Shown: piece after piece, positions 1 through 64,000 of the stretch
How the letters are laid out: each line of letters opens with the position of its first letter
Numbering within the stretch: position 1 is the first letter of the stretch
From: Flavobacterium ranwuense
GTDB lineage: Bacteria > Bacteroidota > Bacteroidia > Flavobacteriales > Flavobacteriaceae
Length of the DNA stretch: 64,000 nt
Direction of reading: 5' to 3'
NCBI RefSeq assembly: GCF_004349315.1
Contig: NZ_SMLH01000003.1
Location: forward strand, 310,001 to 374,000
Made by a program: the position numbers and the translations under genes
The notes under the pieces: model-generated
What the model was told of the DNA's origin: nothing
Databases searched by the model: none
Seen by the model: the letters and a program-made list of their open reading frames with translations, nothing else

Positions 1-989
1 CCGCCAGTGTGAGTGACTTGTTTATACCCTTTTACATCACTTAAAAACCAACCTAGTCCATAGGAACTAAAATGGGTATTGTAAGGAGCTGTTGTGTTTG
101 TTGGGATTATCGTTTGTGGAGACCACATCTCATTATGCTCTTTTTTAGAAAATAATTGTTTGTTCTCTGAGCCATATTTTCCATTGTTCATTTGCATAAT
201 CGTCCATTTGCTCAAATCATTTACGCTGGAATAAATTCCGGCGGCAGCATCAAAAAGTTGATTTTGGTAGCGTTTGATTACTTTTAGTTTTCCGTCAATA
301 GGAACGTGAGGCGCAATGATATTTGTGGTGTCTTTCAGTCGTAAAAAAGAAGCGACGCTATTATTCATTTCTAAGGGCTTCATCATCCGTTGTTCTACAA
401 AATCACACCAGCTCAAACCACTTGCTACGCGAATTACTTCTCCAGCAACAATGTACAGTAAATTGTCATAATCGTATTGCGTTCTAAATGCCGAAACCGG
501 TTTTAAATACTGTAAATTCTGAATGATATCTTGTGTGGTAAAATCGCTTCCATCAGGCCAAATCATTAAATCTCCTGCGCCAAGACCTAATCCGCTGCGA
601 TGTGTCAATAAATCCCGAATCGTAAATTCATTCGTTACATAGTCATTATACATTTTGAAATTAGGAAGGTGTTTAATGACTTTGTCATCCCATTTTACTT
701 TTCCTTCATCTACTAAAATCGCCAAAGCGGCGCTGGTAAATGCCTTACTATTGGATGCAATTCCAAAAAGGGTATTTGCATCTACTTTTTCGTTAGTTAA
801 AATTGATTTAACTCCATACCCTTTGGAGTGGATTACTTTTCCGTCTTTTACAATGGCTACAGCAATTCCGGGAACATTGAATGTTTTTAGCGTACGATCT
901 ACTAATTCATCGACTTGAGTCGAACTGATTTGTGCAAAAGAAATAGTGGTTGAAATTAATGCTATTGCAACGAATAATTTATTTTTCAT
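1..989 (-). CDS. Serine hydrolase, beta-lactamase/PBP4* family (3' end cut by window)
   Basis: The reading frame starts at 989 on the minus strand and runs off the window edge, so about 329 residues are visible and the C-terminus is missing. Residues 1-20 form a signal peptide (hydrophobic stretch ending SFAQ), so the protein is exported. The class C beta-lactamase/D-aminopeptidase fold is shown by the nucleophile motif S79-N-S-K82, the Y174-D-N176 motif, and an HTGG at the visible end that corresponds to the K/H-T-G motif. Members of this family hydrolyse peptides, esters or beta-lactams, and the substrate cannot be told from sequence. It lies 54 bases downstream of the RNA methyltransferase gene on the same strand and may be cotranscribed with it. 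This gene was read directly from the sequence because it has no stop codon in the window. Confidence 0.85.
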   Translation of the reverse strand, partial: MKNKLFVAIALISTTISFAQISSTQVDELVDRTLKTFNVPGIAVAIVKDGKVIHSKGYGVKSILTNEKVDANTLFGIASNSKAFTSAALAILVDEGKVKWDDKVIKHLPNFKMYNDYVTNEFTIRDLLTHRSGLGLGAGDLMIWPDGSDFTTQDIIQNLQYLKPVSAFRTQYDYDNLLYIVAGEVIRVASGLSWCDFVEQRMMKPLEMNNSVASFLRLKDTTNIIAPHVPIDGKLKVIKRYQNQLFDAAAGIYSSVNDLSKWTIMQMNNGKYGSENKQLFSKKEHNEMWSPQTIIPTNTTAPYNTHFSSYGLGWFLSDVKGYKQVTHTG

Positions 990-1043
990 ACTATAAATTT
1001 ATTTTTTTTAAAAATCTGAAATCATTAATCTACAATCAAAAAT

Positions 1044-1838
1044 CTAAAACCCTCTCTGTCTTTTGGCTTCAAAAATCAAGATGGCTGCTGCAACCGAAAC
1101 ATTCATAGAATCGATCTCGCCTTGCATTGGAATAATAATATTTTGAGTCGCTTCCTTTCTCCATTCTTCTGTCAATCCAGTGGCTTCCGTCCCTACGACC
1201 AAAGCGGTTGGCGTGGTGTAATCTTGCGTGTGATAGGAAGTGGAGTTTTGTAAAGTCGCACAATAAAAATTGATTTTCCTTTCTTTCAAAAAAGAAATAA
1301 TTTCTGATGTTGTTCCGGTAGCAATTTGATTGGTAAACAAACAACCTACACTGGAGCGCACAATATTTGGATTGTATAAATCGCTTTTTGGATTGGCAAT
1401 AATTACCGCATCAAGATTAGCAGCATCGGCAGTTCTTAATAAAGCGCCAATATTTCCTGGCTTTTCGGGGGCTTCAGCAACAAGAATCAATGGGTTTTCA
1501 GATAATTTTAAATCCGATAATTGCAACGATTTGGTTTTGGCTACAGCCAAAATACCCTCAGTAGTATCTCTATAAGCCAGTTTTTGATAGACTTCCTTAT
1601 TGATTTCTATCAGTTCTGCATTTTTAGATAATTGACGGGCTTCGGCTTCGGAACAAATTTCAGGTAAAAATAACAGCGTTTCTATTTCATAACCTCCTTT
1701 GATGGCAATAGAAATTTCACGTTTTCCCTCAATTAAAAAAGTTCCGGATTGTTTACGTGCTTTTGCTTTTTCCTGCAATTGCACTAAAGATTTTATATAT
1801 GGATTTTGTATCGAAGTGATTTGTTTCAAGAGGTACAA
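1044..1838 (-). CDS. TrmH/SpoU-family RNA 2'-O-ribose methyltransferase
   Basis: This is a 264-residue protein of the SPOUT superfamily that transfers a methyl group from SAM to a ribose 2'-OH of rRNA or tRNA. The N-terminal 100 residues form the substrate-binding domain (SGTFLIEGKREI). The C-terminal half carries the three SpoU motifs: NIGALLRTADA, then LVVGTEATGLTEEW, then IPMQGEIDSMNVSVAAAIL, which build the trefoil-knot SAM site. The start is a TTG at 1838, only about 13 bases after the transcription start predicted from the TATCTTTG promoter at 1858-1865; an alternative in-frame TTG lies at 1829. The exact target nucleotide cannot be assigned. Confidence 0.9.
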   Translation of the reverse strand: MYLLKQITSIQNPYIKSLVQLQEKAKARKQSGTFLIEGKREISIAIKGGYEIETLLFLPEICSEAEARQLSKNAELIEINKEVYQKLAYRDTTEGILAVAKTKSLQLSDLKLSENPLILVAEAPEKPGNIGALLRTADAANLDAVIIANPKSDLYNPNIVRSSVGCLFTNQIATGTTSEIISFLKERKINFYCATLQNSTSYHTQDYTTPTALVVGTEATGLTEEWRKEATQNIIIPMQGEIDSMNVSVAAAILIFEAKRQRGF

Positions 1839-1857
1839 CTATTTAATTTATAGGAAA

Positions 1858-1865
1858 CAAAGATA
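1858..1865 (-). promoter_or_regulatory. -7 promoter element TATCTTTG for the RNA methyltransferase gene
   Basis: This is a perfect match to the Bacteroidota consensus TAnnTTTG on the minus strand, 20 bases upstream of the TTG start at 1838. No clear -33 TTG is visible. It favours the short-leader TTG start. Confidence 0.5.
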
Positions 1866-1969
1866 CATAGAGAAAATTCAGTTTTCTATATTTGAATTCG
1901 AATATTTATTTGGCAGGAATAGATTCATTAAATTGTGGGGGGTCAGGCTGGTTACACGAGTATTTTCTT

Positions 1970-1977
1970 TATTTTTG
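1970..1977 (+). promoter_or_regulatory. -7 promoter element TATTTTTG for the TRIC channel gene
   Basis: This is a perfect TAnnTTTG match 60 bases upstream of the ATG at 2037. With the minus-strand element at 1858-1865 it makes the 198-base intergenic region a divergent promoter. Confidence 0.45.
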
Positions 1978-2036
1978 CCTGAATTATAGTCAATAGATAG
2001 CATTCTTATTATCCATTTTTAAATCCAAAAAACATC

Positions 2037-2639
2037 ATGTTTTATTTATTAGACATCATCGGCACATTGGCTTTTGCCATGTCAGGCGCATTGACGGCAA
2101 TGAATAAAAAGCTCGATCCATTTGGCGTGTTTATCATTGCTTTTGTTACGGCTGTGGGTGGAGGAACGTTGCGTGATGTGATGATTGGGCGAACGCCCGT
2201 GGGATGGATGCGTGATTTGAATTATGTTTATGTTATAATCATCGGGTTTGTATTGGCCTTAGTTTTCAGAAAAAAATTCGACAGATTGCGAACTTCTTTG
2301 TTTTTATTTGATACCATTGGGTTGGGCGTTTTTACTTTAATAGGTCTCGAAAAAGGAATAAATATTGGACTTCATCCGGTCATCTGCGTAGCTTTAGGAA
2401 CTATGACAGCTTGTTTTGGAGGTGTAATCCGTGATATTTTATGTACTGAAATCCCTGTAATTTTCAGAAGGGAAATTTATGCTACGATTTGTATTTTGGG
2501 TGGAATTATTTTCTTCGTCCTTCGGGAATTTAATTTAGAAAATGATATTTTATACTTAGCGACATCCTTAGTTATCATTTCGGTACGCTTGATGGCAGTG
2601 AAATTCAAATGGTATTTATCCCCTTTAGAAAATAAATAA
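2037..2639 (+). CDS. Trimeric intracellular cation channel (TRIC/YicG-like) membrane protein
   Basis: This 200-residue inner-membrane protein has about seven hydrophobic segments in two homologous halves. The family marker GGGTLRDVMIGR occurs at about residues 40-52 and its second-half counterpart FGGVIRDILC at about residues 129-138, the glycine-rich kinks typical of prokaryotic TRIC (formerly UPF0126). TRIC proteins form trimeric potassium-permeable channels. The protein is of normal family length. It is transcribed divergently from the RNA methyltransferase and sits 35 bases upstream of the polysaccharide cluster, with no obvious functional tie to it. Confidence 0.9.
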   Translation: MFYLLDIIGTLAFAMSGALTAMNKKLDPFGVFIIAFVTAVGGGTLRDVMIGRTPVGWMRDLNYVYVIIIGFVLALVFRKKFDRLRTSLFLFDTIGLGVFTLIGLEKGINIGLHPVICVALGTMTACFGGVIRDILCTEIPVIFRREIYATICILGGIIFFVLREFNLENDILYLATSLVIISVRLMAVKFKWYLSPLENK

Positions 2640-2674
2640 AAAATGCTTAATTTCACGAAGTCTAAAACCAAATA

Positions 2675-3673
2675 GTGAAAAATTATTCCGTCAAACAATA
2701 CCAGAAAAGCGATTATACAAACTGGAATGCCTTTATTGGTCAAGCCAAAAACGCTACTTTTTTATTTCACCGTGATTTTATGGAATACCACAAAGATCGA
2801 TTCGGGGATTTCTCCTTGATGATTTTTGAGAACGAAAAATTGGTTGCTGTTTTGCCGGCAAATAAAGTTGGGGAAATAGTTTATTCACATCAAGGCTTGA
2901 CGTATGGCGGACTAGTTTCTAATGAACAATCCAAATTGACGACTATAATTAATGCTTTTAGGTCTGTTTTGTTGTTTTTGGAAGATAATAAGATAGAAAA
3001 ACTGCATTTGAAAACAATTCCATCGATTTATCATACTAAACCTGCCGAAGAAATTCAATATGCTTTATTTTTGGCGGAAGCCAAATTAGTAAGACGAGAT
3101 AGTTTGTCGGTGATTGATTTATCACAAAAATATGATTTTTCAAAAATCAGAAAAAGAGGCATTAAAAAAGGAATGACAAAAGGATTAGTTATTAAAGAAG
3201 AAACTAATTTTGAATCTTTTTGGGATGAAGTTTTGATTCCGAATTTAGAAGCCAGACATAATGCAAAACCGGTTCATTCCATTGCTGAAATGAATCTTTT
3301 AAAAAGCCGTTTTCCTAATAATATACGCCAGTTTAATGTGTATCATAACGATCAAATTGTGGCGGGAACTACTGTTTTCGAAAGTGAAGCGGTTGCGCAT
3401 TGTCAATATATTTCTAAATATGAAAATGTGGAGAATCTTGGAAGTTTAGATTTTCTATATCATTTTTTGATAACAGATGTTTTTGTTGATAAACGATTTT
3501 TTGATTTTGGGATTTCCAATGAAACTCAAGGGAAATTATTGAATGATGGATTGTCTTATTGGAAAGAAAGTTTCGGAGCCAGTACAATAGTCCACGATTT
3601 TTATGAGGTAGAAACCGCTAATTATGTCAGACTAAATTCATTTTTAATTAAATCAAAAAAACATACTGACTAA
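2675..3673 (+). CDS. GNAT/FemAB-like acyltransferase of the polysaccharide cluster
   Basis: This 332-residue protein begins with GTG at 2675 and resembles the FemAB/BioF2-like acetyltransferase group: a first GNAT lobe at about 1-140 and a second at about 190-330. The second lobe holds the strand-turn region around IVAGTTVFES and LDFLYHFLITD. No signal peptide is seen, so it is cytoplasmic. Its stop codon directly abuts the ATG of the sugar aminotransferase, so the two are almost certainly translated together. From this position I infer that it acylates the amino sugar made by the next enzymes, but that is context only. A peptidoglycan-bridge or lipid substrate is also possible for FemAB-like enzymes. 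Confidence 0.7.
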   Translation: MKNYSVKQYQKSDYTNWNAFIGQAKNATFLFHRDFMEYHKDRFGDFSLMIFENEKLVAVLPANKVGEIVYSHQGLTYGGLVSNEQSKLTTIINAFRSVLLFLEDNKIEKLHLKTIPSIYHTKPAEEIQYALFLAEAKLVRRDSLSVIDLSQKYDFSKIRKRGIKKGMTKGLVIKEETNFESFWDEVLIPNLEARHNAKPVHSIAEMNLLKSRFPNNIRQFNVYHNDQIVAGTTVFESEAVAHCQYISKYENVENLGSLDFLYHFLITDVFVDKRFFDFGISNETQGKLLNDGLSYWKESFGASTIVHDFYEVETANYVRLNSFLIKSKKHTD

Positions 3674-4816
3674 ATGATTCCATTTCTTGATTTAAAAAAA
3701 ATAAACGAACCGTATGAAACCGCTTTTCAGGAAAAATTGAAAGTAGTTTTAGCCAATGGTTGGTATGTTTTAGGAAATGAAGTCAAGGAATTTGAAACCG
3801 GTTTTGCCAAGTATTGCGGTGCAAAATATTGCATCGGGACAGGAAATGGTTTAGACGCTTTAGTGTTGATTTTTAAAGGCTATATTCAACTTGGGAAATT
3901 GCAAAAAGGCGATGAAGTGATTGTTCCGGCAAATACTTACATTGCCAGTATTTTGGCTGTTTTACAAGCGGATTTAATTCCAGTTTTAGTCGAGCCAAAT
4001 TTAGAAACCTACAACATCGATCCCGATTTAATTTCAGAAAAGATTACCCCAAAAACCAAAGCGATTCTGGCAGTTCATCTTTACGGACAATTGGCAGAAA
4101 TGGATACGATAAATGAAATTGCTGTTGCAAATAATTTGTTGGTTGTCGAAGATGCGGCTCAGGCTCATGGTGCAATGAGAAATCAAGAATCCACACCCGA
4201 GACCGCAGATCGAACTGAAGAAGTACTCAAAAATCAAAAATCAAGCGTAGCGTATAGTTTTTATCCTGGGAAAAATCTAGGCGCATTGGGCGATGGGGGA
4301 GCAGTTACCACAAATGACTCGGAGTTAGCTAAAACCATTCAATCACTTCGTAATTATGGTTCGGAAACGAAATATTATAATGATTACATTGGAGTAAATT
4401 CAAGATTAGATGAATTGCAAGCGGCTTTTCTTAATGTGAAATTACCGTATTTAGATATTGAAAATGAACGACGTAGAGTAATTGCAAAACGCTATTTGTC
4501 TGAAATTAAAAACGATAAAATAATATTGCCAACTGTGACATTGCTCGGAAAGAAGCAATCTAATCATGTTTTTCATTTATTTGTCATTCGAACTCAGAAT
4601 AGAATAGAGTTACAAGACTATTTACATCAAAATAATATTCAAACGGTAGTACATTATCCCGTTCCGCCTCACAATCAAAAAGCGTTATCAAACTGGAATC
4701 ATTTATCTTTTCCAATAACCCAAAAAATTCATGACCAAGTGTTGAGTTTGCCTATAAGCCCAGTTTTGACAATGGATGAAGTGAGTTTTATTGTTGCAAT
4801 TTTAAATAAATACTAA
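3674..4816 (+). CDS. DegT/DnrJ/EryC1-family sugar-nucleotide aminotransferase (FdtB/QdtB-like)
   Basis: This is a 380-residue PLP-dependent transaminase of fold type I. The internal aldimine lysine is K200 in SFYPGKNLG, and D160 in [10 protein letters not shown] contacts the pyridine nitrogen. Enzymes of this type put an amino group on a keto-sugar nucleotide. Because a 3,4-ketoisomerase of the FdtA/QdtA type is encoded at 8116, the most likely product is a dTDP-3-amino-3,6-dideoxyhexose (Fuc3N or Qui3N). Residues about 168-191, between the conserved HGA and the SFYPGK motif, form a polar loop that looks longer than usual. The gene abuts the acyltransferase upstream, and the flippase starts 1 base after its stop. 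Confidence 0.88.
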
Positions 4817-4817
4817 A

Positions 4818-6092
4818 TTGGGATTTATTAGAAAAATTGCCCAAACACAACTGTTTAAGATTTCATCTTTAAATAGTTTAAGCGTTATTTTAAAGATTGG
4901 AATTGGGTTAATAACTTCAAAATTATTAGCAGTTTTTGTAGGGCCAAGCGGAATGGCTTTGGTTGGGAATTTGAGGAATTTTTTAACTTCATTAGAAAGC
5001 ATTTCAACTTTAGGTTTTCAAAACGGAATTATAAAATATGTTGCTGAAAACGAAGAAAATGAAAATCAGCTTAAAAAAATAATTACCACAGTTTTTATTA
5101 GTTTGGTTTGTATTGCTACTGTTTTAAGTGGCGTTTTATACTTTTTTGCATCTTATTGGAACAGTCAAATATTTGGAAATGATTTCGAATATACTATTGT
5201 TTTTAAAGCACTGGCTTTGGCTTTGCCTTGGTATGCAATTTCTGTTTTTTTGTTATCTGTAATTAATGGTCTAGGGCAATTCAAAAGTGTAATTTGGGTT
5301 AATATAATAGGCAATGCCATTGGTTTATTAGTTTCTATCAGTATGATTTTGAATTATAAAACCTTGGGCGCTTTATTTTCCTTGGTGATTTCCCCAGCTT
5401 TGTTGTTTTTTGTGACATTTTATTATATAAATAAAGAAATTAATTTTTTTGAAACGATTCGGTTTCATCAGTTTGATTCTCAAGTTCTAAAAAAATTATC
5501 GTCATATTCTTTAATGGCTTTGGTTTCAACGGTTTTAGGACCTTTGGTGTATCTCTTAATAAGAAATCATGTTATTCAGAATGTTGGACTGGAACAAGCC
5601 GGTTTTTGGGAAACAATGACACGTATTTCGACGTATTATATGTTGTTTGTTACCACAATTTTGACTGTTTATTTTTTGCCAAAATTGGCTGTTGCCAAAA
5701 ATAATCTGGAGACAAAACGTGTTTTTTGGAGTTACTTCAAAAGTATTTTACCCGTTTTCATAATTGTATTAACGGTGCTTTATTTTTTGCGTTTTTTTAT
5801 TGTCAATTTGCTTTTTACCAATGCATTCCTACAAGTAACGACTTTGTTTGTTTGGCAGTTGGCAGGTGATGTTTTAAAAGTAGCTTCTTTGATTTTAGGG
5901 TATCAATTTTTTGCAAAAAAATTAACTGTAGCATTTATAGTTTCAGAGTTGTTTTCACTTCTTGTTTTGTATTTTTCAAGTGTTTATTTAATTAATTTAT
6001 TTGGAATTCAAGGAGTTGTGATGGCTCAGGCTTTTGATAATTTTATTTACCTGGTGGTGTTGGTTGTTTACTTTAGAAAGAGTTTGTTTTAG
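4818..6092 (+). CDS. Wzx-like O-antigen/polysaccharide flippase
   Basis: This 424-residue polytopic inner-membrane protein of the MATE/MOP superfamily has about 10-12 hydrophobic segments across its length. The N-terminal segment with LLAVFVGPSGMALVGNLRNF and the repeated GLG/GAL turns are typical of O-antigen translocases, which flip undecaprenyl-linked repeat units to the periplasmic face. The start is a TTG at 4818, one base after the stop of the aminotransferase, so translation is probably coupled. The gene converges on the glycosyltransferase at 6108-7250 with only 15 bases between stops, and no terminator hairpin is visible there. Confidence 0.85.
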   Translation: MGFIRKIAQTQLFKISSLNSLSVILKIGIGLITSKLLAVFVGPSGMALVGNLRNFLTSLESISTLGFQNGIIKYVAENEENENQLKKIITTVFISLVCIATVLSGVLYFFASYWNSQIFGNDFEYTIVFKALALALPWYAISVFLLSVINGLGQFKSVIWVNIIGNAIGLLVSISMILNYKTLGALFSLVISPALLFFVTFYYINKEINFFETIRFHQFDSQVLKKLSSYSLMALVSTVLGPLVYLLIRNHVIQNVGLEQAGFWETMTRISTYYMLFVTTILTVYFLPKLAVAKNNLETKRVFWSYFKSILPVFIIVLTVLYFLRFFIVNLLFTNAFLQVTTLFVWQLAGDVLKVASLILGYQFFAKKLTVAFIVSELFSLLVLYFSSVYLINLFGIQGVVMAQAFDNFIYLVVLVVYFRKSLF

Positions 6093-6107
6093 TTTTTGGA
6101 TAAAAAT

Positions 6108-7250
6108 TTAAGCTTTATTCCAAGTTTCTAAGTATTGATTAGCGATTTTTATATAATCATGCTCTTTTTCGATAAATGCTCTGGCACGTTTTCCAATTGC
6201 TATAATGGCTTCAGGATTTTCGATCAAAAAAGACAATTCTTTTACTAAATAATTCACATCAGGCAAAGCATTTACAGCAACTCGTTCTGATACATTATAA
6301 TGTTGTACAAACTCTTTCTCGGCACCAGTGAAAACGACTTTTCCTTTTGACATAGCTTCCAAGGCATTGTAACCCTGATCGTCAGCATAGATTTGATCTA
6401 ATACGATTTGTGCGGTATTGTATAAATTTATATAATCGGCATAAGGAAGATTTTCGGTGATAATCACAGCTACTTTTTCAGCATATTTTTCCTGTATAAT
6501 TTGCAATGCTTTTTCAAAATAAGTAATTCCTTTTTTGATGTAACTGGAGCGATTTATCCCAAGAAAAATAACGATTTTGTCATTGTTTTTTTGTTCTTGA
6601 AATTCAATTTTTAGGGTGTTAATTGGATTTGGAATGAAATGAACCGAATATCCCATTTTCTCCATCGGAATTTTATAATCTAAATCGGAGACAATTAGGT
6701 TTTGGCAGTTTTCGACCAACCAATCAAAGGTTTTTCGATAGTTTTTTGTGGCGTATTTTAATGGATATTCAAAATGTTTTTTTAACGAATTATCCTCGAA
6801 ATAGGGAGTCAGAATGCTATAGTCAGACTCTTTTTTGAGCAAATAATCAATAATTGGGGTTTCATCACCACAGATTAATAAGCTCCGATTTTTAATTTTT
6901 TTGAATACCTTTTTATAGAGTATCCGAGAGAGAAAAGGAAACGTTTCAATTGCATCCGAATTAATGAGCTGTACGTGATCAAAGTTCTTTAATTGGGCTA
7001 ATAAAAGGAAAAAACGAAGTCCTCTTTCTGCTTTCTCTAAATCGATACCCGTGAGTTTATAAAGGGCATTTTTGATTTTTAGAGGCAACCAATAATCAGA
7101 TAAAAAGGCGGAATGAAAGGAATAATCAGTGTCGAATTTTTTGAAATGATCTCCCGATGACAACAAAATTACCTCATGTCCCAGCACTATCAATCCTTCT
7201 TTTAAAGAATTATGCAATCGACTGTATTCGCCCATCAAAAGTATTTTCAT
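6108..7250 (-). CDS. GT-B fold glycosyltransferase
   Basis: This 380-residue protein starts with MKILLMGEYSRLHNSLKEGL, the Rossmann start of GT-B enzymes. The C-terminal half resembles GT4 donor-binding domains: an IVIFLGINR strand at about residue 225, then the region YNALEAMSKGKVVFTG at about residues 288-303 that supplies the E-x7-E-like nucleotide-sugar contact. It probably adds a sugar to the growing repeat unit at the cytoplasmic membrane face. It lies on the minus strand inside a plus-strand cluster, convergent with the flippase and divergent from the next glycosyltransferase, which suggests it was inserted or inverted separately. Donor and acceptor are unknown. Confidence 0.75.
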   Translation of the reverse strand: MKILLMGEYSRLHNSLKEGLIVLGHEVILLSSGDHFKKFDTDYSFHSAFLSDYWLPLKIKNALYKLTGIDLEKAERGLRFFLLLAQLKNFDHVQLINSDAIETFPFLSRILYKKVFKKIKNRSLLICGDETPIIDYLLKKESDYSILTPYFEDNSLKKHFEYPLKYATKNYRKTFDWLVENCQNLIVSDLDYKIPMEKMGYSVHFIPNPINTLKIEFQEQKNNDKIVIFLGINRSSYIKKGITYFEKALQIIQEKYAEKVAVIITENLPYADYINLYNTAQIVLDQIYADDQGYNALEAMSKGKVVFTGAEKEFVQHYNVSERVAVNALPDVNYLVKELSFLIENPEAIIAIGKRARAFIEKEHDYIKIANQYLETWNKA

Positions 7251-7268
7251 TTACAAAGCTGAATTATT

Positions 7269-7276
7269 TATATTTG
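7269..7276 (+). promoter_or_regulatory. -7 promoter element TATATTTG
   Basis: This is a perfect TAnnTTTG match between the divergent glycosyltransferase genes. Transcription starting about seven bases downstream would exclude any start codon upstream of 7283 for the 7295-8119 gene and would read into the downstream fdtA-like and GT4 genes. Confidence 0.5.
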
Positions 7277-7294
7277 TGTAAATATAATAACAAA

Positions 7295-8119
7295 TTGATA
7301 AAAGAATTTAAAAAAGGAGATCTTGAAATAGTAATGGCTACGATGAATAGAGATTCTTTGGATTTTTTGATTCCTATGTTTCCCTTCTGTCATTTTTCAG
7401 AATTTTCAATTTTAATTATCAATCAAAGCCTAGAGAATAAACTATTAGTTTCAGAATTTCCTTCCATTAGAGTTATAAATTCATTTGAAAAAGGGTTGTC
7501 GAAAAGCAGGAATTTAGGTTTGCAAAATGCAAAAGGGAAAATTATCTTAATAGCGGATGACGATGAAATTTTCAAGGAAGATTTTGAAAGCAGTATTCTT
7601 GAAGCCCACAACAATTATCCTGAGGCAGCCAGTATTTGTTTTGCAATTGAAGATTCAAATGGCTTATTATTTAAAAAATATCCTTCTCAATCAAAATTGC
7701 AATTAAATAATCTAGATATTTTTAATATTTTATCGATTGAAATAAGTTTAAAAAAAGCGGTATTCGACCAACTGAAGATTAAGTTTGATACTAATTTTGG
7801 GCTTGGAAGTTCATTTAAGATGGGAGAAGAAGCTATTTTTTTGTCGGATTTGAAAAATCAAAATCAAAATATAATTATTGTGCCTAAGGTTATAACAAGT
7901 CATCCGTCGATTTCAACAGATGATAAATTAAATTTGGAGCAAAGATATTATGTACAAGGCGCTTTCTTGACCAGGGTTTCAAATGATGGTTACTTCAAAG
8001 GAGTTTTTATGAAACTTTTTTTTGATATTAAACAAAACAAAATTAAAATAAACCAAGTTTTTGTAGCACTAAAAAGCGCAAACAAAGGAAAAGAAGATTT
8101 TTTACAAATTACTAAATGA
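7295..8119 (+). CDS. Glycosyltransferase family 2-like protein
   Basis: This is a GT-A-like protein of about 274 residues. The N-terminal strand LEIVMATMNRDS is the counterpart of the usual SIVIPTYNR strand, and ILIADDDEIF carries the DxD-like metal-binding motif. I chose TTG 7295 rather than ATG 7334 because the later start would cut off the first beta strand, and the frame upstream of 7295 overlaps the divergent gene and its promoter. ATG 7334 remains possible and has a GGAG 15 bases before it. Its stop overlaps the ATG of the next gene by four bases (ATGA), so the two are translationally coupled. Donor and acceptor are unknown. Confidence 0.75.
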   Translation: MIKEFKKGDLEIVMATMNRDSLDFLIPMFPFCHFSEFSILIINQSLENKLLVSEFPSIRVINSFEKGLSKSRNLGLQNAKGKIILIADDDEIFKEDFESSILEAHNNYPEAASICFAIEDSNGLLFKKYPSQSKLQLNNLDIFNILSIEISLKKAVFDQLKIKFDTNFGLGSSFKMGEEAIFLSDLKNQNQNIIIVPKVITSHPSISTDDKLNLEQRYYVQGAFLTRVSNDGYFKGVFMKLFFDIKQNKIKINQVFVALKSANKGKEDFLQITK

Positions 8120-8523
8120 AAACAACCCTTAACGCCATACAATTACTAAAGATCCCTGTTGTGGAAGATATACGTGGGAATCTGGCATTTATTCAAGAGA
8201 ATGTTTTGCCATTTGGATTCAAGCGAGTGTATTACCTTTTTGATGTGCCAAGCAATGCTTATAGAGGTGGACATTCGCATATTGCTCAGCAAGAAATCTT
8301 GATTGCTTTGAGCGGAAGTTTTGAAGTTGTTCTTAACGACGGAATCGAAAAAAAATCATTTTTCTTGAACAAACCAAATATTGGATTGTATATTCCAACG
8401 GGTATTTGGAGAGAATTGCAAAATTTTTCATCAGGAGCAGTTTGTTTGGTTTTGGCATCTGATGTGTTCAATGAAGAAGATTATATTCGGGATTTTGATG
8501 AATTTTTGATTTCAAAAAAATGA
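8116..8523 (+). CDS. fdtA: dTDP-4-oxo-6-deoxyglucose 3,4-ketoisomerase (FdtA/QdtA, WxcM-like cupin)
   Basis: This 135-residue single cupin is the usual length for sugar-nucleotide 3,4-ketoisomerases. The catalytic region R50-GGH53-S-H55 matches the paired histidines of FdtA/QdtA, followed by the barrel strands EVVLNDG and LYIPTGIWRELQNF. The enzyme moves the keto group of dTDP-4-oxo-6-deoxyglucose from C4 to C3, giving the substrate of the aminotransferase encoded at 3674. The symbol is tentative, since fdtA and qdtA make C4 epimers that I cannot separate by eye. It overlaps its neighbours by four bases on each side. The genes for dTDP-glucose synthesis (rmlA, rmlB) are not in the window. Confidence 0.85.
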   Translation: MKTTLNAIQLLKIPVVEDIRGNLAFIQENVLPFGFKRVYYLFDVPSNAYRGGHSHIAQQEILIALSGSFEVVLNDGIEKKSFFLNKPNIGLYIPTGIWRELQNFSSGAVCLVLASDVFNEEDYIRDFDEFLISKK

Positions 8524-9620
8524 AACTTTTATACATTGTTCCTAACATAAATAACGAAGGCGGTGTAGCCAGAGTCCTTTCTGTAAAAGCCAATTACCTA
8601 ATTGATAAATTAGGATATGAAGTTCATATTCTGACTCAAAACGAGGGTTTTTCTCCTTTGTTTTATTCTTTTGATTCCAATATTATTTTTCACGATATGA
8701 GACTGAAAGGCAATGTATTTCAGTTTTTTAATTCTTACAGGAACGCTTTAAAAACTAAAATTAAAGCAATTCAACCCGATGTTATTGTTGTTTGTGATAA
8801 TGGTTTAAAAGCGTATTTTATTCCTTTTATTTTAAAAAACAAAGTTCCACTAGTTTTAGAAATGCACAGTTCAATGTTTATTGAAGAAAGAAAATTAAAG
8901 AATAATTTTTTGACGAAAGTTAGATCTGGTTTTTTTCATTTTTTTAAAAAAATTGGAATAAAGAAATACGATCGATTTGTTGTTGTGACGAGCGAAAGCA
9001 TTGCAGAATGGAAGATAAATAATGCAATTGTTATTCCAAATCCCTTATGGTTCACTTCGGAAAAATCCAATGCTTTAGAAAATAAAAAAGTCATTGCTGT
9101 TGGTCGGCATACGTATGAAAAAGGATTTGACAGAATGTTGCAAATCTGGAAAAAAGTAGTTGCCAAATACCCGGAATGGATATTGGAAATTTATGGAAAT
9201 TCATCTGAAAATATTAATTTAAAATTGTTGGCTGAAAATCTGAATATTTCAGATAATGTAGTTTTTTATGACGCAGTTCAGGATATTGATAAAAAATATT
9301 TAGAAGCTTCATTTTATTTGATGACGTCTCGATTTGAAGGTTTTGGAATGGTTTTGATTGAGGCGATGGCTTCCGGATTGCCTTGTATTGCTTATGATTG
9401 TCCGTGTGGACCAAGAGCAATAATTTCTCAAAACCAAGACGGATTTTTGATCGAAAATGGGAACGAATCAGATTATGTAAAAGCAGTCGAGACTTTAATC
9501 GAAAATGCGACATTAAGAAAAGAAATGGGTAAAAAGGCAAAATTATCCAGCGAAAAATACCATATCGATGCTATTATGGAAACTTGGGATCAATTATTTA
9601 TTGAAATCAAAAAGAATTAA
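8520..9620 (+). CDS. Glycosyltransferase family 4
   Basis: This 366-residue GT-B enzyme has the N-terminal GGVARVLSVKANYL loop (residues about 14-27), the central strand KVIAVGRHTYEKGFDRML that begins the donor domain, and the C-terminal SRFEGFGMVLIEAMASGLPCIAYDC block carrying the E-x7-E donor-sugar site. This pattern is the classic retaining GT4 signature. It overlaps the ketoisomerase gene by four bases (ATGA) and ends four bases inside the convergent GT2 gene. It probably acts on the lipid-linked repeat unit in the cytoplasm; linkage and sugars are unknown. Confidence 0.88.
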   Translation: MKLLYIVPNINNEGGVARVLSVKANYLIDKLGYEVHILTQNEGFSPLFYSFDSNIIFHDMRLKGNVFQFFNSYRNALKTKIKAIQPDVIVVCDNGLKAYFIPFILKNKVPLVLEMHSSMFIEERKLKNNFLTKVRSGFFHFFKKIGIKKYDRFVVVTSESIAEWKINNAIVIPNPLWFTSEKSNALENKKVIAVGRHTYEKGFDRMLQIWKKVVAKYPEWILEIYGNSSENINLKLLAENLNISDNVVFYDAVQDIDKKYLEASFYLMTSRFEGFGMVLIEAMASGLPCIAYDCPCGPRAIISQNQDGFLIENGNESDYVKAVETLIENATLRKEMGKKAKLSSEKYHIDAIMETWDQLFIEIKKN

Positions 9621-10507
9621 TTTTTATAACTTATCGAGCACAAATAGCCAATCCGAAACCAATTAAAAAGGAATAAATTAGGATTGTTTCCAGTCAAATT
9701 TTGCAGTAGATATTTCTCAAAAACGTTATGTGTATTTGAAATGATAAAAGTAGACTTTGTTCTTTTTAAAAAATGATACAATTGAATCAGTCTTACAAAT
9801 TCAATATCAATTTTTTCTTCTTCGTATAACGAAATCAAGTTTTCTAAAGATTCTTTGGTTTTGTTCAGATAAACCAAATTAGAGTCAATATCTCCGTGCT
9901 CAACAGGGTTTTCTATATGATTTACTTTAGATTTTAATAGACTCAATTGATACGAAAGTTGGGTGTCGTCATGACCGTATTTCTTTTTGTTTGTATCAAA
10001 TTTTACTTTGTTGAAACAGTCTTTTTTAATTACGGTATTATTGAAAAGTAGCGATTGACAGGGTTTTTTCTTTCGGTTTTCTGCAGATTTGTCCTCAATA
10101 AATTTTCCGTATTTCCAACGTAGTTTTTGGTTATCGGAGGGACATTTTTCAGGATGCAATCTACCGCCATAAACAACATCAAAATCATGAAGATTATCAA
10201 TGTATTTTTTTATGTAACGGGCATGAATAATAATAGAGTCGCCGTCGATGAAAAGCAAATATTCAAACTTTGCTTGTTCGGCAAGGGAATTTCTGTTTTT
10301 ACGATGCGCCAGATTTTCTTTTAAGGAGACAAAACTGCAATTTGATAATGCATTTACATTTTCATTAAATGCATTGAAATTTGATTTTGAAGCGTCATCT
10401 TGACATAAAATTTCAAAATTGATTCCGCAATCCATACATTGTTTGTGTAACTCTAAAACAAGAGGATAAACATTGTAATTGTATATTGGAACAAGAATGG
10501 ATAGCAT
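9617..10507 (-). CDS. Glycosyltransferase family 2
   Basis: This 296-residue GT-A enzyme begins LSILVPIYNYNVYPLV, carries the nucleotide-binding aspartates in CQDDASKSNF and the metal-binding DGDS motif at about residues 88-91 (LLFIDGDSI), and ends without a membrane anchor. GT2 enzymes invert configuration while transferring sugars to polysaccharides or glycolipids. Its ATG shares one base with the TAA stop of ftsE (TAATG at 10509-10505), so it should be translated after ftsE on the same message. Its 3' end overlaps the convergent GT4 gene by four bases. Confidence 0.85.
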   Translation of the reverse strand: MLSILVPIYNYNVYPLVLELHKQCMDCGINFEILCQDDASKSNFNAFNENVNALSNCSFVSLKENLAHRKNRNSLAEQAKFEYLLFIDGDSIIIHARYIKKYIDNLHDFDVVYGGRLHPEKCPSDNQKLRWKYGKFIEDKSAENRKKKPCQSLLFNNTVIKKDCFNKVKFDTNKKKYGHDDTQLSYQLSLLKSKVNHIENPVEHGDIDSNLVYLNKTKESLENLISLYEEEKIDIEFVRLIQLYHFLKRTKSTFIISNTHNVFEKYLLQNLTGNNPNLFLFNWFRIGYLCSISYKN

Positions 10508-11190
10508 TATGCCGTTCTCTGAACCACTTCAAATATTTTTGCATCTTCACATTTCAATGTTTTCGAAGGGAATTTCATCAATAATGCATAATCGTGGGTT
10601 GCCATAATAATGGTTTTCCCATTAGCATTAATATTTTTTAATACTTCTAAAACTTCGGCACTGGTTTGTGGATCAAGGTTCCCTGTTGGTTCGTCAGCAA
10701 GGATTAATTCGGGGTCGTTCAGTAAAGCTCTGGCTATGGCAACACGCTGTTGTTCACCACCTGAAAGTTGATGCGGCATTTTATTGCCAAATTCTTTCAT
10801 GCCTACTTTGTCTAAAACTTCATCAATTTTTCGTTGCATTTCGTCATTGTCAATCCAGCCTGTAGCTTTTAGAACAAATAGCATATTGTCTTTTACCGTT
10901 CTGTCCGGTAGTAATTTGAAATCTTGAAAAACGATTCCAATCTTTCTTCTCAAAAACGGAATGTCATCTTCTTTCAGGGTTGCTAAATCAAAATCTACTA
11001 TATGGCCTTCTCCTTCCGTTAAAGCTAAATCAGCATATAAAGTTTTCATTAAGCTACTTTTTCCAGAGCCTGTTTTTCCAATAATATAAAGGAATTCACC
11101 GTGTTTTACCTCCAAGTTTACCTCTGTTAAAATAGATTTCCCCTCTTGATAAATATTTACATTTTTTAAAGACAGTACGGATTGTGACAT
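10507..11190 (-). CDS. ftsE: Cell-division ABC transporter ATP-binding protein FtsE
   Basis: This 227-residue ABC ATPase has Walker [10 protein letters not shown] (residues 39-46), Q-loop [14 protein letters not shown], signature [16 protein letters not shown] and Walker [10 protein letters not shown] followed by the H-loop MATHD. The [12 protein letters not shown] stretch is the FtsE hallmark. FtsE pairs with the membrane protein FtsX to control septal peptidoglycan hydrolysis, but no ftsX lies in this window. The frame could extend to 11241, but the ATG at 11190 gives the normal N-terminus, and a promoter-like TACTTTTA sits about 23 bases upstream of it. One-base overlap with the GT2 gene downstream. 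Confidence 0.88.
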
Positions 11191-11409
11191 AATTTGCATT
11201 TGTTTATTGGGTAAAAGTAATAAGATAACGGTTCTATTCAAAATAAATTCTATTCAATTAGATAGAATTCTGATAATTATAAATAATACGTGAAAGTAGT
11301 TGAGTTTAGAGGGATGAATAATATAGTATTGAAAGTTAAATTCTATGGTGTTTAAAAAAATGTTCATAATAAAATCCAATAACGATTCGTTATAGACTTC
11401 AGAATATGA

Positions 11410-11417
11410 TACATTTG
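11410..11417 (+). promoter_or_regulatory. -7 promoter element TACATTTG for the TPR-protein gene
   Basis: This is a perfect TAnnTTTG match 21 bases before the ATG at 11439. It is the only such match close to the gene in the 248-base region upstream. Confidence 0.45.
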
Positions 11418-11438
11418 AATTATTAAAATAAAATTACA

Positions 11439-14400
11439 ATGCGTAAAATTTCTTGGCTCTTCTTTATTCCAATTTTCATTATAACTGCCACTATTTCGGC
11501 ACAAAAATCAACCATTTACACGCACGATTCGAAAGATTTCAATAAAGCGGTTTCTTTGTTTAAAGACTCGCAATATGCATCGGCGCAAATTATTTTTAAT
11601 AAAGTAAAGGAAACAGCTACTACTGAAGAGCTAAAATCAGATTGTGCGTATTATGCTGCGAATTGCGCCATTCGAACCAATCAATCGAATGCTGATGAAT
11701 TGATGGAGCAATTTGTTGCTGATTATCCTACGAGCGTAAAACAAAATCAGGCATACATTGAAGTGGCACATTATCATTTTAATCAAGGAAATTTTCCGCA
11801 AGCGTTACAATGGTTTGATAAAGTGGACGAAAGCAGTTTAAGCAGAAATGACCAAGATAAATTCAATTTCCAAAAAGGCTATAGTTTTTTTAATGCCAAA
11901 AAGAAAAAAGAAGCCACCGTTTATTTGAATAAAGTCGTGAATTCTGCCGAATATGGTTCTCAAGCCAAATATTATTTAGGTTTTATGGCTTATGAAGGCG
12001 ATGATTATAAGCAAGCCACAAAATATTTTGATGAAGTTTCAGGTGAAGAAAAGTACAAAGAAAAGCTTTCGTATTATCAGGCGGATATGAATTTTAAGTT
12101 GGGGAATTTCCAAAAAGCAATTGATTTAGGTCAGAAAGCAATGGCTAAATCAAATCCTTTAGAAAAATCTGAACTGAATAAAATCATTGGCGAAAGCTAT
12201 TTCAATTTAAAAAAATACGACACAGCAATTCCATATTTAGTTGCTTATAAAGGAAAAAAAGGAAGATGGAATAATACGGATTTTTATCAATTAGGATACG
12301 CGTATTACAAACAAAAAGACTACGAAAACGCGATTTCTCAGTTTAATAAAATAATTGGAGGAAAAGATTTTGTAGCGCAAAATGCCTATTATCATTTGGG
12401 AGAAAGTTACCTGAATACCGATAAAAAACAACAAGCTTTGAACGCTTTTAAGAACGCTTCTGAAATGGAGTTTGATCTGGCCATTCAGGAAGACGCTGGT
12501 TTGAATTATGCAAAATTAAGTTATGAATTAGGAAACTCGTATCAAAGTGTACCCGCAGTTTTACAGGCTTTTTTGAAAAAATATCCAGATAACGCTAACC
12601 GTTCAGAGGTTGAAAAATTACTGATAGATTCTTATATTTCTTCTAAAAACTACAAAGAAGCCTTAGTTTTATTGGAAAAAAATAAATCACCAGAAAATAA
12701 ATTAGCGTACCAAAAAGTGCTTTTTTATAGAGGTCTAGAATTATATACCGATGGGAATTATCCAGAAGCCTTGAAAATGTTCACAAAATCCATAAGTGAA
12801 CAAAAAGATGCTGTTTTTACGGCTCGTGCTACTTTCTGGCAAGGAGAAACAGAATATGTTTTAAATGATTTTAAAAACGCTTTATTAAGTTTCAAGCAGT
12901 TCATTGGTTTGAACCAAGCAGCAACAACACCAGAATTTAAAAACAGTAATTACAATATTGCTTACACGTATTTCAAATTGAAAGAATACGATCAGGCAGG
13001 GAATTATTTCCAAAATCAAATAGAAAAAGCACCCGCCGACAAAGTACGTTTGAATGATGCGTATTTGCGTTTAGCGGATTGTCGTTTTGTGACTTCAAAA
13101 TACGGTCCAGCTATGGATGCGTATGTTAAAGTGATAGAATCTAAAAGTGAGGACGCGGATTATGCCTATTTTCAAAAAGCAATTTGCTACGGATTTATTG
13201 CTAAAAATGACAAGAAAATAGAGGAATTAAACGCTTTTTTGCAATTGTATCCAAAATCAGAATACAGAGACGATGCGCTTTTTGAACTTGCCAATACCTA
13301 TGTTGCCGAGAGCAAAAATGACCTTGCCGTAAAAACGTATGAACGATTAAATACTGAATTTAAAAAAGGATCTTTCACTTCCAGGTCAATTTTGCGTCAG
13401 GGATTAGTGTATTATAACACGGATAAAGACGATCAAGCATTGTTGAAATTTAAAAAAATTGCGGCTGATTTCCCTAGAACTCCGGAGGCTTTAGAAGCTG
13501 TAGCCACCGCCCGATTAATTTATGTGGATAATGGAAGAGTAGATGAATATGCAACTTGGGTTCGTACGTTGGATTTTGTCGCTGTAACAGATGCAGAACT
13601 TGATAATGATACGTATGAAGCTGCTGAAAAGCAATTTCAACAAAATAACAGCAAGCAGGCAATCGCAGGATTTAGTGGATACGTAAATCAATTTCCTCGA
13701 GGAATTCATGCTTTACAGGCTAATTATTATCTTGCTCAATTGTATTTTTCTGAAGGATCAGAGAGCAAATCTATTCCTAATTATGAATATGTAATTGCAC
13801 AATCCAGTAGTGAATTTACAGAACAATCTTTGTCACGATTGGCTCAAATTTTTCTCAAAAATAAAGAGTATGACAAAGCAATACCGGTTTTATCCCGTTT
13901 AGAAAACGAAGCGGATCTTTCGCAGAATAAAACTTTTGCACAATCGAATTTGATGAAATCGTACTATGATAAAAAAGATTATCCAAATTCAGTTATTTAT
14001 GCGGAGAAGGTTTTGATGAATCCTAAAACGGATGATAATGTAAAAAGTGATGCGCAAATCATCATTGCACGTGCGGCAATTGAAACGGGTGATGAAGCGA
14101 AAGCAAGAGTTGCCTACGCAAAATTAATGACGATTGCCAAAGGAGAATTAGCTGCGGAAGCTTTGTATTATGATGCTTATTTTAAGAACAAAGACGAAAA
14201 GTTTGAAGCTTCTAATACTGCGGTTCAAAAATTAGCGAAGAATTATGCCAGCTATAAATATTTTGGAGCCAAAGGATTAGTTTTAATGGCAAAAAATTTT
14301 TACGGACTGAAAGACAGCTACCAAGCAACTTATATTTTAGAAAATGTAATCCAAAATTTCACTGATTTTCCGGATGTAGTTTCAGATGCGCAAAGAGAAT

Positions 14401-14453
14401 TGGATACTATAAAAGCAGAAGAATCCAAAACAAATTCATCGATTACTAAGTAA
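11439..14453 (+). CDS. Large secreted tetratricopeptide-repeat protein
   Basis: This 1004-residue protein has a signal peptide (residues 1-21, ending ISAQ) followed by TPR units along nearly the whole chain. Recurrent motifs include YYLGFMAYEGDDYKQA, YYHLGESYLNTDKKQQA and ALLSFKQFIGLN. Proteins built this way act as periplasmic scaffolds. In Bacteroidota, large TPR proteins next to outer-membrane barrel genes are common, and this one is followed by a PhzF gene and a barrel gene on the same strand. No enzymatic domain is visible. I infer an envelope-assembly role, but the partner is unknown. Confidence 0.85.
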   Translation: MRKISWLFFIPIFIITATISAQKSTIYTHDSKDFNKAVSLFKDSQYASAQIIFNKVKETATTEELKSDCAYYAANCAIRTNQSNADELMEQFVADYPTSVKQNQAYIEVAHYHFNQGNFPQALQWFDKVDESSLSRNDQDKFNFQKGYSFFNAKKKKEATVYLNKVVNSAEYGSQAKYYLGFMAYEGDDYKQATKYFDEVSGEEKYKEKLSYYQADMNFKLGNFQKAIDLGQKAMAKSNPLEKSELNKIIGESYFNLKKYDTAIPYLVAYKGKKGRWNNTDFYQLGYAYYKQKDYENAISQFNKIIGGKDFVAQNAYYHLGESYLNTDKKQQALNAFKNASEMEFDLAIQEDAGLNYAKLSYELGNSYQSVPAVLQAFLKKYPDNANRSEVEKLLIDSYISSKNYKEALVLLEKNKSPENKLAYQKVLFYRGLELYTDGNYPEALKMFTKSISEQKDAVFTARATFWQGETEYVLNDFKNALLSFKQFIGLNQAATTPEFKNSNYNIAYTYFKLKEYDQAGNYFQNQIEKAPADKVRLNDAYLRLADCRFVTSKYGPAMDAYVKVIESKSEDADYAYFQKAICYGFIAKNDKKIEELNAFLQLYPKSEYRDDALFELANTYVAESKNDLAVKTYERLNTEFKKGSFTSRSILRQGLVYYNTDKDDQALLKFKKIAADFPRTPEALEAVATARLIYVDNGRVDEYATWVRTLDFVAVTDAELDNDTYEAAEKQFQQNNSKQAIAGFSGYVNQFPRGIHALQANYYLAQLYFSEGSESKSIPNYEYVIAQSSSEFTEQSLSRLAQIFLKNKEYDKAIPVLSRLENEADLSQNKTFAQSNLMKSYYDKKDYPNSVIYAEKVLMNPKTDDNVKSDAQIIIARAAIETGDEAKARVAYAKLMTIAKGELAAEALYYDAYFKNKDEKFEASNTAVQKLAKNYASYKYFGAKGLVLMAKNFYGLKDSYQATYILENVIQNFTDFPDVVSDAQRELDTIKAEESKTNSSITK

Positions 14454-14535
14454 AGAAGTCGGGGAATTGGATTAAGAAAACAAGAAGAATCGGCATGAAA
14501 TTTTTAAAATAATCGAAAGCCAAAAAACAAAGAGA

Positions 14536-15399
14536 ATGAATTTATCTTTTTACATCGTTGATGTTTTTACAGAGAGAAAATATGCAGGCAATCAATTGGC
14601 TGTTTTTTTAGAGGCTGGTGTCTTAAGTGACGAACAGATGCAAAAAATTGCCCGTGAAATCAACTTTGCGGAAAGTACCTTTATAACTAAGCTTGAACCA
14701 AAAATTAGTGCTGCGGAAATCAGAATTTTTACTCCGGAGCACGAAATGAAGTTTGCGGGACATCCAATCATAGGAACTTCTTGGGTTCTCATGAATAAGA
14801 TTTTTGAAAATCAATCTGAAAAAATTGCGTTATCGGTTCCAATTGGTGAAATTCCAGTTCATCAATCGGGAGATTTGGTTTGGCTACAGGCTGCTCAACC
14901 AGAATTTTTAGATACTTTTTCAGCAGAAGATTTTTTAACCTTCAGCAATTTAAGCAGTGCTGATTTTGATGATGCTTTTCCCATTCAGGAAGTGACCACC
15001 GGAAGCGCTTTTGTAATTGTTCCTGTCAAAAATAAAAAGGTATTGGAGAATTTAATTCTTGACAAAAATAAAATGGATGAATGGTTGCATGCTAATTGTA
15101 AAACAAATCATAGGGCCTTGTACTTTTATTGCTTAGAAGAAACAGAGCTCATCAGTAGAATGCTATGTATTGAGAACAATCAACTTATAGAAGATGCGGC
15201 TACTGGTAGTGCCAGTACTTGTTTGCAGGCTTTTCTTTTAAAATATTATTCACCTGAAATTCAAATTATCAATCATCAGGGAGATTTTATAAATAGATCT
15301 TCTCAAATTTATTTTGATGGAAAATTGACTGAAAATCATTTTGATATAAAAATCGGGGGGAAAACGCAATTCATTGCAAAAGGCGAATGGGAAGTATAA
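14536..15399 (+). CDS. PhzF-family isomerase/epimerase-like protein
   Basis: This 287-residue protein has the two-domain diaminopimelate-epimerase-like fold of PhzF. Visible motifs are the start YIVDVFTERKYAGNQLAVFL, the catalytic-glutamate segment INFAESTFI (about residues 43-51), HEMKFAGHPIIGTSW and the second-half DAATGSASTC. PhzF itself isomerises a phenazine precursor, but most homologues, including this one with no phenazine genes around, have unknown substrates. It lies 82 bases after the TPR gene and 50 bases before the outer-membrane barrel gene. Confidence 0.85.
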   Translation: MNLSFYIVDVFTERKYAGNQLAVFLEAGVLSDEQMQKIAREINFAESTFITKLEPKISAAEIRIFTPEHEMKFAGHPIIGTSWVLMNKIFENQSEKIALSVPIGEIPVHQSGDLVWLQAAQPEFLDTFSAEDFLTFSNLSSADFDDAFPIQEVTTGSAFVIVPVKNKKVLENLILDKNKMDEWLHANCKTNHRALYFYCLEETELISRMLCIENNQLIEDAATGSASTCLQAFLLKYYSPEIQIINHQGDFINRSSQIYFDGKLTENHFDIKIGGKTQFIAKGEWEV

Positions 15400-15449
15400 A
15401 TGCAAGGTTAGAAGGGAAGAGTTATAAATAAGAAGTAAAAAAATAAAAC

Positions 15450-17258
15450 ATGACATTTAAAGATTTAAAGATAAAATCATTCACAAATAAGGCAGCAACG
15501 TTTTCGGCACCCTTCGCTTCGTGGAGGATTGGAGCGGGGATTTTGTTCTTCTTCGTTTTTCAATTTTCGTTTGCACAAAAAAAAGAACAAATAGGAACTG
15601 AGACCGTAAATGTTGTAAAACCTTATACGCCAAAAATTTCGGACGCTTTCAAAGTAAAAGAAATTCCGGAAATGGATGAAGAAGGAAATGCTAAAAAAGA
15701 AAAAATAAAATACACAATTTTCTCTTTTCCGGTGGCATCGACTTTTACACCATCCAAAGGAAAAGCTGAAGGAGTAGAGAAAGAAAAACAAGCGCATTTA
15801 TTTAAAAATTACGCCACTTTTGGGGTGGGGAATTACGGAACCTTTATTGGGGAATTATTCGTAAATCATGATATTAATGACACAGATTATGTTGGCGGAA
15901 TGTTTCGTCATCATTCGTCTGAAGGAGGAATCAAAAATGTGAAATTAGAGGATGGTTTTTATGATACATCGATTGACTTGATGTATGGTTCAAATCAAAA
16001 AGACGTGTCTTGGAATCTGGATTTAGGGTATCAAAACCAAATTTATAATTGGTACGGATTGCCTGCTAATTTTGGCAGCACTTTGACTCCTCAAGACAGA
16101 GCAACTTTGATCAACGGAATTAATCCTCAGCAAACTTACGGTACTATATCTTTAGGTGGAAATGTAGCATTTAACGGAAGTATTTTAAATAAAGCAAGTC
16201 TTAAATACAACCATTTTTCTGATGCTTCAGGATCTTCTGAAAATAGATTTTATGCAAAACCAACAGTGGAATTTGATATAATGGAAAGTGCTGTGAAAAC
16301 GAATATAATTGTTGATTATGTTGGTGGTAGTTTCAAGAAAAATTATTCAAATACGAATACTGAGCGTGTAAAATATGGTTTTACAAATTTTGGAATTGTT
16401 CCCAGTTTTGTAATGCAGGAAGATGATTGGACGTTGAATATCGGAGTTGGTTTGTTTTATAGTTTGGATAATGAAAACAGCAATAATAAATTTTTAGTGT
16501 ATCCGCAGTTCAATGCTTCTTACAAAGTTGTTGGTGATTTAATGATATTCTATGCTGGAGCCGAAGGAAATTTGGAACAAAACTCATATATGGATTTTGT
16601 CAATGAAAATCCGTTTTTATCGCCAACATTGAATATTGCACCAACAGACAAACAGTATGATATTTTTGCCGGATTAAAAGGGAAACTAACTAACAATGTG
16701 AGTTATAATATTAAAGCTTCGTATGCAAACGAAAGAAATAAAGCCTTGTTTAGAAGCAATGATTATAATGAAGATGCGGGTAACGATGATTATGCGTATG
16801 GAAATTCCTTTCAAGTGGTGTATGACGATATGAAAACATTGAGTTTTTACGGAGAATTAAAAGCTGATTTTTCTGAAGATGTATCTTTTGGAATCAACGG
16901 AACTTTCAGTAGTTATACCAATGATTTTCAGCAAGAAGCTTGGAATATGCCAACTATAAAAATAAATTCAAATCTTGATTTTAATATTACGGAGAAATGG
17001 TTTGCTGGCGCAAATGTGTTTTACGTAGGCGAGCGAAAAGATTTTCAGATAAATACTGGCTCCACGGCCAATTCTGCTGCTGAAACTTTAAAGTCTTATT
17101 TTGATGTAAATGCAAATGTTGGATTCAAATACAGCGAGCGATTGACTGCGTTTGCAAGAGCCAATAATATCACTAATAATGCCTACCAAAAATGGTTGAA
17201 TTATCCAGTTCAGGGTTTTCAGGTGATTCTGGGAGTGAACTATAAATTTGATTTTTAA
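15450..17258 (+). CDS. TonB-dependent-receptor-like outer-membrane beta-barrel protein
   Basis: This 602-residue protein appears to be an outer-membrane barrel. Alternating hydrophobic strands run from about residue 120 to the C-terminal strand FQVILGVNYKFDF, which ends in an aromatic residue as barrel proteins do. A short N-terminal domain (about 50-110) is charged and lacks a classical plug. The hydrophobic signal core (GILFFFVFQFSFAQ) starts only at about residue 30, after an unusual extension, so the true start could be later or the region may have been rearranged. Its position behind the TPR and PhzF genes suggests the TPR protein may be its periplasmic partner; this is inference. Confidence 0.75.
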   Translation: MTFKDLKIKSFTNKAATFSAPFASWRIGAGILFFFVFQFSFAQKKEQIGTETVNVVKPYTPKISDAFKVKEIPEMDEEGNAKKEKIKYTIFSFPVASTFTPSKGKAEGVEKEKQAHLFKNYATFGVGNYGTFIGELFVNHDINDTDYVGGMFRHHSSEGGIKNVKLEDGFYDTSIDLMYGSNQKDVSWNLDLGYQNQIYNWYGLPANFGSTLTPQDRATLINGINPQQTYGTISLGGNVAFNGSILNKASLKYNHFSDASGSSENRFYAKPTVEFDIMESAVKTNIIVDYVGGSFKKNYSNTNTERVKYGFTNFGIVPSFVMQEDDWTLNIGVGLFYSLDNENSNNKFLVYPQFNASYKVVGDLMIFYAGAEGNLEQNSYMDFVNENPFLSPTLNIAPTDKQYDIFAGLKGKLTNNVSYNIKASYANERNKALFRSNDYNEDAGNDDYAYGNSFQVVYDDMKTLSFYGELKADFSEDVSFGINGTFSSYTNDFQQEAWNMPTIKINSNLDFNITEKWFAGANVFYVGERKDFQINTGSTANSAAETLKSYFDVNANVGFKYSERLTAFARANNITNNAYQKWLNYPVQGFQVILGVNYKFDF

Positions 17259-17272
17259 AACAGGTTAAAAAA

Positions 17273-17383
17273 GGCAGAGGTACAAAGAGATACAGGGGGC
17301 TCAAAGATAAAAAATTTATCTTTTTTAGTCAGATAACTCAAGACATCAAAACTTTTGCCTCTTTATCTCTTTGTACCTCTGCC
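17273..17383. repeat. Intergenic inverted repeat with 20-bp perfect arms and an inner hairpin
   Basis: The left arm 17273-17292 (GGCAGAGGTACAAAGAGATA) is the exact reverse complement of 17364-17383. A second, inner hairpin AAAGATAAA / TTTATCTTT lies between them. The arms are built from words like 'ACAAAG' and 'CTCTTTG' that continue past the right arm as a pyrimidine-rich tract to about 17410. It lies between the barrel gene and the Gre-like gene, so it would fold in the transcript that links them. Confidence 0.85.
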
Positions 17384-17418
17384 TCTTTGTTTCTTTATAA
17401 CTTTTCCTCTTTCAAAAA

Positions 17419-17868
17419 ATGACTTTCAAACAAAAAACACATACTCATTATCTACAATTAGTTCAGGATAGAATCGATGTTTTCAAAGACATGATTGCCG
17501 CACTTACTGAAGATTCTAAGAACGACGCCAAGGGTTCTGCCGGAGACAAACATGAAACGGCATTGTCAATGATGCACCTTGAGCAGGAGAAACTCAATCG
17601 TAAATTGAGAGAAGTGATGGATCAAAAAATAGTTCTGGATAAAATTGACGCTGCTACAATTGCTGAAACTATCATTGTGGGAAGTTTGGTTAAGGCGAAC
17701 GGAATCTATTTGTATCTGAGTGTGGCACTTCCAAAAATTACTATTGAAGGTGTCAATATTATTGCATTATCACCGCAATCCCCTTTGGGAAATAAATTAA
17801 TGGGAAACAAAGTGGGATTTACTTTTGAAATCAATACTACAAAATATACTATAGAAGATATATTATAA
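17419..17868 (+). CDS. GreA/GreB-family transcript-cleavage-factor-like protein
   Basis: This 149-residue protein has an N-terminal helical region with heptad pattern (residues about 10-75, including GSAGDKHETALSMMHLEQEK) and a C-terminal domain ending SPQSPLGNKLMGNKVGFTFEI, which matches the C-terminal FKBP-like domain of Gre factors. Gre factors reach into the RNA-polymerase secondary channel through the coiled-coil tip and stimulate cleavage of backtracked RNA. The acidic tip seems weaker than in true GreA, so it may be a regulator that competes for the same site. Related genes are sometimes mislabelled 3-oxoacyl-ACP synthase; nothing of that enzyme is present here. Confidence 0.7.
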   Translation: MTFKQKTHTHYLQLVQDRIDVFKDMIAALTEDSKNDAKGSAGDKHETALSMMHLEQEKLNRKLREVMDQKIVLDKIDAATIAETIIVGSLVKANGIYLYLSVALPKITIEGVNIIALSPQSPLGNKLMGNKVGFTFEINTTKYTIEDIL

Positions 17869-17948
17869 GTTTCTTCTTTCTAAATTAATTCATAGTTTAC
17901 TATTATTTGGGTTTCTTTTTTTATATTAGCTCAACTAAACTGTCTATT

Positions 17949-19574
17949 ATGAAACGAATTACACTTCTTTTTGCTTTATTTTTATTGATTTCGTGTGATC
18001 AAAAAAATAAAATTTCCGTAGATACTATTATTACAGATGCGACTATTTACTCGGTCAATAACTCTTTTGAGACGGCTTCAGCTATGGCGATCAATAAGGG
18101 AAAAATTGTGGCTATTGGTACTAATGGTGAAATTGCCAAAAAATATGAATCTAAGAATACGATAGAAGCCGAAGGAAAATTCATTTATCCGGGTTTGATT
18201 GATGCGCATTGCCATTTTTATAGCTATGGATTAAGTTTGCAGGAAGTGGATTTACGCGAAACCAAAAGTATGGACGAAATAATTACACGTTTAAAGACTT
18301 TTCAAAAAGATAAAAATCCAACGTTTATTGTTGGGAATGGTTGGGATCAAAACGATTGGAAAGTAAAAAAGTATCCTACAAAAGCAGAATTAGATGCTGT
18401 ATTTCCTAATATTCCAGTAGTATTGAATAGAATAGACGGGCATGCAATTATTGTAAACAGTAAAGCGTTGAAGTTAGCAGGAATTACAAAAGATACAAAA
18501 GCTGTTGGCGGTCAGATTGAAATTGCAAATGGTGAACCAACAGGAATTTTAGTAGATAATCCGATGGAATTAGTTTTTAAGATAATTCCGAAACCAACTC
18601 GTAAAATACAAATTGCCGCTTTGTTGGATGCCGAAAAAGTAATGTTTGATTATGGATTGACAACTGTAAATGATGCGGGATTAGATCCTGATATTATTCA
18701 TTTAATGGATAGTTTGCAAAAAGCTAAAGTGATGAAGCTTAATGTATATGCTATGATTACAGCAAATCAAAAAAACATCGATTTATATCTAAAAAAAGGA
18801 ATTTATAAAACGGATAATCTAAATGTACGTTCTTTTAAAATGTACGGAGACGGTGCTTTGGGCTCTCGTGGCGCTTGCATGCACAAACCATATTCTGACA
18901 TGCCAAAACAGTATGGTGCTTTATTGTCATCTGTTTCGGAATTAAAAGCGGTTGCAAAACAAATTTCGGCTTCTAAATTTCAATTAAATTCACATGCTAT
19001 TGGCGATTCGGCAAATACAGTTTTACTTAAAATATACGGCGAAGTTCTAGCAGGTACAAAAGACCGAAGATGGAAAATTGAGCACGCCCAAGTTTTGCGG
19101 GAACAAGATTTTGATTATTTCAAATTTGGGATAATTCCTTCTGTACAACCTACACATGCCACATCCGATATGTATTGGGCTGGCGATAGATTGGGGAAAG
19201 AAAGACTGAAAAACGCGTATGCTTATAAAAAAATACTTCAAAAAGCAGGGATGATAGCTTTAGGAACGGACTTCCCTGTAGAAGAAGTGAATCCGATGCT
19301 GACCTTTCATGCTGCTGTAGCCAGAAAAGACAGTAAAGGATATCCAAAAGGTGGTTTTCAAATGGAAAATGCTTTAACCAGAGCCGAAACTTTAAGAGGA
19401 ATGACAATCTGGGCAGCCTATTCTAATTTCGAAGAAAAAGAAAAAGGAAGTCTGGAAGTTGGAAAATGGGCTGATTTTGTAATGTACGATCAGGATTTAA
19501 TGAAAGTGGAAGAAAATAAAATGGTAAAAATGAAACCAACAAACACATATTTAAAAGGCAATAAAGTAAAATAA
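17949..19574 (+). CDS. Lipoprotein amidohydrolase (YtcJ-like, amidohydrolase family 3)
   Basis: This 541-residue protein begins with a lipoprotein signal (hydrophobic core then LLISC, Cys at residue 15), so it should be anchored in an envelope membrane. The metal-dependent hydrolase barrel follows: YPGLIDAHCHFY gives the HxH metal pair, GNGWDQNDW and the later HAIGDSAN and GTDFPVEEVNP blocks are typical of YtcJ-type amidohydrolases. The substrate is unknown; homologues cleave amides, carbamates or cyclic imides. The ATG at 17949 was chosen over the longer frame from 17907 because only it places the lipoprotein signal at the N-terminus. Confidence 0.88.
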   Translation: MKRITLLFALFLLISCDQKNKISVDTIITDATIYSVNNSFETASAMAINKGKIVAIGTNGEIAKKYESKNTIEAEGKFIYPGLIDAHCHFYSYGLSLQEVDLRETKSMDEIITRLKTFQKDKNPTFIVGNGWDQNDWKVKKYPTKAELDAVFPNIPVVLNRIDGHAIIVNSKALKLAGITKDTKAVGGQIEIANGEPTGILVDNPMELVFKIIPKPTRKIQIAALLDAEKVMFDYGLTTVNDAGLDPDIIHLMDSLQKAKVMKLNVYAMITANQKNIDLYLKKGIYKTDNLNVRSFKMYGDGALGSRGACMHKPYSDMPKQYGALLSSVSELKAVAKQISASKFQLNSHAIGDSANTVLLKIYGEVLAGTKDRRWKIEHAQVLREQDFDYFKFGIIPSVQPTHATSDMYWAGDRLGKERLKNAYAYKKILQKAGMIALGTDFPVEEVNPMLTFHAAVARKDSKGYPKGGFQMENALTRAETLRGMTIWAAYSNFEEKEKGSLEVGKWADFVMYDQDLMKVEENKMVKMKPTNTYLKGNKVK

Positions 19575-19769
19575 TTGAATTGTCAGTCTTTGATAATTTA
19601 CAATTGTAATCGAATGTTTTAATTTCCGGATGTTTAAATTACATTTTTGCTGTAAAAACGATTTTTTGGTTTTAAATTTAAACTAAATAGTATGTTTGTG
19701 TTTTGTATTTGTAACTGGTATCGCATCTTTGCCTTATCAAAATAAACAAAATATTTAAAATATATAGTT

Positions 19770-21386
19770 ATGTGCGGAATATTAGCCATTATAGGAAAAG
19801 GAAAAGATGAAGAGTTAGTAAAAACACTTTCAAAAAGAATGTCACACCGTGGCCCTGATGAAAGTGATTTACACGTAACAGAAAACGGACATATTTTAAG
19901 TCATGAACGTTTGTCTATCATCGATTTGTATTCAGGAAGACAACCAATTCAAGGAACTTCAACTGCTTGGATGGTTCATAATGGCGAAGTTTACAATCAT
20001 CAGGAATTAAGAGATGGTGTTTTGAAAGGACATACTTTTAGAACTAAATCAGATTCAGAAGTTATTGTGCATTTGTACGAAGAGTTTGGTTATGATTTTT
20101 GTAACATGTTGGATGGAGACTGGGCTTTTGTGGTAGTTGATGGTGATGATTTTATTGCCGGTAGGGATCCAATGGGAGTGAAGCCGTTATATTATGGTTT
20201 AGACGAAAGAGGAAGAATTTATTTCTCTTCTGAAATGAAACCTATTGCAGATCAATGTAAAACATTCTCTACATTTCCTCCGGGACATTTTTATACTCAA
20301 AAAACAGGTTTTGTAAAATATTACAAACCGGAATACGAAGATTATTTAAAAGCAGATCAGGATTTAGACTTGGATTTGATCAGAGAGACTTTGACTGAAG
20401 CGACTCGTAAAAGATTAATGAGTGATGTGCCAATTGGAGTATTGCTTTCAGGAGGATTAGATTCTTCATTGACATCAGCAATTGCCTCTAGATTATTGGC
20501 AGAAAGCGGTAAAAAATTACATTCGTTCTCTATTGGTTTAGACGCTGATGCTCCAGATGCAGCGGCAGCTAGAAAAGTAGCGGAGTATTTAGGAACAGAG
20601 CATCATGAAATCCACTTTACAATAGAAGAAGGGATTAAAATCTTAGATAAATTAATCTGGCATTTAGAAACTTACGATGTGACGTCGGTAAGAGCCAGTA
20701 CGCCAATGTATTTCTTGTCTAAAGCGATTACTGATATGGGAATAAAAGTTGTGCTTTCTGGTGAAGGAGCCGATGAAATTTTTGGAGGGTATTTGTATTT
20801 TAGAAATGCACCTTCAACTGAAGATTTTCAAAAAGAAACCATCGAAAGAGTTCAAAAATTATTTACTGCCGATTTATTAAGAGCAGATAAATCGACTATG
20901 GCTCATGGATTAGAGGCTAGAGTTCCGTTTTTAGACAAAGCTTTCTTAGATATGGCAGTTCGTATTAAAGCAGAAGAAAAAATGCCTAAAACGTACGATG
21001 GAAAAGAAAAATATATTTTAAGAAAAGCATTTGATACTCCAGAAAACCCTTATCTTCCTGCAGAGGTTTTATGGAGACAAAAAGAACAGTTTTCTGATGG
21101 AGTTGGGTATAACTGGATCGATCAATTGATTGAGTATTGTTCTTCTCAAGTTACGGATGAACAATTAGCGGGAGCTGCAGTAGAGTTTCCATACAATGCG
21201 CCAACAACTAAAGAAGCGTACTTTTACAGATCAATATTTAATAAGTATTATCCGCAAGTAAGTGCGGCACAAACGGTTAGAAAATGGATTCCAAAATGGC
21301 AAGAAAACCAAGATCCAAGCGGAAGAGCCAATGCGGCACACGTTCAGGCAGATACAGAAATTGCTAAAACAGGAGTTACGGTTTAG
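19770..21386 (+). CDS. asnB: Asparagine synthase B (glutamine-hydrolysing)
   Basis: This 538-residue enzyme makes asparagine from aspartate, glutamine and ATP in the cytoplasm. The N-terminal glutaminase domain starts MCGILAIIG, so Cys2 is the nucleophile after Met removal. The synthetase domain has the PP-loop LLSGGLDSSLT (about residues 226-236) and the region VLSGEGADEIFGGY. Its length and motif order match AsnB of the bacterial type. A TAnnTTTG match (TATGTTTG, 19691-19698) lies about 70 bases upstream and may be its promoter. Confidence 0.95.
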   Translation: MCGILAIIGKGKDEELVKTLSKRMSHRGPDESDLHVTENGHILSHERLSIIDLYSGRQPIQGTSTAWMVHNGEVYNHQELRDGVLKGHTFRTKSDSEVIVHLYEEFGYDFCNMLDGDWAFVVVDGDDFIAGRDPMGVKPLYYGLDERGRIYFSSEMKPIADQCKTFSTFPPGHFYTQKTGFVKYYKPEYEDYLKADQDLDLDLIRETLTEATRKRLMSDVPIGVLLSGGLDSSLTSAIASRLLAESGKKLHSFSIGLDADAPDAAAARKVAEYLGTEHHEIHFTIEEGIKILDKLIWHLETYDVTSVRASTPMYFLSKAITDMGIKVVLSGEGADEIFGGYLYFRNAPSTEDFQKETIERVQKLFTADLLRADKSTMAHGLEARVPFLDKAFLDMAVRIKAEEKMPKTYDGKEKYILRKAFDTPENPYLPAEVLWRQKEQFSDGVGYNWIDQLIEYCSSQVTDEQLAGAAVEFPYNAPTTKEAYFYRSIFNKYYPQVSAAQTVRKWIPKWQENQDPSGRANAAHVQADTEIAKTGVTV

Positions 21387-21547
21387 AAAAAAATTAATTT
21401 CAATAGCAATATCAAAAAATCAATTTTAAAAGAATAATTTCAAGAAAAGATTAAATTTGAATTAGTTAGCAAATTTCCCGGAGCGACATTTTTAATGTTG
21501 TTTTTGGGATTTTGTTTTTTATGATAGGTTTGAAAAAAAACAAATCC

Positions 21548-21657
21548 AAAAATCAATTTCAAAAATCAATGCTAATGATAAATTAAAAATAATAATACGA
21601 TTTTGCTTTTGGAGTTTGTCATTACCATTGATTTTTGAAATTGAAATTGATTTTTGC
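21548..21657. repeat. Long imperfect inverted repeat upstream of gyrB
   Basis: The left arm starts at 21548 and is built of two AAAAATCAA words. It pairs with 21626-21657, where one 6-base unit (AAATTG) is duplicated as a bulge. The pairing continues inward: TAATGATAA at about 21573 pairs with TTGTCATTA at 21617-21625 apart from one wobble and one C-C mismatch. The whole stem would be close to 35 bp. It lies about 80 bases upstream of the gyrB promoter. Confidence 0.75.
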
Positions 21658-21686
21658 TATTACTATTGACATTTCTTTGTTAATAA

Positions 21687-23726
<2,040 letters not shown>

Positions 23727-23731
23727 TAAAG

Positions 23732-23796
23732 TTTAATCGTTTAGTTGGATAATTGTTTATTGTTTAGATAATCAATTATCCAACTAAACGATTAAA
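23732..23796. repeat. Perfect 24-bp inverted repeat after gyrB
   Basis: The 24 bases at 23732-23755 (starting TTTAATCGTTTAGTTGG) are exactly complementary to 23773-23796, with a 17-base loop that can itself pair (TTAT with ATAA). It begins six bases after the gyrB stop, and there is no T-run after it, so it is not a standard terminator. It would protect or process the 3' end of the gyrB transcript. Related words (TCGTTTAA, AACGATTAAACGAT) recur upstream of valS. Confidence 0.85.
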
Positions 23797-23849
23797 TAAA
23801 TAACCGATTAACCACAGAAATTAACTAATAACCGAATAAACTTTAAAAT

Positions 23850-24785
23850 ATGAAAGTTACCATTGTAGGAGCAGGAAATGTAGGTGCAACCTGTGCAGAT
23901 GTAATTTCTTATAGAGGAATTGCCAGCGAAGTAGTCTTGTTGGATATCAGAGAAGGTTTTGCTGAGGGTAAAGCTCTAGATATTATGCAATGCGCTACCA
24001 ATACGGGTTTTAATACCAAAGTATCAGGCGTTACCAATGATTATTCTAAAACAGCAGGAAGTGATGTAGTCGTTATTACATCAGGGATTCCAAGAAAACC
24101 AGGAATGACTCGTGAAGAATTAATAGGTATTAATGCAGGGATCGTGAAAACGGTTGCTGAAAATGTATTGAAACATTCACCGGATACTATTATAGTGGTA
24201 GTTTCTAATCCTATGGATACCATGACTTATTTAGCATTGAAATCTACGGGATTGCCAAAAAACAGAATAATAGGTATGGGAGGAGCACTGGATAGTTCTC
24301 GTTTCAGAACCTATTTATCTTTGGCTTTGGATAAACCTGCAAATGATATATCAGCAATGGTTATTGGTGGGCATGGTGATACTACTATGATTCCTTTAAC
24401 ACGTTTAGCTTCTTATAATGGAATTCCGGTTTCTCAATTTTTATCGGAAGAAGAATTGCAAAAAGTGGCTGCCGATACAATGATTGGTGGAGCTACACTT
24501 ACGGGTCTTTTAGGAACGTCAGCTTGGTATGCTCCGGGAGCTTCAGTTGCTTTCTTGGTAGACAGTATTTTGAATGACCAAAAGAAAATGATCGCTTGTT
24601 CTGTTTTTGTAGAAGGAGAATACGGTCAAGATGATATCTGTATTGGTGTTCCTTGTATTATTGGTAAAAATGGAGTGGAAGAAATTCTTGACATTAAGCT
24701 CAATGAACAAGAAAAAGCCTTATTTGCTAAAAGTGCTGATGCTGTTAGACAAATGAATGATGCCTTAAAATCGATTTTAGTATAA
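23850..24785 (+). CDS. mdh: Malate dehydrogenase (NAD)
   Basis: This 311-residue cytoplasmic enzyme interconverts malate and oxaloacetate in the TCA cycle. It is the LDH-like type: GAGNVGATCAD is the dinucleotide-binding loop, SGIPRKPGMTREE is the mobile loop with the substrate arginines, VVSNPMDTMTYLAL follows, and the catalytic histidine is H175 in IGGHGDTTMIPL. Its length matches bacterial Mdh. It has its own terminator at 24807-24835. Confidence 0.95.
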   Translation: MKVTIVGAGNVGATCADVISYRGIASEVVLLDIREGFAEGKALDIMQCATNTGFNTKVSGVTNDYSKTAGSDVVVITSGIPRKPGMTREELIGINAGIVKTVAENVLKHSPDTIIVVVSNPMDTMTYLALKSTGLPKNRIIGMGGALDSSRFRTYLSLALDKPANDISAMVIGGHGDTTMIPLTRLASYNGIPVSQFLSEEELQKVAADTMIGGATLTGLLGTSAWYAPGASVAFLVDSILNDQKKMIACSVFVEGEYGQDDICIGVPCIIGKNGVEEILDIKLNEQEKALFAKSADAVRQMNDALKSILV

Positions 24786-24806
24786 AAAATTACATATATA
24801 ATAAAG

Positions 24807-24835
24807 AAGACTGCACTTATGCAGTCTTTTTCTTG
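24807..24835 (+). terminator. Rho-independent terminator of mdh
   Basis: A 9-bp stem AAGACTGCA / TGCAGTCTT with loop CTTA is followed by a T-rich run (TTTTTCTT). It lies 21 bases after the mdh stop. Confidence 0.9.
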
Positions 24836-24854
24836 AGATTAATTAATAAATAAA

Positions 24855-24885
24855 TTGGTTAATCTTAACGTTAATTATATATTTG
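24855..24885 (+). promoter_or_regulatory. Bacteroidota promoter of secDF (TTG-N20-TATATTTG)
   Basis: The -33 TTG at 24855-24857 and the -7 element TATATTTG at 24878-24885 are separated by 20 bases, the standard spacing. The predicted start leaves a leader of about 120 bases, AT-rich, before the ATG at 25012. Confidence 0.65.
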
Positions 24886-25011
24886 CTCGGTTTAAAAAAA
24901 TGATGTAGTTCGAGATATTCTTTTTTGGATTTAAAAAATTGATGTCAAGTCTTATTCTATAAGGTTTAAAGCAAAAATAAATAAATAAAAAATAATTAAT
25001 TTTTAGTAATA

Positions 25012-27984
25012 ATGCAGAATAAAGGACTTATTAAATTTTTCGCAATTCTATTTGCATTGGTAAGTATTTACCAACTTTCTTTCACTTTTGTTGCAAGCAA
25101 AGTAAAAAGTGATGCAAAATCTTTTGCTGGTGGAAATCCTGAAAAAGAAGTAAAATATTTGGATTCTATAGGTAAAGAGAAAGTGTTTAATCTTGGTTTT
25201 ACCAATTTTACTTTCAATGAAGTTAGTGACAAACAAATCAATAAAGGTCTAGACCTAGAAGGAGGTATCAATGTGATACTTCAGATTTCTGTTAAGGACA
25301 TATTAAAAGGATTGTCGAATAATTCTAAAAACCCAGTTTTCAATAAATCTTTGGCTGATGCTACTGCAGATTTACAAGGGAATAAATCGTATTTAGATAA
25401 GTTTTTTGATGCTTTTGAAGCAAATTCAAAAGGAACTGTAAAATTAGCGTCTCCGGATATTTTCGCAAACAGAAGTTTGCAAGGTGAAGGTGGGGTTGAT
25501 TTTCAAATGACAGATGCGCAAGTAAAAAAGGTTATCTCTAGAAAAGTAGATGAGTCTGTAGAAAGTGCTTTTGGAGTTTTAAGAAAACGTATCGATCAAT
25601 TTGGTGTAACTCAGCCTAATATTCAAAAATTAGGAAATTCAGGTCAAATTCTTGTTGAACTTCCTGGCGCAAAAGATGTAGATCGTGCTAAAAAATTATT
25701 ATCAAGCACAGCTCAGTTGCAGTTTTGGGAAACGTATAAAATTGAAGAAATAGGTAATTTTTTAATGGCTGCTAATGAGTCATTGAAAAAAACTGAAATC
25801 AAAATTACTGAAGTAAAACCAGTTGTAAAAGATTCTTTAAGTGCTTTACTTACGGATGCTAAAGATTCAACTGCTACTAAAAAAGGAGAAAATCCTTTAT
25901 TTGATAAAATTATTGGTCAAGGTGGAGGTCCAGTTTTAGGGCTTTTCTCTCCAAAAGATACTGCTGTTGTAAACGGATATTTGAAAAGAGCTGATATTAG
26001 AATTTTATTAGCAGGTGACCAACGTTATGCAAAATTTGTTTGGGGTAAACCAATGACAATTAAAGATGCTAAAGCAAAAGATATTGATGCTGTAGAATTA
26101 TACGCTTTAAAAGGAAACAGAGACAATGTGCCTTCAATGAGTGGTGGTGTGGTTACAGATGCAAGCGATACATTTGACCAATCAGGTAAACCAGCTGTCT
26201 CTATGCAAATGAACGGTCAAGGTGCAAAAGCTTGGGAAGAATTAACAGGTAGAGCGTATACTCAAAAAAGTAATATCGCTATTGTTTTGGATGATGTAGT
26301 TTATTCTGCACCGGGAGTTTCTACTGGTCCAATTTCCGGAGGTAGATCTGAAATTTCAGGAGCTTTTGATATTACAGAAACTAAAGATTTAGCGAATGTG
26401 TTAAGAGCAGGTAAGCTTCCTGCTGCTGCAGATATTGTTCAATCTGAAGTTGTAGGTCCATCCTTAGGTCAAGAAGCAATTGAAAATGGTACTAACTCCG
26501 CTTTGATAGGATTGCTTTTAGTATCACTTTGGATGATGATCTATTATGGTAAAGCAGGTTGGTATGCTAATCTTGCATTAGCGGTTAACTTACTTTTCTT
26601 GTTCGGAATTTTAGCAAGTATCGGAGCAGTTCTTACATTGCCAGGTATTGCAGGTATCGTTTTAACAATGGGAACAGCAGTTGATGCGAATATCATTATT
26701 TACGAAAGAGCAAAAGAAGAATTACGTGCGGGTAAAACGCTAGAAGAAGCCATTAAAACTTCTTACAGTTGGAGAGGTGCGATGTCATCAATTACTGATG
26801 CTAACGTAACGCATATTTTAACTGGAGCTGTATTGTTTATTTTTGGTTCAGGACCAATTAAAGGTTTTGCTACTACATTATTAATAGGTATAGTAACTTC
26901 ATTGTTTACCTCTATTTTTATTGCAAGAATCTTTATTGATTGGAATATAAGCAAAAAGAACAATTTGACGTTTGTTACTAAGTTCTCTAAAAACATGTTT
27001 AATAATTTTCATTTTGATTTCCTAGGTGTAAAAAAATGGACTTATTTATTCTCAAGTATAGTAGTAGTTATAAGTATTATCTCTTTAGCTACAAACGGAC
27101 TTGATGAAGGAGTTGATTTTGTAGGAGGAAGAACATTCCAAGTACGTTTTGAAAAACCAATTGAAACTGAAACAGTAAAAGCAGAATTAGCTAAAGTTTT
27201 TGATGGTAGTGCTGAAGTAAAAGTTTTTGGTAGTGATAATCAATTAAAAATCACAACAAAATATAAAGTTCATGAGCCAGGAATCAAAGCTGATGAAGAA
27301 GTGAATAAATTGTTATTTGCTACTTTAAAACAGCATTTTTCAGCAGATATGACGTATGATAAATTTGTAAATTCTTACGATGGTAAAAAATTAGGTATTT
27401 TGCAAGCCTCTAAGGTTGGTCCAACTGTTGCAGAAGATATTAAGACTAATGCGTATTGGGCTGTTCTTGGAGCAATGGCTATCGTGTTTTTATACTTGAT
27501 GATAAGTTACAGAAAATGGCAATATAGTTTAGGAGCTATTGCGGCTATAGCACATGATGTTATTTTTGTATTAGGAATTTACTCTTTGTGCTATAAATTT
27601 ATGCCTTTTGGAATGGAAATCGATCAGCACTTTATCGCTGCAATTCTAACCGTTATTGGGTATTCTATGAATGATACTGTTATCGTATTTGACAGGGTTA
27701 GAGAGTATTTAGCGGGTAAAACAAAAGGTAGTTTTGCTGAGATTGTAAATCAATCTATTAATACAACGATGTCTAGAACAATCAATACTTCATTAACAAT
27801 GATTGTGGTTTTATTAATCATGTTTGTTTTTGGTGGGGAATCTATCAGAGGATTTATATTTGCGATGTTGGTGGGTATCGTTGTAGGAACATATTCTTCA
27901 TTGTTTATTGCAACTCCAGTACTTGTGGATACAATATCTAAAGAAGATAAAAGCAAGGTAGAAAAAGCACATCAGGAAAGTTAA
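25012..27984 (+). CDS. secDF: Protein translocase SecDF fusion
   Basis: This 990-residue inner-membrane protein combines SecD and SecF in one chain, which uses the proton motive force to complete Sec-dependent export. There is an N-terminal membrane segment (about 8-25), the large SecD periplasmic region (GLDLEGGINVILQ, then LRKRIDQFGVTQPNIQ at about 195-210), six C-terminal SecD membrane spans (about 500-660), then SecF, starting near residue 680 with its own N-terminal span, a second periplasmic domain (GVDFVGGRTFQVRF) and five more spans with GYSMNDTVIVFDRVRE. The fused form is usual in Bacteroidota. Confidence 0.96.
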   Translation: MQNKGLIKFFAILFALVSIYQLSFTFVASKVKSDAKSFAGGNPEKEVKYLDSIGKEKVFNLGFTNFTFNEVSDKQINKGLDLEGGINVILQISVKDILKGLSNNSKNPVFNKSLADATADLQGNKSYLDKFFDAFEANSKGTVKLASPDIFANRSLQGEGGVDFQMTDAQVKKVISRKVDESVESAFGVLRKRIDQFGVTQPNIQKLGNSGQILVELPGAKDVDRAKKLLSSTAQLQFWETYKIEEIGNFLMAANESLKKTEIKITEVKPVVKDSLSALLTDAKDSTATKKGENPLFDKIIGQGGGPVLGLFSPKDTAVVNGYLKRADIRILLAGDQRYAKFVWGKPMTIKDAKAKDIDAVELYALKGNRDNVPSMSGGVVTDASDTFDQSGKPAVSMQMNGQGAKAWEELTGRAYTQKSNIAIVLDDVVYSAPGVSTGPISGGRSEISGAFDITETKDLANVLRAGKLPAAADIVQSEVVGPSLGQEAIENGTNSALIGLLLVSLWMMIYYGKAGWYANLALAVNLLFLFGILASIGAVLTLPGIAGIVLTMGTAVDANIIIYERAKEELRAGKTLEEAIKTSYSWRGAMSSITDANVTHILTGAVLFIFGSGPIKGFATTLLIGIVTSLFTSIFIARIFIDWNISKKNNLTFVTKFSKNMFNNFHFDFLGVKKWTYLFSSIVVVISIISLATNGLDEGVDFVGGRTFQVRFEKPIETETVKAELAKVFDGSAEVKVFGSDNQLKITTKYKVHEPGIKADEEVNKLLFATLKQHFSADMTYDKFVNSYDGKKLGILQASKVGPTVAEDIKTNAYWAVLGAMAIVFLYLMISYRKWQYSLGAIAAIAHDVIFVLGIYSLCYKFMPFGMEIDQHFIAAILTVIGYSMNDTVIVFDRVREYLAGKTKGSFAEIVNQSINTTMSRTINTSLTMIVVLLIMFVFGGESIRGFIFAMLVGIVVGTYSSLFIATPVLVDTISKEDKSKVEKAHQES

Positions 27985-28006
27985 AAGAGCTTTTACATAA
28001 ATTCTT

Positions 28007-28042
28007 AAAAAAAAGATTCAGCGAAAGTTGAATCTTTTTTTT
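28007..28042 (+). terminator. Rho-independent terminator of secDF
   Basis: A 14-base A-rich arm ending AAGATTCA (28007-28020) pairs with TGAATCTTTTTTTT (28029-28042), loop GCGAAAGT, T-run built into the stem. The A-run on the other side means it could also stop antisense transcription. Confidence 0.9.
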
Positions 28043-28119
28043 TAATCTATAATGACAATTTTAAGTTTTTATTTGTAATTTAATGGCAAGGAAATGTGTT
28101 GGCTTTAAAATAAAATTTT

Positions 28120-28734
28120 ATGTGTAAAAAAATATTTTTTATTTTAATTATTGTCTTTAGTTCGATGACATTTTACGCTCAAGATAAATTGAGTAAAGTA
28201 AAATTGGGTTTTGATTATGGTTTTGGAAATGAATTAAAAAACAGCAATTATACGTATACCAACAGTTATTATAAACTACAATTTTACTATACAATAAAAC
28301 AAACAAAAAGTTTTAAATATGAGGTTTTGTTGCAACCAGAACTAAACTTTGCGAAGCACCAACTGTTGAACTTTTATTTTGTAAAGCCTGATGATCCCAA
28401 TTACATTGAAAAACGGGAAAGATATACCAAGTTAAAGGATATAAAAGAATATGTTTTGAATATTGGTTTTTTGATTCGAAAACCAATTTTTAATACAGCG
28501 AGCATTTATATTTTAGGAACTGTTGGGCCTATGATTATTGATACAGAGACAGAACGATTATCAAAAGGTTTTGCTTTTTCAGATGTATTAGCTATAGGTT
28601 TTACTTTCAAAATAAACAAAATTGCATTTGACATAAGACCCAATTTTCGTCATGTGTCCAATGCTGGATTGCAAAGTTCAAATTCAGGTTATAATACTAA
28701 AAATATTGATTTTGGCTTTTTATTTTCTTTATAG
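28120..28734 (+). CDS. Acyloxyacyl hydrolase (PagL-like) outer-membrane protein
   Basis: This 204-residue protein has a signal peptide (1-20, ending FYAQ) and then about eight amphipathic strands. The C-terminal motif H178-V-S180-N181-A-G-L with SNSG after it matches the catalytic His-Ser and following NxG region of PagL-type lipid A 3-O-deacylases. PagL enzymes remove a 3-hydroxy acyl chain from lipid A in the outer leaflet. The third catalytic residue (Glu in Pseudomonas PagL) is not obvious at the equivalent spacing, so activity is inferred, not shown. The gene stands alone between secDF and the T9SS protein. Confidence 0.65.
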   Translation: MCKKIFFILIIVFSSMTFYAQDKLSKVKLGFDYGFGNELKNSNYTYTNSYYKLQFYYTIKQTKSFKYEVLLQPELNFAKHQLLNFYFVKPDDPNYIEKRERYTKLKDIKEYVLNIGFLIRKPIFNTASIYILGTVGPMIIDTETERLSKGFAFSDVLAIGFTFKINKIAFDIRPNFRHVSNAGLQSSNSGYNTKNIDFGFLFSL

Positions 28735-28875
28735 AATAACCATTCTGTTTTTCTATGTCTCTTATAATCAGTTAATATTTATAGACTTCTATATTATGAA
28801 AGTATAAAATTTATATATTTACTAAATATTTGTTAAAGCTTACTTTTTTTTGATGAAATTAAAACCTAACTAATA

Positions 28876-31152
28876 ATGGAAAAATTTATTAAGTCTTTCG
28901 TTTTTATTTTTTTGATTACAATTTTATCTAATTCAATTCTTTTTGCTAAAAATGGAATCATTGGTCTTGAATGCAGGAGTGTTGGTTTGGGTAAGAATAG
29001 CTCATTTTTCACTTTAGAAAAAAGTTCTAATGCTAAGGATACTTTAATATTTCTTAATGATCGAAATAAAAATGTAAGTATTGCTTGTCCAGTTCCAACA
29101 GTGTCATCGCCAACTTATTACTGTCAAAATACTCCACCAACACCTTTGACGGCAACAGCATTGATGGGTAATACATTGATTTGGTATGGGACTGCAACAG
29201 GAGGAATTCCATCAGCTACGCCGCCAATTCCTTCAAGAGCGACTGTGGGTTCAACAACTTATTATGTAAGTCAAACTGATGGTGTTTGTGAAAGTGCTCG
29301 TGTTGCAATTGTTGTAAACATTGTTGCTGATAATGGAGCAACTATTCTTAATTTTAGATGTGATGCTTCACAGATTTTAGCAGCGGATAAAGCTTCTTCC
29401 GTATTTTTTGATTGGTCAAATAATCCTTTGATTTCTAATTCTTATAATTTTACATACACAATTCAAGGTAGTTCTCCTGTCACTGGAAATACAGGTGTTT
29501 CACATGTTCAAGTATTTGGGATGTTGCCAGGACAATCGGCTACATTGAAATTGTCATCAGCAACACACCCTTGTGTGCCTTCATTAACCATTACTTGTAG
29601 TGTGCCTTGTGGAGCTTCAACTACTACTCCTAATTTCCCTGCCATAGCTCCCTTTTGTTCAGGAACTACTGCACCTATATTGACTAATACTTCCCCAAAT
29701 GGAATCACAGGGACATGGTCACCAGCATTAATAAACAATACAACTAGTGGGAGTTATGTATTTACTCCAAATCCAACTTTATTTCCCTGTGCTACAACAC
29801 AAACTTTGAATGTTACGGTTAGACCATTGGTTACCCCGACTTTCACAGGTATTCCAGCTACTGTTTGTCAAAATGCGACTGCGCCAATCTTGCCAACAAG
29901 TTCTTCAAACGCAACACCAATAACTGGTACTTGGAGTCCGGCGACGGTTAATACGGCTGTTTTGGGGCCTGCTCCTTATACTTTTACCCCAAATTCGGGA
30001 CAATGTGTTTCAAGCCCTACAACAACAATAACGATTACTGTTAACCCTAATATAACGCCAACTTTTACACAGGTTCCACCTATTTGTTCCGGTGCAGTCC
30101 TTTCGGCTTTGCCTACTACTTCTAATAATAACTTTACAGGGACTTGGTCTCCGGCATTGAATAATACGGCTACCACAACCTATACTTTTACGCCAACAGC
30201 GGGGCAATGTGCTACAACGACTACTATGACCATTACAGTTACGCCAAATGGTACTCCGAAATTTAATGCGGTTTCTCCAATTTGTACAGGTACGCCTTTG
30301 GCTCCTTTGCCTACAACTTCTAATAATAACTATACAGGTTCTTGGTCTCCGGCATTAAATAATACGGTTACTACAATTTATACCTTTACGCCTGATGCAG
30401 GTCAATGTGCCACAACGGCTACTTTGACGATTACGGTAAATCCTTTGCGAACACCGGTTTTTAACACTGTTCCAACTACTGTTTGTGAGAATGATCCCCC
30501 GCTGGTTCTACCAACGAGGTCTTCGGATACTCCTGCAATAACGGGAGCATGGAGTCCGCCAGCTGTTGATACCTCGATTTTAGGGGCAAGTGACTATACT
30601 TTTACTCCTGATGCAGGGCAATGTGCTGCAACAATTACAAAATCAATTACTGTGGCTCCTTCGAATACGCTTGTTGATGTGAGTTGGACCGTTACGGAGG
30701 CATTTGCTAAGAATCAAATAATCACTATTAATGCTACGGCAGCTGGAGATTATTTGTATCAATTAGATGATGGACCGTTTCAAGAAAGCCCAGTTTTTGA
30801 ATATGTTTCTTTAGGAACGCATTCCATTACGGTTCAAGACAAAAATGGCTGTAGTCTTCCAATAACAAAAACTAATGTTTTAGTAATCAATTATCCTAAA
30901 TTTTTCACACCTAATAATGATGGATATAATGATAGTTGGAATATTTTTGCTTTACAAGATCAGTCCAGTTCTAAAATTCTAATATTTGATCGTTATGGTA
31001 AATTTTTAAAAGAAATTTTTCCAAATGGTTCGGGTTGGGACGGAACGTATATTGGACAGCCAATGCCGGCAAATGATTATTGGTTCAGTATTGAATACAC
31101 GGAACAAGATATTCCCAAGAAATTCAAATCCCATTTTTCATTAAAAAGATAA
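28876..31152 (+). CDS. T9SS type B sorting-domain protein with repeated Ig-like modules
   Basis: This 758-residue exported protein has an N-terminal signal peptide (about 1-24) and an Ig-like region followed by five tandem modules of about 65-75 residues. Each has an opening CxG or CQN, a central GTWSPA-type core and a YTFTPxxGQC ending. The C-terminal 85 residues (from YPKFFTPNNDGYNDSWNIF) are the gliding-motility-associated type B domain that sends proteins through the type IX secretion system to the cell surface. No catalytic domain is visible. I infer a surface adhesin or scaffold role. It shares a bidirectional terminator with lgt. Confidence 0.88.
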   Translation: MEKFIKSFVFIFLITILSNSILFAKNGIIGLECRSVGLGKNSSFFTLEKSSNAKDTLIFLNDRNKNVSIACPVPTVSSPTYYCQNTPPTPLTATALMGNTLIWYGTATGGIPSATPPIPSRATVGSTTYYVSQTDGVCESARVAIVVNIVADNGATILNFRCDASQILAADKASSVFFDWSNNPLISNSYNFTYTIQGSSPVTGNTGVSHVQVFGMLPGQSATLKLSSATHPCVPSLTITCSVPCGASTTTPNFPAIAPFCSGTTAPILTNTSPNGITGTWSPALINNTTSGSYVFTPNPTLFPCATTQTLNVTVRPLVTPTFTGIPATVCQNATAPILPTSSSNATPITGTWSPATVNTAVLGPAPYTFTPNSGQCVSSPTTTITITVNPNITPTFTQVPPICSGAVLSALPTTSNNNFTGTWSPALNNTATTTYTFTPTAGQCATTTTMTITVTPNGTPKFNAVSPICTGTPLAPLPTTSNNNYTGSWSPALNNTVTTIYTFTPDAGQCATTATLTITVNPLRTPVFNTVPTTVCENDPPLVLPTRSSDTPAITGAWSPPAVDTSILGASDYTFTPDAGQCAATITKSITVAPSNTLVDVSWTVTEAFAKNQIITINATAAGDYLYQLDDGPFQESPVFEYVSLGTHSITVQDKNGCSLPITKTNVLVINYPKFFTPNNDGYNDSWNIFALQDQSSSKILIFDRYGKFLKEIFPNGSGWDGTYIGQPMPANDYWFSIEYTEQDIPKKFKSHFSLKR
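29630..30662 (+). repeat. Five tandem Ig-like module repeats inside the T9SS protein gene
   Basis: Five repeats of roughly 200 bases each code for the modules described for this gene. The third and fourth (about 30060-30250 and 30260-30440) are close even in DNA: the CCGGCATT...AATAATACGG stretch and the preceding TCTAATAATAAC stretch occur in both. This points to recent duplication within the gene. Confidence 0.75.
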
Positions 31153-31191
31153 AACAAAAAAGCTTCCTGAATTGGGAAGCTTTTTTGTTTT
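31151..31191. terminator. Bidirectional terminator between the T9SS gene and lgt
   Basis: A perfect 17-bp stem, AAAACAAAAAAGCTTCC (31151-31167) with its complement at 31175-31191, and a 7-base loop. A-run on the left and T-run on the right serve both convergent genes. Confidence 0.95.
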
Positions 31192-31208
31192 ATTAAGCAA
31201 ATATGATA

Positions 31209-32135
31209 TTATACTTTAAGAGGTTTTTCGGCAGTAAAAATAAAATACAGTCCAATTAAAATAAAAGGAATACTCAGCCATTGTCCGGTTGAAAATAATC
31301 CCAAAGCACTTTCAAATCCGCCTTGGCTTTCCTTAACAGATTCCACTACAAAACGCACAGAAAATAAAAGCACTAGAAACATACCAAATAGATATCCTGT
31401 TTTATTTCTTTTTTCAGTTTTCCAATACAAGAAAAATAAAATTGCAAAAACAAAAATGTAGCAAAATGCTTCGTACAATTGAGTAGGATGTTTTACCGGA
31501 ACCTGCTCAAGCAATGACGTAAATTTGGGGTCAGTTGCTATTGCTGTATAGGCATCTTTAGGATTGGCTATTTGAGTTGCATTGACCGCATCTGTTGGAC
31601 TGAAATGATCTTTGATGAATTTTATTCCAAATGCAGATGTGGTCTCATGGCCTATAATTTCTGAATTTAAAAAATTTCCTAATCTCACAAAAATAGCGCC
31701 GCTGGCTACGGGAATTACCACTCGGTCTAAAATCCACATTTGTGGTCTTTTGAGTATATTTTTACTGTAAAAATACATCGCAATGATGATAGAAATGGCT
31801 GCGCCATGGCTTGCTAAACCTTGATAACCGGTAAATTCAAAATTTGGAGAAAAGCGGAAAGGTAAAATGATCTCCAATAAATGATTGCGATAATATTCCC
31901 AATCATAAAAGAAAACGTGTCCTAAACGTGCACCAATCAAAGTGGCAAGTACAGTCCAGATGAACAAAGAATCTAATTTTTCTATGGATTCTCCTTCACG
32001 TTCAAATATGTTTTTCATAATGTACCAGCCTAATCCAAAAGCAATTACAAACATTAAGCTGTAATATCTAATTACAAAAAAGCCTAAATCGATTCCTTCT
32101 GATGGATTCCAAACTATGTTTAAAGCGTGTGTCAT
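31209..32135 (-). CDS. lgt: Prolipoprotein diacylglyceryl transferase
   Basis: This 308-residue inner-membrane enzyme moves diacylglycerol from phosphatidylglycerol to the lipobox cysteine, the first step in lipoprotein maturation. It has about seven membrane spans. The Lgt signature appears as VFVRLGNFLNSEIIG at about residues 149-163, with the conserved LGNF/LN and E. HPTQLYEA near residue 215 is the second conserved block. It is the last gene of the same-strand run cysS-yidD-lgt and serves the lipoproteins encoded elsewhere in the window. Confidence 0.93.
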   Translation of the reverse strand: MTHALNIVWNPSEGIDLGFFVIRYYSLMFVIAFGLGWYIMKNIFEREGESIEKLDSLFIWTVLATLIGARLGHVFFYDWEYYRNHLLEIILPFRFSPNFEFTGYQGLASHGAAISIIIAMYFYSKNILKRPQMWILDRVVIPVASGAIFVRLGNFLNSEIIGHETTSAFGIKFIKDHFSPTDAVNATQIANPKDAYTAIATDPKFTSLLEQVPVKHPTQLYEAFCYIFVFAILFFLYWKTEKRNKTGYLFGMFLVLLFSVRFVVESVKESQGGFESALGLFSTGQWLSIPFILIGLYFIFTAEKPLKV

Positions 32136-32203
32136 TTAGTGTTAAATTTGTTTATTAGCCGTAAAAATAAAGATTTAAAGTAAAATTTCGTATTTAAAAA
32201 AAG

Positions 32204-32452
32204 TTAATGTTTGTGATTACACATTTTTTTAGGAACAGGATCATAACCGGTTTTTCCCCAAGGATGGCAACTTAAAATACGTTTCATTCCTAAAAAACCA
32301 CCATAAAACAAACCATGAGTTTGTAATGCTTCAATCATATAGGAAGAGCAAGTAGGTTCAAATCTACAAGCTGCAGGAGTAAAAGGGGAAATAGCAACTT
32401 GATAAAACCGAACCAACAGCAAAAATGGGTAAATAATTATTTTAGACAACAT
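32204..32452 (-). CDS. yidD: Membrane protein insertion efficiency factor YidD
   Basis: This 82-residue protein starts [18 protein letters not shown] and contains the family hallmarks [17 protein letters not shown] and [12 protein letters not shown]. YidD assists YidC and Sec in membrane-protein insertion from the cytoplasmic side via its amphipathic N-terminus. A longer frame to 32494 overlaps a TAATTTTG promoter match and was rejected. The gene lies 68 bases upstream of lgt and 81 bases downstream of cysS on the same strand. Confidence 0.92.
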
Positions 32453-32533
32453 GACTTTAGTATTAGAATTTAAAACTTCACTTTTGTTAATCAAAATTAT
32501 TTTACGGTATTAATCTGCAACTTGATATGGAAA

Positions 32534-34012
32534 CTAAATACTAAAAGTAGTTCCTTCTTTTCCATCTTTTAACTGAATTCCTAATGCAATCAATTGATCT
32601 CTAATTTGGTCTGACAATGCAAAATTCTTATTGTCGCGGGCTTGTTTTCTCATTTCAATAAGCATGTTAACCATTCCTTCTAATTTGTCATTACTGCTAT
32701 CAGAAACTTTTTCGTCTACCAATCCTAGAACGTCAAAAGCAAAATTGTGTATTGCTTTTACAAAAGATTTTAAATCCTCTGTATTCAACGTTTCTTTTTC
32801 ATCTTTCAATAAATTGATAAACCGAACACCTTCAAATAACTGTGCGATTAAAATTGGAGTGTTGAAATCATCATTCATGGCATCATAACATAATTGTTTC
32901 CATGCCGGAATATCAATCGTGCTTTTTGTGCCTGCAACAATATCTTTTAACGAATTTATGGCTTCCATCAATCGTTTGTATCCTTTTTCGGCCGCAACAA
33001 TTGCATCATCAGAAAAATCAAGAATGCTTCTGTAATGCGCCTGTAACATAAAAAATCGAGCTACCGATGCTGAAAAGGCTTTACTTAGGATAGTATTTTC
33101 TCCAGTCAATATTTCTCTTGGCAAAATATTATTGCCAGTAGATTTAGCCATTTTTTTGCCGTTTAAAGTCAGCATGTTGGCATGCATCCAGTAATTAACA
33201 GGAGTTTGTCCGGTACACGCTTCATTTTGAGCAATTTCACATTCATGATGAGGGAATTTTAAATCCATTCCACCTCCGTGAATGTCAAAATGATTGCCTA
33301 AATATTTTGTGCTCATTGCGGTACATTCAAGATGCCAGCCCGGAAATCCATCGCTCCATGGCGAAGGCCATCTCATGATATGTTGTGGTTCAGCTTTTTT
33401 CCAAAGCGCAAAATCCTGCGAATTTCTCTTGTCACTTTGACCGTCAAGATCACGGGTATTGGCAAGCATATCCTCTATGTTTCTACCGCTTAATCTACCG
33501 TAATGATTGGTTTCGTTGAACTTTACTACATCAAAATAAACAGAGCCATTGGCTTCATAACCAATTCCTTTGTCAATAATGGTTTTGATAATCTCAATTT
33601 GTTCAATAATATGACCTGTAGCTGTTGGCTCAATACTTGGCGGTAAAAAATTAAATTCATTCAAAATATCATGAAAATCTACCGTATAGCGTTGCACCAC
33701 TTCCATAGGTTCCAGTTGTTCCAGACGCGCTTTTTTTGCAATTTTATCTTCACCTTCATCTACATCATCCACAATATGCCCCACATCAGTAATGTTTCGA
33801 ACATAACGAACCTTGAAATCCAAATGCAAAAAATACCTGAAAATTACGTCAAAGGACATGAATGTTCGCACATTTCCAAGATGCACATTGCTGTAAACCG
33901 TTGGCCCGCAAACATACATTCCAATATTGCCTTCGTGAATGGGTGTGAAAATTTCTTTTTCTCCCGAAAGAGAATTGTATATTTTTAGATTTTGGCTACT
34001 GTATAATGGCAT
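32534..34012 (-). CDS. cysS: Cysteine-tRNA ligase
   Basis: This 492-residue class I synthetase charges tRNA-Cys. HIGH appears as HLGN (residues 44-47, in [17 protein letters not shown]) with the zinc cysteine C35, the ECTAMS and [11 protein letters not shown] regions supply the remaining zinc ligands, and KMSKS appears as KMAKS at about residue 281. The C-terminal anticodon-binding region follows. A repeat element (34030-34145) sits directly upstream of its ATG. Confidence 0.96.
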
Positions 34013-34029
34013 TTTGTGTTTTTTTATTT

Positions 34030-34145
34030 GTCATTGCGAGGAACGTGGCAATCAGGAGCTTTTCCTGCTTTACGTTTCAATCTTTTTTCGCTTAAAAAGC
34101 GAATAAAAGGATTTTCACTGCAATCAGGGCTAGGGCTTTATCGGT
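34030..34145 (+). repeat. Dispersed structured repeat, copy A
   Basis: This element starts GTCATTGCGAGG and continues with the conserved words GGCAATCAGGAGCT, TTCCTGCT and ATCTTTTTT. A local hairpin follows (TTCGCTT paired with AAGCGAA at about 34086-34102), then AAAAGGAT and CAATCAGGGCTAGGGC. Copies B (54240-54363, reverse) and C (61882-61944) share the same order of words with a different hairpin. It lies between folE and cysS, both on the minus strand, so it is transcribed in their leader or spacer. Confidence 0.75.
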
Positions 34146-34166
34146 ACTATGATTTTTTTTTCTATT

Positions 34167-34838
34167 TTAGAACTTTGTTTCTAATTTAATATAATCCAAA
34201 AATTCTCTTTTAGTTTGAGTATCTTTAAATTTCCCTCCAAATTCTGAGGTTACGGTACTACTTTCAATATCACCTATTCCTCTAGAATTTACACATAGAT
34301 GTTTCGCATCAATAACGCAAGCGACATCTTCAGTGCCTAAAGCAATTTGTAATTCTTGAACAATTTGCATCGTTAAACGCTCTTGTACTTGAGGTCTTTT
34401 GGAATAATATTCTACAATTCTATTCATTTTAGAAAGTCCAATCACCCTTCCATTAGAAATATAAGCCACATGGGCTCTTCCTATAATTGGCAATAAATGA
34501 TGTTCGCAGGTAGAGTAAACGATAATGTTTTTTTCAACTAACATTTCGCCATATTTGTAATTATTGTCAAAAGTAGAAGCTTTTGGCTTTTTGGCAGGAT
34601 TTAGACCTCCAAAAATTTCTTTTACAAACATTTTGGCAACACGATTGGGTGTACCTTTTAAGCTGTCATCTGTCAAGTCCATTCCAAGTGTAATTAGAAT
34701 ATTTTCGACATCTTTTTTTATTTTGTCTATTTTTATTTCATCTGTAATGTCAAAAGCATCCTTTCGTACTGGATTTTCCGCATTGGTACTAATATGATTG
34801 TTTCCTATTTCGTCTTGAAATTCTTCGTTGTTTATCAT
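34167..34838 (-). CDS. folE: GTP cyclohydrolase I
   Basis: This 223-residue enzyme turns GTP into dihydroneopterin triphosphate, the first step to folate. The zinc-binding region is seen as STCEHHLLPIIGRAHVAY (CEHH) and CVNSRGIGD carries the second cysteine, as in zinc-dependent FolE. The N-terminal 50 residues are polar and variable. It lies upstream of cysS on the same strand. Its leader contains a near-promoter TATCTTTA on the minus strand about 45 bases before the ATG. Confidence 0.95.
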   Translation of the reverse strand: MINNEEFQDEIGNNHISTNAENPVRKDAFDITDEIKIDKIKKDVENILITLGMDLTDDSLKGTPNRVAKMFVKEIFGGLNPAKKPKASTFDNNYKYGEMLVEKNIIVYSTCEHHLLPIIGRAHVAYISNGRVIGLSKMNRIVEYYSKRPQVQERLTMQIVQELQIALGTEDVACVIDAKHLCVNSRGIGDIESSTVTSEFGGKFKDTQTKREFLDYIKLETKF

Positions 34839-34980
34839 TAAAAGCTACTATTATTGTGGGTGTAAATATTTAAGCCGTAAAGATAAATAATAAAAATTAA
34901 AGAATTTCTATAGCGCTTACTATTTAAGACGACTTTAGGGTCACAAAAGCATTGGTTTGTTCTAAACTGGTTGTAAAAAC

Positions 34981-35010
34981 AAAGGCAGTAACTGTTACGT
35001 TACTGCCTTT
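34981..35010 (-). terminator. Terminator hairpin of the aminotransferase gene
   Basis: A perfect 12-bp stem AAAGGCAGTAAC / GTTACTGCCTTT with loop TGTTAC lies 57 bases past the stop of the minus-strand gene at 35067; reading the minus strand it ends in a short T-run. Confidence 0.85.
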
Positions 35011-35066
35011 TCATAAATTAGTTCTATTTTATGATACCAAAATGGTAGTGTTTTTTTATCTAATAA

Positions 35067-36269
35067 TTATTTGGATTGAGTTGCATTATAAACTGGAATT
35101 GCTGCTTTCAAAATTGATACAGCACTAATTAAATCTTCTTTCTTTAATACATATGCAATTCGGACCTGATTTAATCCCATTCCTGGAGTGGAATAAAACC
35201 CGGCTGCAGGAGCTACCATTACTGTTTCACCATTCAAATCATAACTTTCTAAAAGCCATTGTGCAAAATTATCTGCATTGTCAATAGGAAGTTGTGCAAT
35301 ACAATAAAAAGCACCTTTTGGTTTTGATACTACAACACCTTCAATCTTATTCAACTCATTAATTAGCGTATCTCTACGCTCTCTATATTCTGAAATCACT
35401 TCGTCAAAATAACTTTTTGGAGTGTCCAGAGCAGCTTCACTTGCAATCTGTTCAATTGTTGGGGGGCTCAATCTTGCTTGCGCAAATTTCATAGCGGTAG
35501 CCATGACTTCTTTGTTTTTAGAAACAATACATCCTATTCTAGCACCACACATACTGTATCTTTTTGAAACAGAATCAATCATAATAGCATGTTCTTCAAG
35601 CCCGGGAACATTCATTACTGAATAATGAATATCACCATCATAGGTAAACTCACGATATACTTCATCAGATATCAAGAATAAATCATGTTTTTTGACCAAA
35701 GCCGCCAGTTGCATGATTTCTTCTTTCGAATATAAATATCCCGTCGGGTTTCCTGGGTTACAAATCAGGATAGCTTTTGTTTTTGCAGTAATCAGTTTTT
35801 CAAAATCTTCTACAGCCGGTAAAGCAAAACCTGTTTCAATAGTAGAAATTACAGGAACAACAGTAATGCCTGACGCTGTCGAAAATCCATTGTAATTAGC
35901 ATAAAATGGCTCTGGAATAATGATTTCATCTCCTTGATCCATAGTGCTGCCCATCGCAAACATAAGTGCTTCTGATCCACCGGTAGTGATTATAATGTCT
36001 TCAATATTTACAGGAATACCTTGATTAGTATAATATGCCGACAATTTTTTTCTGTAGCTTTCATTTCCCGCTGAATGGCTGTATTCCAGAATAGTTAAAT
36101 CAATATTTTTTACTGCATTCATTGCAACCTCAGGAGTTTTAATATCCGGTTGACCAATGTTTAAATGGTATACTTTATGTCCTTTTTTCTTAGCTATTTC
36201 TGAGTAGGGAACCAATTTTCGTATTGGCGATTCGGGCATTTGTTTCCCTTTGTTTGATATTTTTGGCAT
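35067..36269 (-). CDS. PLP-dependent aminotransferase (class I, AspC-like)
   Basis: This 400-residue enzyme is a fold type I transaminase. KVYHLNIGQPDIKTPE gives the substrate-binding start, ICNPGNPTGYLYSKEE the NPTG loop, ISDEVYREFTYDG the coenzyme aspartate and tyrosine, SVSKRYSMCGARIGCIV the lysine aldimine, and VRIAYVL the carboxylate-binding arginine. It probably uses aspartate or aromatic amino acids, but the exact substrate cannot be told. The ATG at 36269 was chosen because a longer frame (36326) runs through the 18-bp palindrome and AT-rich promoter region. Confidence 0.9.
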   Translation of the reverse strand: MPKISNKGKQMPESPIRKLVPYSEIAKKKGHKVYHLNIGQPDIKTPEVAMNAVKNIDLTILEYSHSAGNESYRKKLSAYYTNQGIPVNIEDIIITTGGSEALMFAMGSTMDQGDEIIIPEPFYANYNGFSTASGITVVPVISTIETGFALPAVEDFEKLITAKTKAILICNPGNPTGYLYSKEEIMQLAALVKKHDLFLISDEVYREFTYDGDIHYSVMNVPGLEEHAIMIDSVSKRYSMCGARIGCIVSKNKEVMATAMKFAQARLSPPTIEQIASEAALDTPKSYFDEVISEYRERRDTLINELNKIEGVVVSKPKGAFYCIAQLPIDNADNFAQWLLESYDLNGETVMVAPAAGFYSTPGMGLNQVRIAYVLKKEDLISAVSILKAAIPVYNATQSK

Positions 36270-36283
36270 AGTCTTAATTATTG

Positions 36284-36301
36284 AATTGCAAATTTGCAAT
36301 T
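36284..36301. promoter_or_regulatory. Perfect 18-bp palindrome upstream of the aminotransferase
   Basis: AATTGCAAATTTGCAATT is identical on both strands and sits 15 bases before the ATG at 36269, near the expected promoter (it contains AAATTTG). Such symmetry suggests a dimeric regulator site. Confidence 0.5.
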
Positions 36302-36396
36302 TTTTTTTCGAATTTAATATAATCAATATGCGTATATATTGTTAAATCTGCATTTTTGATATGATTTATTTAGTATTTTTATGTAAAAGAATAACA

Positions 36397-37728
36397 ATGA
36401 AAAAAACACTGTTTTTATTTCTCATTTACTTGTTTGCTTGCCCTGTTTTTGCACAACAAGGATTTCAGTTTGAGAAAGATGTTAATAAAGTTAGCGTACC
36501 TTTTAAATTGATCAATAATTTGGTTTTTGTACCTATTAAAGTGAACGGTATAGAATTGAATTTTTTGTTGGATACCGGTGTTGCCGAAACCATATTGTTT
36601 AGTTTGGAAGATAAAAAAGAAGTTCGTTTTTTTAATGCAGAAAAAATATTATTAAAAGGGTTAGGAAGTCAAGCGGCTGTTGAAGGATTAAAATCTACAA
36701 ATAATATTTTGGAATTTAGCAGTTTAAAGAATAGGAATCACATGCTTTATATTGTTTTGGATCCCGATTTTAATTTATCGTCTCATATAGGAATTCCAGT
36801 TAACGGAATTATTGGGTATCAGTTTTTTCGAAATAATTTAGTGGAAATTAATTACAGGAAAAAGAGAGTTATAGTTTATAAAGACACTGACAAAAACCGA
36901 ACTAAAATTGAAAAAAAGTTTAGCACTATTCCTATTACTATCGAAAAATCGAAACCTTATTTAAAAAGTACGGTGTATCAGGATAATCGCAATGTCCCTG
37001 TTAAATTATTGATAGACGTAGGTAATAGTGATGCAATTTGGTTGTTTCAAGGCCGTTCCGAATTGATTAAAGTTCCATTGAAAAATTTTGATGATTTTTT
37101 AGGTCGTGGTTTTAGTGGCGACATAGAAGGTAAAAGAGGTAGAATTCAAAAACTCCAGATGGCAGATTTTGAATTTAATAATCCCGTAGTGGCCTTTCCA
37201 GACTCGATTTCAATTAGAAATGTCACCATGGTGCCAGATCGAATGGGATCAGTAGGAGGTGAAATCATGAAGCGATTTACGGTTATATTCGATTACCAAA
37301 AACAACAAATGTATCTAAAAAAGAATAGTGATTACAGTGCTCCTTTTAGCTATAATAAAAGTGGGGTTGAGATACAACAGAATGGATTACAATGGGTTCA
37401 GGAAACCGTACGAATGGAAACGGTTCCGTTGTCTACAAAATACAATGAATCTGGCGGAGTTAAAGTATTTACAAATGACTTTAAATACAAATTTCAATTA
37501 AAGCCTATTTACCAGATTGCCAATGTTAGACAAAATTCACCAGCCGCTAACGCAGGATTACAAAAAGGAGATGTAATCATTTTGATAAATAATAATCCAA
37601 TTCATAAACTCACATTGCAAGAAATCAATACTCTTTTTAAATCCGAAGAAGAAAAATGGATTACTTTAGAAGTGGAACGTAAAAGCCAAATCTTAAAATT
37701 CAGGTTTCAATTGTATAATATCTTATAG
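36397..37728 (+). CDS. Retropepsin-like aspartyl protease with C-terminal PDZ domain
   Basis: This 443-residue exported protein has a signal peptide (about 1-20, ending FAQ). Two aspartyl-protease-like segments follow: LLDTGVAET at about residues 57-65 with the DTG triad, and LIDVGNSDA at about 205-213 where the triad is DVG. The C-terminal PDZ (about 360-443) has AANAGLQKGDVIILINN. It resembles clan AA periplasmic proteases with PDZ found in Bacteroidota; the degenerate second site may be structural. The ATG at 36397 was preferred to the frame from 36361, which lacks a signal peptide at its start. Confidence 0.82.
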   Translation: MKKTLFLFLIYLFACPVFAQQGFQFEKDVNKVSVPFKLINNLVFVPIKVNGIELNFLLDTGVAETILFSLEDKKEVRFFNAEKILLKGLGSQAAVEGLKSTNNILEFSSLKNRNHMLYIVLDPDFNLSSHIGIPVNGIIGYQFFRNNLVEINYRKKRVIVYKDTDKNRTKIEKKFSTIPITIEKSKPYLKSTVYQDNRNVPVKLLIDVGNSDAIWLFQGRSELIKVPLKNFDDFLGRGFSGDIEGKRGRIQKLQMADFEFNNPVVAFPDSISIRNVTMVPDRMGSVGGEIMKRFTVIFDYQKQQMYLKKNSDYSAPFSYNKSGVEIQQNGLQWVQETVRMETVPLSTKYNESGGVKVFTNDFKYKFQLKPIYQIANVRQNSPAANAGLQKGDVIILINNNPIHKLTLQEINTLFKSEEEKWITLEVERKSQILKFRFQLYNIL

Positions 37729-37731
37729 ACA

Positions 37732-37768
37732 AAAAACGCTTTTGGAAATAGTTTTCAAAAGCGTTTTT
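37732..37768 (+). terminator. Terminator of the protease gene, also facing the DUF1573 gene
   Basis: AAAAACGCTTTTG (37732-37744) pairs with CAAAAGCGTTTTT (37756-37768). It lies 3 bases after the protease stop and 31 bases from the stop of the convergent DUF1573 gene, so it can serve both. Confidence 0.88.
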
Positions 37769-37799
37769 AATTTATTTTTGATTCTGATTGATTCTGCAG

Positions 37800-38186
37800 T
37801 TAATTGGAAATAACTTCTCCTTTAATTTTCAGAGCAACTCTTCCAGCTTCATAGTTCACTGCATTTGATTCAACAGTTAATGTTTTTCTGATAGGACCGG
37901 GAGCCATGTTGTATTTAACAGTTATTTTTCCTGTTTTTCCTGGCATGATTGGCTCGTCTGGTTTTGTAGGCACCGTGCATCCACAAGTAGATAGTACATT
38001 AGTAATAATTAATGGGGCATTACCTGTATTTGTAAAGATAAAATCACGAGAGCCATTTTCATTCTTGGTAACCTTTCCATAATCAATCGTGTTGTCTTTG
38101 GCAGCGAACTCAATTTTAGGCCCATTTTGGGCAAAACCGATACTACTGATTAACGCGAATGTGAATAAAGCTATTATTTTTTTCAT
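37800..38186 (-). CDS. DUF1573-domain secreted protein
   Basis: This 128-residue protein has a signal peptide (residues 1-19, IGFAQ) and a single Ig-like DUF1573 domain. The core is FTNTGNAPLIITNVLSTCGC (about 50-70) with the family's paired cysteines, then PGKTGKITVKYN. These small periplasmic proteins are common in Bacteroidota; their function is unknown. No operon partner. Confidence 0.85.
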   Translation of the reverse strand: MKKIIALFTFALISSIGFAQNGPKIEFAAKDNTIDYGKVTKNENGSRDFIFTNTGNAPLIITNVLSTCGCTVPTKPDEPIMPGKTGKITVKYNMAPGPIRKTLTVESNAVNYEAGRVALKIKGEVISN

Positions 38187-38277
38187 TTTCTTGAATTTAA
38201 AATCATTTAGTAAATTTACTTCCTTATTAATTAAGGTACAAATTTTTATTTCTCTTTTTATAGTGTACTTAATTATT

Positions 38278-38285
38278 TACTTTTG
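38278..38285 (+). promoter_or_regulatory. -7 promoter element TACTTTTG for valS
   Basis: This is a perfect TAnnTTTG match about 120 bases before the valS ATG; it implies a leader of about 110 bases that contains the hairpin at 38328-38371. No good -33 TTG is seen. Confidence 0.45.
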
Positions 38286-38327
38286 TCTCCAATTAGAATT
38301 ACAAATATCAGACCAAAGTCTAAAAGG

Positions 38328-38371
38328 TTATTTGTTGATTTGGTTACTCGTTTAACGGAACCAACAAATAA
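38328..38371 (+). repeat. Leader hairpin upstream of valS
   Basis: TTATTTGTTG (38328-38337) pairs with CAACAAATAA (38362-38371), and GGTT/AACC can pair inside it. The loop holds CGTTTAACGG. Whether it regulates valS or is another intergenic inverted repeat is not known; no T-box features were found. Confidence 0.6.
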
Positions 38372-38403
38372 TTGAATTTAACGATTAAACGATCCACAAT
38401 AAA

Positions 38404-41037
38404 ATGACAATTCCTGCACAATTTGACGCTAAAACTATTGAGAATAAGTGGTATGACTACTGGATGAAGAATAATTATTTTCACTCAGAACCAGACCATA
38501 GAACACCATATACTATTGTAATTCCACCGCCGAATGTTACCGGAGTTTTGCACATGGGACACATGTTGAATAATACGATTCAGGATGTATTAATTAGGAG
38601 AGCCCGTCTCAAAGGTTTCAATGCTTGCTGGGTTCCTGGAACGGATCACGCTTCGATAGCTACTGAAGCCAAAGTAGTAGCCAAATTAAAAGCGGAAGGA
38701 ATCAATAAAAATGATTTAACACGCGAAGAATTTTTGGCTCACGCTTGGGAATGGACTGATAAATATGGAGGTGTAATTTTGGACCAATTGAAAAAATTAG
38801 GCGCTTCCTGTGACTGGGAAAGAACCAAGTTTACAATGGATCCTGATATGTCAGCTTCAGTAATTCGTTCTTTTGTAGATTTATACAACAAAGGGTTGAT
38901 TTACAGAGGATACCGAATGGTAAACTGGGATCCTGAAGCGAAAACGACTTTGTCAGACGAAGAAGTAATTTACGAAGAACAACAAGGGAAATTATATTTC
39001 TTAAAATATAAAATCGAAGGAAGTGAAGACTTCCTGACGATTGCGACCACACGTCCGGAAACTATTTTTGGAGATACCGCAATTTGTATTAATCCAAATG
39101 ACGAACGTTTTGTTCATTTGAAAGGTAAAAAAGCGATTGTGCCAATTTGCGGAAGAGTAATTCCAATTATTGAAGATGAATATGTTGATATAGAATTTGG
39201 TACTGGATGTTTGAAAGTGACTCCGGCGCACGATATGAATGACAAAGCACTAGGGGAGAAACATAATCTTGAAATTATTGATATTTTCAACGAAGATGCG
39301 ACTTTGAATAGTTTTGGATTGCATTATCAAGGAAAGGATCGTTTTGTAGTTCGTGAAGCAATTGCCAAAGAATTAGAAACTATCGGAGCTTTGGCAAAAA
39401 CAGAAACACACTTGAATAAAGTGGGGACTTCAGAAAGAACCAAGGCCGTTATCGAACCTCGTTTGTCTGATCAATGGTTCTTGAAAATGGAAGATTTGGT
39501 GAAACCAGCCATACAATCTGTTTTGGTGGATGGCGATATTAAATTGCATCCAGCACGTTTTAATAATACGTATGCGCATTGGTTAAATAACATTCGTGAC
39601 TGGAATATTTCCCGTCAATTGTGGTGGGGACAACAAATTCCGGCTTATTTCTATGGAGACGGGAAGGAAGATTTTGTAGTTGCTGAATCTATCGAAGAAG
39701 CTTTAGTTTTAGCGCAAAAAGCAACTGGCAATTTGCAATTTGCAAAAGAAAATCTTCGTCAAGATGTTGATGCATTAGATACTTGGTTTTCTTCTTGGCT
39801 ATGGCCAATGTCGGTTTTTGGAGGAATTATGGATCCAGAAAGTGAAGATTTTAAATATTATTATCCAACGAATGATTTAGTAACCGGTCCGGATATTTTG
39901 TTTTTCTGGGTAGCGAGAATGATTATTGCAGGATATGAATATACGGGTAAAAAACCATTTACCAATGTGTACTTGACTGGTTTAGTTCGTGACAAACAAA
40001 GACGTAAAATGTCTAAATCATTAGGGAATTCACCTGATCCTTTAGACTTGATTGAGAAATTTGGTGCCGATGGAGTTCGTGTGGGATTGCTTTTGAGCGC
40101 TTCTGCAGGAAATGACATCATGTTTGATGAAGAATTGTGTAACCAAGGAAAAGCGTTTACGAACAAAATTTGGAATGCCTTCAAACTGATAAAAGGCTGG
40201 GAAGTTTCGGACTCCATTCCGCAGCCGGAATCATCTAAAGTGGCGATTGAATGGTACGAGGCCAAATTGCAACAAACGCTTTTAGAAATTGAAGACAATT
40301 TCGAAAAATACAGAATTTCTGATGCTTTAATGGCAATTTACAAACTGGTTTGGGATGATTTCTGTTCTTGGTTCCTGGAAATGATAAAACCGGCGTACCA
40401 ACAGCCAATTGACAGCGTGACTTTTGCGAAAGCGATAGAAATGCTTGAAAATAATTTAAAATTATTGCATCCGTTTATGCCGTTCTTGACAGAAGAAATT
40501 TGGCAAATTCTTGCCGAAAGAACTCCGGAACAAGCTTTAATTGTTTCGACTTGGCCAGAATTGAAACCATTTAATGCGGGTTTAATTACTGATTTTGAAA
40601 ATACTATTGAAGTGATTTCTGGAATTAGAACGATTCGTAAAGACAAGAATATTCCGTTTAAAGATACAATCGAATTGAAAGCGGTAAACAATGACAAAGC
40701 CTCAACGTATTTTGATTCAGTAGTGATTAAATTAGGAAACATAACTTCCTTGGAATATGTTTCAGATAAAGTAGACGGAGCATTATCTTTCCGTGTAAAA
40801 TCGAATGAATATTTCATTCCTATTACTGGAAATATAAATGTAGAAGAAGAAATTGCAAAACTTGCTGCCGAGCTGATGTATACACAAGGTTTTTTGAAAT
40901 CAGTTCAAAACAAGCTGGCAAACGAGAAATTTGTGGCTGGTGCGCCGGAGAAAGTTTTGGCAAACGAGAGACAAAAAGAAGCAGATGCGCTGTCTAAAAT
41001 TGAAACCATCGAGCATAGTTTGGCCGGATTGAAATAA
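38404..41037 (+). CDS. valS: Valine-tRNA ligase
   Basis: This 877-residue class I synthetase charges tRNA-Val. HIGH is HMGH at residues 50-53 (after [10 protein letters not shown]), the editing domain begins near residue 200 ([15 protein letters not shown]), KMSKS is at about residue 535 (RKMSKSLGN) and the C-terminal coiled coil runs through the last 70 residues. Its length and domain order match bacterial ValS. Confidence 0.97.
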
Positions 41038-41060
41038 AATTTAGTTTATTTATAACATTC

Positions 41061-41095
41061 AAAATCCCATTCGTCGCGGCGAATGGGATTTTTTT
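41061..41095 (+). terminator. Terminator of valS
   Basis: AAAATCCCATTCG (41061-41073) pairs with CGAATGGGATTTT (41080-41092), followed by more Ts. The GC-rich loop TCGCGG is typical of a stable hairpin. Confidence 0.92.
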
Positions 41096-41244
41096 GAAAA
41101 ATTAAATACATATTTTGTTTTTGGCTAAGAGTGGAATACTTGAAATTCTAGACGGTATTTTATCGATAAACGTCATTGGTATTGCGATTTAAAGAGTATT
41201 TCTTCCTTTAAACGATTTTTATGCATTTACTGATGTATTGTTAA

Positions 41245-41272
41245 TATGTTTGTTAAATATTTGTCAAATATT
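41245..41272 (+). promoter_or_regulatory. Promoter and overlapping palindrome for the 41287 gene
   Basis: A -7 element TATGTTTG lies at 41245-41252. A perfect inverted repeat AATATTTG-T-CAAATATT covers 41256-41272, where transcription would start, 15 bases before the ATG. The overlap suggests repression or autoregulation. Confidence 0.5.
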
Positions 41273-41286
41273 ACATCAATAAAGAA

Positions 41287-41664
41287 ATGAAAAAAATATT
41301 TAGTCCAGCGTATAGAGAGTATTATCTTGAAGGGTATTCAATAGGTTTGGATCCATTTCTGGAATTTAATTATGCAAAAAGGAATGAAGCTTTTATTGCT
41401 GGATTTGATTCTGGAAGATCAGATTATGAGAGGATGAACGGATGCATTAGTGATGGAATCCCACAATGTATTGTTACTAATGAAGTTTTGGAAGATTTTC
41501 TTCTTGCAGGTTTATTGGGCTTAAGTATCGATACGGATGGTTATGCTTCACATCAAATAAATTTGATAGCAAAATGGTATCAAAGTGGTGTAGAGAAATA
41601 TGAGCCAAATCAAAGTATCGCTCTTTTTGAATTACTTGAAAAAAATGGAATTCAAATAAATTAA
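41287..41664 (+). CDS. Hypothetical protein, 125 residues
   Basis: I do not recognise this protein. It has no signal peptide or membrane span, so it should be cytoplasmic. The chain is acidic at the C-terminus, with aromatic-rich segments (YREYYLEGYSIGLDPFLEF) and a glycine-rich middle (FLLAGLLGLSIDTDG). It has its own promoter with a palindrome and its own terminator (41693-41720), which supports a real gene. It sits between valS and the siderophore receptor modules, which are on the other strand. No function can be assigned. Confidence 0.7.
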   Translation: MKKIFSPAYREYYLEGYSIGLDPFLEFNYAKRNEAFIAGFDSGRSDYERMNGCISDGIPQCIVTNEVLEDFLLAGLLGLSIDTDGYASHQINLIAKWYQSGVEKYEPNQSIALFELLEKNGIQIN

Positions 41665-41692
41665 ATTTATTGTTTTGCAAATAGTTTAAACT

Positions 41693-41720
41693 AAAAAATC
41701 CGTGTTATCACGGATTTTTT
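41693..41720 (+). terminator. Terminator after the hypothetical gene, possibly bidirectional
   Basis: A 12-bp stem, AAAAAATCCGTG / CACGGATTTTTT with loop TTAT (41693-41704 and 41709-41720). It lies between convergent genes (41664 stop and the minus-strand stop at 41740). Confidence 0.92.
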
Positions 41721-41739
41721 TATAATAAGTATTTTGATT

Positions 41740-42288
41740 TTAACCCAATAAAAACAAGAAGATCAACGGAAATAAAATTCCTGCCAAAGCGAGTTTCCAA
41801 CCGCGTTCTTTGAAACTGAACTTTCCTGCTTTTACCATAATAGTTCCTGTAAGAGCAATAATAATTAAACTCAGTGCAAAAACATCAGAATAATAAATCC
41901 AAAAATTAGAAGTGCTTTTATGCAATTTCATCGTTTGACTGATGATTGGTGTTTTTACAAAAGATACAATTTCTCCTTTTCCGGTTTTCATATCAATCTC
42001 AACATCATGTTTTTCAAAAGAAATTTTAAAGACTTCTTTTTTTACATTATGACGTCTGAACTTGTCATCAATACCCAATTGTTTTCCTATATCTTCCGCA
42101 AATTTTTCATTGATTTCACTTTCTGCCGGAAGCTTTACTGTTATGGATTTTGTTTCAGTAGTATATTTCTCAGGATGCCAATATTCTCTGTGATTCATCA
42201 TAAGTCCTGATAAAGCAAAGGAAACGATGAGTCCAATATAGAAGTAACCTAAATCTCTGTGTAAGTTACGGAAAGTTTTCTTTTTCAT
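41740..42288 (-). CDS. PepSY-associated membrane protein of the first siderophore module
   Basis: This 182-residue inner-membrane protein has one N-terminal span (about 13-32, YFYIGLIVSFALSGLMMNH) and two C-terminal spans (about 130-150 and 163-181), with a periplasmic PepSY-like region between (conserved HKSTSNFWIYYSD). Short members of this family often sit beside TonB-dependent receptors and may reduce or release iron from the siderophore in the periplasm. It follows the receptor gene at 42415 on the same strand with a hairpin between, so it would be read by partial read-through. Confidence 0.75.
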   Translation of the reverse strand: MKKKTFRNLHRDLGYFYIGLIVSFALSGLMMNHREYWHPEKYTTETKSITVKLPAESEINEKFAEDIGKQLGIDDKFRRHNVKKEVFKISFEKHDVEIDMKTGKGEIVSFVKTPIISQTMKLHKSTSNFWIYYSDVFALSLIIIALTGTIMVKAGKFSFKERGWKLALAGILFPLIFLFLLG

Positions 42289-42340
42289 TGTATATGCGGA
42301 TTTTGCGTTTGCAAAAATAATCTATTCTGGTATAAAAAAT

Positions 42341-42393
42341 CAAAAACTTTTTTCTGTTTTTCGATAACTGATTCAGTTAGAAAAAAGTTTTTG
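42341..42393 (-). terminator. Terminator-like hairpin between the first receptor and its PepSY gene
   Basis: CAAAAACTTTTTTCT (42341-42355) is the exact complement of 42379-42393. Read on the minus strand it ends the receptor transcript, while its T-run lies inside the stem. It may reduce expression of the downstream PepSY gene. Confidence 0.7.
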
Positions 42394-42414
42394 AATCTGT
42401 TTGTTTTGCTTGTT

Positions 42415-44622
42415 TTAGAACTTGTATTTTAATGATGTCATAACCATACGCGGAGCGATTGGATTTACACTGTAATTTTCATGAACGGTATAATTTAACT
42501 CATTTGTAATATTTGATAATCTACATAAGATTGAAAATTGTTTCCAATTGTAACCTGCAGAAACATCAATTGTTGTGTACCCTTCTAAAGGAATTTCTCT
42601 GTCCCAAATTCCACCAGGTTTGGTACTATCATATTGGCTGTTCCAACCACCAACTCTTTTACCTATGTAGTTTCCTATTGCTCCAAAAGATACTCCTTTT
42701 AATGCTCCGGTTGGCAAAGTATAGAAAAAGCTTAAATTAGCTGTATTAGATGGTGTTCTTGCTACACGATCCCCTTCAATGAAGCTTCCTTTTAATCCTG
42801 AAGTTTTGGTATAACGCATATCATTATAACTGTAACCGGCTATAATGTTTAACCCTTCAGTAGGTTTTGCAGTGATGTCTAATTCTATCCCTTTGCTGGT
42901 TGTTTCACCACTTAAAACCTTTATTGAACTATCTGTATTACTTGAACCATCGGCTTTAAATTCCGCTGTTTGCGCTAAATTACTATTTGTAATTTGGTAT
43001 ACCGTAACATTTGAACTCAAAACTCCTCTCCAAAAATCTTTTTTAACACCCGCTTCGTATTGGTCAATAATAGAAGGTTCAATTGCTTTTAAGTCAACTG
43101 TTGTTCCAGTATTTGGTGTAAATGAGTTTGAGTAGCTGGCAAACAACGACATGTCTTTGGTTGGTTGGAATACAAGTCCTAGTTTTGGAGTAAAAGCTTC
43201 ATCTTTACGTTTTGGAGCTTCTGTAACTGTATTTTTAAGTAAGTCGTATGTGCCGACTTTTGCTTCTTGCCAAGACCAACGAATTCCTGCCAAAACTTTA
43301 AATTTTTCGGTAATCGAAATTAAATCTTGTGCATAGATTCCAAAACGATTCGTGTCCGTTTTTACTATTTTGGTAGCATTAGCATTTGGGATAGCTCCTC
43401 CTTGATTAAAATTGTCAAAATCAAAAATGTTACCGCTACCATAAGTTGGCGTGCCAAATGCAAAAGTATAAGCTTGTGTAAATGAGTTTTCCATATCAAC
43501 ACCTGTGAATAATTGGTGTTTTACTTTTCCTGTTGAAAAATTCCCTTGTAAACTAAGTTGCTCACCGATTATTTGCTCTAGGTTTTTATTTTGTCCTAAT
43601 GGTCTACTCCAGTCGCCGTTTGCTGCAGGCTGAATACGTTCCGTTCCTTTTGAAGTTCTGTTGTAATCTTGAAAAGAAGTATTGAAATTTAGTTTCCAAT
43701 TGGTGTTCAAATCATGTTTTACTGATGCAGAAACAGTAGCTTGTTTTGTTTGACCATTTGACCAAGTTGCGCCTAAATAGGTGCTTCGGGGAAGGTCTAC
43801 AATTTCTTTTCCAATGATTCCAGTTCCAAAATCAGGAGTCCAGTCATCGTGCAAGTAATCTCCTTGTAATGTAATTTCTGTTTTTTTGCTTACTTTGAAA
43901 AGAAAAGAGGGATTAATATAGTAACGCTCTTTTGTTACGTTATCTCTGAAGCTTTCCGAGTTTTCATAAGAACCTGTAAATCGGTAAGCGATAATATCAT
44001 TCAATGGACCGTAAATGTCAATTGATGGTTTGTAAAAAGAATAACTTCCCATTTGCATGGATACTTCTCCTCCTTTTGTGAAAGAGGGTGATTTTGTCAC
44101 CATATTCAATATTCCGCCAGGCGCTACATTTCCGAATAATAAAGCGGCACTACCTTTTAATACTTCTACTTTTTCTAAAGAAGAAACTTCTGGGATAGAA
44201 CCACTGCTAAAACGAAATCCATTTTTAAACATATTATTGGCAGACATGTCGTATCCTCTTGAGAAGAAAGATTCTTGAGCTCCACCACGTGCTGAACTAA
44301 CGTAAACACCATTTACATTTTTTATGACATCGCTTAGTCTGATTGCTTGTTGTTGTCCAATAGTCTCGCTTCCAATCACTTGTATGCTTTGCGGAGTGTC
44401 CATCGGTTTCAAACCAGAACGTAAGGCAGATACGGGTGCTTTTTGATGATTAGAAGTAATGATTACTTCTTTAAGAGTCCCTCCTTTTTTATTTTTTATG
44501 GTGTCAGAAACAGTGTCGAAAGCTTCAATAGCGTTTGTGTTTTCTGTATCATTTGCTGCTGTTTGTGCAAAGCCAGCCAGACTATATAAAAAGGTTAACG
44601 AAAGCGGTAAAATATATTTCAT
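42415..44622 (-). CDS. TonB-dependent siderophore receptor, first module
   Basis: This 735-residue outer-membrane receptor has a signal peptide (1-19, AGFAQ), a plug domain (about 45-190: LKEVIITSNHQKAP is TonB-box-like, then PMDTPQSIQVIGSETIGQQQ and GGILNMVTKSP), and a 22-strand barrel ending in the aromatic strand SVNPIAPRMVMTSLKYKF. The FhuA/FoxA-like plug suggests a ferric hydroxamate or similar siderophore. Unlike the second receptor, it has no carboxypeptidase-regulatory-like domain. Its promoter region shares a 25-bp motif with the second receptor. Confidence 0.9.
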   Translation of the reverse strand: MKYILPLSLTFLYSLAGFAQTAANDTENTNAIEAFDTVSDTIKNKKGGTLKEVIITSNHQKAPVSALRSGLKPMDTPQSIQVIGSETIGQQQAIRLSDVIKNVNGVYVSSARGGAQESFFSRGYDMSANNMFKNGFRFSSGSIPEVSSLEKVEVLKGSAALLFGNVAPGGILNMVTKSPSFTKGGEVSMQMGSYSFYKPSIDIYGPLNDIIAYRFTGSYENSESFRDNVTKERYYINPSFLFKVSKKTEITLQGDYLHDDWTPDFGTGIIGKEIVDLPRSTYLGATWSNGQTKQATVSASVKHDLNTNWKLNFNTSFQDYNRTSKGTERIQPAANGDWSRPLGQNKNLEQIIGEQLSLQGNFSTGKVKHQLFTGVDMENSFTQAYTFAFGTPTYGSGNIFDFDNFNQGGAIPNANATKIVKTDTNRFGIYAQDLISITEKFKVLAGIRWSWQEAKVGTYDLLKNTVTEAPKRKDEAFTPKLGLVFQPTKDMSLFASYSNSFTPNTGTTVDLKAIEPSIIDQYEAGVKKDFWRGVLSSNVTVYQITNSNLAQTAEFKADGSSNTDSSIKVLSGETTSKGIELDITAKPTEGLNIIAGYSYNDMRYTKTSGLKGSFIEGDRVARTPSNTANLSFFYTLPTGALKGVSFGAIGNYIGKRVGGWNSQYDSTKPGGIWDREIPLEGYTTIDVSAGYNWKQFSILCRLSNITNELNYTVHENYSVNPIAPRMVMTSLKYKF

Positions 44623-44677
44623 GATTGTTTATTTGGAATAATTAAAAATAACGATGCAAATATAGAATCCAATTTTG

Positions 44678-44702
44678 ATTTAACAAAACTTATTTAGATT
44701 AA
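44678..44702 (-). promoter_or_regulatory. Shared iron-regulation candidate site, receptor 1
   Basis: A 25-bp block, 56 bases upstream of the ATG at 44622, is 22/25 identical to the block at 48448-48472 upstream of the second receptor. On the minus strand it contains TCTAAATAA next to TAAGTTTTG, a promoter -7-like element with one extra base. I infer an overlapping Fur-type operator and promoter. Confidence 0.55.
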
Positions 44703-44725
44703 ATATGAATAGTAATTTAAAATTA

Positions 44726-44768
44726 TTTTTTATGGAGTTGAAATACAGTATTTTAACTCCATAAAAAA
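44726..44768. repeat. 43-bp near-perfect palindrome upstream of receptor 1
   Basis: Positions 44726-44746 are complementary to 44748-44768 with a single-base centre (44747) and just one G-T pair out of 21; the core is GGAGTT...AACTCC around AAATAC-A-GTATTT. It starts with Ts and ends with As, so it is not an ordinary terminator in either direction. It lies between the receptor 1 operator and the terminator at 44766-44794. Confidence 0.8.
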
Positions 44769-44794
44769 ACCTTGCTTATTTAGAGCAAGGTTTT
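44766..44794 (-). terminator. Terminator of the second module
   Basis: AAAACCTTGCT (44766-44776) pairs with AGCAAGGTTTT (44784-44794). It lies 17 bases after the stop of the PepSY gene at 44811. The same 11-base arms occur in the terminator at 48521-48549. Confidence 0.9.
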
Positions 44795-44810
44795 CTTTAA
44801 GGTAAATATG

Positions 44811-45944
44811 TTAAAATTTTGAGGTCGATTTTCTATTTCGTCCCCACCAAATATAGAATCCTGATAAAGGGAGACTTGCAATAAGTAAACTGGTCAGGAA
44901 GGCGAATATTTTCCCCGGTAATCCTAATATGGCCCCCGTGTGAATATCGTAATTCATTTTCATGAGGTTATCAGCAATATCAGCATCTTTTTTTCTGCCC
45001 CATATATGAGAAACATTGATTTCTTTTAAACTGTATTGATCAAAATACCGGTAGTCAATTTCCCAATAGGTTCCTTTGTCTAAATTAGCATTGGCGGCTA
45101 TTGGTGAAGCAACTGTTTCTGGCGGATGTATTTCTATGGATTCCGCTTGAGGATATTCTTTTTGCATTTTATGCCAGATTTTATCCAATGGGTTTGCGAT
45201 TGCATTAGTTGTTGTGTTTATTTTCGAAAGCGGTTCTTCATATAGCAGTGATTTTTCACCACCGGACACTTTATAATAGGAATACGCAAACCATTGAAAC
45301 CCCCATACCAAACCCGTAACGGCAAAAATAATTCCAATTATAAGCACATAAAAACCGGTAATATTATGTAAATCGTAATTTTTTCTTTTCCACTTCGTGC
45401 CATTTTTCCATTTGAACCAAAAGCGCTGTTTTGCCGCATTTTTATTTTTGGGATACCAAAGAATCAATCCCGAGACTAATAATACAAGAAAAATTAAAGT
45501 GGCTATGGAAACTACGACTTGACCAATTTCATGGGGAAGCCATAAGTTGAAATGTCCGTCTAGTATAAAAGGAAAGAGCCCTTCCTCATTGTTTATCGTT
45601 TTCAAAACTTTTCCTGTATAAGGATTTATAAAGATCGTATAGTAATACGTGGGTTCATAATGATAAAATTCAGCTTCTACGGCATTATTTTTTTCGTTGT
45701 ATTTTACAGCATGGAGTAGTTTATTTGGAAGCTCTTTTTTAGCAATTGCTGCTAATTTCGAAGGAGGTAAAAAAGCATCTTCCTGTTCTTTTACAAAACG
45801 ATATTCTTCAGTGCTGTTTTGTATTTCTTCCTGAAAAGCATACAAACAACCCGTTATGGCAATTATAAAAACTATTATGCCTGATGATAAACCCAACCAT
45901 AGGTGTACTTTTCCTATAAGTTTTTTGAAATTATTATTTTTCAT
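44811..45944 (-). CDS. PepSY-domain inner-membrane protein of the second siderophore module
   Basis: This 377-residue protein has the PepSY_TM architecture: an N-terminal span with HLWLGLSSGIIVFIIAITG (about 14-32), a large periplasmic PepSY region, a mid-chain pair of spans (about 135-165 and 195-215), a second PepSY-like region and a final span near residue 350. This family, including PiuB-like and FoxB-like proteins, is linked to reductive iron release from ferrisiderophores. It lies 60 bases after the second receptor, separated by a short hairpin at 45957-45982. Confidence 0.85.
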   Translation of the reverse strand: MKNNNFKKLIGKVHLWLGLSSGIIVFIIAITGCLYAFQEEIQNSTEEYRFVKEQEDAFLPPSKLAAIAKKELPNKLLHAVKYNEKNNAVEAEFYHYEPTYYYTIFINPYTGKVLKTINNEEGLFPFILDGHFNLWLPHEIGQVVVSIATLIFLVLLVSGLILWYPKNKNAAKQRFWFKWKNGTKWKRKNYDLHNITGFYVLIIGIIFAVTGLVWGFQWFAYSYYKVSGGEKSLLYEEPLSKINTTTNAIANPLDKIWHKMQKEYPQAESIEIHPPETVASPIAANANLDKGTYWEIDYRYFDQYSLKEINVSHIWGRKKDADIADNLMKMNYDIHTGAILGLPGKIFAFLTSLLIASLPLSGFYIWWGRNRKSTSKF

Positions 45945-45956
45945 TTAAAAAGAATA

Positions 45957-45982
45957 AAACTCCTCAGCTAAATGAGGAGTTT
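45957..45982 (-). terminator. Hairpin between the second receptor and its PepSY gene
   Basis: AAACTCCTCA / TGAGGAGTTT with loop GCTAAA, 22 bases past the receptor stop. It may terminate part of the transcript so that the PepSY gene is expressed less than the receptor. Confidence 0.8.
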
Positions 45983-46004
45983 AGTGAAACAAAACTAACT
46001 AACT

Positions 46005-48377
46005 CTAAAATTTATACCCAACAGATAAGCGCATGTTGGTTCCGGCTTCTGTTTGCCAGTAATACATGGTATTATAGCTATAATATCCTCCAGAATACAA
46101 GTATTTATTCAAGATATTATTGACAACAAGGTTGACTGATATTTTGTTTTTTTGGTAAGTAACACCTCCGTCCAATCGGAAATAGTCTGGAAGCATTCCT
46201 GTATTATCAGGTGAAATAAACCAAGGAGCTCTCTTTTCTTGGTATTGGTATCCTAATGAAAAGCCAACACCATTGAGTGTTCCTCTATCTATTTTATAGT
46301 TCAGCCAAGCATTTTGTATGTGTCGTGTAGTTCCCGCTACTTGAGTTCCCACTAGAGATTGATCAGTGTCTTTGGTTGTTTTTCCTTCTGTAAAGGCGTA
46401 GTTTACAATAAGATCTAAGTTTTTGAAAATTTCACCTCGAATATCTACTTCAAAACCTTTTGTTTTTTGTTGTCCACTTTCTCTACTGAATTGGTTGGTA
46501 GAATTGGAATGCTCAGGATCTAATGTTAGCACATTGTTTTTGGTTATTTGGTAAACGGAAACAACTGAATTCCATTTTCCGTTTAACCAGTCTCTTTTTA
46601 AACCGAATTCTATATTTCCTCCAGTTTCAGGCTTGAAGGATTTTCCTTGCCAGTCCGCGCCATAATTTTCATTAAAAGATTGATCGTTCACAAAATAAGC
46701 GGCCGTGTTTTTATCAATAGAATAACTCAAACCTACTCTTGGTGTAAATTTTTCGTTTTTGGTCCCCCCAGAGTAAACATTATACGCTTTAAGTACAGTG
46801 TATCTTCCTGCCAATGTTAATCGAAGTTTATTGTCAAAGAAACCCAATTCGTCCTGCACATATAGCGCTTTGTAACTGTTTTGGTATTTCACACCTCTAT
46901 CTTCCAGACTTTTACTTCTGTCAAAAGTAGGAGAGGCGGCTAGTGTTCCGTGTACCGGATTGTAAATGTCTAAATCGGGCATTGTAAAGGATTGTGACCA
47001 GTCGTGAAAAAATGTTTTATCACTTAAATCCAATCCCGATAGTATTTTGTGTGTTACGGATCCTGTTTTAGCTTCACCATTTACAAAAGCTTGTCCAACA
47101 TATATTTTTCCTAAAATATCCCAATTTCCACCAGCACGTTTAAGAATTGCATCATTGTTTGGGTCAAAGCCGGCAGGCCATAATGACATTCCTTCCTGTT
47201 GGTAATTAAGATAGGATGTTTGAGCCGTTAATTTCCAGTTATCACTTATTTTCTGGTCTAAAATGGCAAGAATATTTCTTTCTGTCATTTTTGTCGGGTC
47301 TAAATTTGATTCTGAAGTGGTAAAGTTTCTTGGCAAATCAGCGTACCCTTTTTTAGAAAAAGCATAGTTACTCCCAACGGCATTTACTTTAGAGAATTGT
47401 TGCGTGTATTCCAGTGTTATTGCTGTTTTATCGGTTGCCAAATATTTAAGCACAGGAGCAAATGTGTAGCGGTCATTAAAATCAAAATCACGGTAACTGT
47501 TTTTCTTTTCGCCCATTATATTAATGCGGTACAATAGTTTTCCGTTTTTGGTCAACTTCCCATCAAAATCTAATGTTCCTCTATACATATCAAAACTTCC
47601 CAGCGTTAAACTCGCTTCGCCTTTGGTACGTCCGCTTGGTTTTTTGGTAACTACATTATAAAAACCGCTCGGGTTACCGTTTGCGAGCATAAATCCTGCA
47701 GGACCTTTTACAAATTCGATCCGTTCTACCATACTCATGTCCTCCGTAAGTGGTCCCCAACTTGAGCTTACATTCATTCCGTTTCTAAAAGCGGCTACTT
47801 GACTGCCTCTCATAGTTATATTGGCATAATTATCCCAATGTTCCACTCTTGTAGCGCCACTCACATTGCGGGTCACACCTTCCAGCATATTAAAAATTTG
47901 CTGGTCTTGAATAAGTTTTCCAGTTATGACCTGAATGTTTTGTGGGATTTCTATAATAGGAGATTGTAATCGAAGCGTAGATGAAACACGATTCGTTTTG
48001 AAAGCACTTTTGTTACTCAAAACCACCACTTGATTGAGTTCATTGTTTGATAAAGTAAGTTTTAGTGCTACGGCAGTAGTTTCTCCAGTAGTAATTTTTA
48101 CTTCTTGCTCCAGGTCATTATACCCAACTAAAGTAACTTTTAGGATATGAACTCCTTCTGGTATGTTTTTTAGTATAAAAATTCCATTGTTATCCGCAAT
48201 AGTATTTTTGTTAGCTCCTTTTATAGAAACTGAAACTCCTTCGGCGGGTTTGTTGTCACTAGTCAAAATAACCCCTTTTATGCTACCGGAGTTTTGGGCA
48301 AAAGCGGTGGTTATAGAAAGTAGTACTAGGCATACGAGAAAAATAAATTTAGGGATTCGTTGTTTTAAATAGTTCAT
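46005..48377 (-). CDS. TonB-dependent siderophore receptor, second module
   Basis: This 790-residue receptor has a signal peptide (1-27, TTAFAQ), a carboxypeptidase-D-regulatory-like domain (about 30-115, GSIKGVILTSDNKPAEGVSV), a plug (about 120-240) and a barrel ending in the aromatic residue TNMRLSVGYKF. The first domain is common in Bacteroidota receptors. The plug segment PSGFYNVVTKKPSGRTKGE is typical of siderophore receptors. The cargo is not identifiable. The next gene on the same strand is the PepSY membrane protein. Confidence 0.9.
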   Translation of the reverse strand: MNYLKQRIPKFIFLVCLVLLSITTAFAQNSGSIKGVILTSDNKPAEGVSVSIKGANKNTIADNNGIFILKNIPEGVHILKVTLVGYNDLEQEVKITTGETTAVALKLTLSNNELNQVVVLSNKSAFKTNRVSSTLRLQSPIIEIPQNIQVITGKLIQDQQIFNMLEGVTRNVSGATRVEHWDNYANITMRGSQVAAFRNGMNVSSSWGPLTEDMSMVERIEFVKGPAGFMLANGNPSGFYNVVTKKPSGRTKGEASLTLGSFDMYRGTLDFDGKLTKNGKLLYRINIMGEKKNSYRDFDFNDRYTFAPVLKYLATDKTAITLEYTQQFSKVNAVGSNYAFSKKGYADLPRNFTTSESNLDPTKMTERNILAILDQKISDNWKLTAQTSYLNYQQEGMSLWPAGFDPNNDAILKRAGGNWDILGKIYVGQAFVNGEAKTGSVTHKILSGLDLSDKTFFHDWSQSFTMPDLDIYNPVHGTLAASPTFDRSKSLEDRGVKYQNSYKALYVQDELGFFDNKLRLTLAGRYTVLKAYNVYSGGTKNEKFTPRVGLSYSIDKNTAAYFVNDQSFNENYGADWQGKSFKPETGGNIEFGLKRDWLNGKWNSVVSVYQITKNNVLTLDPEHSNSTNQFSRESGQQKTKGFEVDIRGEIFKNLDLIVNYAFTEGKTTKDTDQSLVGTQVAGTTRHIQNAWLNYKIDRGTLNGVGFSLGYQYQEKRAPWFISPDNTGMLPDYFRLDGGVTYQKNKISVNLVVNNILNKYLYSGGYYSYNTMYYWQTEAGTNMRLSVGYKF

Positions 48378-48447
48378 GATTAAAAATTAAATGAGTTAAA
48401 GCTTATTTAGAACAAATAAGAATAAGTAAAAATAAAATTTAATTTTT

Positions 48448-48472
48448 ATTTAACAAATATTATTTAGACTAA
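48448..48472 (-). promoter_or_regulatory. Shared iron-regulation candidate site, receptor 2
   Basis: This 25-bp block, 71 bases upstream of the ATG at 48377, matches the one at 44678-44702 except at three positions. On the minus strand it has TCTAAATAA followed by TAATATTTG, again a -7-like element with one extra base. A common regulator, most likely Fur, is inferred. Confidence 0.55.
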
Positions 48473-48520
48473 TTAAAAATAATATTTTAATAAGATGATT
48501 TCCATAGTTTTAGGCATAAA

Positions 48521-48549
48521 AAAACCTTGCTTTTCTAGAGCAAGGTTTT
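48521..48549 (-). terminator. Terminator of the small lipoprotein gene
   Basis: AAAACCTTGCT (48521-48531) pairs with AGCAAGGTTTT (48539-48549); the arms are identical to those of the terminator at 44766-44794. It lies 26 bases past the stop of the gene at 48575. Confidence 0.9.
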
Positions 48550-48574
48550 AATTTGAGTATAAAATATTAAACTT

Positions 48575-49054
48575 TTACTTGATTTTTTTCATCGAAAACT
48601 GTTCGGAGCTTGGTTTTCCTTGTTGGATTCCTGAAATTTTAGCGACTAAACTGTCTGGAGTAATTTGGATATAACTGATTTTTTGAGGATAGTCGTGTTT
48701 CAAATTTTCAAATGCTACTTGTTTATCGGTTGCAGCTGTCAATTTGAAAGCTACTGGTTTATCGTTATTTTGTCCTTTTACTGTTGCAGTATAAGTCAGT
48801 TCTTCTCCTTTTTGTTGCAAAATAATAGATTCAAAATGCAAAGTATCTTTCTCTTTAATGTAATAAGATTGTGCTTCAAAAGTACTGTCGTTTACTTTTT
48901 TCCAATTTTCCGTTAGATTGCCATCAGCTGATTTGTTTTCCCAATTACCCAAAAGCCAACTTGTTGCTTTGATTTTTTCGTTTTTGTTTGAATCAGAATT
49001 TTTGCAAGAAACAATTGCTAACAAAAGCAGTAAAAGAGTGGTTTTTTGAAACAT
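48575..49054 (-). CDS. Small lipoprotein, DUF6265-like
   Basis: This 159-residue protein has a lipoprotein signal (hydrophobic core, then AIVSCKN with Cys17). The mature part carries a beta-rich domain with LLGNWENKSADGNLTENWKK at about 34-54, a pattern I associate with DUF6265-type proteins (lipocalin-like). It is envelope-anchored with no known enzymatic role. It lies upstream of the second siderophore receptor on the same strand, but its terminator separates them. Confidence 0.7.
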   Translation of the reverse strand: MFQKTTLLLLLLAIVSCKNSDSNKNEKIKATSWLLGNWENKSADGNLTENWKKVNDSTFEAQSYYIKEKDTLHFESIILQQKGEELTYTATVKGQNNDKPVAFKLTAATDKQVAFENLKHDYPQKISYIQITPDSLVAKISGIQQGKPSSEQFSMKKIK

Positions 49055-49114
49055 TGGTGTAAATTTTTGGTGTTAATTTGAATAAGCTAAAGTATGAAAA
49101 AAAATAGAATAGAA

Positions 49115-49160
49115 AGATTTTTGATTTTACGGAGTTTATCACATTTGAAATCAAAAATCT
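49115..49160 (-). repeat. Inverted repeat after topB
   Basis: AGATTTTTGATTT (49115-49127) is the exact complement of AAATCAAAAATCT (49148-49160). It lies 23 bases beyond the topB stop on the minus strand and 61 bases before the lipoprotein ATG. The same 'AAATCAAAAATC' vocabulary is seen before gyrB. Confidence 0.75.
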
Positions 49161-49182
49161 GAAATCAAAAATCAGCAATTAT

Positions 49183-51474
49183 TTAAAGACTTTCGTTCAA
49201 AATAGAATAAACCAGTTCTTTAGTGGGTTTTTGATCTTTTAATTTCGCTCTAACCACATCAAAAGTGACTTTGAAATCACAGCCTGATTTATAGTTGCTG
49301 CAACCATAAGCGGTTTTTCCTTTAAGAACTGTTCCTTTTTGACATTTCGGACAGGCTAATTCGTCTGGAATGGCCTTCGCCTCCGTTTTCTTAGGCTCTA
49401 ATACAAGTTTGAAATTTTCATCAAAGCGAAGCAAACCTTCCACAGTGCCGGCATCGGTTTTAAAGTCTTTTAAATTTACGGTAGATCCTTTTTGAAGCAA
49501 TCGCAAATATTGGTTCTCCGATATTTTTTTATCCGCAAAAGTATAGGGCAATAGAAAAGTGCAACCTGCTTTATAATCGGAACAGCCATATGCCGATTTT
49601 CCTTTGATGAGCGTTGCTTTTTTACATTTAGGACAGGCTTCCGCCAAAATTCCTGCCGCTTTTTTTTTCTCAACAATAATGTCTTGTTTTTGAATATTTC
49701 CTGCATGCGAAATATTGGCACGTCTGGTTTCACTTCGTACTTCGTACACCAAGGATTCTACCATGCGTTTCATATTGTTAATAAACGCAGCGGCGGTAAA
49801 GGTTCCTTTTTCAATATCTTTCAACTGCTTTTCCCAAGAACCCGTAAGTTCCGCCGACTTTACCAATTCATTTTGAATAGTGTCAATCAATTGAATTCCC
49901 GTTGGTGTTGGCAATACCTGTTTTTTATTCCGAACAATGTATTGGCGTTTAAACAGCGTTTCAATAATATTGGCTCGTGTTGACGGACGCCCAATACCAT
50001 TTTCTTTCATCAATTCGCGTAAATCTTCATCATCGACTTGCTTACCAGCGGTTTCCATGGCACGCAATAAAGTTGCCTCGGTAAACTGATTGGGTGGCTT
50101 GGTTTCCTTTTCTAAAAACGAGGGTTCGTGCGGCCCTTTTTCTCCCACAACAAAACTCGGTAATATATCGGCTTCTTTTTCTTTAGCGTTCGGGTCTTCA
50201 AAAACTACACGAAATCCTTTTTTTAAGATTTCTTTCCCCGTGGTTTTGAAAGCTACATCGGCCGCTTTTCCGATCACTGTTGTATTGGCTACCAAACAAT
50301 CGTCATAAAACACCGCAATAAAACGCTTGACAATAATATCATACACTTGTTGCTGATTGTATTGCAAATTGGATTGTATGCCCGTTGGAATAATCGCATG
50401 GTGATCTGTTACTTTTTTATCGTTGAAAACTTTAGCCGATTTTTTAATCTTTTTTTCTAAAAGTGGTTGCGTCAACATGGCATAATTAGTCAAGTTTTGC
50501 AGGATGCCGGGTACTTTTGGATAAATGTCGTTGGGTAAAAACGTGGTATCGACTCTCGGGTAAGTAACTACTTTTTGCTCGTACAAAGTCTGGACAATTT
50601 TAAGCGTTTCATCTGCCGAAAATCCAAACTTTGTATTGCAATATACTTGCAAGCCTGTTAAATCAAACAGCTTAGGCGCAAACTCATTGCCATTCTTTTT
50701 TTCGACAGAAACAATTTCAAAATCACTTTCTTGGACTTTATTAGCCAAAATTTCGCCATCTTCTTTTTTTAAAAAGCGTCCTTCTTCATAGCTGAAAAGC
50801 GTTTCTCTGTACATGGTTTGCAACTCCCAATACGGTTGCGGTTTGAAATTCTCAATTTCCTTGAATCGGTCCACAACCATGGCTAAGGTTGGGGTTTGCA
50901 CCCTTCCAATAGACAATACTTGTTTGTAACCGCCATGTTTTACGGTGTACAAACGGGTGGCATTCATACCGAGTAACCAGTCGCCAATGGCTCTGGAAAA
51001 TCCTGCGTAGTATAAATTATCGTAGTTGACGGATGGTTTTAAGTTTTCAAAACCTTCTTTGATGGCTTCGGTGGTCAGGGATGAAATCCATAAGCGTTGT
51101 ACCTCGCCTTTGTACTGGGCTTCATTCATGACCCAGCGCTGAATGAGTTCTCCTTCTTGCCCGGCATCCCCGCAGTTGATGACCAACTCGGCTTTATCGA
51201 ACAGGCTTTTTATGATTTTGAATTGCTTTTGAATACCCGAATTCTCCACCACTTTGGTTTCAAATTTATCGGGAAGCATGGGCAGGTTGTTCAAATCCCA
51301 ACTTTTCCAGTGGGGTTTGTAATCGTTCGGTTCTTTCAAGGTGCATAAATGCCCAAAGGTATAGGTTACGGCATAGCCATTACCTTCGTAATACCCGTCG
51401 TGTTTGGTATTGGCCCCTAAAACGGATGCGATTTCGCGTGCTACACTTGGTTTTTCGGCAATACAGACCTTCAT
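49183..51474 (-). CDS. topB: DNA topoisomerase III
   Basis: This 763-residue type IA topoisomerase has a TOPRIM domain (VCIAEKPSVAREIASVLG, then NCGDAGQEGELIQRWV), the active-site tyrosine in VTYPRVDTTF (the usual TxxxRxD pattern), IGRVQTPTLAMV, and two C-terminal zinc-ribbon modules (CPKCKKATLIKG...YGCSDYKAGCTF and CPKCQKGTVLKG...YGCSNYKSGCDF). It decatenates single-stranded regions. Bacteroidota often carry extra topB copies on conjugative elements, but no transfer genes occur around it here, so this looks like the chromosomal copy. Confidence 0.93.
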   Translation of the reverse strand: MKVCIAEKPSVAREIASVLGANTKHDGYYEGNGYAVTYTFGHLCTLKEPNDYKPHWKSWDLNNLPMLPDKFETKVVENSGIQKQFKIIKSLFDKAELVINCGDAGQEGELIQRWVMNEAQYKGEVQRLWISSLTTEAIKEGFENLKPSVNYDNLYYAGFSRAIGDWLLGMNATRLYTVKHGGYKQVLSIGRVQTPTLAMVVDRFKEIENFKPQPYWELQTMYRETLFSYEEGRFLKKEDGEILANKVQESDFEIVSVEKKNGNEFAPKLFDLTGLQVYCNTKFGFSADETLKIVQTLYEQKVVTYPRVDTTFLPNDIYPKVPGILQNLTNYAMLTQPLLEKKIKKSAKVFNDKKVTDHHAIIPTGIQSNLQYNQQQVYDIIVKRFIAVFYDDCLVANTTVIGKAADVAFKTTGKEILKKGFRVVFEDPNAKEKEADILPSFVVGEKGPHEPSFLEKETKPPNQFTEATLLRAMETAGKQVDDEDLRELMKENGIGRPSTRANIIETLFKRQYIVRNKKQVLPTPTGIQLIDTIQNELVKSAELTGSWEKQLKDIEKGTFTAAAFINNMKRMVESLVYEVRSETRRANISHAGNIQKQDIIVEKKKAAGILAEACPKCKKATLIKGKSAYGCSDYKAGCTFLLPYTFADKKISENQYLRLLQKGSTVNLKDFKTDAGTVEGLLRFDENFKLVLEPKKTEAKAIPDELACPKCQKGTVLKGKTAYGCSNYKSGCDFKVTFDVVRAKLKDQKPTKELVYSILNESL

Positions 51475-51925
51475 TTTCTCTTACTGATTTTGAGTGCGCA
51501 AATTAGGAATTTAGAAATTGGTATTAAAAAGAAATCTGTAAGAGTTATGAACGGGCATTCACTAGCAGACAATTGAGAGGAACGCGTAATCTCATCCAGT
51601 TTCTCAATTGTTTTTTTGCTTATTGCTGTAGGTAAAGTTTACAAAACTAGGGAAGCGATTGTGGATATCCGAAGGATCGGGGATGGTTTGGTGATTTTAA
51701 CTTGTGCAAGCAATTTCTTTGTGTCCCAATGGTTCCTAATTTGAGCGATAAATGAGTGAAGACCTGTTTTGTTATTATTTTTATTAGGTTTTGTAATTGA
51801 TTATATTTTTCTTTGGTTAGCGCCAACAATAAGGTGGTTATTTGTCTGTGTAAATTTTGCTGGAATAACCTACTTTAGTTTTAACTCAATTAAGAATCGA
51901 ACAAAAACAATCAATAAAAAAAAAT
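51475..51925. other. Intergenic region between topB and the cupin gene
   Basis: No gene is recognised in these 451 bases. One hairpin, CAATTGAGA (51570-51578) with TCTCAATTG (51602-51610), is followed by seven Ts and would act as a terminator for plus-strand transcripts, though no plus-strand gene ends here. TAAATTTTGC near 51851 is a poor promoter match for the cupin gene. Confidence 0.6.
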
Positions 51926-52765
51926 ATGAAACACCTATTTTACATTATTTTAATAGCTGTAACTTTGTTTACAAAGGCCGGAGCACAGGATACTTCTCTG
52001 TTTCCAAAAGGAGAAATAGCAACGGTTAACAATCACACAGGAACTGTATGGCTCCATGAATTAAACGCACCTGATGCGAACTTTGATTACAGCTTAGCTG
52101 TGGCAACCTTTGCTGCTGGTGCAAAATTAGATTGGCATATTCATCCCGGGGGACAAATTCTGCTTATTACAGAAGGCACCGGGTATTACCAAGAAAAACA
52201 CAGCCCCATCCGAGTAGTTAATAAAGGGGATGTAATTAAATGCCTGCCAGGTATTACTCATTGGCATGGTGCCACTCCTGAAAGTAGTTTTGCTTATATT
52301 GGAGTTACTCCCGCCCAGAAAGGTAAAACAATATGGTTAGAAAGAGTAACGGATAAAGAATACAATAGTATAAAAACACTTGCAATGAATAGTGCAAATA
52401 GGGAACAAGAAATTATTAACCTCTCCAGAGATAAGTGGCGCTGGATGTCAGAACGCAATGTTGATTCCCTTGAAGCCCTTTTTAATGAAAAAGCGGTCTT
52501 TATTCATATGGGCGGAAGCATGACTAAAGAACAGGAACTCAATGTCATCAAAAGCGGAGCAATTCAATACAAGCAAGCGGATATACAGGAAACTTCGGTG
52601 CAGTTTATAGGCAATACTGCCATCCTTTTAAATAAAATCCGACTCACAGCAGTTGTTGGCGGTAATGAGGTGGTTAACCCTTTTGTGGTTACAGAGGTTT
52701 ATATAGAGCAAAATGGCAAATGGGGTTTAGGCTCACTTTCATTCACAAAATTACTCGGACAATAG
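51926..52765 (+). CDS. Secreted cupin domain fused to an NTF2-like (DUF4440-type) domain
   Basis: This 279-residue protein has a signal peptide (1-20, KAGAQ). The N-terminal half (about 25-150) is a cupin: LDWHIHPGGQILLITEGTGYYQ holds the HxH metal ligands and HWHGATPES the last histidine. The C-terminal half (about 155-279) looks like a NTF2-like/DUF4440 domain (LSRDKWRWMSERNVDSLEALFNEKAVFIHMGG, ending VEVYIEQNGKWGLGS-like strands). Both domain types are found in unrelated small enzymes; a metal-dependent oxidoreduction or isomerisation in the periplasm is likely, but the reaction is unknown. Confidence 0.8.
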   Translation: MKHLFYIILIAVTLFTKAGAQDTSLFPKGEIATVNNHTGTVWLHELNAPDANFDYSLAVATFAAGAKLDWHIHPGGQILLITEGTGYYQEKHSPIRVVNKGDVIKCLPGITHWHGATPESSFAYIGVTPAQKGKTIWLERVTDKEYNSIKTLAMNSANREQEIINLSRDKWRWMSERNVDSLEALFNEKAVFIHMGGSMTKEQELNVIKSGAIQYKQADIQETSVQFIGNTAILLNKIRLTAVVGGNEVVNPFVVTEVYIEQNGKWGLGSLSFTKLLGQ

Positions 52766-53255
52766 TCCCGAACAAAAATAAAATACGATGTTTAAAACTT
52801 TAAATCTTGTATAATAAATACCTTTTGATTGAGTGATAAAGCGGAATAAAAACCTAAGAATTTCGAATTTTACCAACCTATGTTGCGTATAATGCCGATT
52901 GTTTCATTTATAAGTTTTTCAATAACTAATGTGAATTCTAAAACATAACAAACGAAAATTTTCTGAAGTAGAAATGGTATCAATGTCTAATTTTCCACAT
53001 ATAGTTTCGTTGCGTTACAAGGATGCCACTTCCATCAGGACTATCGATCTGTTTTATTTGCATGACAACCAGATTTCGAATGTTACAGCACTGATTTTTA
53101 TTGTTGTTTATAATCCTACAAGGTCTGTAAAAGCCCTTGTGGGAGAATCTTAAATCTATAAATAAATGAAAATCAGACTATTAAATAGAAAATAACCATT
53201 ACACTCAGTACTACCTAAAGCAAAATATTCGGCTAGATTGTTATTTATTTTCTGC
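52766..53255. other. Intergenic region with a repeat fragment and a hairpin
   Basis: No gene is recognised in these 490 bases. A decayed copy of the dispersed repeat's 3' part is at 53019-53046 (GGATGCCACTTCCATCAGG), and an unrelated hairpin is at 53114-53144 (TCCTACAAGG paired with CCTTGTGGGA, one wobble). A 56-codon frame at 52984-53154 exists but overlaps both and is not convincing. Confidence 0.6.
53019..53046 (+). repeat. Decayed fragment of the dispersed structured repeat
   Basis: This fragment reads GGATGCCACTTCCATCAGG, then ACTATCG; it differs from copy B (GGATACCGCTTCCATCAG, then AGCTAGGGC) mainly by transitions. Only the 3' part of the element is recognisable here. Confidence 0.5.
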
Positions 53256-53891
53256 TCAAATGTATTTGTGTGAGCCGTCACAGCTTGGCATTTTTTTAGA
53301 CAAACCGCAGGTGCAATCGTTGATTCCTTTTCCGTTAAGAATACGCGGAGTGTATTTCTCAATTCGGGTCTCGCGGGTTTTGGATTGTTTAGGAGCCGAA
53401 AAATAGAGATTGTAAGCACGTTGTCGGCCTGGGGTTAAGGCTTGAAAAGCAGTTTTTAAGTTGGGGTTTTTGGCTAAGGTATTTTGTAATTCTGCCACCA
53501 ATTCAAGTTCGGTATTGCTTTTGAAATTCACTTTCAAGCCTGCTTTTTCAATTTCAATGGCTTCATAAATATAGGCTTTGATTATAGATTTCTGTTCTAT
53601 GATTTCTGCCAGATTGGTAAACTTAAAAAAACGTATTGCCTGACTGTTTTCTCCGGGTTTGCTTAGAATTCCATTGCTGTCTTGAAGTAAAGTTCCTTTA
53701 AAAAAGCTAAGCGCACAGTATTCTTTAAAACAGCCTATAAGTGCAACATTGTTTCCCTCAAAACTATAACATGGCGTGCGCCACTTTAATTCTTCGGTTA
53801 GCCCGCACGCGAGCAGCAATAGTCGCAATTGCTCTATTTCGGGCTGCCATTTTTTGGCATTGTTTATAAAGTCATCAACTTTGGGATTCAT
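53256..53891 (-). CDS. YdeI/OmdA-like protein with C-terminal CDGSH iron-sulfur motif
   Basis: This 211-residue cytoplasmic protein has a DUF1801-like domain (about 5-130; ELKWRTPCYSFEGNNVALIG, CALSFFKG) followed by the YdeI/OmdA helical tail (about 150-185; ALTPGRQRAYNLYFSAPKQSKTR). The last 20 residues hold C193-T-C195-GLSKKMP-S-C204-D-G-S-H208, which fits the CDGSH 2Fe-2S consensus C-x-C-x2-S-x3-P-x-C-D-G-S-H exactly. CDGSH clusters are redox-active or transferable 2Fe-2S centres. The combination may give redox-sensing control; this is inference. No operon partner. Confidence 0.85.
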   Translation of the reverse strand: MNPKVDDFINNAKKWQPEIEQLRLLLLACGLTEELKWRTPCYSFEGNNVALIGCFKEYCALSFFKGTLLQDSNGILSKPGENSQAIRFFKFTNLAEIIEQKSIIKAYIYEAIEIEKAGLKVNFKSNTELELVAELQNTLAKNPNLKTAFQALTPGRQRAYNLYFSAPKQSKTRETRIEKYTPRILNGKGINDCTCGLSKKMPSCDGSHKYI

Positions 53892-54038
53892 TGTGTTAGA
53901 TTTTAAAAAATAAAGAAGGTTTTGGTTTTATAAAAGTATAAAAAAAAAACGCGTGGTAAACGCTATGATGGCGCTCTAAATTAAAATTGGTCCTCGATGC
54001 AAATTAGGGCGAGTGGAATTATGAACGACTATGAATGA

Positions 54039-54062
54039 GTCATTGCGAGGAACGAAGCAATC
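54039..54062 (+). repeat. Repeat end-piece GTCATTGCGAGGAACG
   Basis: It is identical to the first 16 bases of copy A (34030) and shares GCAATC after that. It forms the left end of the 325-bp segment bounded by copy B. Confidence 0.65.
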
Positions 54063-54239
54063 ACATCTAGTATTTTCTATTGTTTTATTTGCTCATCGTT
54101 GTGTGAAATTTGGTGATCTTGTATTTATTTTTGGATTAGAGATCAAGTAGGTTCCTGATACAATTTTTAGACCTTTTCAAAACTAACTCCTTTTGCTGCA
54201 TGAATTTTACGGAAAACCATAAATGTTCTTTTTTATTAC

Positions 54240-54363
54240 AAATGCCCTAGCTCTGATGGAAGCGGTATCCTTTTTCTGGTTTTTTTGCCAGAAAAAGATA
54301 CAGCGAATAGCAGGAAACAGCTCCTGATTGCCACACAATTCGTTAGTCATTGTTCGCAATGAC
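54240..54363 (-). repeat. Dispersed structured repeat, copy B (reverse orientation)
   Basis: Read on the minus strand it starts GTCATTGCGAAC, then GGCAATCAGGAGCT, TTTCCTGCT, ATCTTTTTCTGG, a 12-bp hairpin (54267-54299), AAAAAGGAT, ACCGCTTCCATCAG and AGCTAGGGC. Copy A has the same word order with a different hairpin, which is good evidence for conserved structure. GTCATTG-TTCG-CAATGAC at 54346-54363 is itself a hairpin. Confidence 0.8.
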
Positions 54364-54380
54364 AATCTCAATTGGGAACC

Positions 54381-54411
54381 TTGCAAACTGAATACTTTTT
54401 TCGTATTTTTG
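54381..54411 (+). promoter_or_regulatory. Bacteroidota promoter of prfA (TTG-N20-TATTTTTG)
   Basis: The -33 TTG is at 54381-54383 and the -7 TATTTTTG at 54404-54411, separated by 20 bases. The leader is short (about 17 bases), and AAAGGAATA serves as ribosome-binding site before the ATG at 54436. Confidence 0.65.
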
Positions 54412-54435
54412 CACTCCAAATAAAGGAATAAGAAA

Positions 54436-55512
54436 ATGTTAGATAGACTTCAAATAGTAAAACAACGTTTCGATGAGATCTCGGATTTAATCATTCAACC
54501 GGATGTGATCTCGGATCAGAAGCGTTATGTGCAATTGAATCAAGAGTACAAAAGTTTAAAAGCTTTGGCCGAAAAGCGCGATGAATACGTGCTTTTGATG
54601 GCAAATATTGAAGAAGCAAACGAAATAATAGCCGATAACAGTGATGCAGATATGACCGAAATGGCCAAAATGCAACTCGATGAGGCCAAAGAAAGATTAC
54701 CGGAATTAGAGGATGAAATCAAATTTATGTTGATTCCTAAAGATCCCGAAGATGCCAAAAATGTCATGGTGGAGATTCGCGCCGGAACGGGTGGGGATGA
54801 AGCGAGTATTTTTGCAGGGGATTTATTCCGTATGTATACGAAATATTGTGAGAACCGTGGTTGGAGAACTTCGGTTGTGGATATGAATGAAGGAACTTCT
54901 GGAGGTTTCAAAGAGGTGATTTTTGAAGTTACCGGTGAAGATGTTTACGGAACCTTGAAGTTTGAAGCGGGTGTTCACCGTGTGCAACGTGTACCGCAAA
55001 CAGAAACGCAAGGACGTGTTCACACCTCCGCAGCGACTGTTATGGTATTGCCGGAAGCAGAAGAATTTGATGTGCAGATTGATATGAATGATGTACGTGT
55101 GGATTTTTTCTGTTCGTCAGGACCAGGTGGACAATCGGTAAATACAACCAAATCAGCGGTTCGTTTGACGCACATTCCAACAGGATTAGTAGCGCAATGT
55201 CAGGATCAAAAATCACAACATAAAAATAAAGATAAGGCATTTGGCGTTTTGCGTTCCCGTTTATACGAACAGGAATTAGCCAAAAAACAAGCCGAGGATG
55301 CTACCAAACGTACTTCTCAGGTAAGTTCTGGTGACCGTTCTGCAAAAATCCGTACCTACAATTACGCACAAGGTCGTGTAACGGATCACCGTGTAGGTTT
55401 GACGTTATATGATTTAGGAAATATCATGAATGGTGACATCCAGAAAATTGTTGACGAGCTAGCGTTAGTCAACAACATGGAAAAATTGAAAGAAGCCAGC
55501 GAAGTTTTTTAA
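54436..55512 (+). CDS. prfA: Peptide chain release factor 1
   Basis: This 358-residue protein releases nascent chains at UAA and UAG. The GGQ motif is at about residue 231 ([14 protein letters not shown]), and the codon-recognition tripeptide is PQT in [10 protein letters not shown], the PxT form of RF1. RF2 would have SPF. The N-terminal coiled coil (about 1-110) is typical. It has its own promoter and terminator. Confidence 0.96.
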
Positions 55513-55516
55513 ATAA

Positions 55517-55544
55517 AAAAAAGTGAAATGAATTTCACTTTTTT
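55517..55544 (+). terminator. Terminator of prfA
   Basis: A 12-bp stem AAAAAAGTGAAA / TTTCACTTTTTT with loop TGAA, starting 4 bases after the stop. Confidence 0.92.
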
Positions 55545-55620
55545 GTGTTCCTCGGAGCCTTAAAAGGGAAATGTCTTTTTATAATAATAAGCTATTGAAG
55601 CCTGTATTTAGTTTTAAAAA

Positions 55621-55890
55621 CTATTTATAGGCTTCAACAATTCTATACATCACTATATCATTTGTAGCCATCAATTTTATAGTTTTTAATGCTTTGGCTT
55701 CAGAAAGCGTATAACCACTTGCATAACCAGTTGGGGTGTTTACTTCCCAGAAATATACCGTTTTATCAGTTGTTTTGCTAATTGCAATTTTTTGTTGTTT
55801 TGAAATTGGATTTTGATCAATTTTTTCTTTTGCGTTTGCAAACAAAATTGTTGTTGCAAGTAAAGATGCTGATAAGATAAAGTTTTTCAT
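55621..55890 (-). CDS. Small secreted protein of unknown function, 89 residues
   Basis: I do not recognise a family. There is a signal peptide (about 1-20: LSASLLATTILFANA), a lysine-rich linker and a short aromatic-containing domain (TVYFWEVNTPTGYASGYTLSEAKALKTIKLM). It should be periplasmic or secreted. It is transcribed opposite to prfA and pyrF and stands alone. The unusually clear signal peptide supports a real gene. Confidence 0.65.
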   Translation of the reverse strand: MKNFILSASLLATTILFANAKEKIDQNPISKQQKIAISKTTDKTVYFWEVNTPTGYASGYTLSEAKALKTIKLMATNDIVMYRIVEAYK

Positions 55891-56149
55891 GTTTTTTTGT
55901 TTTTACATTGTTAGATTATTACTGTAAAGATAACATACTTTTGGATTTTGTTTATTATATAAATTTATTTTTCTTACATAATTGAATCTTATTGGTTTGA
56001 AAATCAATTTCTTTAGGTTTAAAAAGAATGCTTTAGTTTTGTCCCGTTAATCTATTCCGATACTGATCTAAAAAGGGAAAAACAATAAAACATAGTGTAT
56101 TCATTGGTTTTTAAGTTATAAAACGGACAATGCTTTTGGGTTTTTTTCA

Positions 56150-56157
56150 TAAATTTG
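56150..56157 (+). promoter_or_regulatory. -7 promoter element TAAATTTG for pyrF
   Basis: A perfect TAnnTTTG match 19 bases before the ATG at 56176. Confidence 0.5.
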
Positions 56158-56175
56158 CAGCTCACAATTTAAACA

Positions 56176-57012
56176 ATGACTACACAACAACTTATTGACC
56201 AAATCAAAATCAAGAAATCATTCCTAGCTGTAGGACTCGATGTTGATTTGAATAAAATACCGCAACATTTATTAGAACTGGAAGATCCTATTTTTGAGTT
56301 TAATAAAGCGATAATTGATGCGACCCATGATTTAGCAGTAGCTTACAAACCCAATACGGCTTTTTATGAAGCCTACGGAATAAAAGGTTGGATGTCTTTG
56401 CAAAAAACAATTAATTATATCAATGAAAATTATCCGGATATTTTCACGATTGCGGATGCAAAACGTGGTGATATTGGAAACACGTCCTCGATGTATGCCA
56501 AAGCTTTTCTCGAAGATTTAAATTTCGACAGCGTTACTGTTGCTCCTTATATGGGAAAAGATTCGGTAGAGCCGTTTTTAGCTTTCGAAAATAAACATAC
56601 CATAATGTTGGCTTTGACTTCCAATGAAGGCGCATTCGATTTTCAGACTTTAAACGTTGATGGAAAAGAATTGTACAAACACGTATTAGAAACTTCTAAA
56701 ACGTGGAAAAACAGTAAAAACCTGATGTATGTTGTAGGTGCTACCAAAGCGGAATATTTTACCGAAATCCGTAAAATTGTTCCTGACAGTTTCTTGCTTG
56801 TTCCCGGAGTGGGCGCACAAGGCGGAAGTTTAGCCGAAGTTTGCAAATACGGTATGAATGCCAATGTAGGCTTGCTGATTAATTCTTCCAGAGCGATTAT
56901 TTATGCTTCAAACGGAACTGATTTTGTTGAAAAAGCAAGAGAAGAAGCGTTGAAGATGCAACAGGAAATGGAAGAAATTATTAGTTTAAGGTTTAAAGTG
57001 GAAGAATTTTAA
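56176..57012 (+). CDS. pyrF: Orotidine 5'-phosphate decarboxylase (type 2)
   Basis: This 278-residue enzyme carries out the last step of UMP synthesis. The catalytic D94-A-K96-R-G-D99 pattern ([14 protein letters not shown]) is intact, [13 protein letters not shown] gives the first phosphate-site strand, and [10 protein letters not shown] the phosphate loop. The length and motif order are of the longer, type 2 family (about 270 residues). Confidence 0.95.
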
Positions 57013-57029
57013 ACAGGGACTTTTTCTTA

Positions 57030-57141
57030 AACCATTAAGAAATTAAGTTTCATTAAGCTTGCGTTTAGATTTGAGTAGAAAACTTTGTGGGCTTCGAGGT
57101 TAAACTTTAAAATCTTAACTTTTCTTAATTTCTTAATGGTT
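57030..57141. repeat. 18-bp perfect inverted repeat after pyrF
   Basis: AACCATTAAGAAATTAAG (57030-57047) is the exact complement of 57124-57141. The 76-base loop contains further TTAAG words. It fills the 179-base gap between pyrF and the metal-receptor-like gene. Confidence 0.8.
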
Positions 57142-57191
57142 AAAAAGCTGTCAATTTATGCTTTAATAATGTCAACTTTTAAACTTTAAAC

Positions 57192-57992
57192 TTGAAACAA
57201 AAAAAATTAATCGATCAACTCGGGATTTCCCATTCATTTGAAACTTCTCCCAAACGCATTATTTCACTGGTTCCTTCACAAACGGAATTACTGTATGATC
57301 TAGGTTTGGAAGCCAGCATTGTTGGAATTACCAAATTCTGTGTGCATCCATATCATTTTAAATCAACGAAGAAAATCGTTGGCGGTACCAAAAAAGTGCA
57401 TTTTGAGAAAATCAGATTGTTACAACCTGATATCATCATTTGTAATAAAGAAGAAAATACACAAGAAATCGTAGAAGAATTGCGTAAAATTTGTCCGGTT
57501 TGGGTGACGAATATCATCACGATTGAAGACAATTTTCAAATGATTACCGATTTTGGTCAGCTCTTCAATTGCAGGACCGAAGCCCAGAAATGGAACGACA
57601 AATTGGCTTTTGCCTTGAGCGATTTTAAATACTTCATCAAAGATATACCCGTTAAAAAAGTCGCGTATTTCATTTGGAAAAATCCTTTTATGGTCGCTGG
57701 TTCGGATAATTTCATCAATGAATTACTAAAGCTGAACCATTTTCAGAATATTTATGATACCAAAGGACGCTATCCGGAAATTGAACTTAAAAAAATGCGC
57801 TTGGAAGGCGATCCTGATTTGGTTTTCCTTTCTTCTGAGCCGTATCCTTTCAAAGAGGAAGATGCTTTTGAAATAGGAAGACACACGCATCATGCCAAAA
57901 CGGTGTTTGTAGATGGCGAAATGTTTTCTTGGTATGGAAGCAGGCTGCTAAAAGCGTTTGACTATTTTAAAAAAATGCATCAAAAATTATAA
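57192..57992 (+). CDS. BtuF-like helical-backbone metal-receptor family protein, cytoplasmic
   Basis: This 266-residue protein begins with TTG at 57192 and has the two-lobe class III substrate-binding fold: IISLVPSQTELLYDLGLEASIVGIT (about 23-48) and LLQPDIIICNKEENTQEIV (about 75-95). Cobalamin or ferrisiderophore binding proteins of ABC importers have this fold. Unusually, no signal peptide or lipobox is seen, and no permease or ATPase gene is nearby, so its role may be intracellular. Residues 40-60 contain Cys-Val-His that could bind metal. Its 3' end overlaps the convergent small gene by 6 bases. Confidence 0.75.
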   Translation: MKQKKLIDQLGISHSFETSPKRIISLVPSQTELLYDLGLEASIVGITKFCVHPYHFKSTKKIVGGTKKVHFEKIRLLQPDIIICNKEENTQEIVEELRKICPVWVTNIITIEDNFQMITDFGQLFNCRTEAQKWNDKLAFALSDFKYFIKDIPVKKVAYFIWKNPFMVAGSDNFINELLKLNHFQNIYDTKGRYPEIELKKMRLEGDPDLVFLSSEPYPFKEEDAFEIGRHTHHAKTVFVDGEMFSWYGSRLLKAFDYFKKMHQKL

Positions 57993-58136
57993 TTCACATT
58001 CCTCTAAAATTAATTCTTCTGTTGTCACGGTAGACTTTACAGTAGCCTTTTCGATGTTTAAATTTAGTTCTGAGAACATTTGGTATTCTCTTTTAAGTTT
58101 TTCTATTTCACTTTTCTCTTTCAATAATCCTTTCAT
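57987..58136 (-). CDS. Small 49-residue protein
   Basis: A frame of 49 codons starts at ATG 58136 and ends at 57987. The product begins MKGLLKEKSEIEKLKREYQ and has an acidic C-terminus (EELILEECEL). The first 35 residues are likely a helix. A perfect -7 promoter element (TAAATTTG on the minus strand, 58153-58160) lies 17 bases before the ATG. Its tail overlaps the convergent gene by only 6 bases, so it is not a shadow of a longer gene. I do not know its function; it resembles, uncertainly, the N-terminus of small flavobacterial proteins with a charged K/E-rich start. Confidence 0.65.
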   Translation of the reverse strand: MKGLLKEKSEIEKLKREYQMFSELNLNIEKATVKSTVTTEELILEECEL

Positions 58137-58152
58137 GGGTGTAATTTTTTTG

Positions 58153-58160
58153 CAAATTTA
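58153..58160 (-). promoter_or_regulatory. -7 promoter element TAAATTTG for the 49-residue gene
   Basis: A perfect TAnnTTTG match on the minus strand; predicted leader about 10 bases. With the plus-strand promoter at 58201-58230 it forms a compact divergent promoter pair. Confidence 0.5.
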
Positions 58161-58200
58161 CGTTTTACAATTGTTAAATTAGCCTTATTTTTTGTTAAGA

Positions 58201-58230
58201 TTGGGATTTAAAATTAAAGTCATATTTTTG
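58201..58230 (+). promoter_or_regulatory. Bacteroidota promoter (TTG-N19-TATTTTTG) for the hydrolase gene
   Basis: TTG at 58201-58203 and TATTTTTG at 58223-58230 with 19 bases between. A start codon inside or before this promoter is unlikely, so the GTG at 58243 is preferred over the TTG at 58192. Confidence 0.6.
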
Positions 58231-58242
58231 CAAAAAAAACAA

Positions 58243-59028
58243 GTGATCAATTATACCATTTACGAAAATAAAAACAGCAATCAGTGGGTTACTTTTGTTC
58301 ATGGTGCTGGTGGAAGTTCGTCTATCTGGTTCAAACAAATACGTGATTTTAAAAAACAGTATAATGTATTGTTGTTAGATTTGCGGGGTCACGGGGAATC
58401 AAAACCCACTTTAAAAACGGCTTTCAAACAGAAATATACTTTTTCGGCTTTGGCCAATGATATTCTGGAAGTCTTAGATTTTCTAAAAATTAAAAAATCA
58501 CATTTTGTTGGTATTTCATTGGGTACCATACTCATCAGACAATTGGCTGAAATGTATCCGGAACGCGTGCAAAGCATGATTCTTGGGGGTGCTATCCTGA
58601 AAATGAATTTCCGTTCTCAAGTATTGATGCGATTGGGAAATATGTTTAAATATGTATTGCCTTATTTGGTTTTATATAAGTTTTTTGCTTTTGTCATCAT
58701 GCCTAAAAAAAGTCACAAACAATCCCGTGTGCTTTTTATCAATGAGGCCAAGAAATTATACCAAAAAGAGTTTGTCAAATGGTTTAAACTAACTGCCGAA
58801 ATAAACCCGGTTCTTAAGTGGTTCCGTCAGGTCGAATTGAATATTCCTACGCTTTATGTTATGGGTGAAGAGGATTATATGTTTTTGCCATCAGTTAGGA
58901 AAGTTGTCGAAAATCATTATAAATCGTCAAAACTCTTTGTAATAGAAAAATGTGGACATGTAGTAAATGTGGAGCAACCTAATGCTTTTAACGATGCGGT
59001 TCTTTCTTTTATAAATACGGCTAAATAA
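58243..59028 (+). CDS. Alpha/beta hydrolase
   Basis: This protein of about 261 residues starts with GTG at 58243 and has the alpha/beta-hydrolase fold. WVTFVHGAGGSSSIWF contains the HGxGG oxyanion-hole loop, LLLDLRGHGESKP the following strand, FVGISLGTILIRQLAE the nucleophile elbow (G-I-S-L-G, Ser about residue 91), and the catalytic His appears in KCGHVVNVEQP. The substrate is unknown; the family includes esterases and haloperoxidase-like enzymes. The GTG start follows a perfect promoter by only 13 bases. Confidence 0.85.
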   Translation: MINYTIYENKNSNQWVTFVHGAGGSSSIWFKQIRDFKKQYNVLLLDLRGHGESKPTLKTAFKQKYTFSALANDILEVLDFLKIKKSHFVGISLGTILIRQLAEMYPERVQSMILGGAILKMNFRSQVLMRLGNMFKYVLPYLVLYKFFAFVIMPKKSHKQSRVLFINEAKKLYQKEFVKWFKLTAEINPVLKWFRQVELNIPTLYVMGEEDYMFLPSVRKVVENHYKSSKLFVIEKCGHVVNVEQPNAFNDAVLSFINTAK

Positions 59029-59033
59029 AAAAA

Positions 59034-59056
59034 TGCCTGCATTATAAATGCAGGCA
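59034..59056 (+). terminator. Terminator of the hydrolase gene
   Basis: TGCCTGCATT / AATGCAGGCA (59034-59043 and 59047-59056) followed by a T-rich tail. No other feature was found in 59057-59348. Confidence 0.85.
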
Positions 59057-59348
59057 ATTCTTTAACTAACCAAAACCAAAATAATAAATAACCAGTTTAT
59101 TACTATGCAAAGATCACACATAAGGAGGTGTTTTGCTGTTAAGATTTTGTTATTACTTTGTTGTACATAAGTTAAGTTTCTTTAACTTTAATTCTTTAGT
59201 ATTTATTTAAGGATTTTGATGCCGTCTGATACTATGGTATAGATCGAGATTAGGACCATCTTTGATATTCATAATGATTTTGCTGCTAAGCGTTTAGGAG
59301 TTGAGGTTGATTAGTTAGAAAGATAAAAACACTTTGAATTTAAATAAA

Positions 59349-60005
59349 ATGAATATTCTCGAATTGGAATTGTTGACAGATACTCTCGATGAAATGGAAT
59401 TGTTTTATAACAACGTCATCGGGTTAAAAACTATTTCGAAAAACAAATCGACTATTTCATTTGCCGCAGGTTCCACAAAACTAACTTTTCGGTCTTCCAA
59501 TAATTTAAAACCGGTATATCATTTTGCTTTTGACATACCCAATAATAAATTATTAGAAGCCTTTGCCTGGATAGAAAAGAAGACAGAAATTTTGGAGGTA
59601 ATTCCGCCTGATAAAATCGCCGATTTTTATAATTGGAATGCCAAGTCTTTTTATTTCTATGACAATAATGGAAATATTTTGGAATTCATCGCCCGTTTCA
59701 GTTTGGATAATGCTTCTGAGAAACCATTTGATGGTTCATCAATTATTTCCGTTAGCGAGATAGGTTTTGTCACTAAAAATGTTTCCCAACTAAGTGATGA
59801 AATGTTTAATAAATACGGTCTTTCTGTATTTTCAAAACAACCCAAACTCAATAAATTCATTGTTTTAGGCACCGATACGGGGCTTTTTATCCTTGTGGAA
59901 GAAAATCGAGATTGGTATCCAACGCATAAAAAATCAAAATCATTCTATACCAAAGTAGTATTTGATAGTGATGGAATAACTAAAGAAATTGAAGTTTCAG
60001 GTTAA
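59349..60005 (+). CDS. VOC-family (glyoxalase/ring-cleavage dioxygenase-like) protein
   Basis: This protein of about 218 residues has two glyoxalase-like modules. The first (about 1-115) has LELELLTDTLDEMELFYNNVIGLKTI and ends with FYFYDNNGNILEFIAR, where E supplies the metal ligand. The second (about 125-218) is less complete (IISVSEIGFVTKNVSQLS). An earlier TTG at 59334 is possible, but ATG 59349 is the better start. Metal-binding suggests an isomerase or dioxygenase activity of unknown substrate. No operon neighbours. Confidence 0.75.
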   Translation: MNILELELLTDTLDEMELFYNNVIGLKTISKNKSTISFAAGSTKLTFRSSNNLKPVYHFAFDIPNNKLLEAFAWIEKKTEILEVIPPDKIADFYNWNAKSFYFYDNNGNILEFIARFSLDNASEKPFDGSSIISVSEIGFVTKNVSQLSDEMFNKYGLSVFSKQPKLNKFIVLGTDTGLFILVEENRDWYPTHKKSKSFYTKVVFDSDGITKEIEVSG

Positions 60006-60018
60006 AAAAGTAATCAAA

Positions 60019-60043
60019 AAATGCTCGCCAAAAGTGAGCATTT
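60019..60043 (+). terminator. Terminator of the VOC gene
   Basis: AAATGCTCGC / GTGAGCATTT (60019-60028 and 60034-60043, one G-T pair) with loop CAAAA, 13 bases after the stop; the T-run is short. Confidence 0.75.
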
Positions 60044-60084
60044 ATATATAATAGAGAATATTCTTTAATTCTGTGGGGTTTTGG

Positions 60085-60118
60085 CTCCCTCTCCTTTGGA
60101 GAGGGTTGGGGAGAGGAT
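60085..60118. repeat. Short GC-rich hairpin repeat before the purU stop
   Basis: CCCTCTCC (60087-60094) pairs with GGAGAGGG (60098-60105), loop TTT, followed by TTGGGGAGAGG. The run CTCTCC...GGAGAG is much GC-richer than the surroundings. The repeated GAGAGG unit suggests a dispersed simple-type repeat and not a classical terminator. Confidence 0.55.
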
Positions 60119-60119
60119 T

Positions 60120-60974
60120 TTAAGAAAACACAACTGTTTTATTGCTGAAAACCATTGTTTTTCGTTCCGAATGCAGTTTTATGGCTCTTGCCAAAACGAT
60201 ACGTTCCAGATCTCGTCCTTTCATGATAAAATCCTCAATGGAATTAATATGTGAAACACGGGTAATGTCCTGCTCAATAATTGGACCTTCGTCCAGCTCT
60301 TGCGTAACATAATGACTGGTGGCACCAATGATTTTCACGCCTCTTTTGAAAGCAGAATGATACGGTTTTGCTCCCGGGAAAGCCGGTAAAAAGGAATGAT
60401 GAATGTTGATTATTTTATTTTCATACAACGCAATCAAATTTGGTGTGATGATTTGCATGTAGCGTGCCAGTACAATAAAGTCAATTCCGTATTTTTTAAG
60501 CAATTCAATTTGCTGTTGTTCCCCTTCTGCTTTGTTTTCTTTGGTAAAAGGAATACAGTGAAAAGGAATATTAAAACGTTCTGCAATAGGTCTTAAATCC
60601 TCGTGATTGCTAACAATCAGCGGAATTTCTACATTCAATTCCCCAGCACTGTAACGACCCAAAATATCAAATAAACAATGGTCGTATTTAGATACAAACA
60701 ATGCCATTTTTGGTTTTTGATTTTTAGTGTAAATCTCCCATGACATATTGAAATCTTGGACAATCGTTTGATGAAAATCATTTTGTATCGATGCTAATGC
60801 TATTTCTTTATTGGTCAATTCACATTCTAAACGCATAAAAAACTCATTCTGTTCTACATCAACATGTTGGTCAATATAAACAATATTGCCTTCTATTTTT
60901 AATATAAAATTGGTCACTGCGGCAATGATTCCTTTTTGGTCTTCACAATGAATGAGTATGGTTATTTTCTGCAT
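60120..60974 (-). CDS. purU: Formyltetrahydrofolate deformylase
   Basis: This 284-residue enzyme releases formate from 10-formyl-THF for purine synthesis. An N-terminal ACT domain (about 1-80, ILIHCEDQKGIIAAVTNFIL) is followed by a formyl-transferase-like domain. The catalytic Asn-His region appears as IINIHHSFLPAFPGAKPYHSAF and the aspartate as TQELDEGPIIEQD, as in PurU. Length and order match the family. Confidence 0.95.
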   Translation of the reverse strand: MQKITILIHCEDQKGIIAAVTNFILKIEGNIVYIDQHVDVEQNEFFMRLECELTNKEIALASIQNDFHQTIVQDFNMSWEIYTKNQKPKMALFVSKYDHCLFDILGRYSAGELNVEIPLIVSNHEDLRPIAERFNIPFHCIPFTKENKAEGEQQQIELLKKYGIDFIVLARYMQIITPNLIALYENKIINIHHSFLPAFPGAKPYHSAFKRGVKIIGATSHYVTQELDEGPIIEQDITRVSHINSIEDFIMKGRDLERIVLARAIKLHSERKTMVFSNKTVVFS

Positions 60975-61059
60975 TTCTAATGGTTTACATATTTCAATAG
61001 ATCTTTTTTGATAAAATCCGGGGTTATTAATGCCGCTATTTTAGCCGCCGAATTTCAAG

Positions 61060-61767
61060 TTATCTTTTGTCCTGCATCGCAAAAACCTTTTGCAATAAAA
61101 CAGAAGTTCTGGCACTCAAATTTGTTCTGATGTTTTTCTCCTCAACCGCAACCATCTTAAAAACGCCATTCAACGCTTGATTGGTTACGTAATCAGTCAA
61201 ATCTGGATTCACTTTATTTACTAAAGGAATACTGTTGTATTTTGTAATAATGTTGGTCCAAACTTTATCTGCACCCACTTTAGTAAACGAATTTTTAATC
61301 ACAGGATTAAATTTTCCGTACAAAGCAGTCGAAGTACTGTTTTGTAAATAATTCGTAGCCGAACTTTCATTTCCCATCAAAATCGATTTGGCATCCATAA
61401 AAGTCATGTTTCTGATGGCGTCAACAAATATTGGAGTCGCTTCCTTAACCGCGTCTTCAGCAGCACGATTCAACACTTTCAACCCTTCGTCAGCCAAAGA
61501 ACTGAGTCCTATTCTTCTTAAACCAGCATCCACTTTTCTCAATTCTTCCGGCAATAAAATTTTTACGGCTTCATTTCTGTAAAAACCATCTACAGCGGTC
61601 AATTTTGTTACCTGTTTCGAAATCCCATTATTTAGCGCTTCCTTCAAGCCTCCTGCAATATCAACACCGCCAATTCCTTGCGTCTGTGGCAATTGATTCA
61701 AAACCTGTTGCATTTCTGCACAACCGGAAAGTGAAACCGCCATCATTACCATTAAATTTTTTTTCAT
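61060..61767 (-). CDS. DUF4197 lipoprotein
   Basis: This 235-residue protein has a lipoprotein signal (hydrophobic core, then SLSGC with Cys16) and a helical DUF4197 domain over the remainder (GGLKEALNNGISKQVTKL at about 40-57, LPEELRKVDAGLRRIGL). Lipidation would tether it to an envelope membrane. DUF4197 has no known function. It is transcribed toward purU on the same strand, 85 bases apart. Confidence 0.85.
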   Translation of the reverse strand: MKKNLMVMMAVSLSGCAEMQQVLNQLPQTQGIGGVDIAGGLKEALNNGISKQVTKLTAVDGFYRNEAVKILLPEELRKVDAGLRRIGLSSLADEGLKVLNRAAEDAVKEATPIFVDAIRNMTFMDAKSILMGNESSATNYLQNSTSTALYGKFNPVIKNSFTKVGADKVWTNIITKYNSIPLVNKVNPDLTDYVTNQALNGVFKMVAVEEKNIRTNLSARTSVLLQKVFAMQDKR

Positions 61768-61881
61768 CGTAAATTACTTTTTTTCTTGATGTGCCATATG
61801 GCTTTTGTAAAAATACTATTTATTCAAAAACAAAGCCAACTATTCTTTAGGAGCACAAACTTTAGTTTATTAATCAACATT

Positions 61882-61944
61882 TGTCCCGCTTTCCGCTATA
61901 TCCTTGCCAAAAAAAGCGAGGGATGCCGCTTTAATCGGGGCTAA
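61882..61944 (+). repeat. Dispersed structured repeat, copy C (short)
   Basis: It starts TGTCCCGCTTTCCGCTATATCC, then a hairpin (CTTGC with GCGAG around a run of As), then GGGATGCCGCTTTAATCGGGGCTAA. The GGATGCCGCTT...ATC.GGGCTA end matches copies A and B; the 5' GTCATTGCGA part is missing. Confidence 0.65.
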
Positions 61945-62044
61945 ATAACAAAATTCTTCCTTATTTATTAACAACCAGAAGCAATATCAAATGATTTTTA
62001 AAATAAAATCGTAAATTGCAGGCTTAAATTATCATATTCATAAA

Positions 62045-64000
62045 ATGGAGCAACAAAAGCCATATATCCCTAACAATAAAGTAAGAATTGTTACCGCAGC
62101 AGCACTTTTTGACGGTCACGATGCCGCAATCAACATTATGCGTAGGATTATTCAGTCTACAGGTGTTGAGGTAATCCATTTGGGCCACGACCGCAGCGTT
62201 GAAGAAGTAGTAAATACTGCGATACAAGAAGATGCCAATGCTATTGCAATAACATCCTATCAAGGAGGGCATAACGAATATTTCAAATACATGTATGACT
62301 TGCTTCAAGAAAAAGGAGCAGGGCAAATCAAAATATTTGGTGGCGGCGGAGGTGTAATTCTGCCTTCTGAAATTGCCGAATTGCAAGCGTACGGAATCAC
62401 CAGAATTTATGCGCCAGATGATGGACGCGCTATGGGATTGCAGGGAATGATAAATGATTTAGTACAACAATCTGATTACGCTATTGGAGACAAACTAAGC
62501 GATGAAATCGATCATTTGGAAGAAAAAAATCCAAAAGCAATTGGCAGAATCATTTCATCAGCAGAAAATTTCCCTGATGTAGCGGCCAAAACTTTGGAAG
62601 CAATCCAAAAAAAGAATGAAAACAGTACGATTCCGGTTCTTGGAATTACAGGAACGGGTGGAGCAGGAAAGTCATCATTAGTGGATGAATTAGTGCGTCG
62701 TTTTCTAATCGATTTCCCGGAAAAAACAATCGGATTAATATCTGTCGATCCATCCAAAAGAAAAACGGGTGGTGCATTGTTGGGAGATAGAATCCGTATG
62801 AATGCCATCAATAATCCTCGTGTTTACATGCGTTCATTGGCAACACGTCAATCGAATTTGGCTTTGTCTAAATATGTTGCCGATGCGATTCAAGTGATTA
62901 AAGCAGCAAAATATGATATTATTATCTTGGAGACTTCGGGAATCGGTCAATCCGATACGGAGATTATGGACCATTCTGATGTATCCTTATATGTAATGAC
63001 ACCGGAATTTGGTGCTGCAACCCAATTGGAAAAAATCGATATGCTTGATTTTGCTGACTTGGTAGCAATAAACAAATTCGACAAACGCGGTTCTCTTGAT
63101 GCGTTACGAGACGTGAAAAAACAATACCAACGCAACCATAATCTTTGGGATGCTAATTTAGATACACTTCCGGTTTTCGGGACGATTGCTTCGCAGTTCA
63201 ACGATCCGGGAATGAATACGCTGTACAAAGCGATCATGGATAAAGTCCATGAAAAAACGAATTCTGATTTGAAATCAACGTTTCAAATCACGCGCGAAAT
63301 GAGCGAAAAAATCTTCGTTATTCCGCCACACAGAACGCGTTATTTATCTGAAATTGCCGAAAGCAACAGGAAATATGATGTTACGGCGGTAAGCCAAGAA
63401 CAAGTAGCTCAAAAATTATACGGTATTTTTAAAACGATTGAAAGTGTTTCGGGAAAATTTCCAGTTATAAATAAAACTGGTATTGATGATGACTCTGTAT
63501 TGCCAAGCGCTCTGGAACTCGAAAAACAAGGGGTTGCTGAAAATAAAATTTTTCTAAATCTTTTACTGAATCAATTCGATAAAGTAAAAATGGATTTAGA
63601 TCCGTACAATTGGGAAATTTTATTGACTTGGAACGAAAAAGTAAACAAGTACAAGAATCCGGTTTATACCTTTAAAGTTCGTGACAGAGAAATAAAAATG
63701 GCTACGCATACGGAATCACTTTCTCATTCTCAAATACCGAAAATAGCATTACCAAAGTACCAAGCTTGGGGCGATATTTTACGTTGGTGTTTGCAGGAAA
63801 ATGTTCCTGGAGAATTTCCTTTTACAGCAGGTTTATATCCTTTCAAACGGGAGGGAGAAGATCCATCAAGAATGTTTGCCGGTGAAGGCGGACCTGAAAG
63901 AACCAACAAACGTTTTCATTACGTTAGTGCAGGATTACCGGCAAAACGATTGTCAACTGCTTTTGACAGTGTGACTTTATACGGAAATGATCCACATGTA
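62045..64000 (+). CDS. icmF: IcmF-type fused cobalamin-dependent acyl-CoA mutase (3' end cut by window)
   Basis: The frame opens at ATG 62045 and runs off the window after 652 codons. Three parts appear in order: a cobalamin-binding Rossmann domain (about 1-150; [18 protein letters not shown] supplies the DxH ligand motif), a MeaB-like G3E GTPase (about 195-420; [10 protein letters not shown]-loop near residue 203 and the NKFDK motif), and the start of the acyl-CoA mutase barrel (from about 520). This is the IcmF fusion, which rearranges isobutyryl-CoA to n-butyryl-CoA with its chaperone built in. No B12 riboswitch is visible in the 277-base upstream region, which instead holds repeat copy C. 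Confidence 0.9.

Follow-up and report, generated by a model that had tools for sequence, protein, structure and literature searches.

What kind of element is it that recurs in the spacers between genes with a constant base and a hairpin that differs at every site, and what does it do there? This question is raised by copies A, B and C (Table 1), which lie in the 64-kb stretch of DNA analyzed here (the window). The initial annotation had described them as a dispersed structured family, and each copy was found where it had been placed. A cmscan search of the window matched all three to Rfam family RF01705 (Flavo-1) over model positions 1–76, with E-values of 1.3e-14 to 5.6e-10 (the gathering score of RF01705 is 42 bits), and we are nearly certain of this assignment. 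Flavo-1 is an already catalogued family with the Rfam type "Gene; sRNA". What is new relative to Rfam is the covariation test, the conserved G·A loops, the outer helix of a subclass, the fixed place and direction of copies, their compensated turnover and their hairpin dialects.

The reading we favor, at a probability of about 0.4, places Flavo-1 among the short REP/BOX/ERIC-type elements that are interspersed in intergenic DNA; it would act as a folded single strand and would not be a gene for one RNA. The copy number, the fold, its compensation and the fixed place and direction at shared sites are demonstrated below. Beyond these, we propose a protein that recognizes the folded single strand, which it would be more likely to meet as DNA or as a passing transcript than as a dedicated sRNA. 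If Flavo-1 is such an interspersed folded element, many Flavobacterium "sRNA genes" in databases are mislabelled, and the question shifts from the target of sRNA regulation to what binds the folded strand and maintains it at dozens of fixed sites. The extended fold (P1, P3 and two loop classes) and the structure-keeping turnover give a testable handle on that question.

Table 1. Flavo-1 copies and associated features in the window.
Feature	Position	Strand	Basis and remarks
REP-type palindrome GTCATTGCGAGG..GGCAATC	34030-34053	+	One of 23 places of TCATTGCGAGGNACG in the genome
Flavo-1 copy A	34057-34135	-	cmscan RF01705, 74.7 bits; class 1 body
Copy A apical hairpin, TTCGCTTTTTAAGCGAA
Copy A putative outer helix P1, 5' strand AGC	34129-34131	-	Sequence reading; could pair with 34057-34059
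Copy A putative outer helix P1, 3' strand GCT	34057-34059	-	Sequence reading; then CC at 34055-34056
Flavo-1 copy B	54245-54321	+	cmscan RF01705, 73.6 bits
REP-type palindrome variant by copy B, GTCATTGCGAACAATGAC...GGCAATC	54326-54363	-	Sequence reading
Flavo-1 copy C	61878-61946	-	cmscan RF01705, 57.8 bits; apical hairpin short

Membership, abundance and an adjoining palindrome

In alignments of A, B and C the hairpin arms vary between copies yet remain complementary, as had been claimed; for copy C, the alignment flags a single pair of the Rfam consensus as non-standard. Their intergenic location was likewise borne out: copy A lies between codirectional genes, in a short spacer that we take to separate cysS from folE, and copies B and C lie between divergent genes, upstream of what are presumably prfA and icmF, respectively. 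The shared word order stood in so far as Flavo-1 is common to all three copies, but the word GGCAATCAGGAGCT of A and B spans two elements, the second of which C lacks.

That second element, the part common to A and B (GTCATTGCGA...GGCAATC), is a palindrome unrelated to Flavo-1; beside copy A it forms a separate REP-type palindrome that abuts the copy and lies outside Flavo-1. By eye, we take it to resemble the CGTC-tagged REP class. Allowing 0–1 mismatch, TCATTGCGAGGNACG occurs at 23 places in the genome of the window and its reversed control at none. The word CATTGCGAG was found inside or within 80 nt of six of the 84 Flavo-1 copies of this genome, three times in the apical loop, compared with two matches in 292,560 bases of farther flank, although this comparison overstates the link to Flavo-1 because the farther flank is mostly coding. 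No CATTGCGAG was found by the Flavo-1 copies of the relatives G404 (0/50) and G206 (0/30). A GTCATTGCGAGGAACG..GCAATC palindrome sits in the apical loop of L051, L069 and L071.

The family extends well past three copies. The genome of the window (G000) has 90 matches at E ≤ 1e-3, with 84 over the family cut-off, and two complete relatives, G404 and G206, have 59 matches (55 over the cut-off) and 41 matches (34 over the cut-off), respectively. The initial annotation had made its reading depend on further copies in related genomes, and 57 of 395 genomes sampled from the phylum matched (46 over the cut-off). Among the rows listed, which omit 318 genomes without a match, all 24 Flavobacterium genomes matched, our own included, one of them with a single match, and 14 control genomes gave no Flavo-1 match. 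The nearest named genome by FolE was that of Flavobacterium rhamnosiphilum (100%), as reported by a tool that may omit the window's own genome. Copies below 42 bits (6 of the 90 in G000) were dropped from the dialect, flank, context, closest-pair and covariation analyses, and for the relatives we used 50 of the 59 copies in G404 and, out of 41 in G206, the 30 with the best scores.

Fold and covariation

Pairing was assessed with a parser that fixes the TAG, ATC, GAT and AG anchors only and leaves the tested pairs free; it returned 1 match in the reversed-sequence control vs 175. It parsed 50 of 84 copies in G000, 37 of 50 in G404 and 23 of 30 in G206 (34, 13 and 7 unparsed). At the four variable pairs, 194 of 200 cells in the parsed G000 copies were standard pairs (shuffle mean 128.7, maximum of 2000 shuffles 143), as were 142 of 148 in G404 (mean 94.7, maximum 108) and 89 of 92 in G206 (mean 66.4, maximum 75), so the covarying hairpin claimed from three copies holds for the family. 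Because the copies are separate sites of one genome, this covariation is not driven by shared species descent, although descent among copies may contribute. At two positions of the stem, each of the four Watson-Crick pairs occurs among the 158 distinct copies, orthologues included (TA 84, CG 49, AT 15 and GC 1 at the first; AT 74, GC 48, TA 26 and CG 5 at the second).

The main stem has two 3x3 internal loops of the form GNA/GNA with a free middle position. In class 1, the G·A and A·G positions on either side of this middle are conserved in 66 to 70 of 72 copies, and in class 2 the second loop is GRC/ANA, in which C·A (78 of 86 copies) takes the place of the class 1 A·G (67 of 72). Part of the coupling between loop class and stem length is built into the parser. 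The loop pattern suggests sheared pairing in the G·A loops. The first loop is GNA/GNA in 39/50 copies of G000, 37/37 of G404 and 22/23 of G206, which weighs against the idea that the palindromes have no function and are kept solely by template switching during replication (quasipalindrome correction), since that process would pair up the internal loops. We find this idea hardly credible, although it would account for the block change of an apical palindrome on an otherwise identical body (L248 vs L257, see below).

The fold of one subclass, whose members start GCGTGAGGGAT and end GGGTCACGCCC, is longer than that of the Rfam consensus, which leaves the outer bases unpaired. In 20 of 25 subclass copies from three genomes, five outer bases have an exact downstream complement, forming an outer helix (P1) in five versions: GCGTG/CACGC, GCGTT/AACGC, GCATG/CATGC, GCGTA/TACGC and GCACA/TGTGC. 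A given five-letter word would occur in such a tail by chance at a rate of about 1 in 8 (calculated by hand). The misses are L084, L086, L087, L093 and L330, and in L055, one of the 20, the position found is another AACGC. By eye, many subclass copies seem to hold a second hairpin, P3, between the main stem and P1. For the main class, we propose by analogy a three-pair P1, AGC/GCU.

Several observations distinguish the two strands. G·T pairs in the folded hairpins number 49 on the Rfam strand vs 17 on the opposite strand (orthologues included), and in parsed stems G·T stands to A·C as 10 to 2 in G000, 4 to 2 in G404 and 0 to 1 in G206. The preference for G·T over A·C is as compatible with RNA as with single-stranded DNA, and it shows no excess in the parsed stems of G206; both points count against our reading. 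When both strands are folded as RNA, it is the Rfam strand that folds lower in 120 of 164 copies.

According to the interspersed-element reading, one defined strand would fold into the main stem, interrupted by the two 3x3 loops with their closing G·A pairs, and would top out in a freely variable apical palindrome, with P1 as an outer helix in the subclass at least. In integrons, the attC sites act as a folded single strand whose base is conserved and whose apical part varies, and the Flavo-1 strand, with its conserved base and variable apex, may be likened to them by way of analogy.

Two further kinds of structural variation were seen. The internal loop can take up a side-stem module, TACTTCAC...TTGGAGTTCAGTGAA, which sits on the 5' side in L067, L078, L082 and L092 and on the 3' side in L095, L101 and L102. 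In G404, L322-L325 have a long apical domain in which a common core like AGAGCGACCGGAGGAAGCTCCT lies within variable complementary arms.

Shared sites and hairpin turnover

Flavo-1 copies keep their place and direction between genomes. Comparison of the 84 G000 copies with 50 of the 59 G404 copies gave 28 sites at which both flanks match and the two copies point the same way; at no two-flank site did they point in opposite directions. One-flank matches were seven in the same direction and one opposite, and the partner in the latter, L326, has a further match to another copy whose direction agrees. For 30 of the 41 G206 copies, two-flank sites were 8 same and 0 opposite with G000, and 8 and 0 with G404. 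At individual genes, 20 of the 30 prfA loci scanned in the genus had an upstream Flavo-1 by cmscan, all 20 in the same direction, and 13 of 30 folE loci had one, all 13 in one direction; the window's own loci are included, and each set consists of the best 30 matches from 61 genomes. The copies at shared sites look vertically inherited.

Loss also occurs, as the single site without an intact element in a 400-kb sample of G404 holds a relic. A simple pattern sorted 109 folE spacers (some genomes twice) into 40 with full Flavo-1, 6 with partial Flavo-1 and 63 without it; among the partials, at least L285 is an IVP spacer. In many relatives (L151, L148, L146, L278 and others) the folE-cysS spacer holds a four-helix gene of the 23S rRNA-IVP type instead of Flavo-1. 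This gene belongs to PF05635 (Pfam on the L151 protein only), is flanked by TTAATCGTTTAATC-like or TTTATTGTTTTTAG-like repeats and looks mobile. In L136, L137, L230 and L234 the same spacer holds another paired repeat, CCTCTCC..GGAGAGGG / CTCCCTTCCCTTTGGGGAGGG.

Letters within the stem change at shared sites, and they mostly change in pairs. Of 29 site pairs between G000 and G404 (28 two-flank and one one-flank), 16 parse on both arms and 13 do not. In the 96 pair cells of the former, 68 are unchanged, 22 have changed on both sides and still pair, 3 have changed on one side and still pair, and 3 are broken. The alternative that the initial annotation had raised, namely that the arms vary without compensation, is contradicted by the 22 of 28 changed pairs that altered both sides. 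Between G000 and G206 (5 of 8 site pairs parsed), 7 pairs changed, 6 on both sides and 1 on one side, all still paired and 0 broken, and between G404 and G206 (6 of 8 parsed) 11 changed, 8 on both sides and 1 on one side with pairing kept and 2 broken. Single steps of this kind are visible between close relatives: L132 and L222 (folE 97.9% identical) differ by one compensated pair in the apex, and L257 and L300 (folE 93.6%) by another. We propose that copies persist only with the fold intact, and that paired letters would for this reason drift in compensated steps.

Other features of the body are hardly remembered by the site. Loop class agrees in 10 of 21 shared-site pairs (null mean 10.4), and agreement is near chance at c10 (11, null 8.6), u14 (11, null 8.4) and position 18 (14, null 13.7); position 19 agrees more often (13 vs a null of 8.7, p 0.038 uncorrected).

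Larger changes are seen as well. L248 and L257 (folE 93.7%) agree in the body and almost agree in the 5' flank but carry different apical palindromes, and L225 and L232 have most of the body and the apex in common and differ by an added 3' module. Under the preferred interspersed-element reading, whole apical palindromes may be swapped, partly by other palindromes landing in the apex.

Apical hairpins also differ in character between genomes. Sharing of 7-mers was 0.180 within G000 (83 hairpins), 0.141 within G404 (47 hairpins) and 0.100 between them (p ≤ 0.001 by label permutation of within vs between for these two genomes only). The third genome, G206, which was sampled by best score, gives weaker support to such a dialect (0.292 within, 0.132 with G404 and 0.159 with G000). 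GTTYGGC-type apices occur in 2 of 83 hairpins in G000, 14 of 47 in G404 and 11 of 30 in G206, and CTTTAAA-type apices number 25, 2 and 5, respectively. Among 25 pairs of orthologous hairpins, 6 have a 7-mer in common, vs 0.10 of non-orthologous pairs, so some memory of the site remains.

The dialect pattern could be produced by common ancestry within a genome, by module copying or by a local sequence preference, each of which would suffice. A more specific proposal, which we consider speculative and unlikely, is that Flavo-1 sites are fixed addresses rewritten in place, where an activity that works on the folded single strand would copy apical modules from one non-allelic copy of a genome to another (structure-guided non-allelic conversion). 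If so, rewriting in place would yield a genome-specific hairpin dialect at shared sites while the place, direction and conserved base stay.

Genomic context, mobility and known systems

The position of Flavo-1 relative to genes bears on whether it acts on neighboring messages. In G000, 77 of the 84 copies overlap no called ORF of at least 70 codons, and these comprise 32 in tandem contexts antisense to the genes, 17 in tandem contexts in sense, 22 between divergent genes and 6 between convergent genes. Combining G000 with non-orthologous copies of G404 and G206, the Rfam strand in tandem contexts is antisense in 46 and sense in 24 (ORF-based; two-sided binomial p ~0.01), with 4 antisense and 5 sense in G206 alone. 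This count set aside ORF-overlapping copies (7/84, 6/50 and 7/30 in G000, G404 and G206) and largely removed orthologues, four G206 copies with a one-flank match being kept as non-orthologous. There is therefore no constant orientation to the downstream gene in these tandem contexts. In a published F. psychrophilum transcriptome, Flavo-1 matches lie sense, antisense and outside transcripts. The leader RNA or processing signal that had been suggested is unsupported as a general role, because the flanking tandem genes point both ways and the transcriptome matches are mixed.

The main rival to our reading, possible though doubtful in our view, is a cis-acting mRNA element, in which the hairpin, once transcribed, would stabilize the message, process it or attenuate it, and a local effect would be what preserves each copy. 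Such effects are reported for BIME, ERIC and Correia elements (PMC3049150). The rival draws support from the persistence of the fold at the same sites (those shared among G000, G404 and G206, and those at prfA and folE), from the position of copy A in a short spacer between codirectional genes, and from the genes that end towards the 3' side of the element, whose stop codon lies within 25 nt of it in 16 of 38 cases in G000, 11 of 25 in G404 and 3 of 10 in G206. That a structure lasts at a fixed site points to some benefit in cis, of which a passive repeat would have no need, and copy A is probably transcribed since the folE-cysS spacer leaves little room for a promoter; both points count against the interspersed-element reading. 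Against the cis-acting rival stand the excess of antisense over sense in tandem contexts, the 22 of 77 non-overlapping own copies between divergent genes, the matches outside transcribed regions in the F. psychrophilum transcriptome, and the lack, by eye, of a T-run after the hairpin in either direction. An intrinsic terminator was not seen on either strand: the sequence after the 3' end of the Rfam strand is A-rich (67/90 copies examined), and on the opposite strand the hairpin is followed by GGGCTA without a T-run (by eye).

A family of independent small RNA genes, as the Rfam type would have it, we judge quite unlikely. In its favor, the table of Weinberg et al. (2010; PMC2864571) gives Flavo-1 as RNA "y", cis-regulatory "n" and switch "n"; a 2022 review names it among the most abundant bacterial sRNAs with the function column blank; and the Rfam strand folds lower than its complement as RNA, as noted above. 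Such genes are difficult to reconcile with 84 diverged copies in a single genome, with the lack of a terminator-like T-run past the 3' end, or with the F. psychrophilum transcriptome data, which speak against a general sRNA gene. Nor was any constant promoter box or spacing found upstream: a TTTTGAAAA-like word occurs within 60 nt in 9/63, 3/42 and 7/26 copies, its distance from TAGCC being 15-25 nt in most. A minority, L351, L359 and L378 among them, have TTTTGAAAAC 15-25 nt ahead of TAGCC. The label "sRNA gene" is unsupported by direction or copy number here, and a search of the open-access literature found neither a stated function for Flavo-1 nor its description as an interspersed repeat.

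The suggestion that the element is MITE-like held in part. Flavo-1 is short, non-coding and dispersed in many intergenic copies (84 over the cut-off), but no clean insertion, target duplication or transposase or other enzyme linked to it was found among the divergent species compared, which also counts against the interspersed-element reading. Nor was there a recent identical copy pair within any one genome among the 84, 50/59 and 30/41 copies compared; the closest pair by length and identity, L208 and L210 at different sites in G404, is 90% identical over 175 nt, a likeness that takes in 27 nt upstream and about 45 nt downstream.

A non-autonomous element moved by an IS200/IS605-type (Y1) transposase in the style of REP/RAYT, with the single-stranded DNA hairpin as substrate, would fit the copy number, the size and the strand-specific folding, and of 24 Flavobacterium genomes selected because they carry Flavo-1, 21 had a Y1_Tnp (PF01797) match. 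We nevertheless regard this mechanism as very unlikely. Three of the 24 genomes (G084, G202 and G218) have no Y1_Tnp match, although weak RAYTs could be missed, and the PF01797 loci of the window's genome (L039-L042), with about 1.5 kb on each side, are not flanked by Flavo-1 or the CATTGCGA word, only a stray GATTGC word being found near them. The palindrome ends carry no GTAG or CGTC tag at the foot, the main class ending in TAGCCC / GCTCC (by eye). Replication polarity was not seen in G404, where the origin split that fitted best aligned 36 of the 59 copies (the 59 include four below the family cut-off) and 58% of 500 random strand sets did equally well; in 20 sampled stretches, GC skew largely tracked the gene strand. 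Also in G404, 420 kb (C1, 1573784-1993072), roughly opposite a dnaA-like gene at base 1, are without a listed Flavo-1 match.

Comparison with known repeats places Flavo-1 near, and outside, two described systems. Like pneumococcal BOX elements (PMC3049150), it is short, intergenic, present in many copies, able to form a stem-loop if transcribed, and modular with optional inserted modules. Unlike BOX, it has no boxA/B/C modules and is seldom found between convergent genes, where BOX is over-represented according to the same source (6/77 non-overlapping copies in G000, a raw count). With the REP/REPIN sequences associated with RAYTs (PMC3733652) it shares palindromic intergenic repeats, alternative complementary stem letters and G·T pairs; it differs from them in lacking the GTAG or CGTC tag, in its greater length, in its internal G·A loops and in not lying beside a Y1 gene here.

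Mobile DNA offers few copies, a further point against transposase-driven movement. BLAST of two phage and plasmid collections with one 88-nt query at E 1e-5 gave no match, a search in which diverged copies would be missed. In IMG/VR, two narrow patterns, which fit only 4 and 2 of the 84 own copies, found nothing, and two wider patterns, which jointly fit 38/84, 29/50 and 20/30 of the known copies in G000, G404 and G206, found four contigs, of which one carries a true Flavo-1. This sole confirmed copy (L380:471-557) lies on a 30-kb contig and perhaps in the host flank of a provirus.
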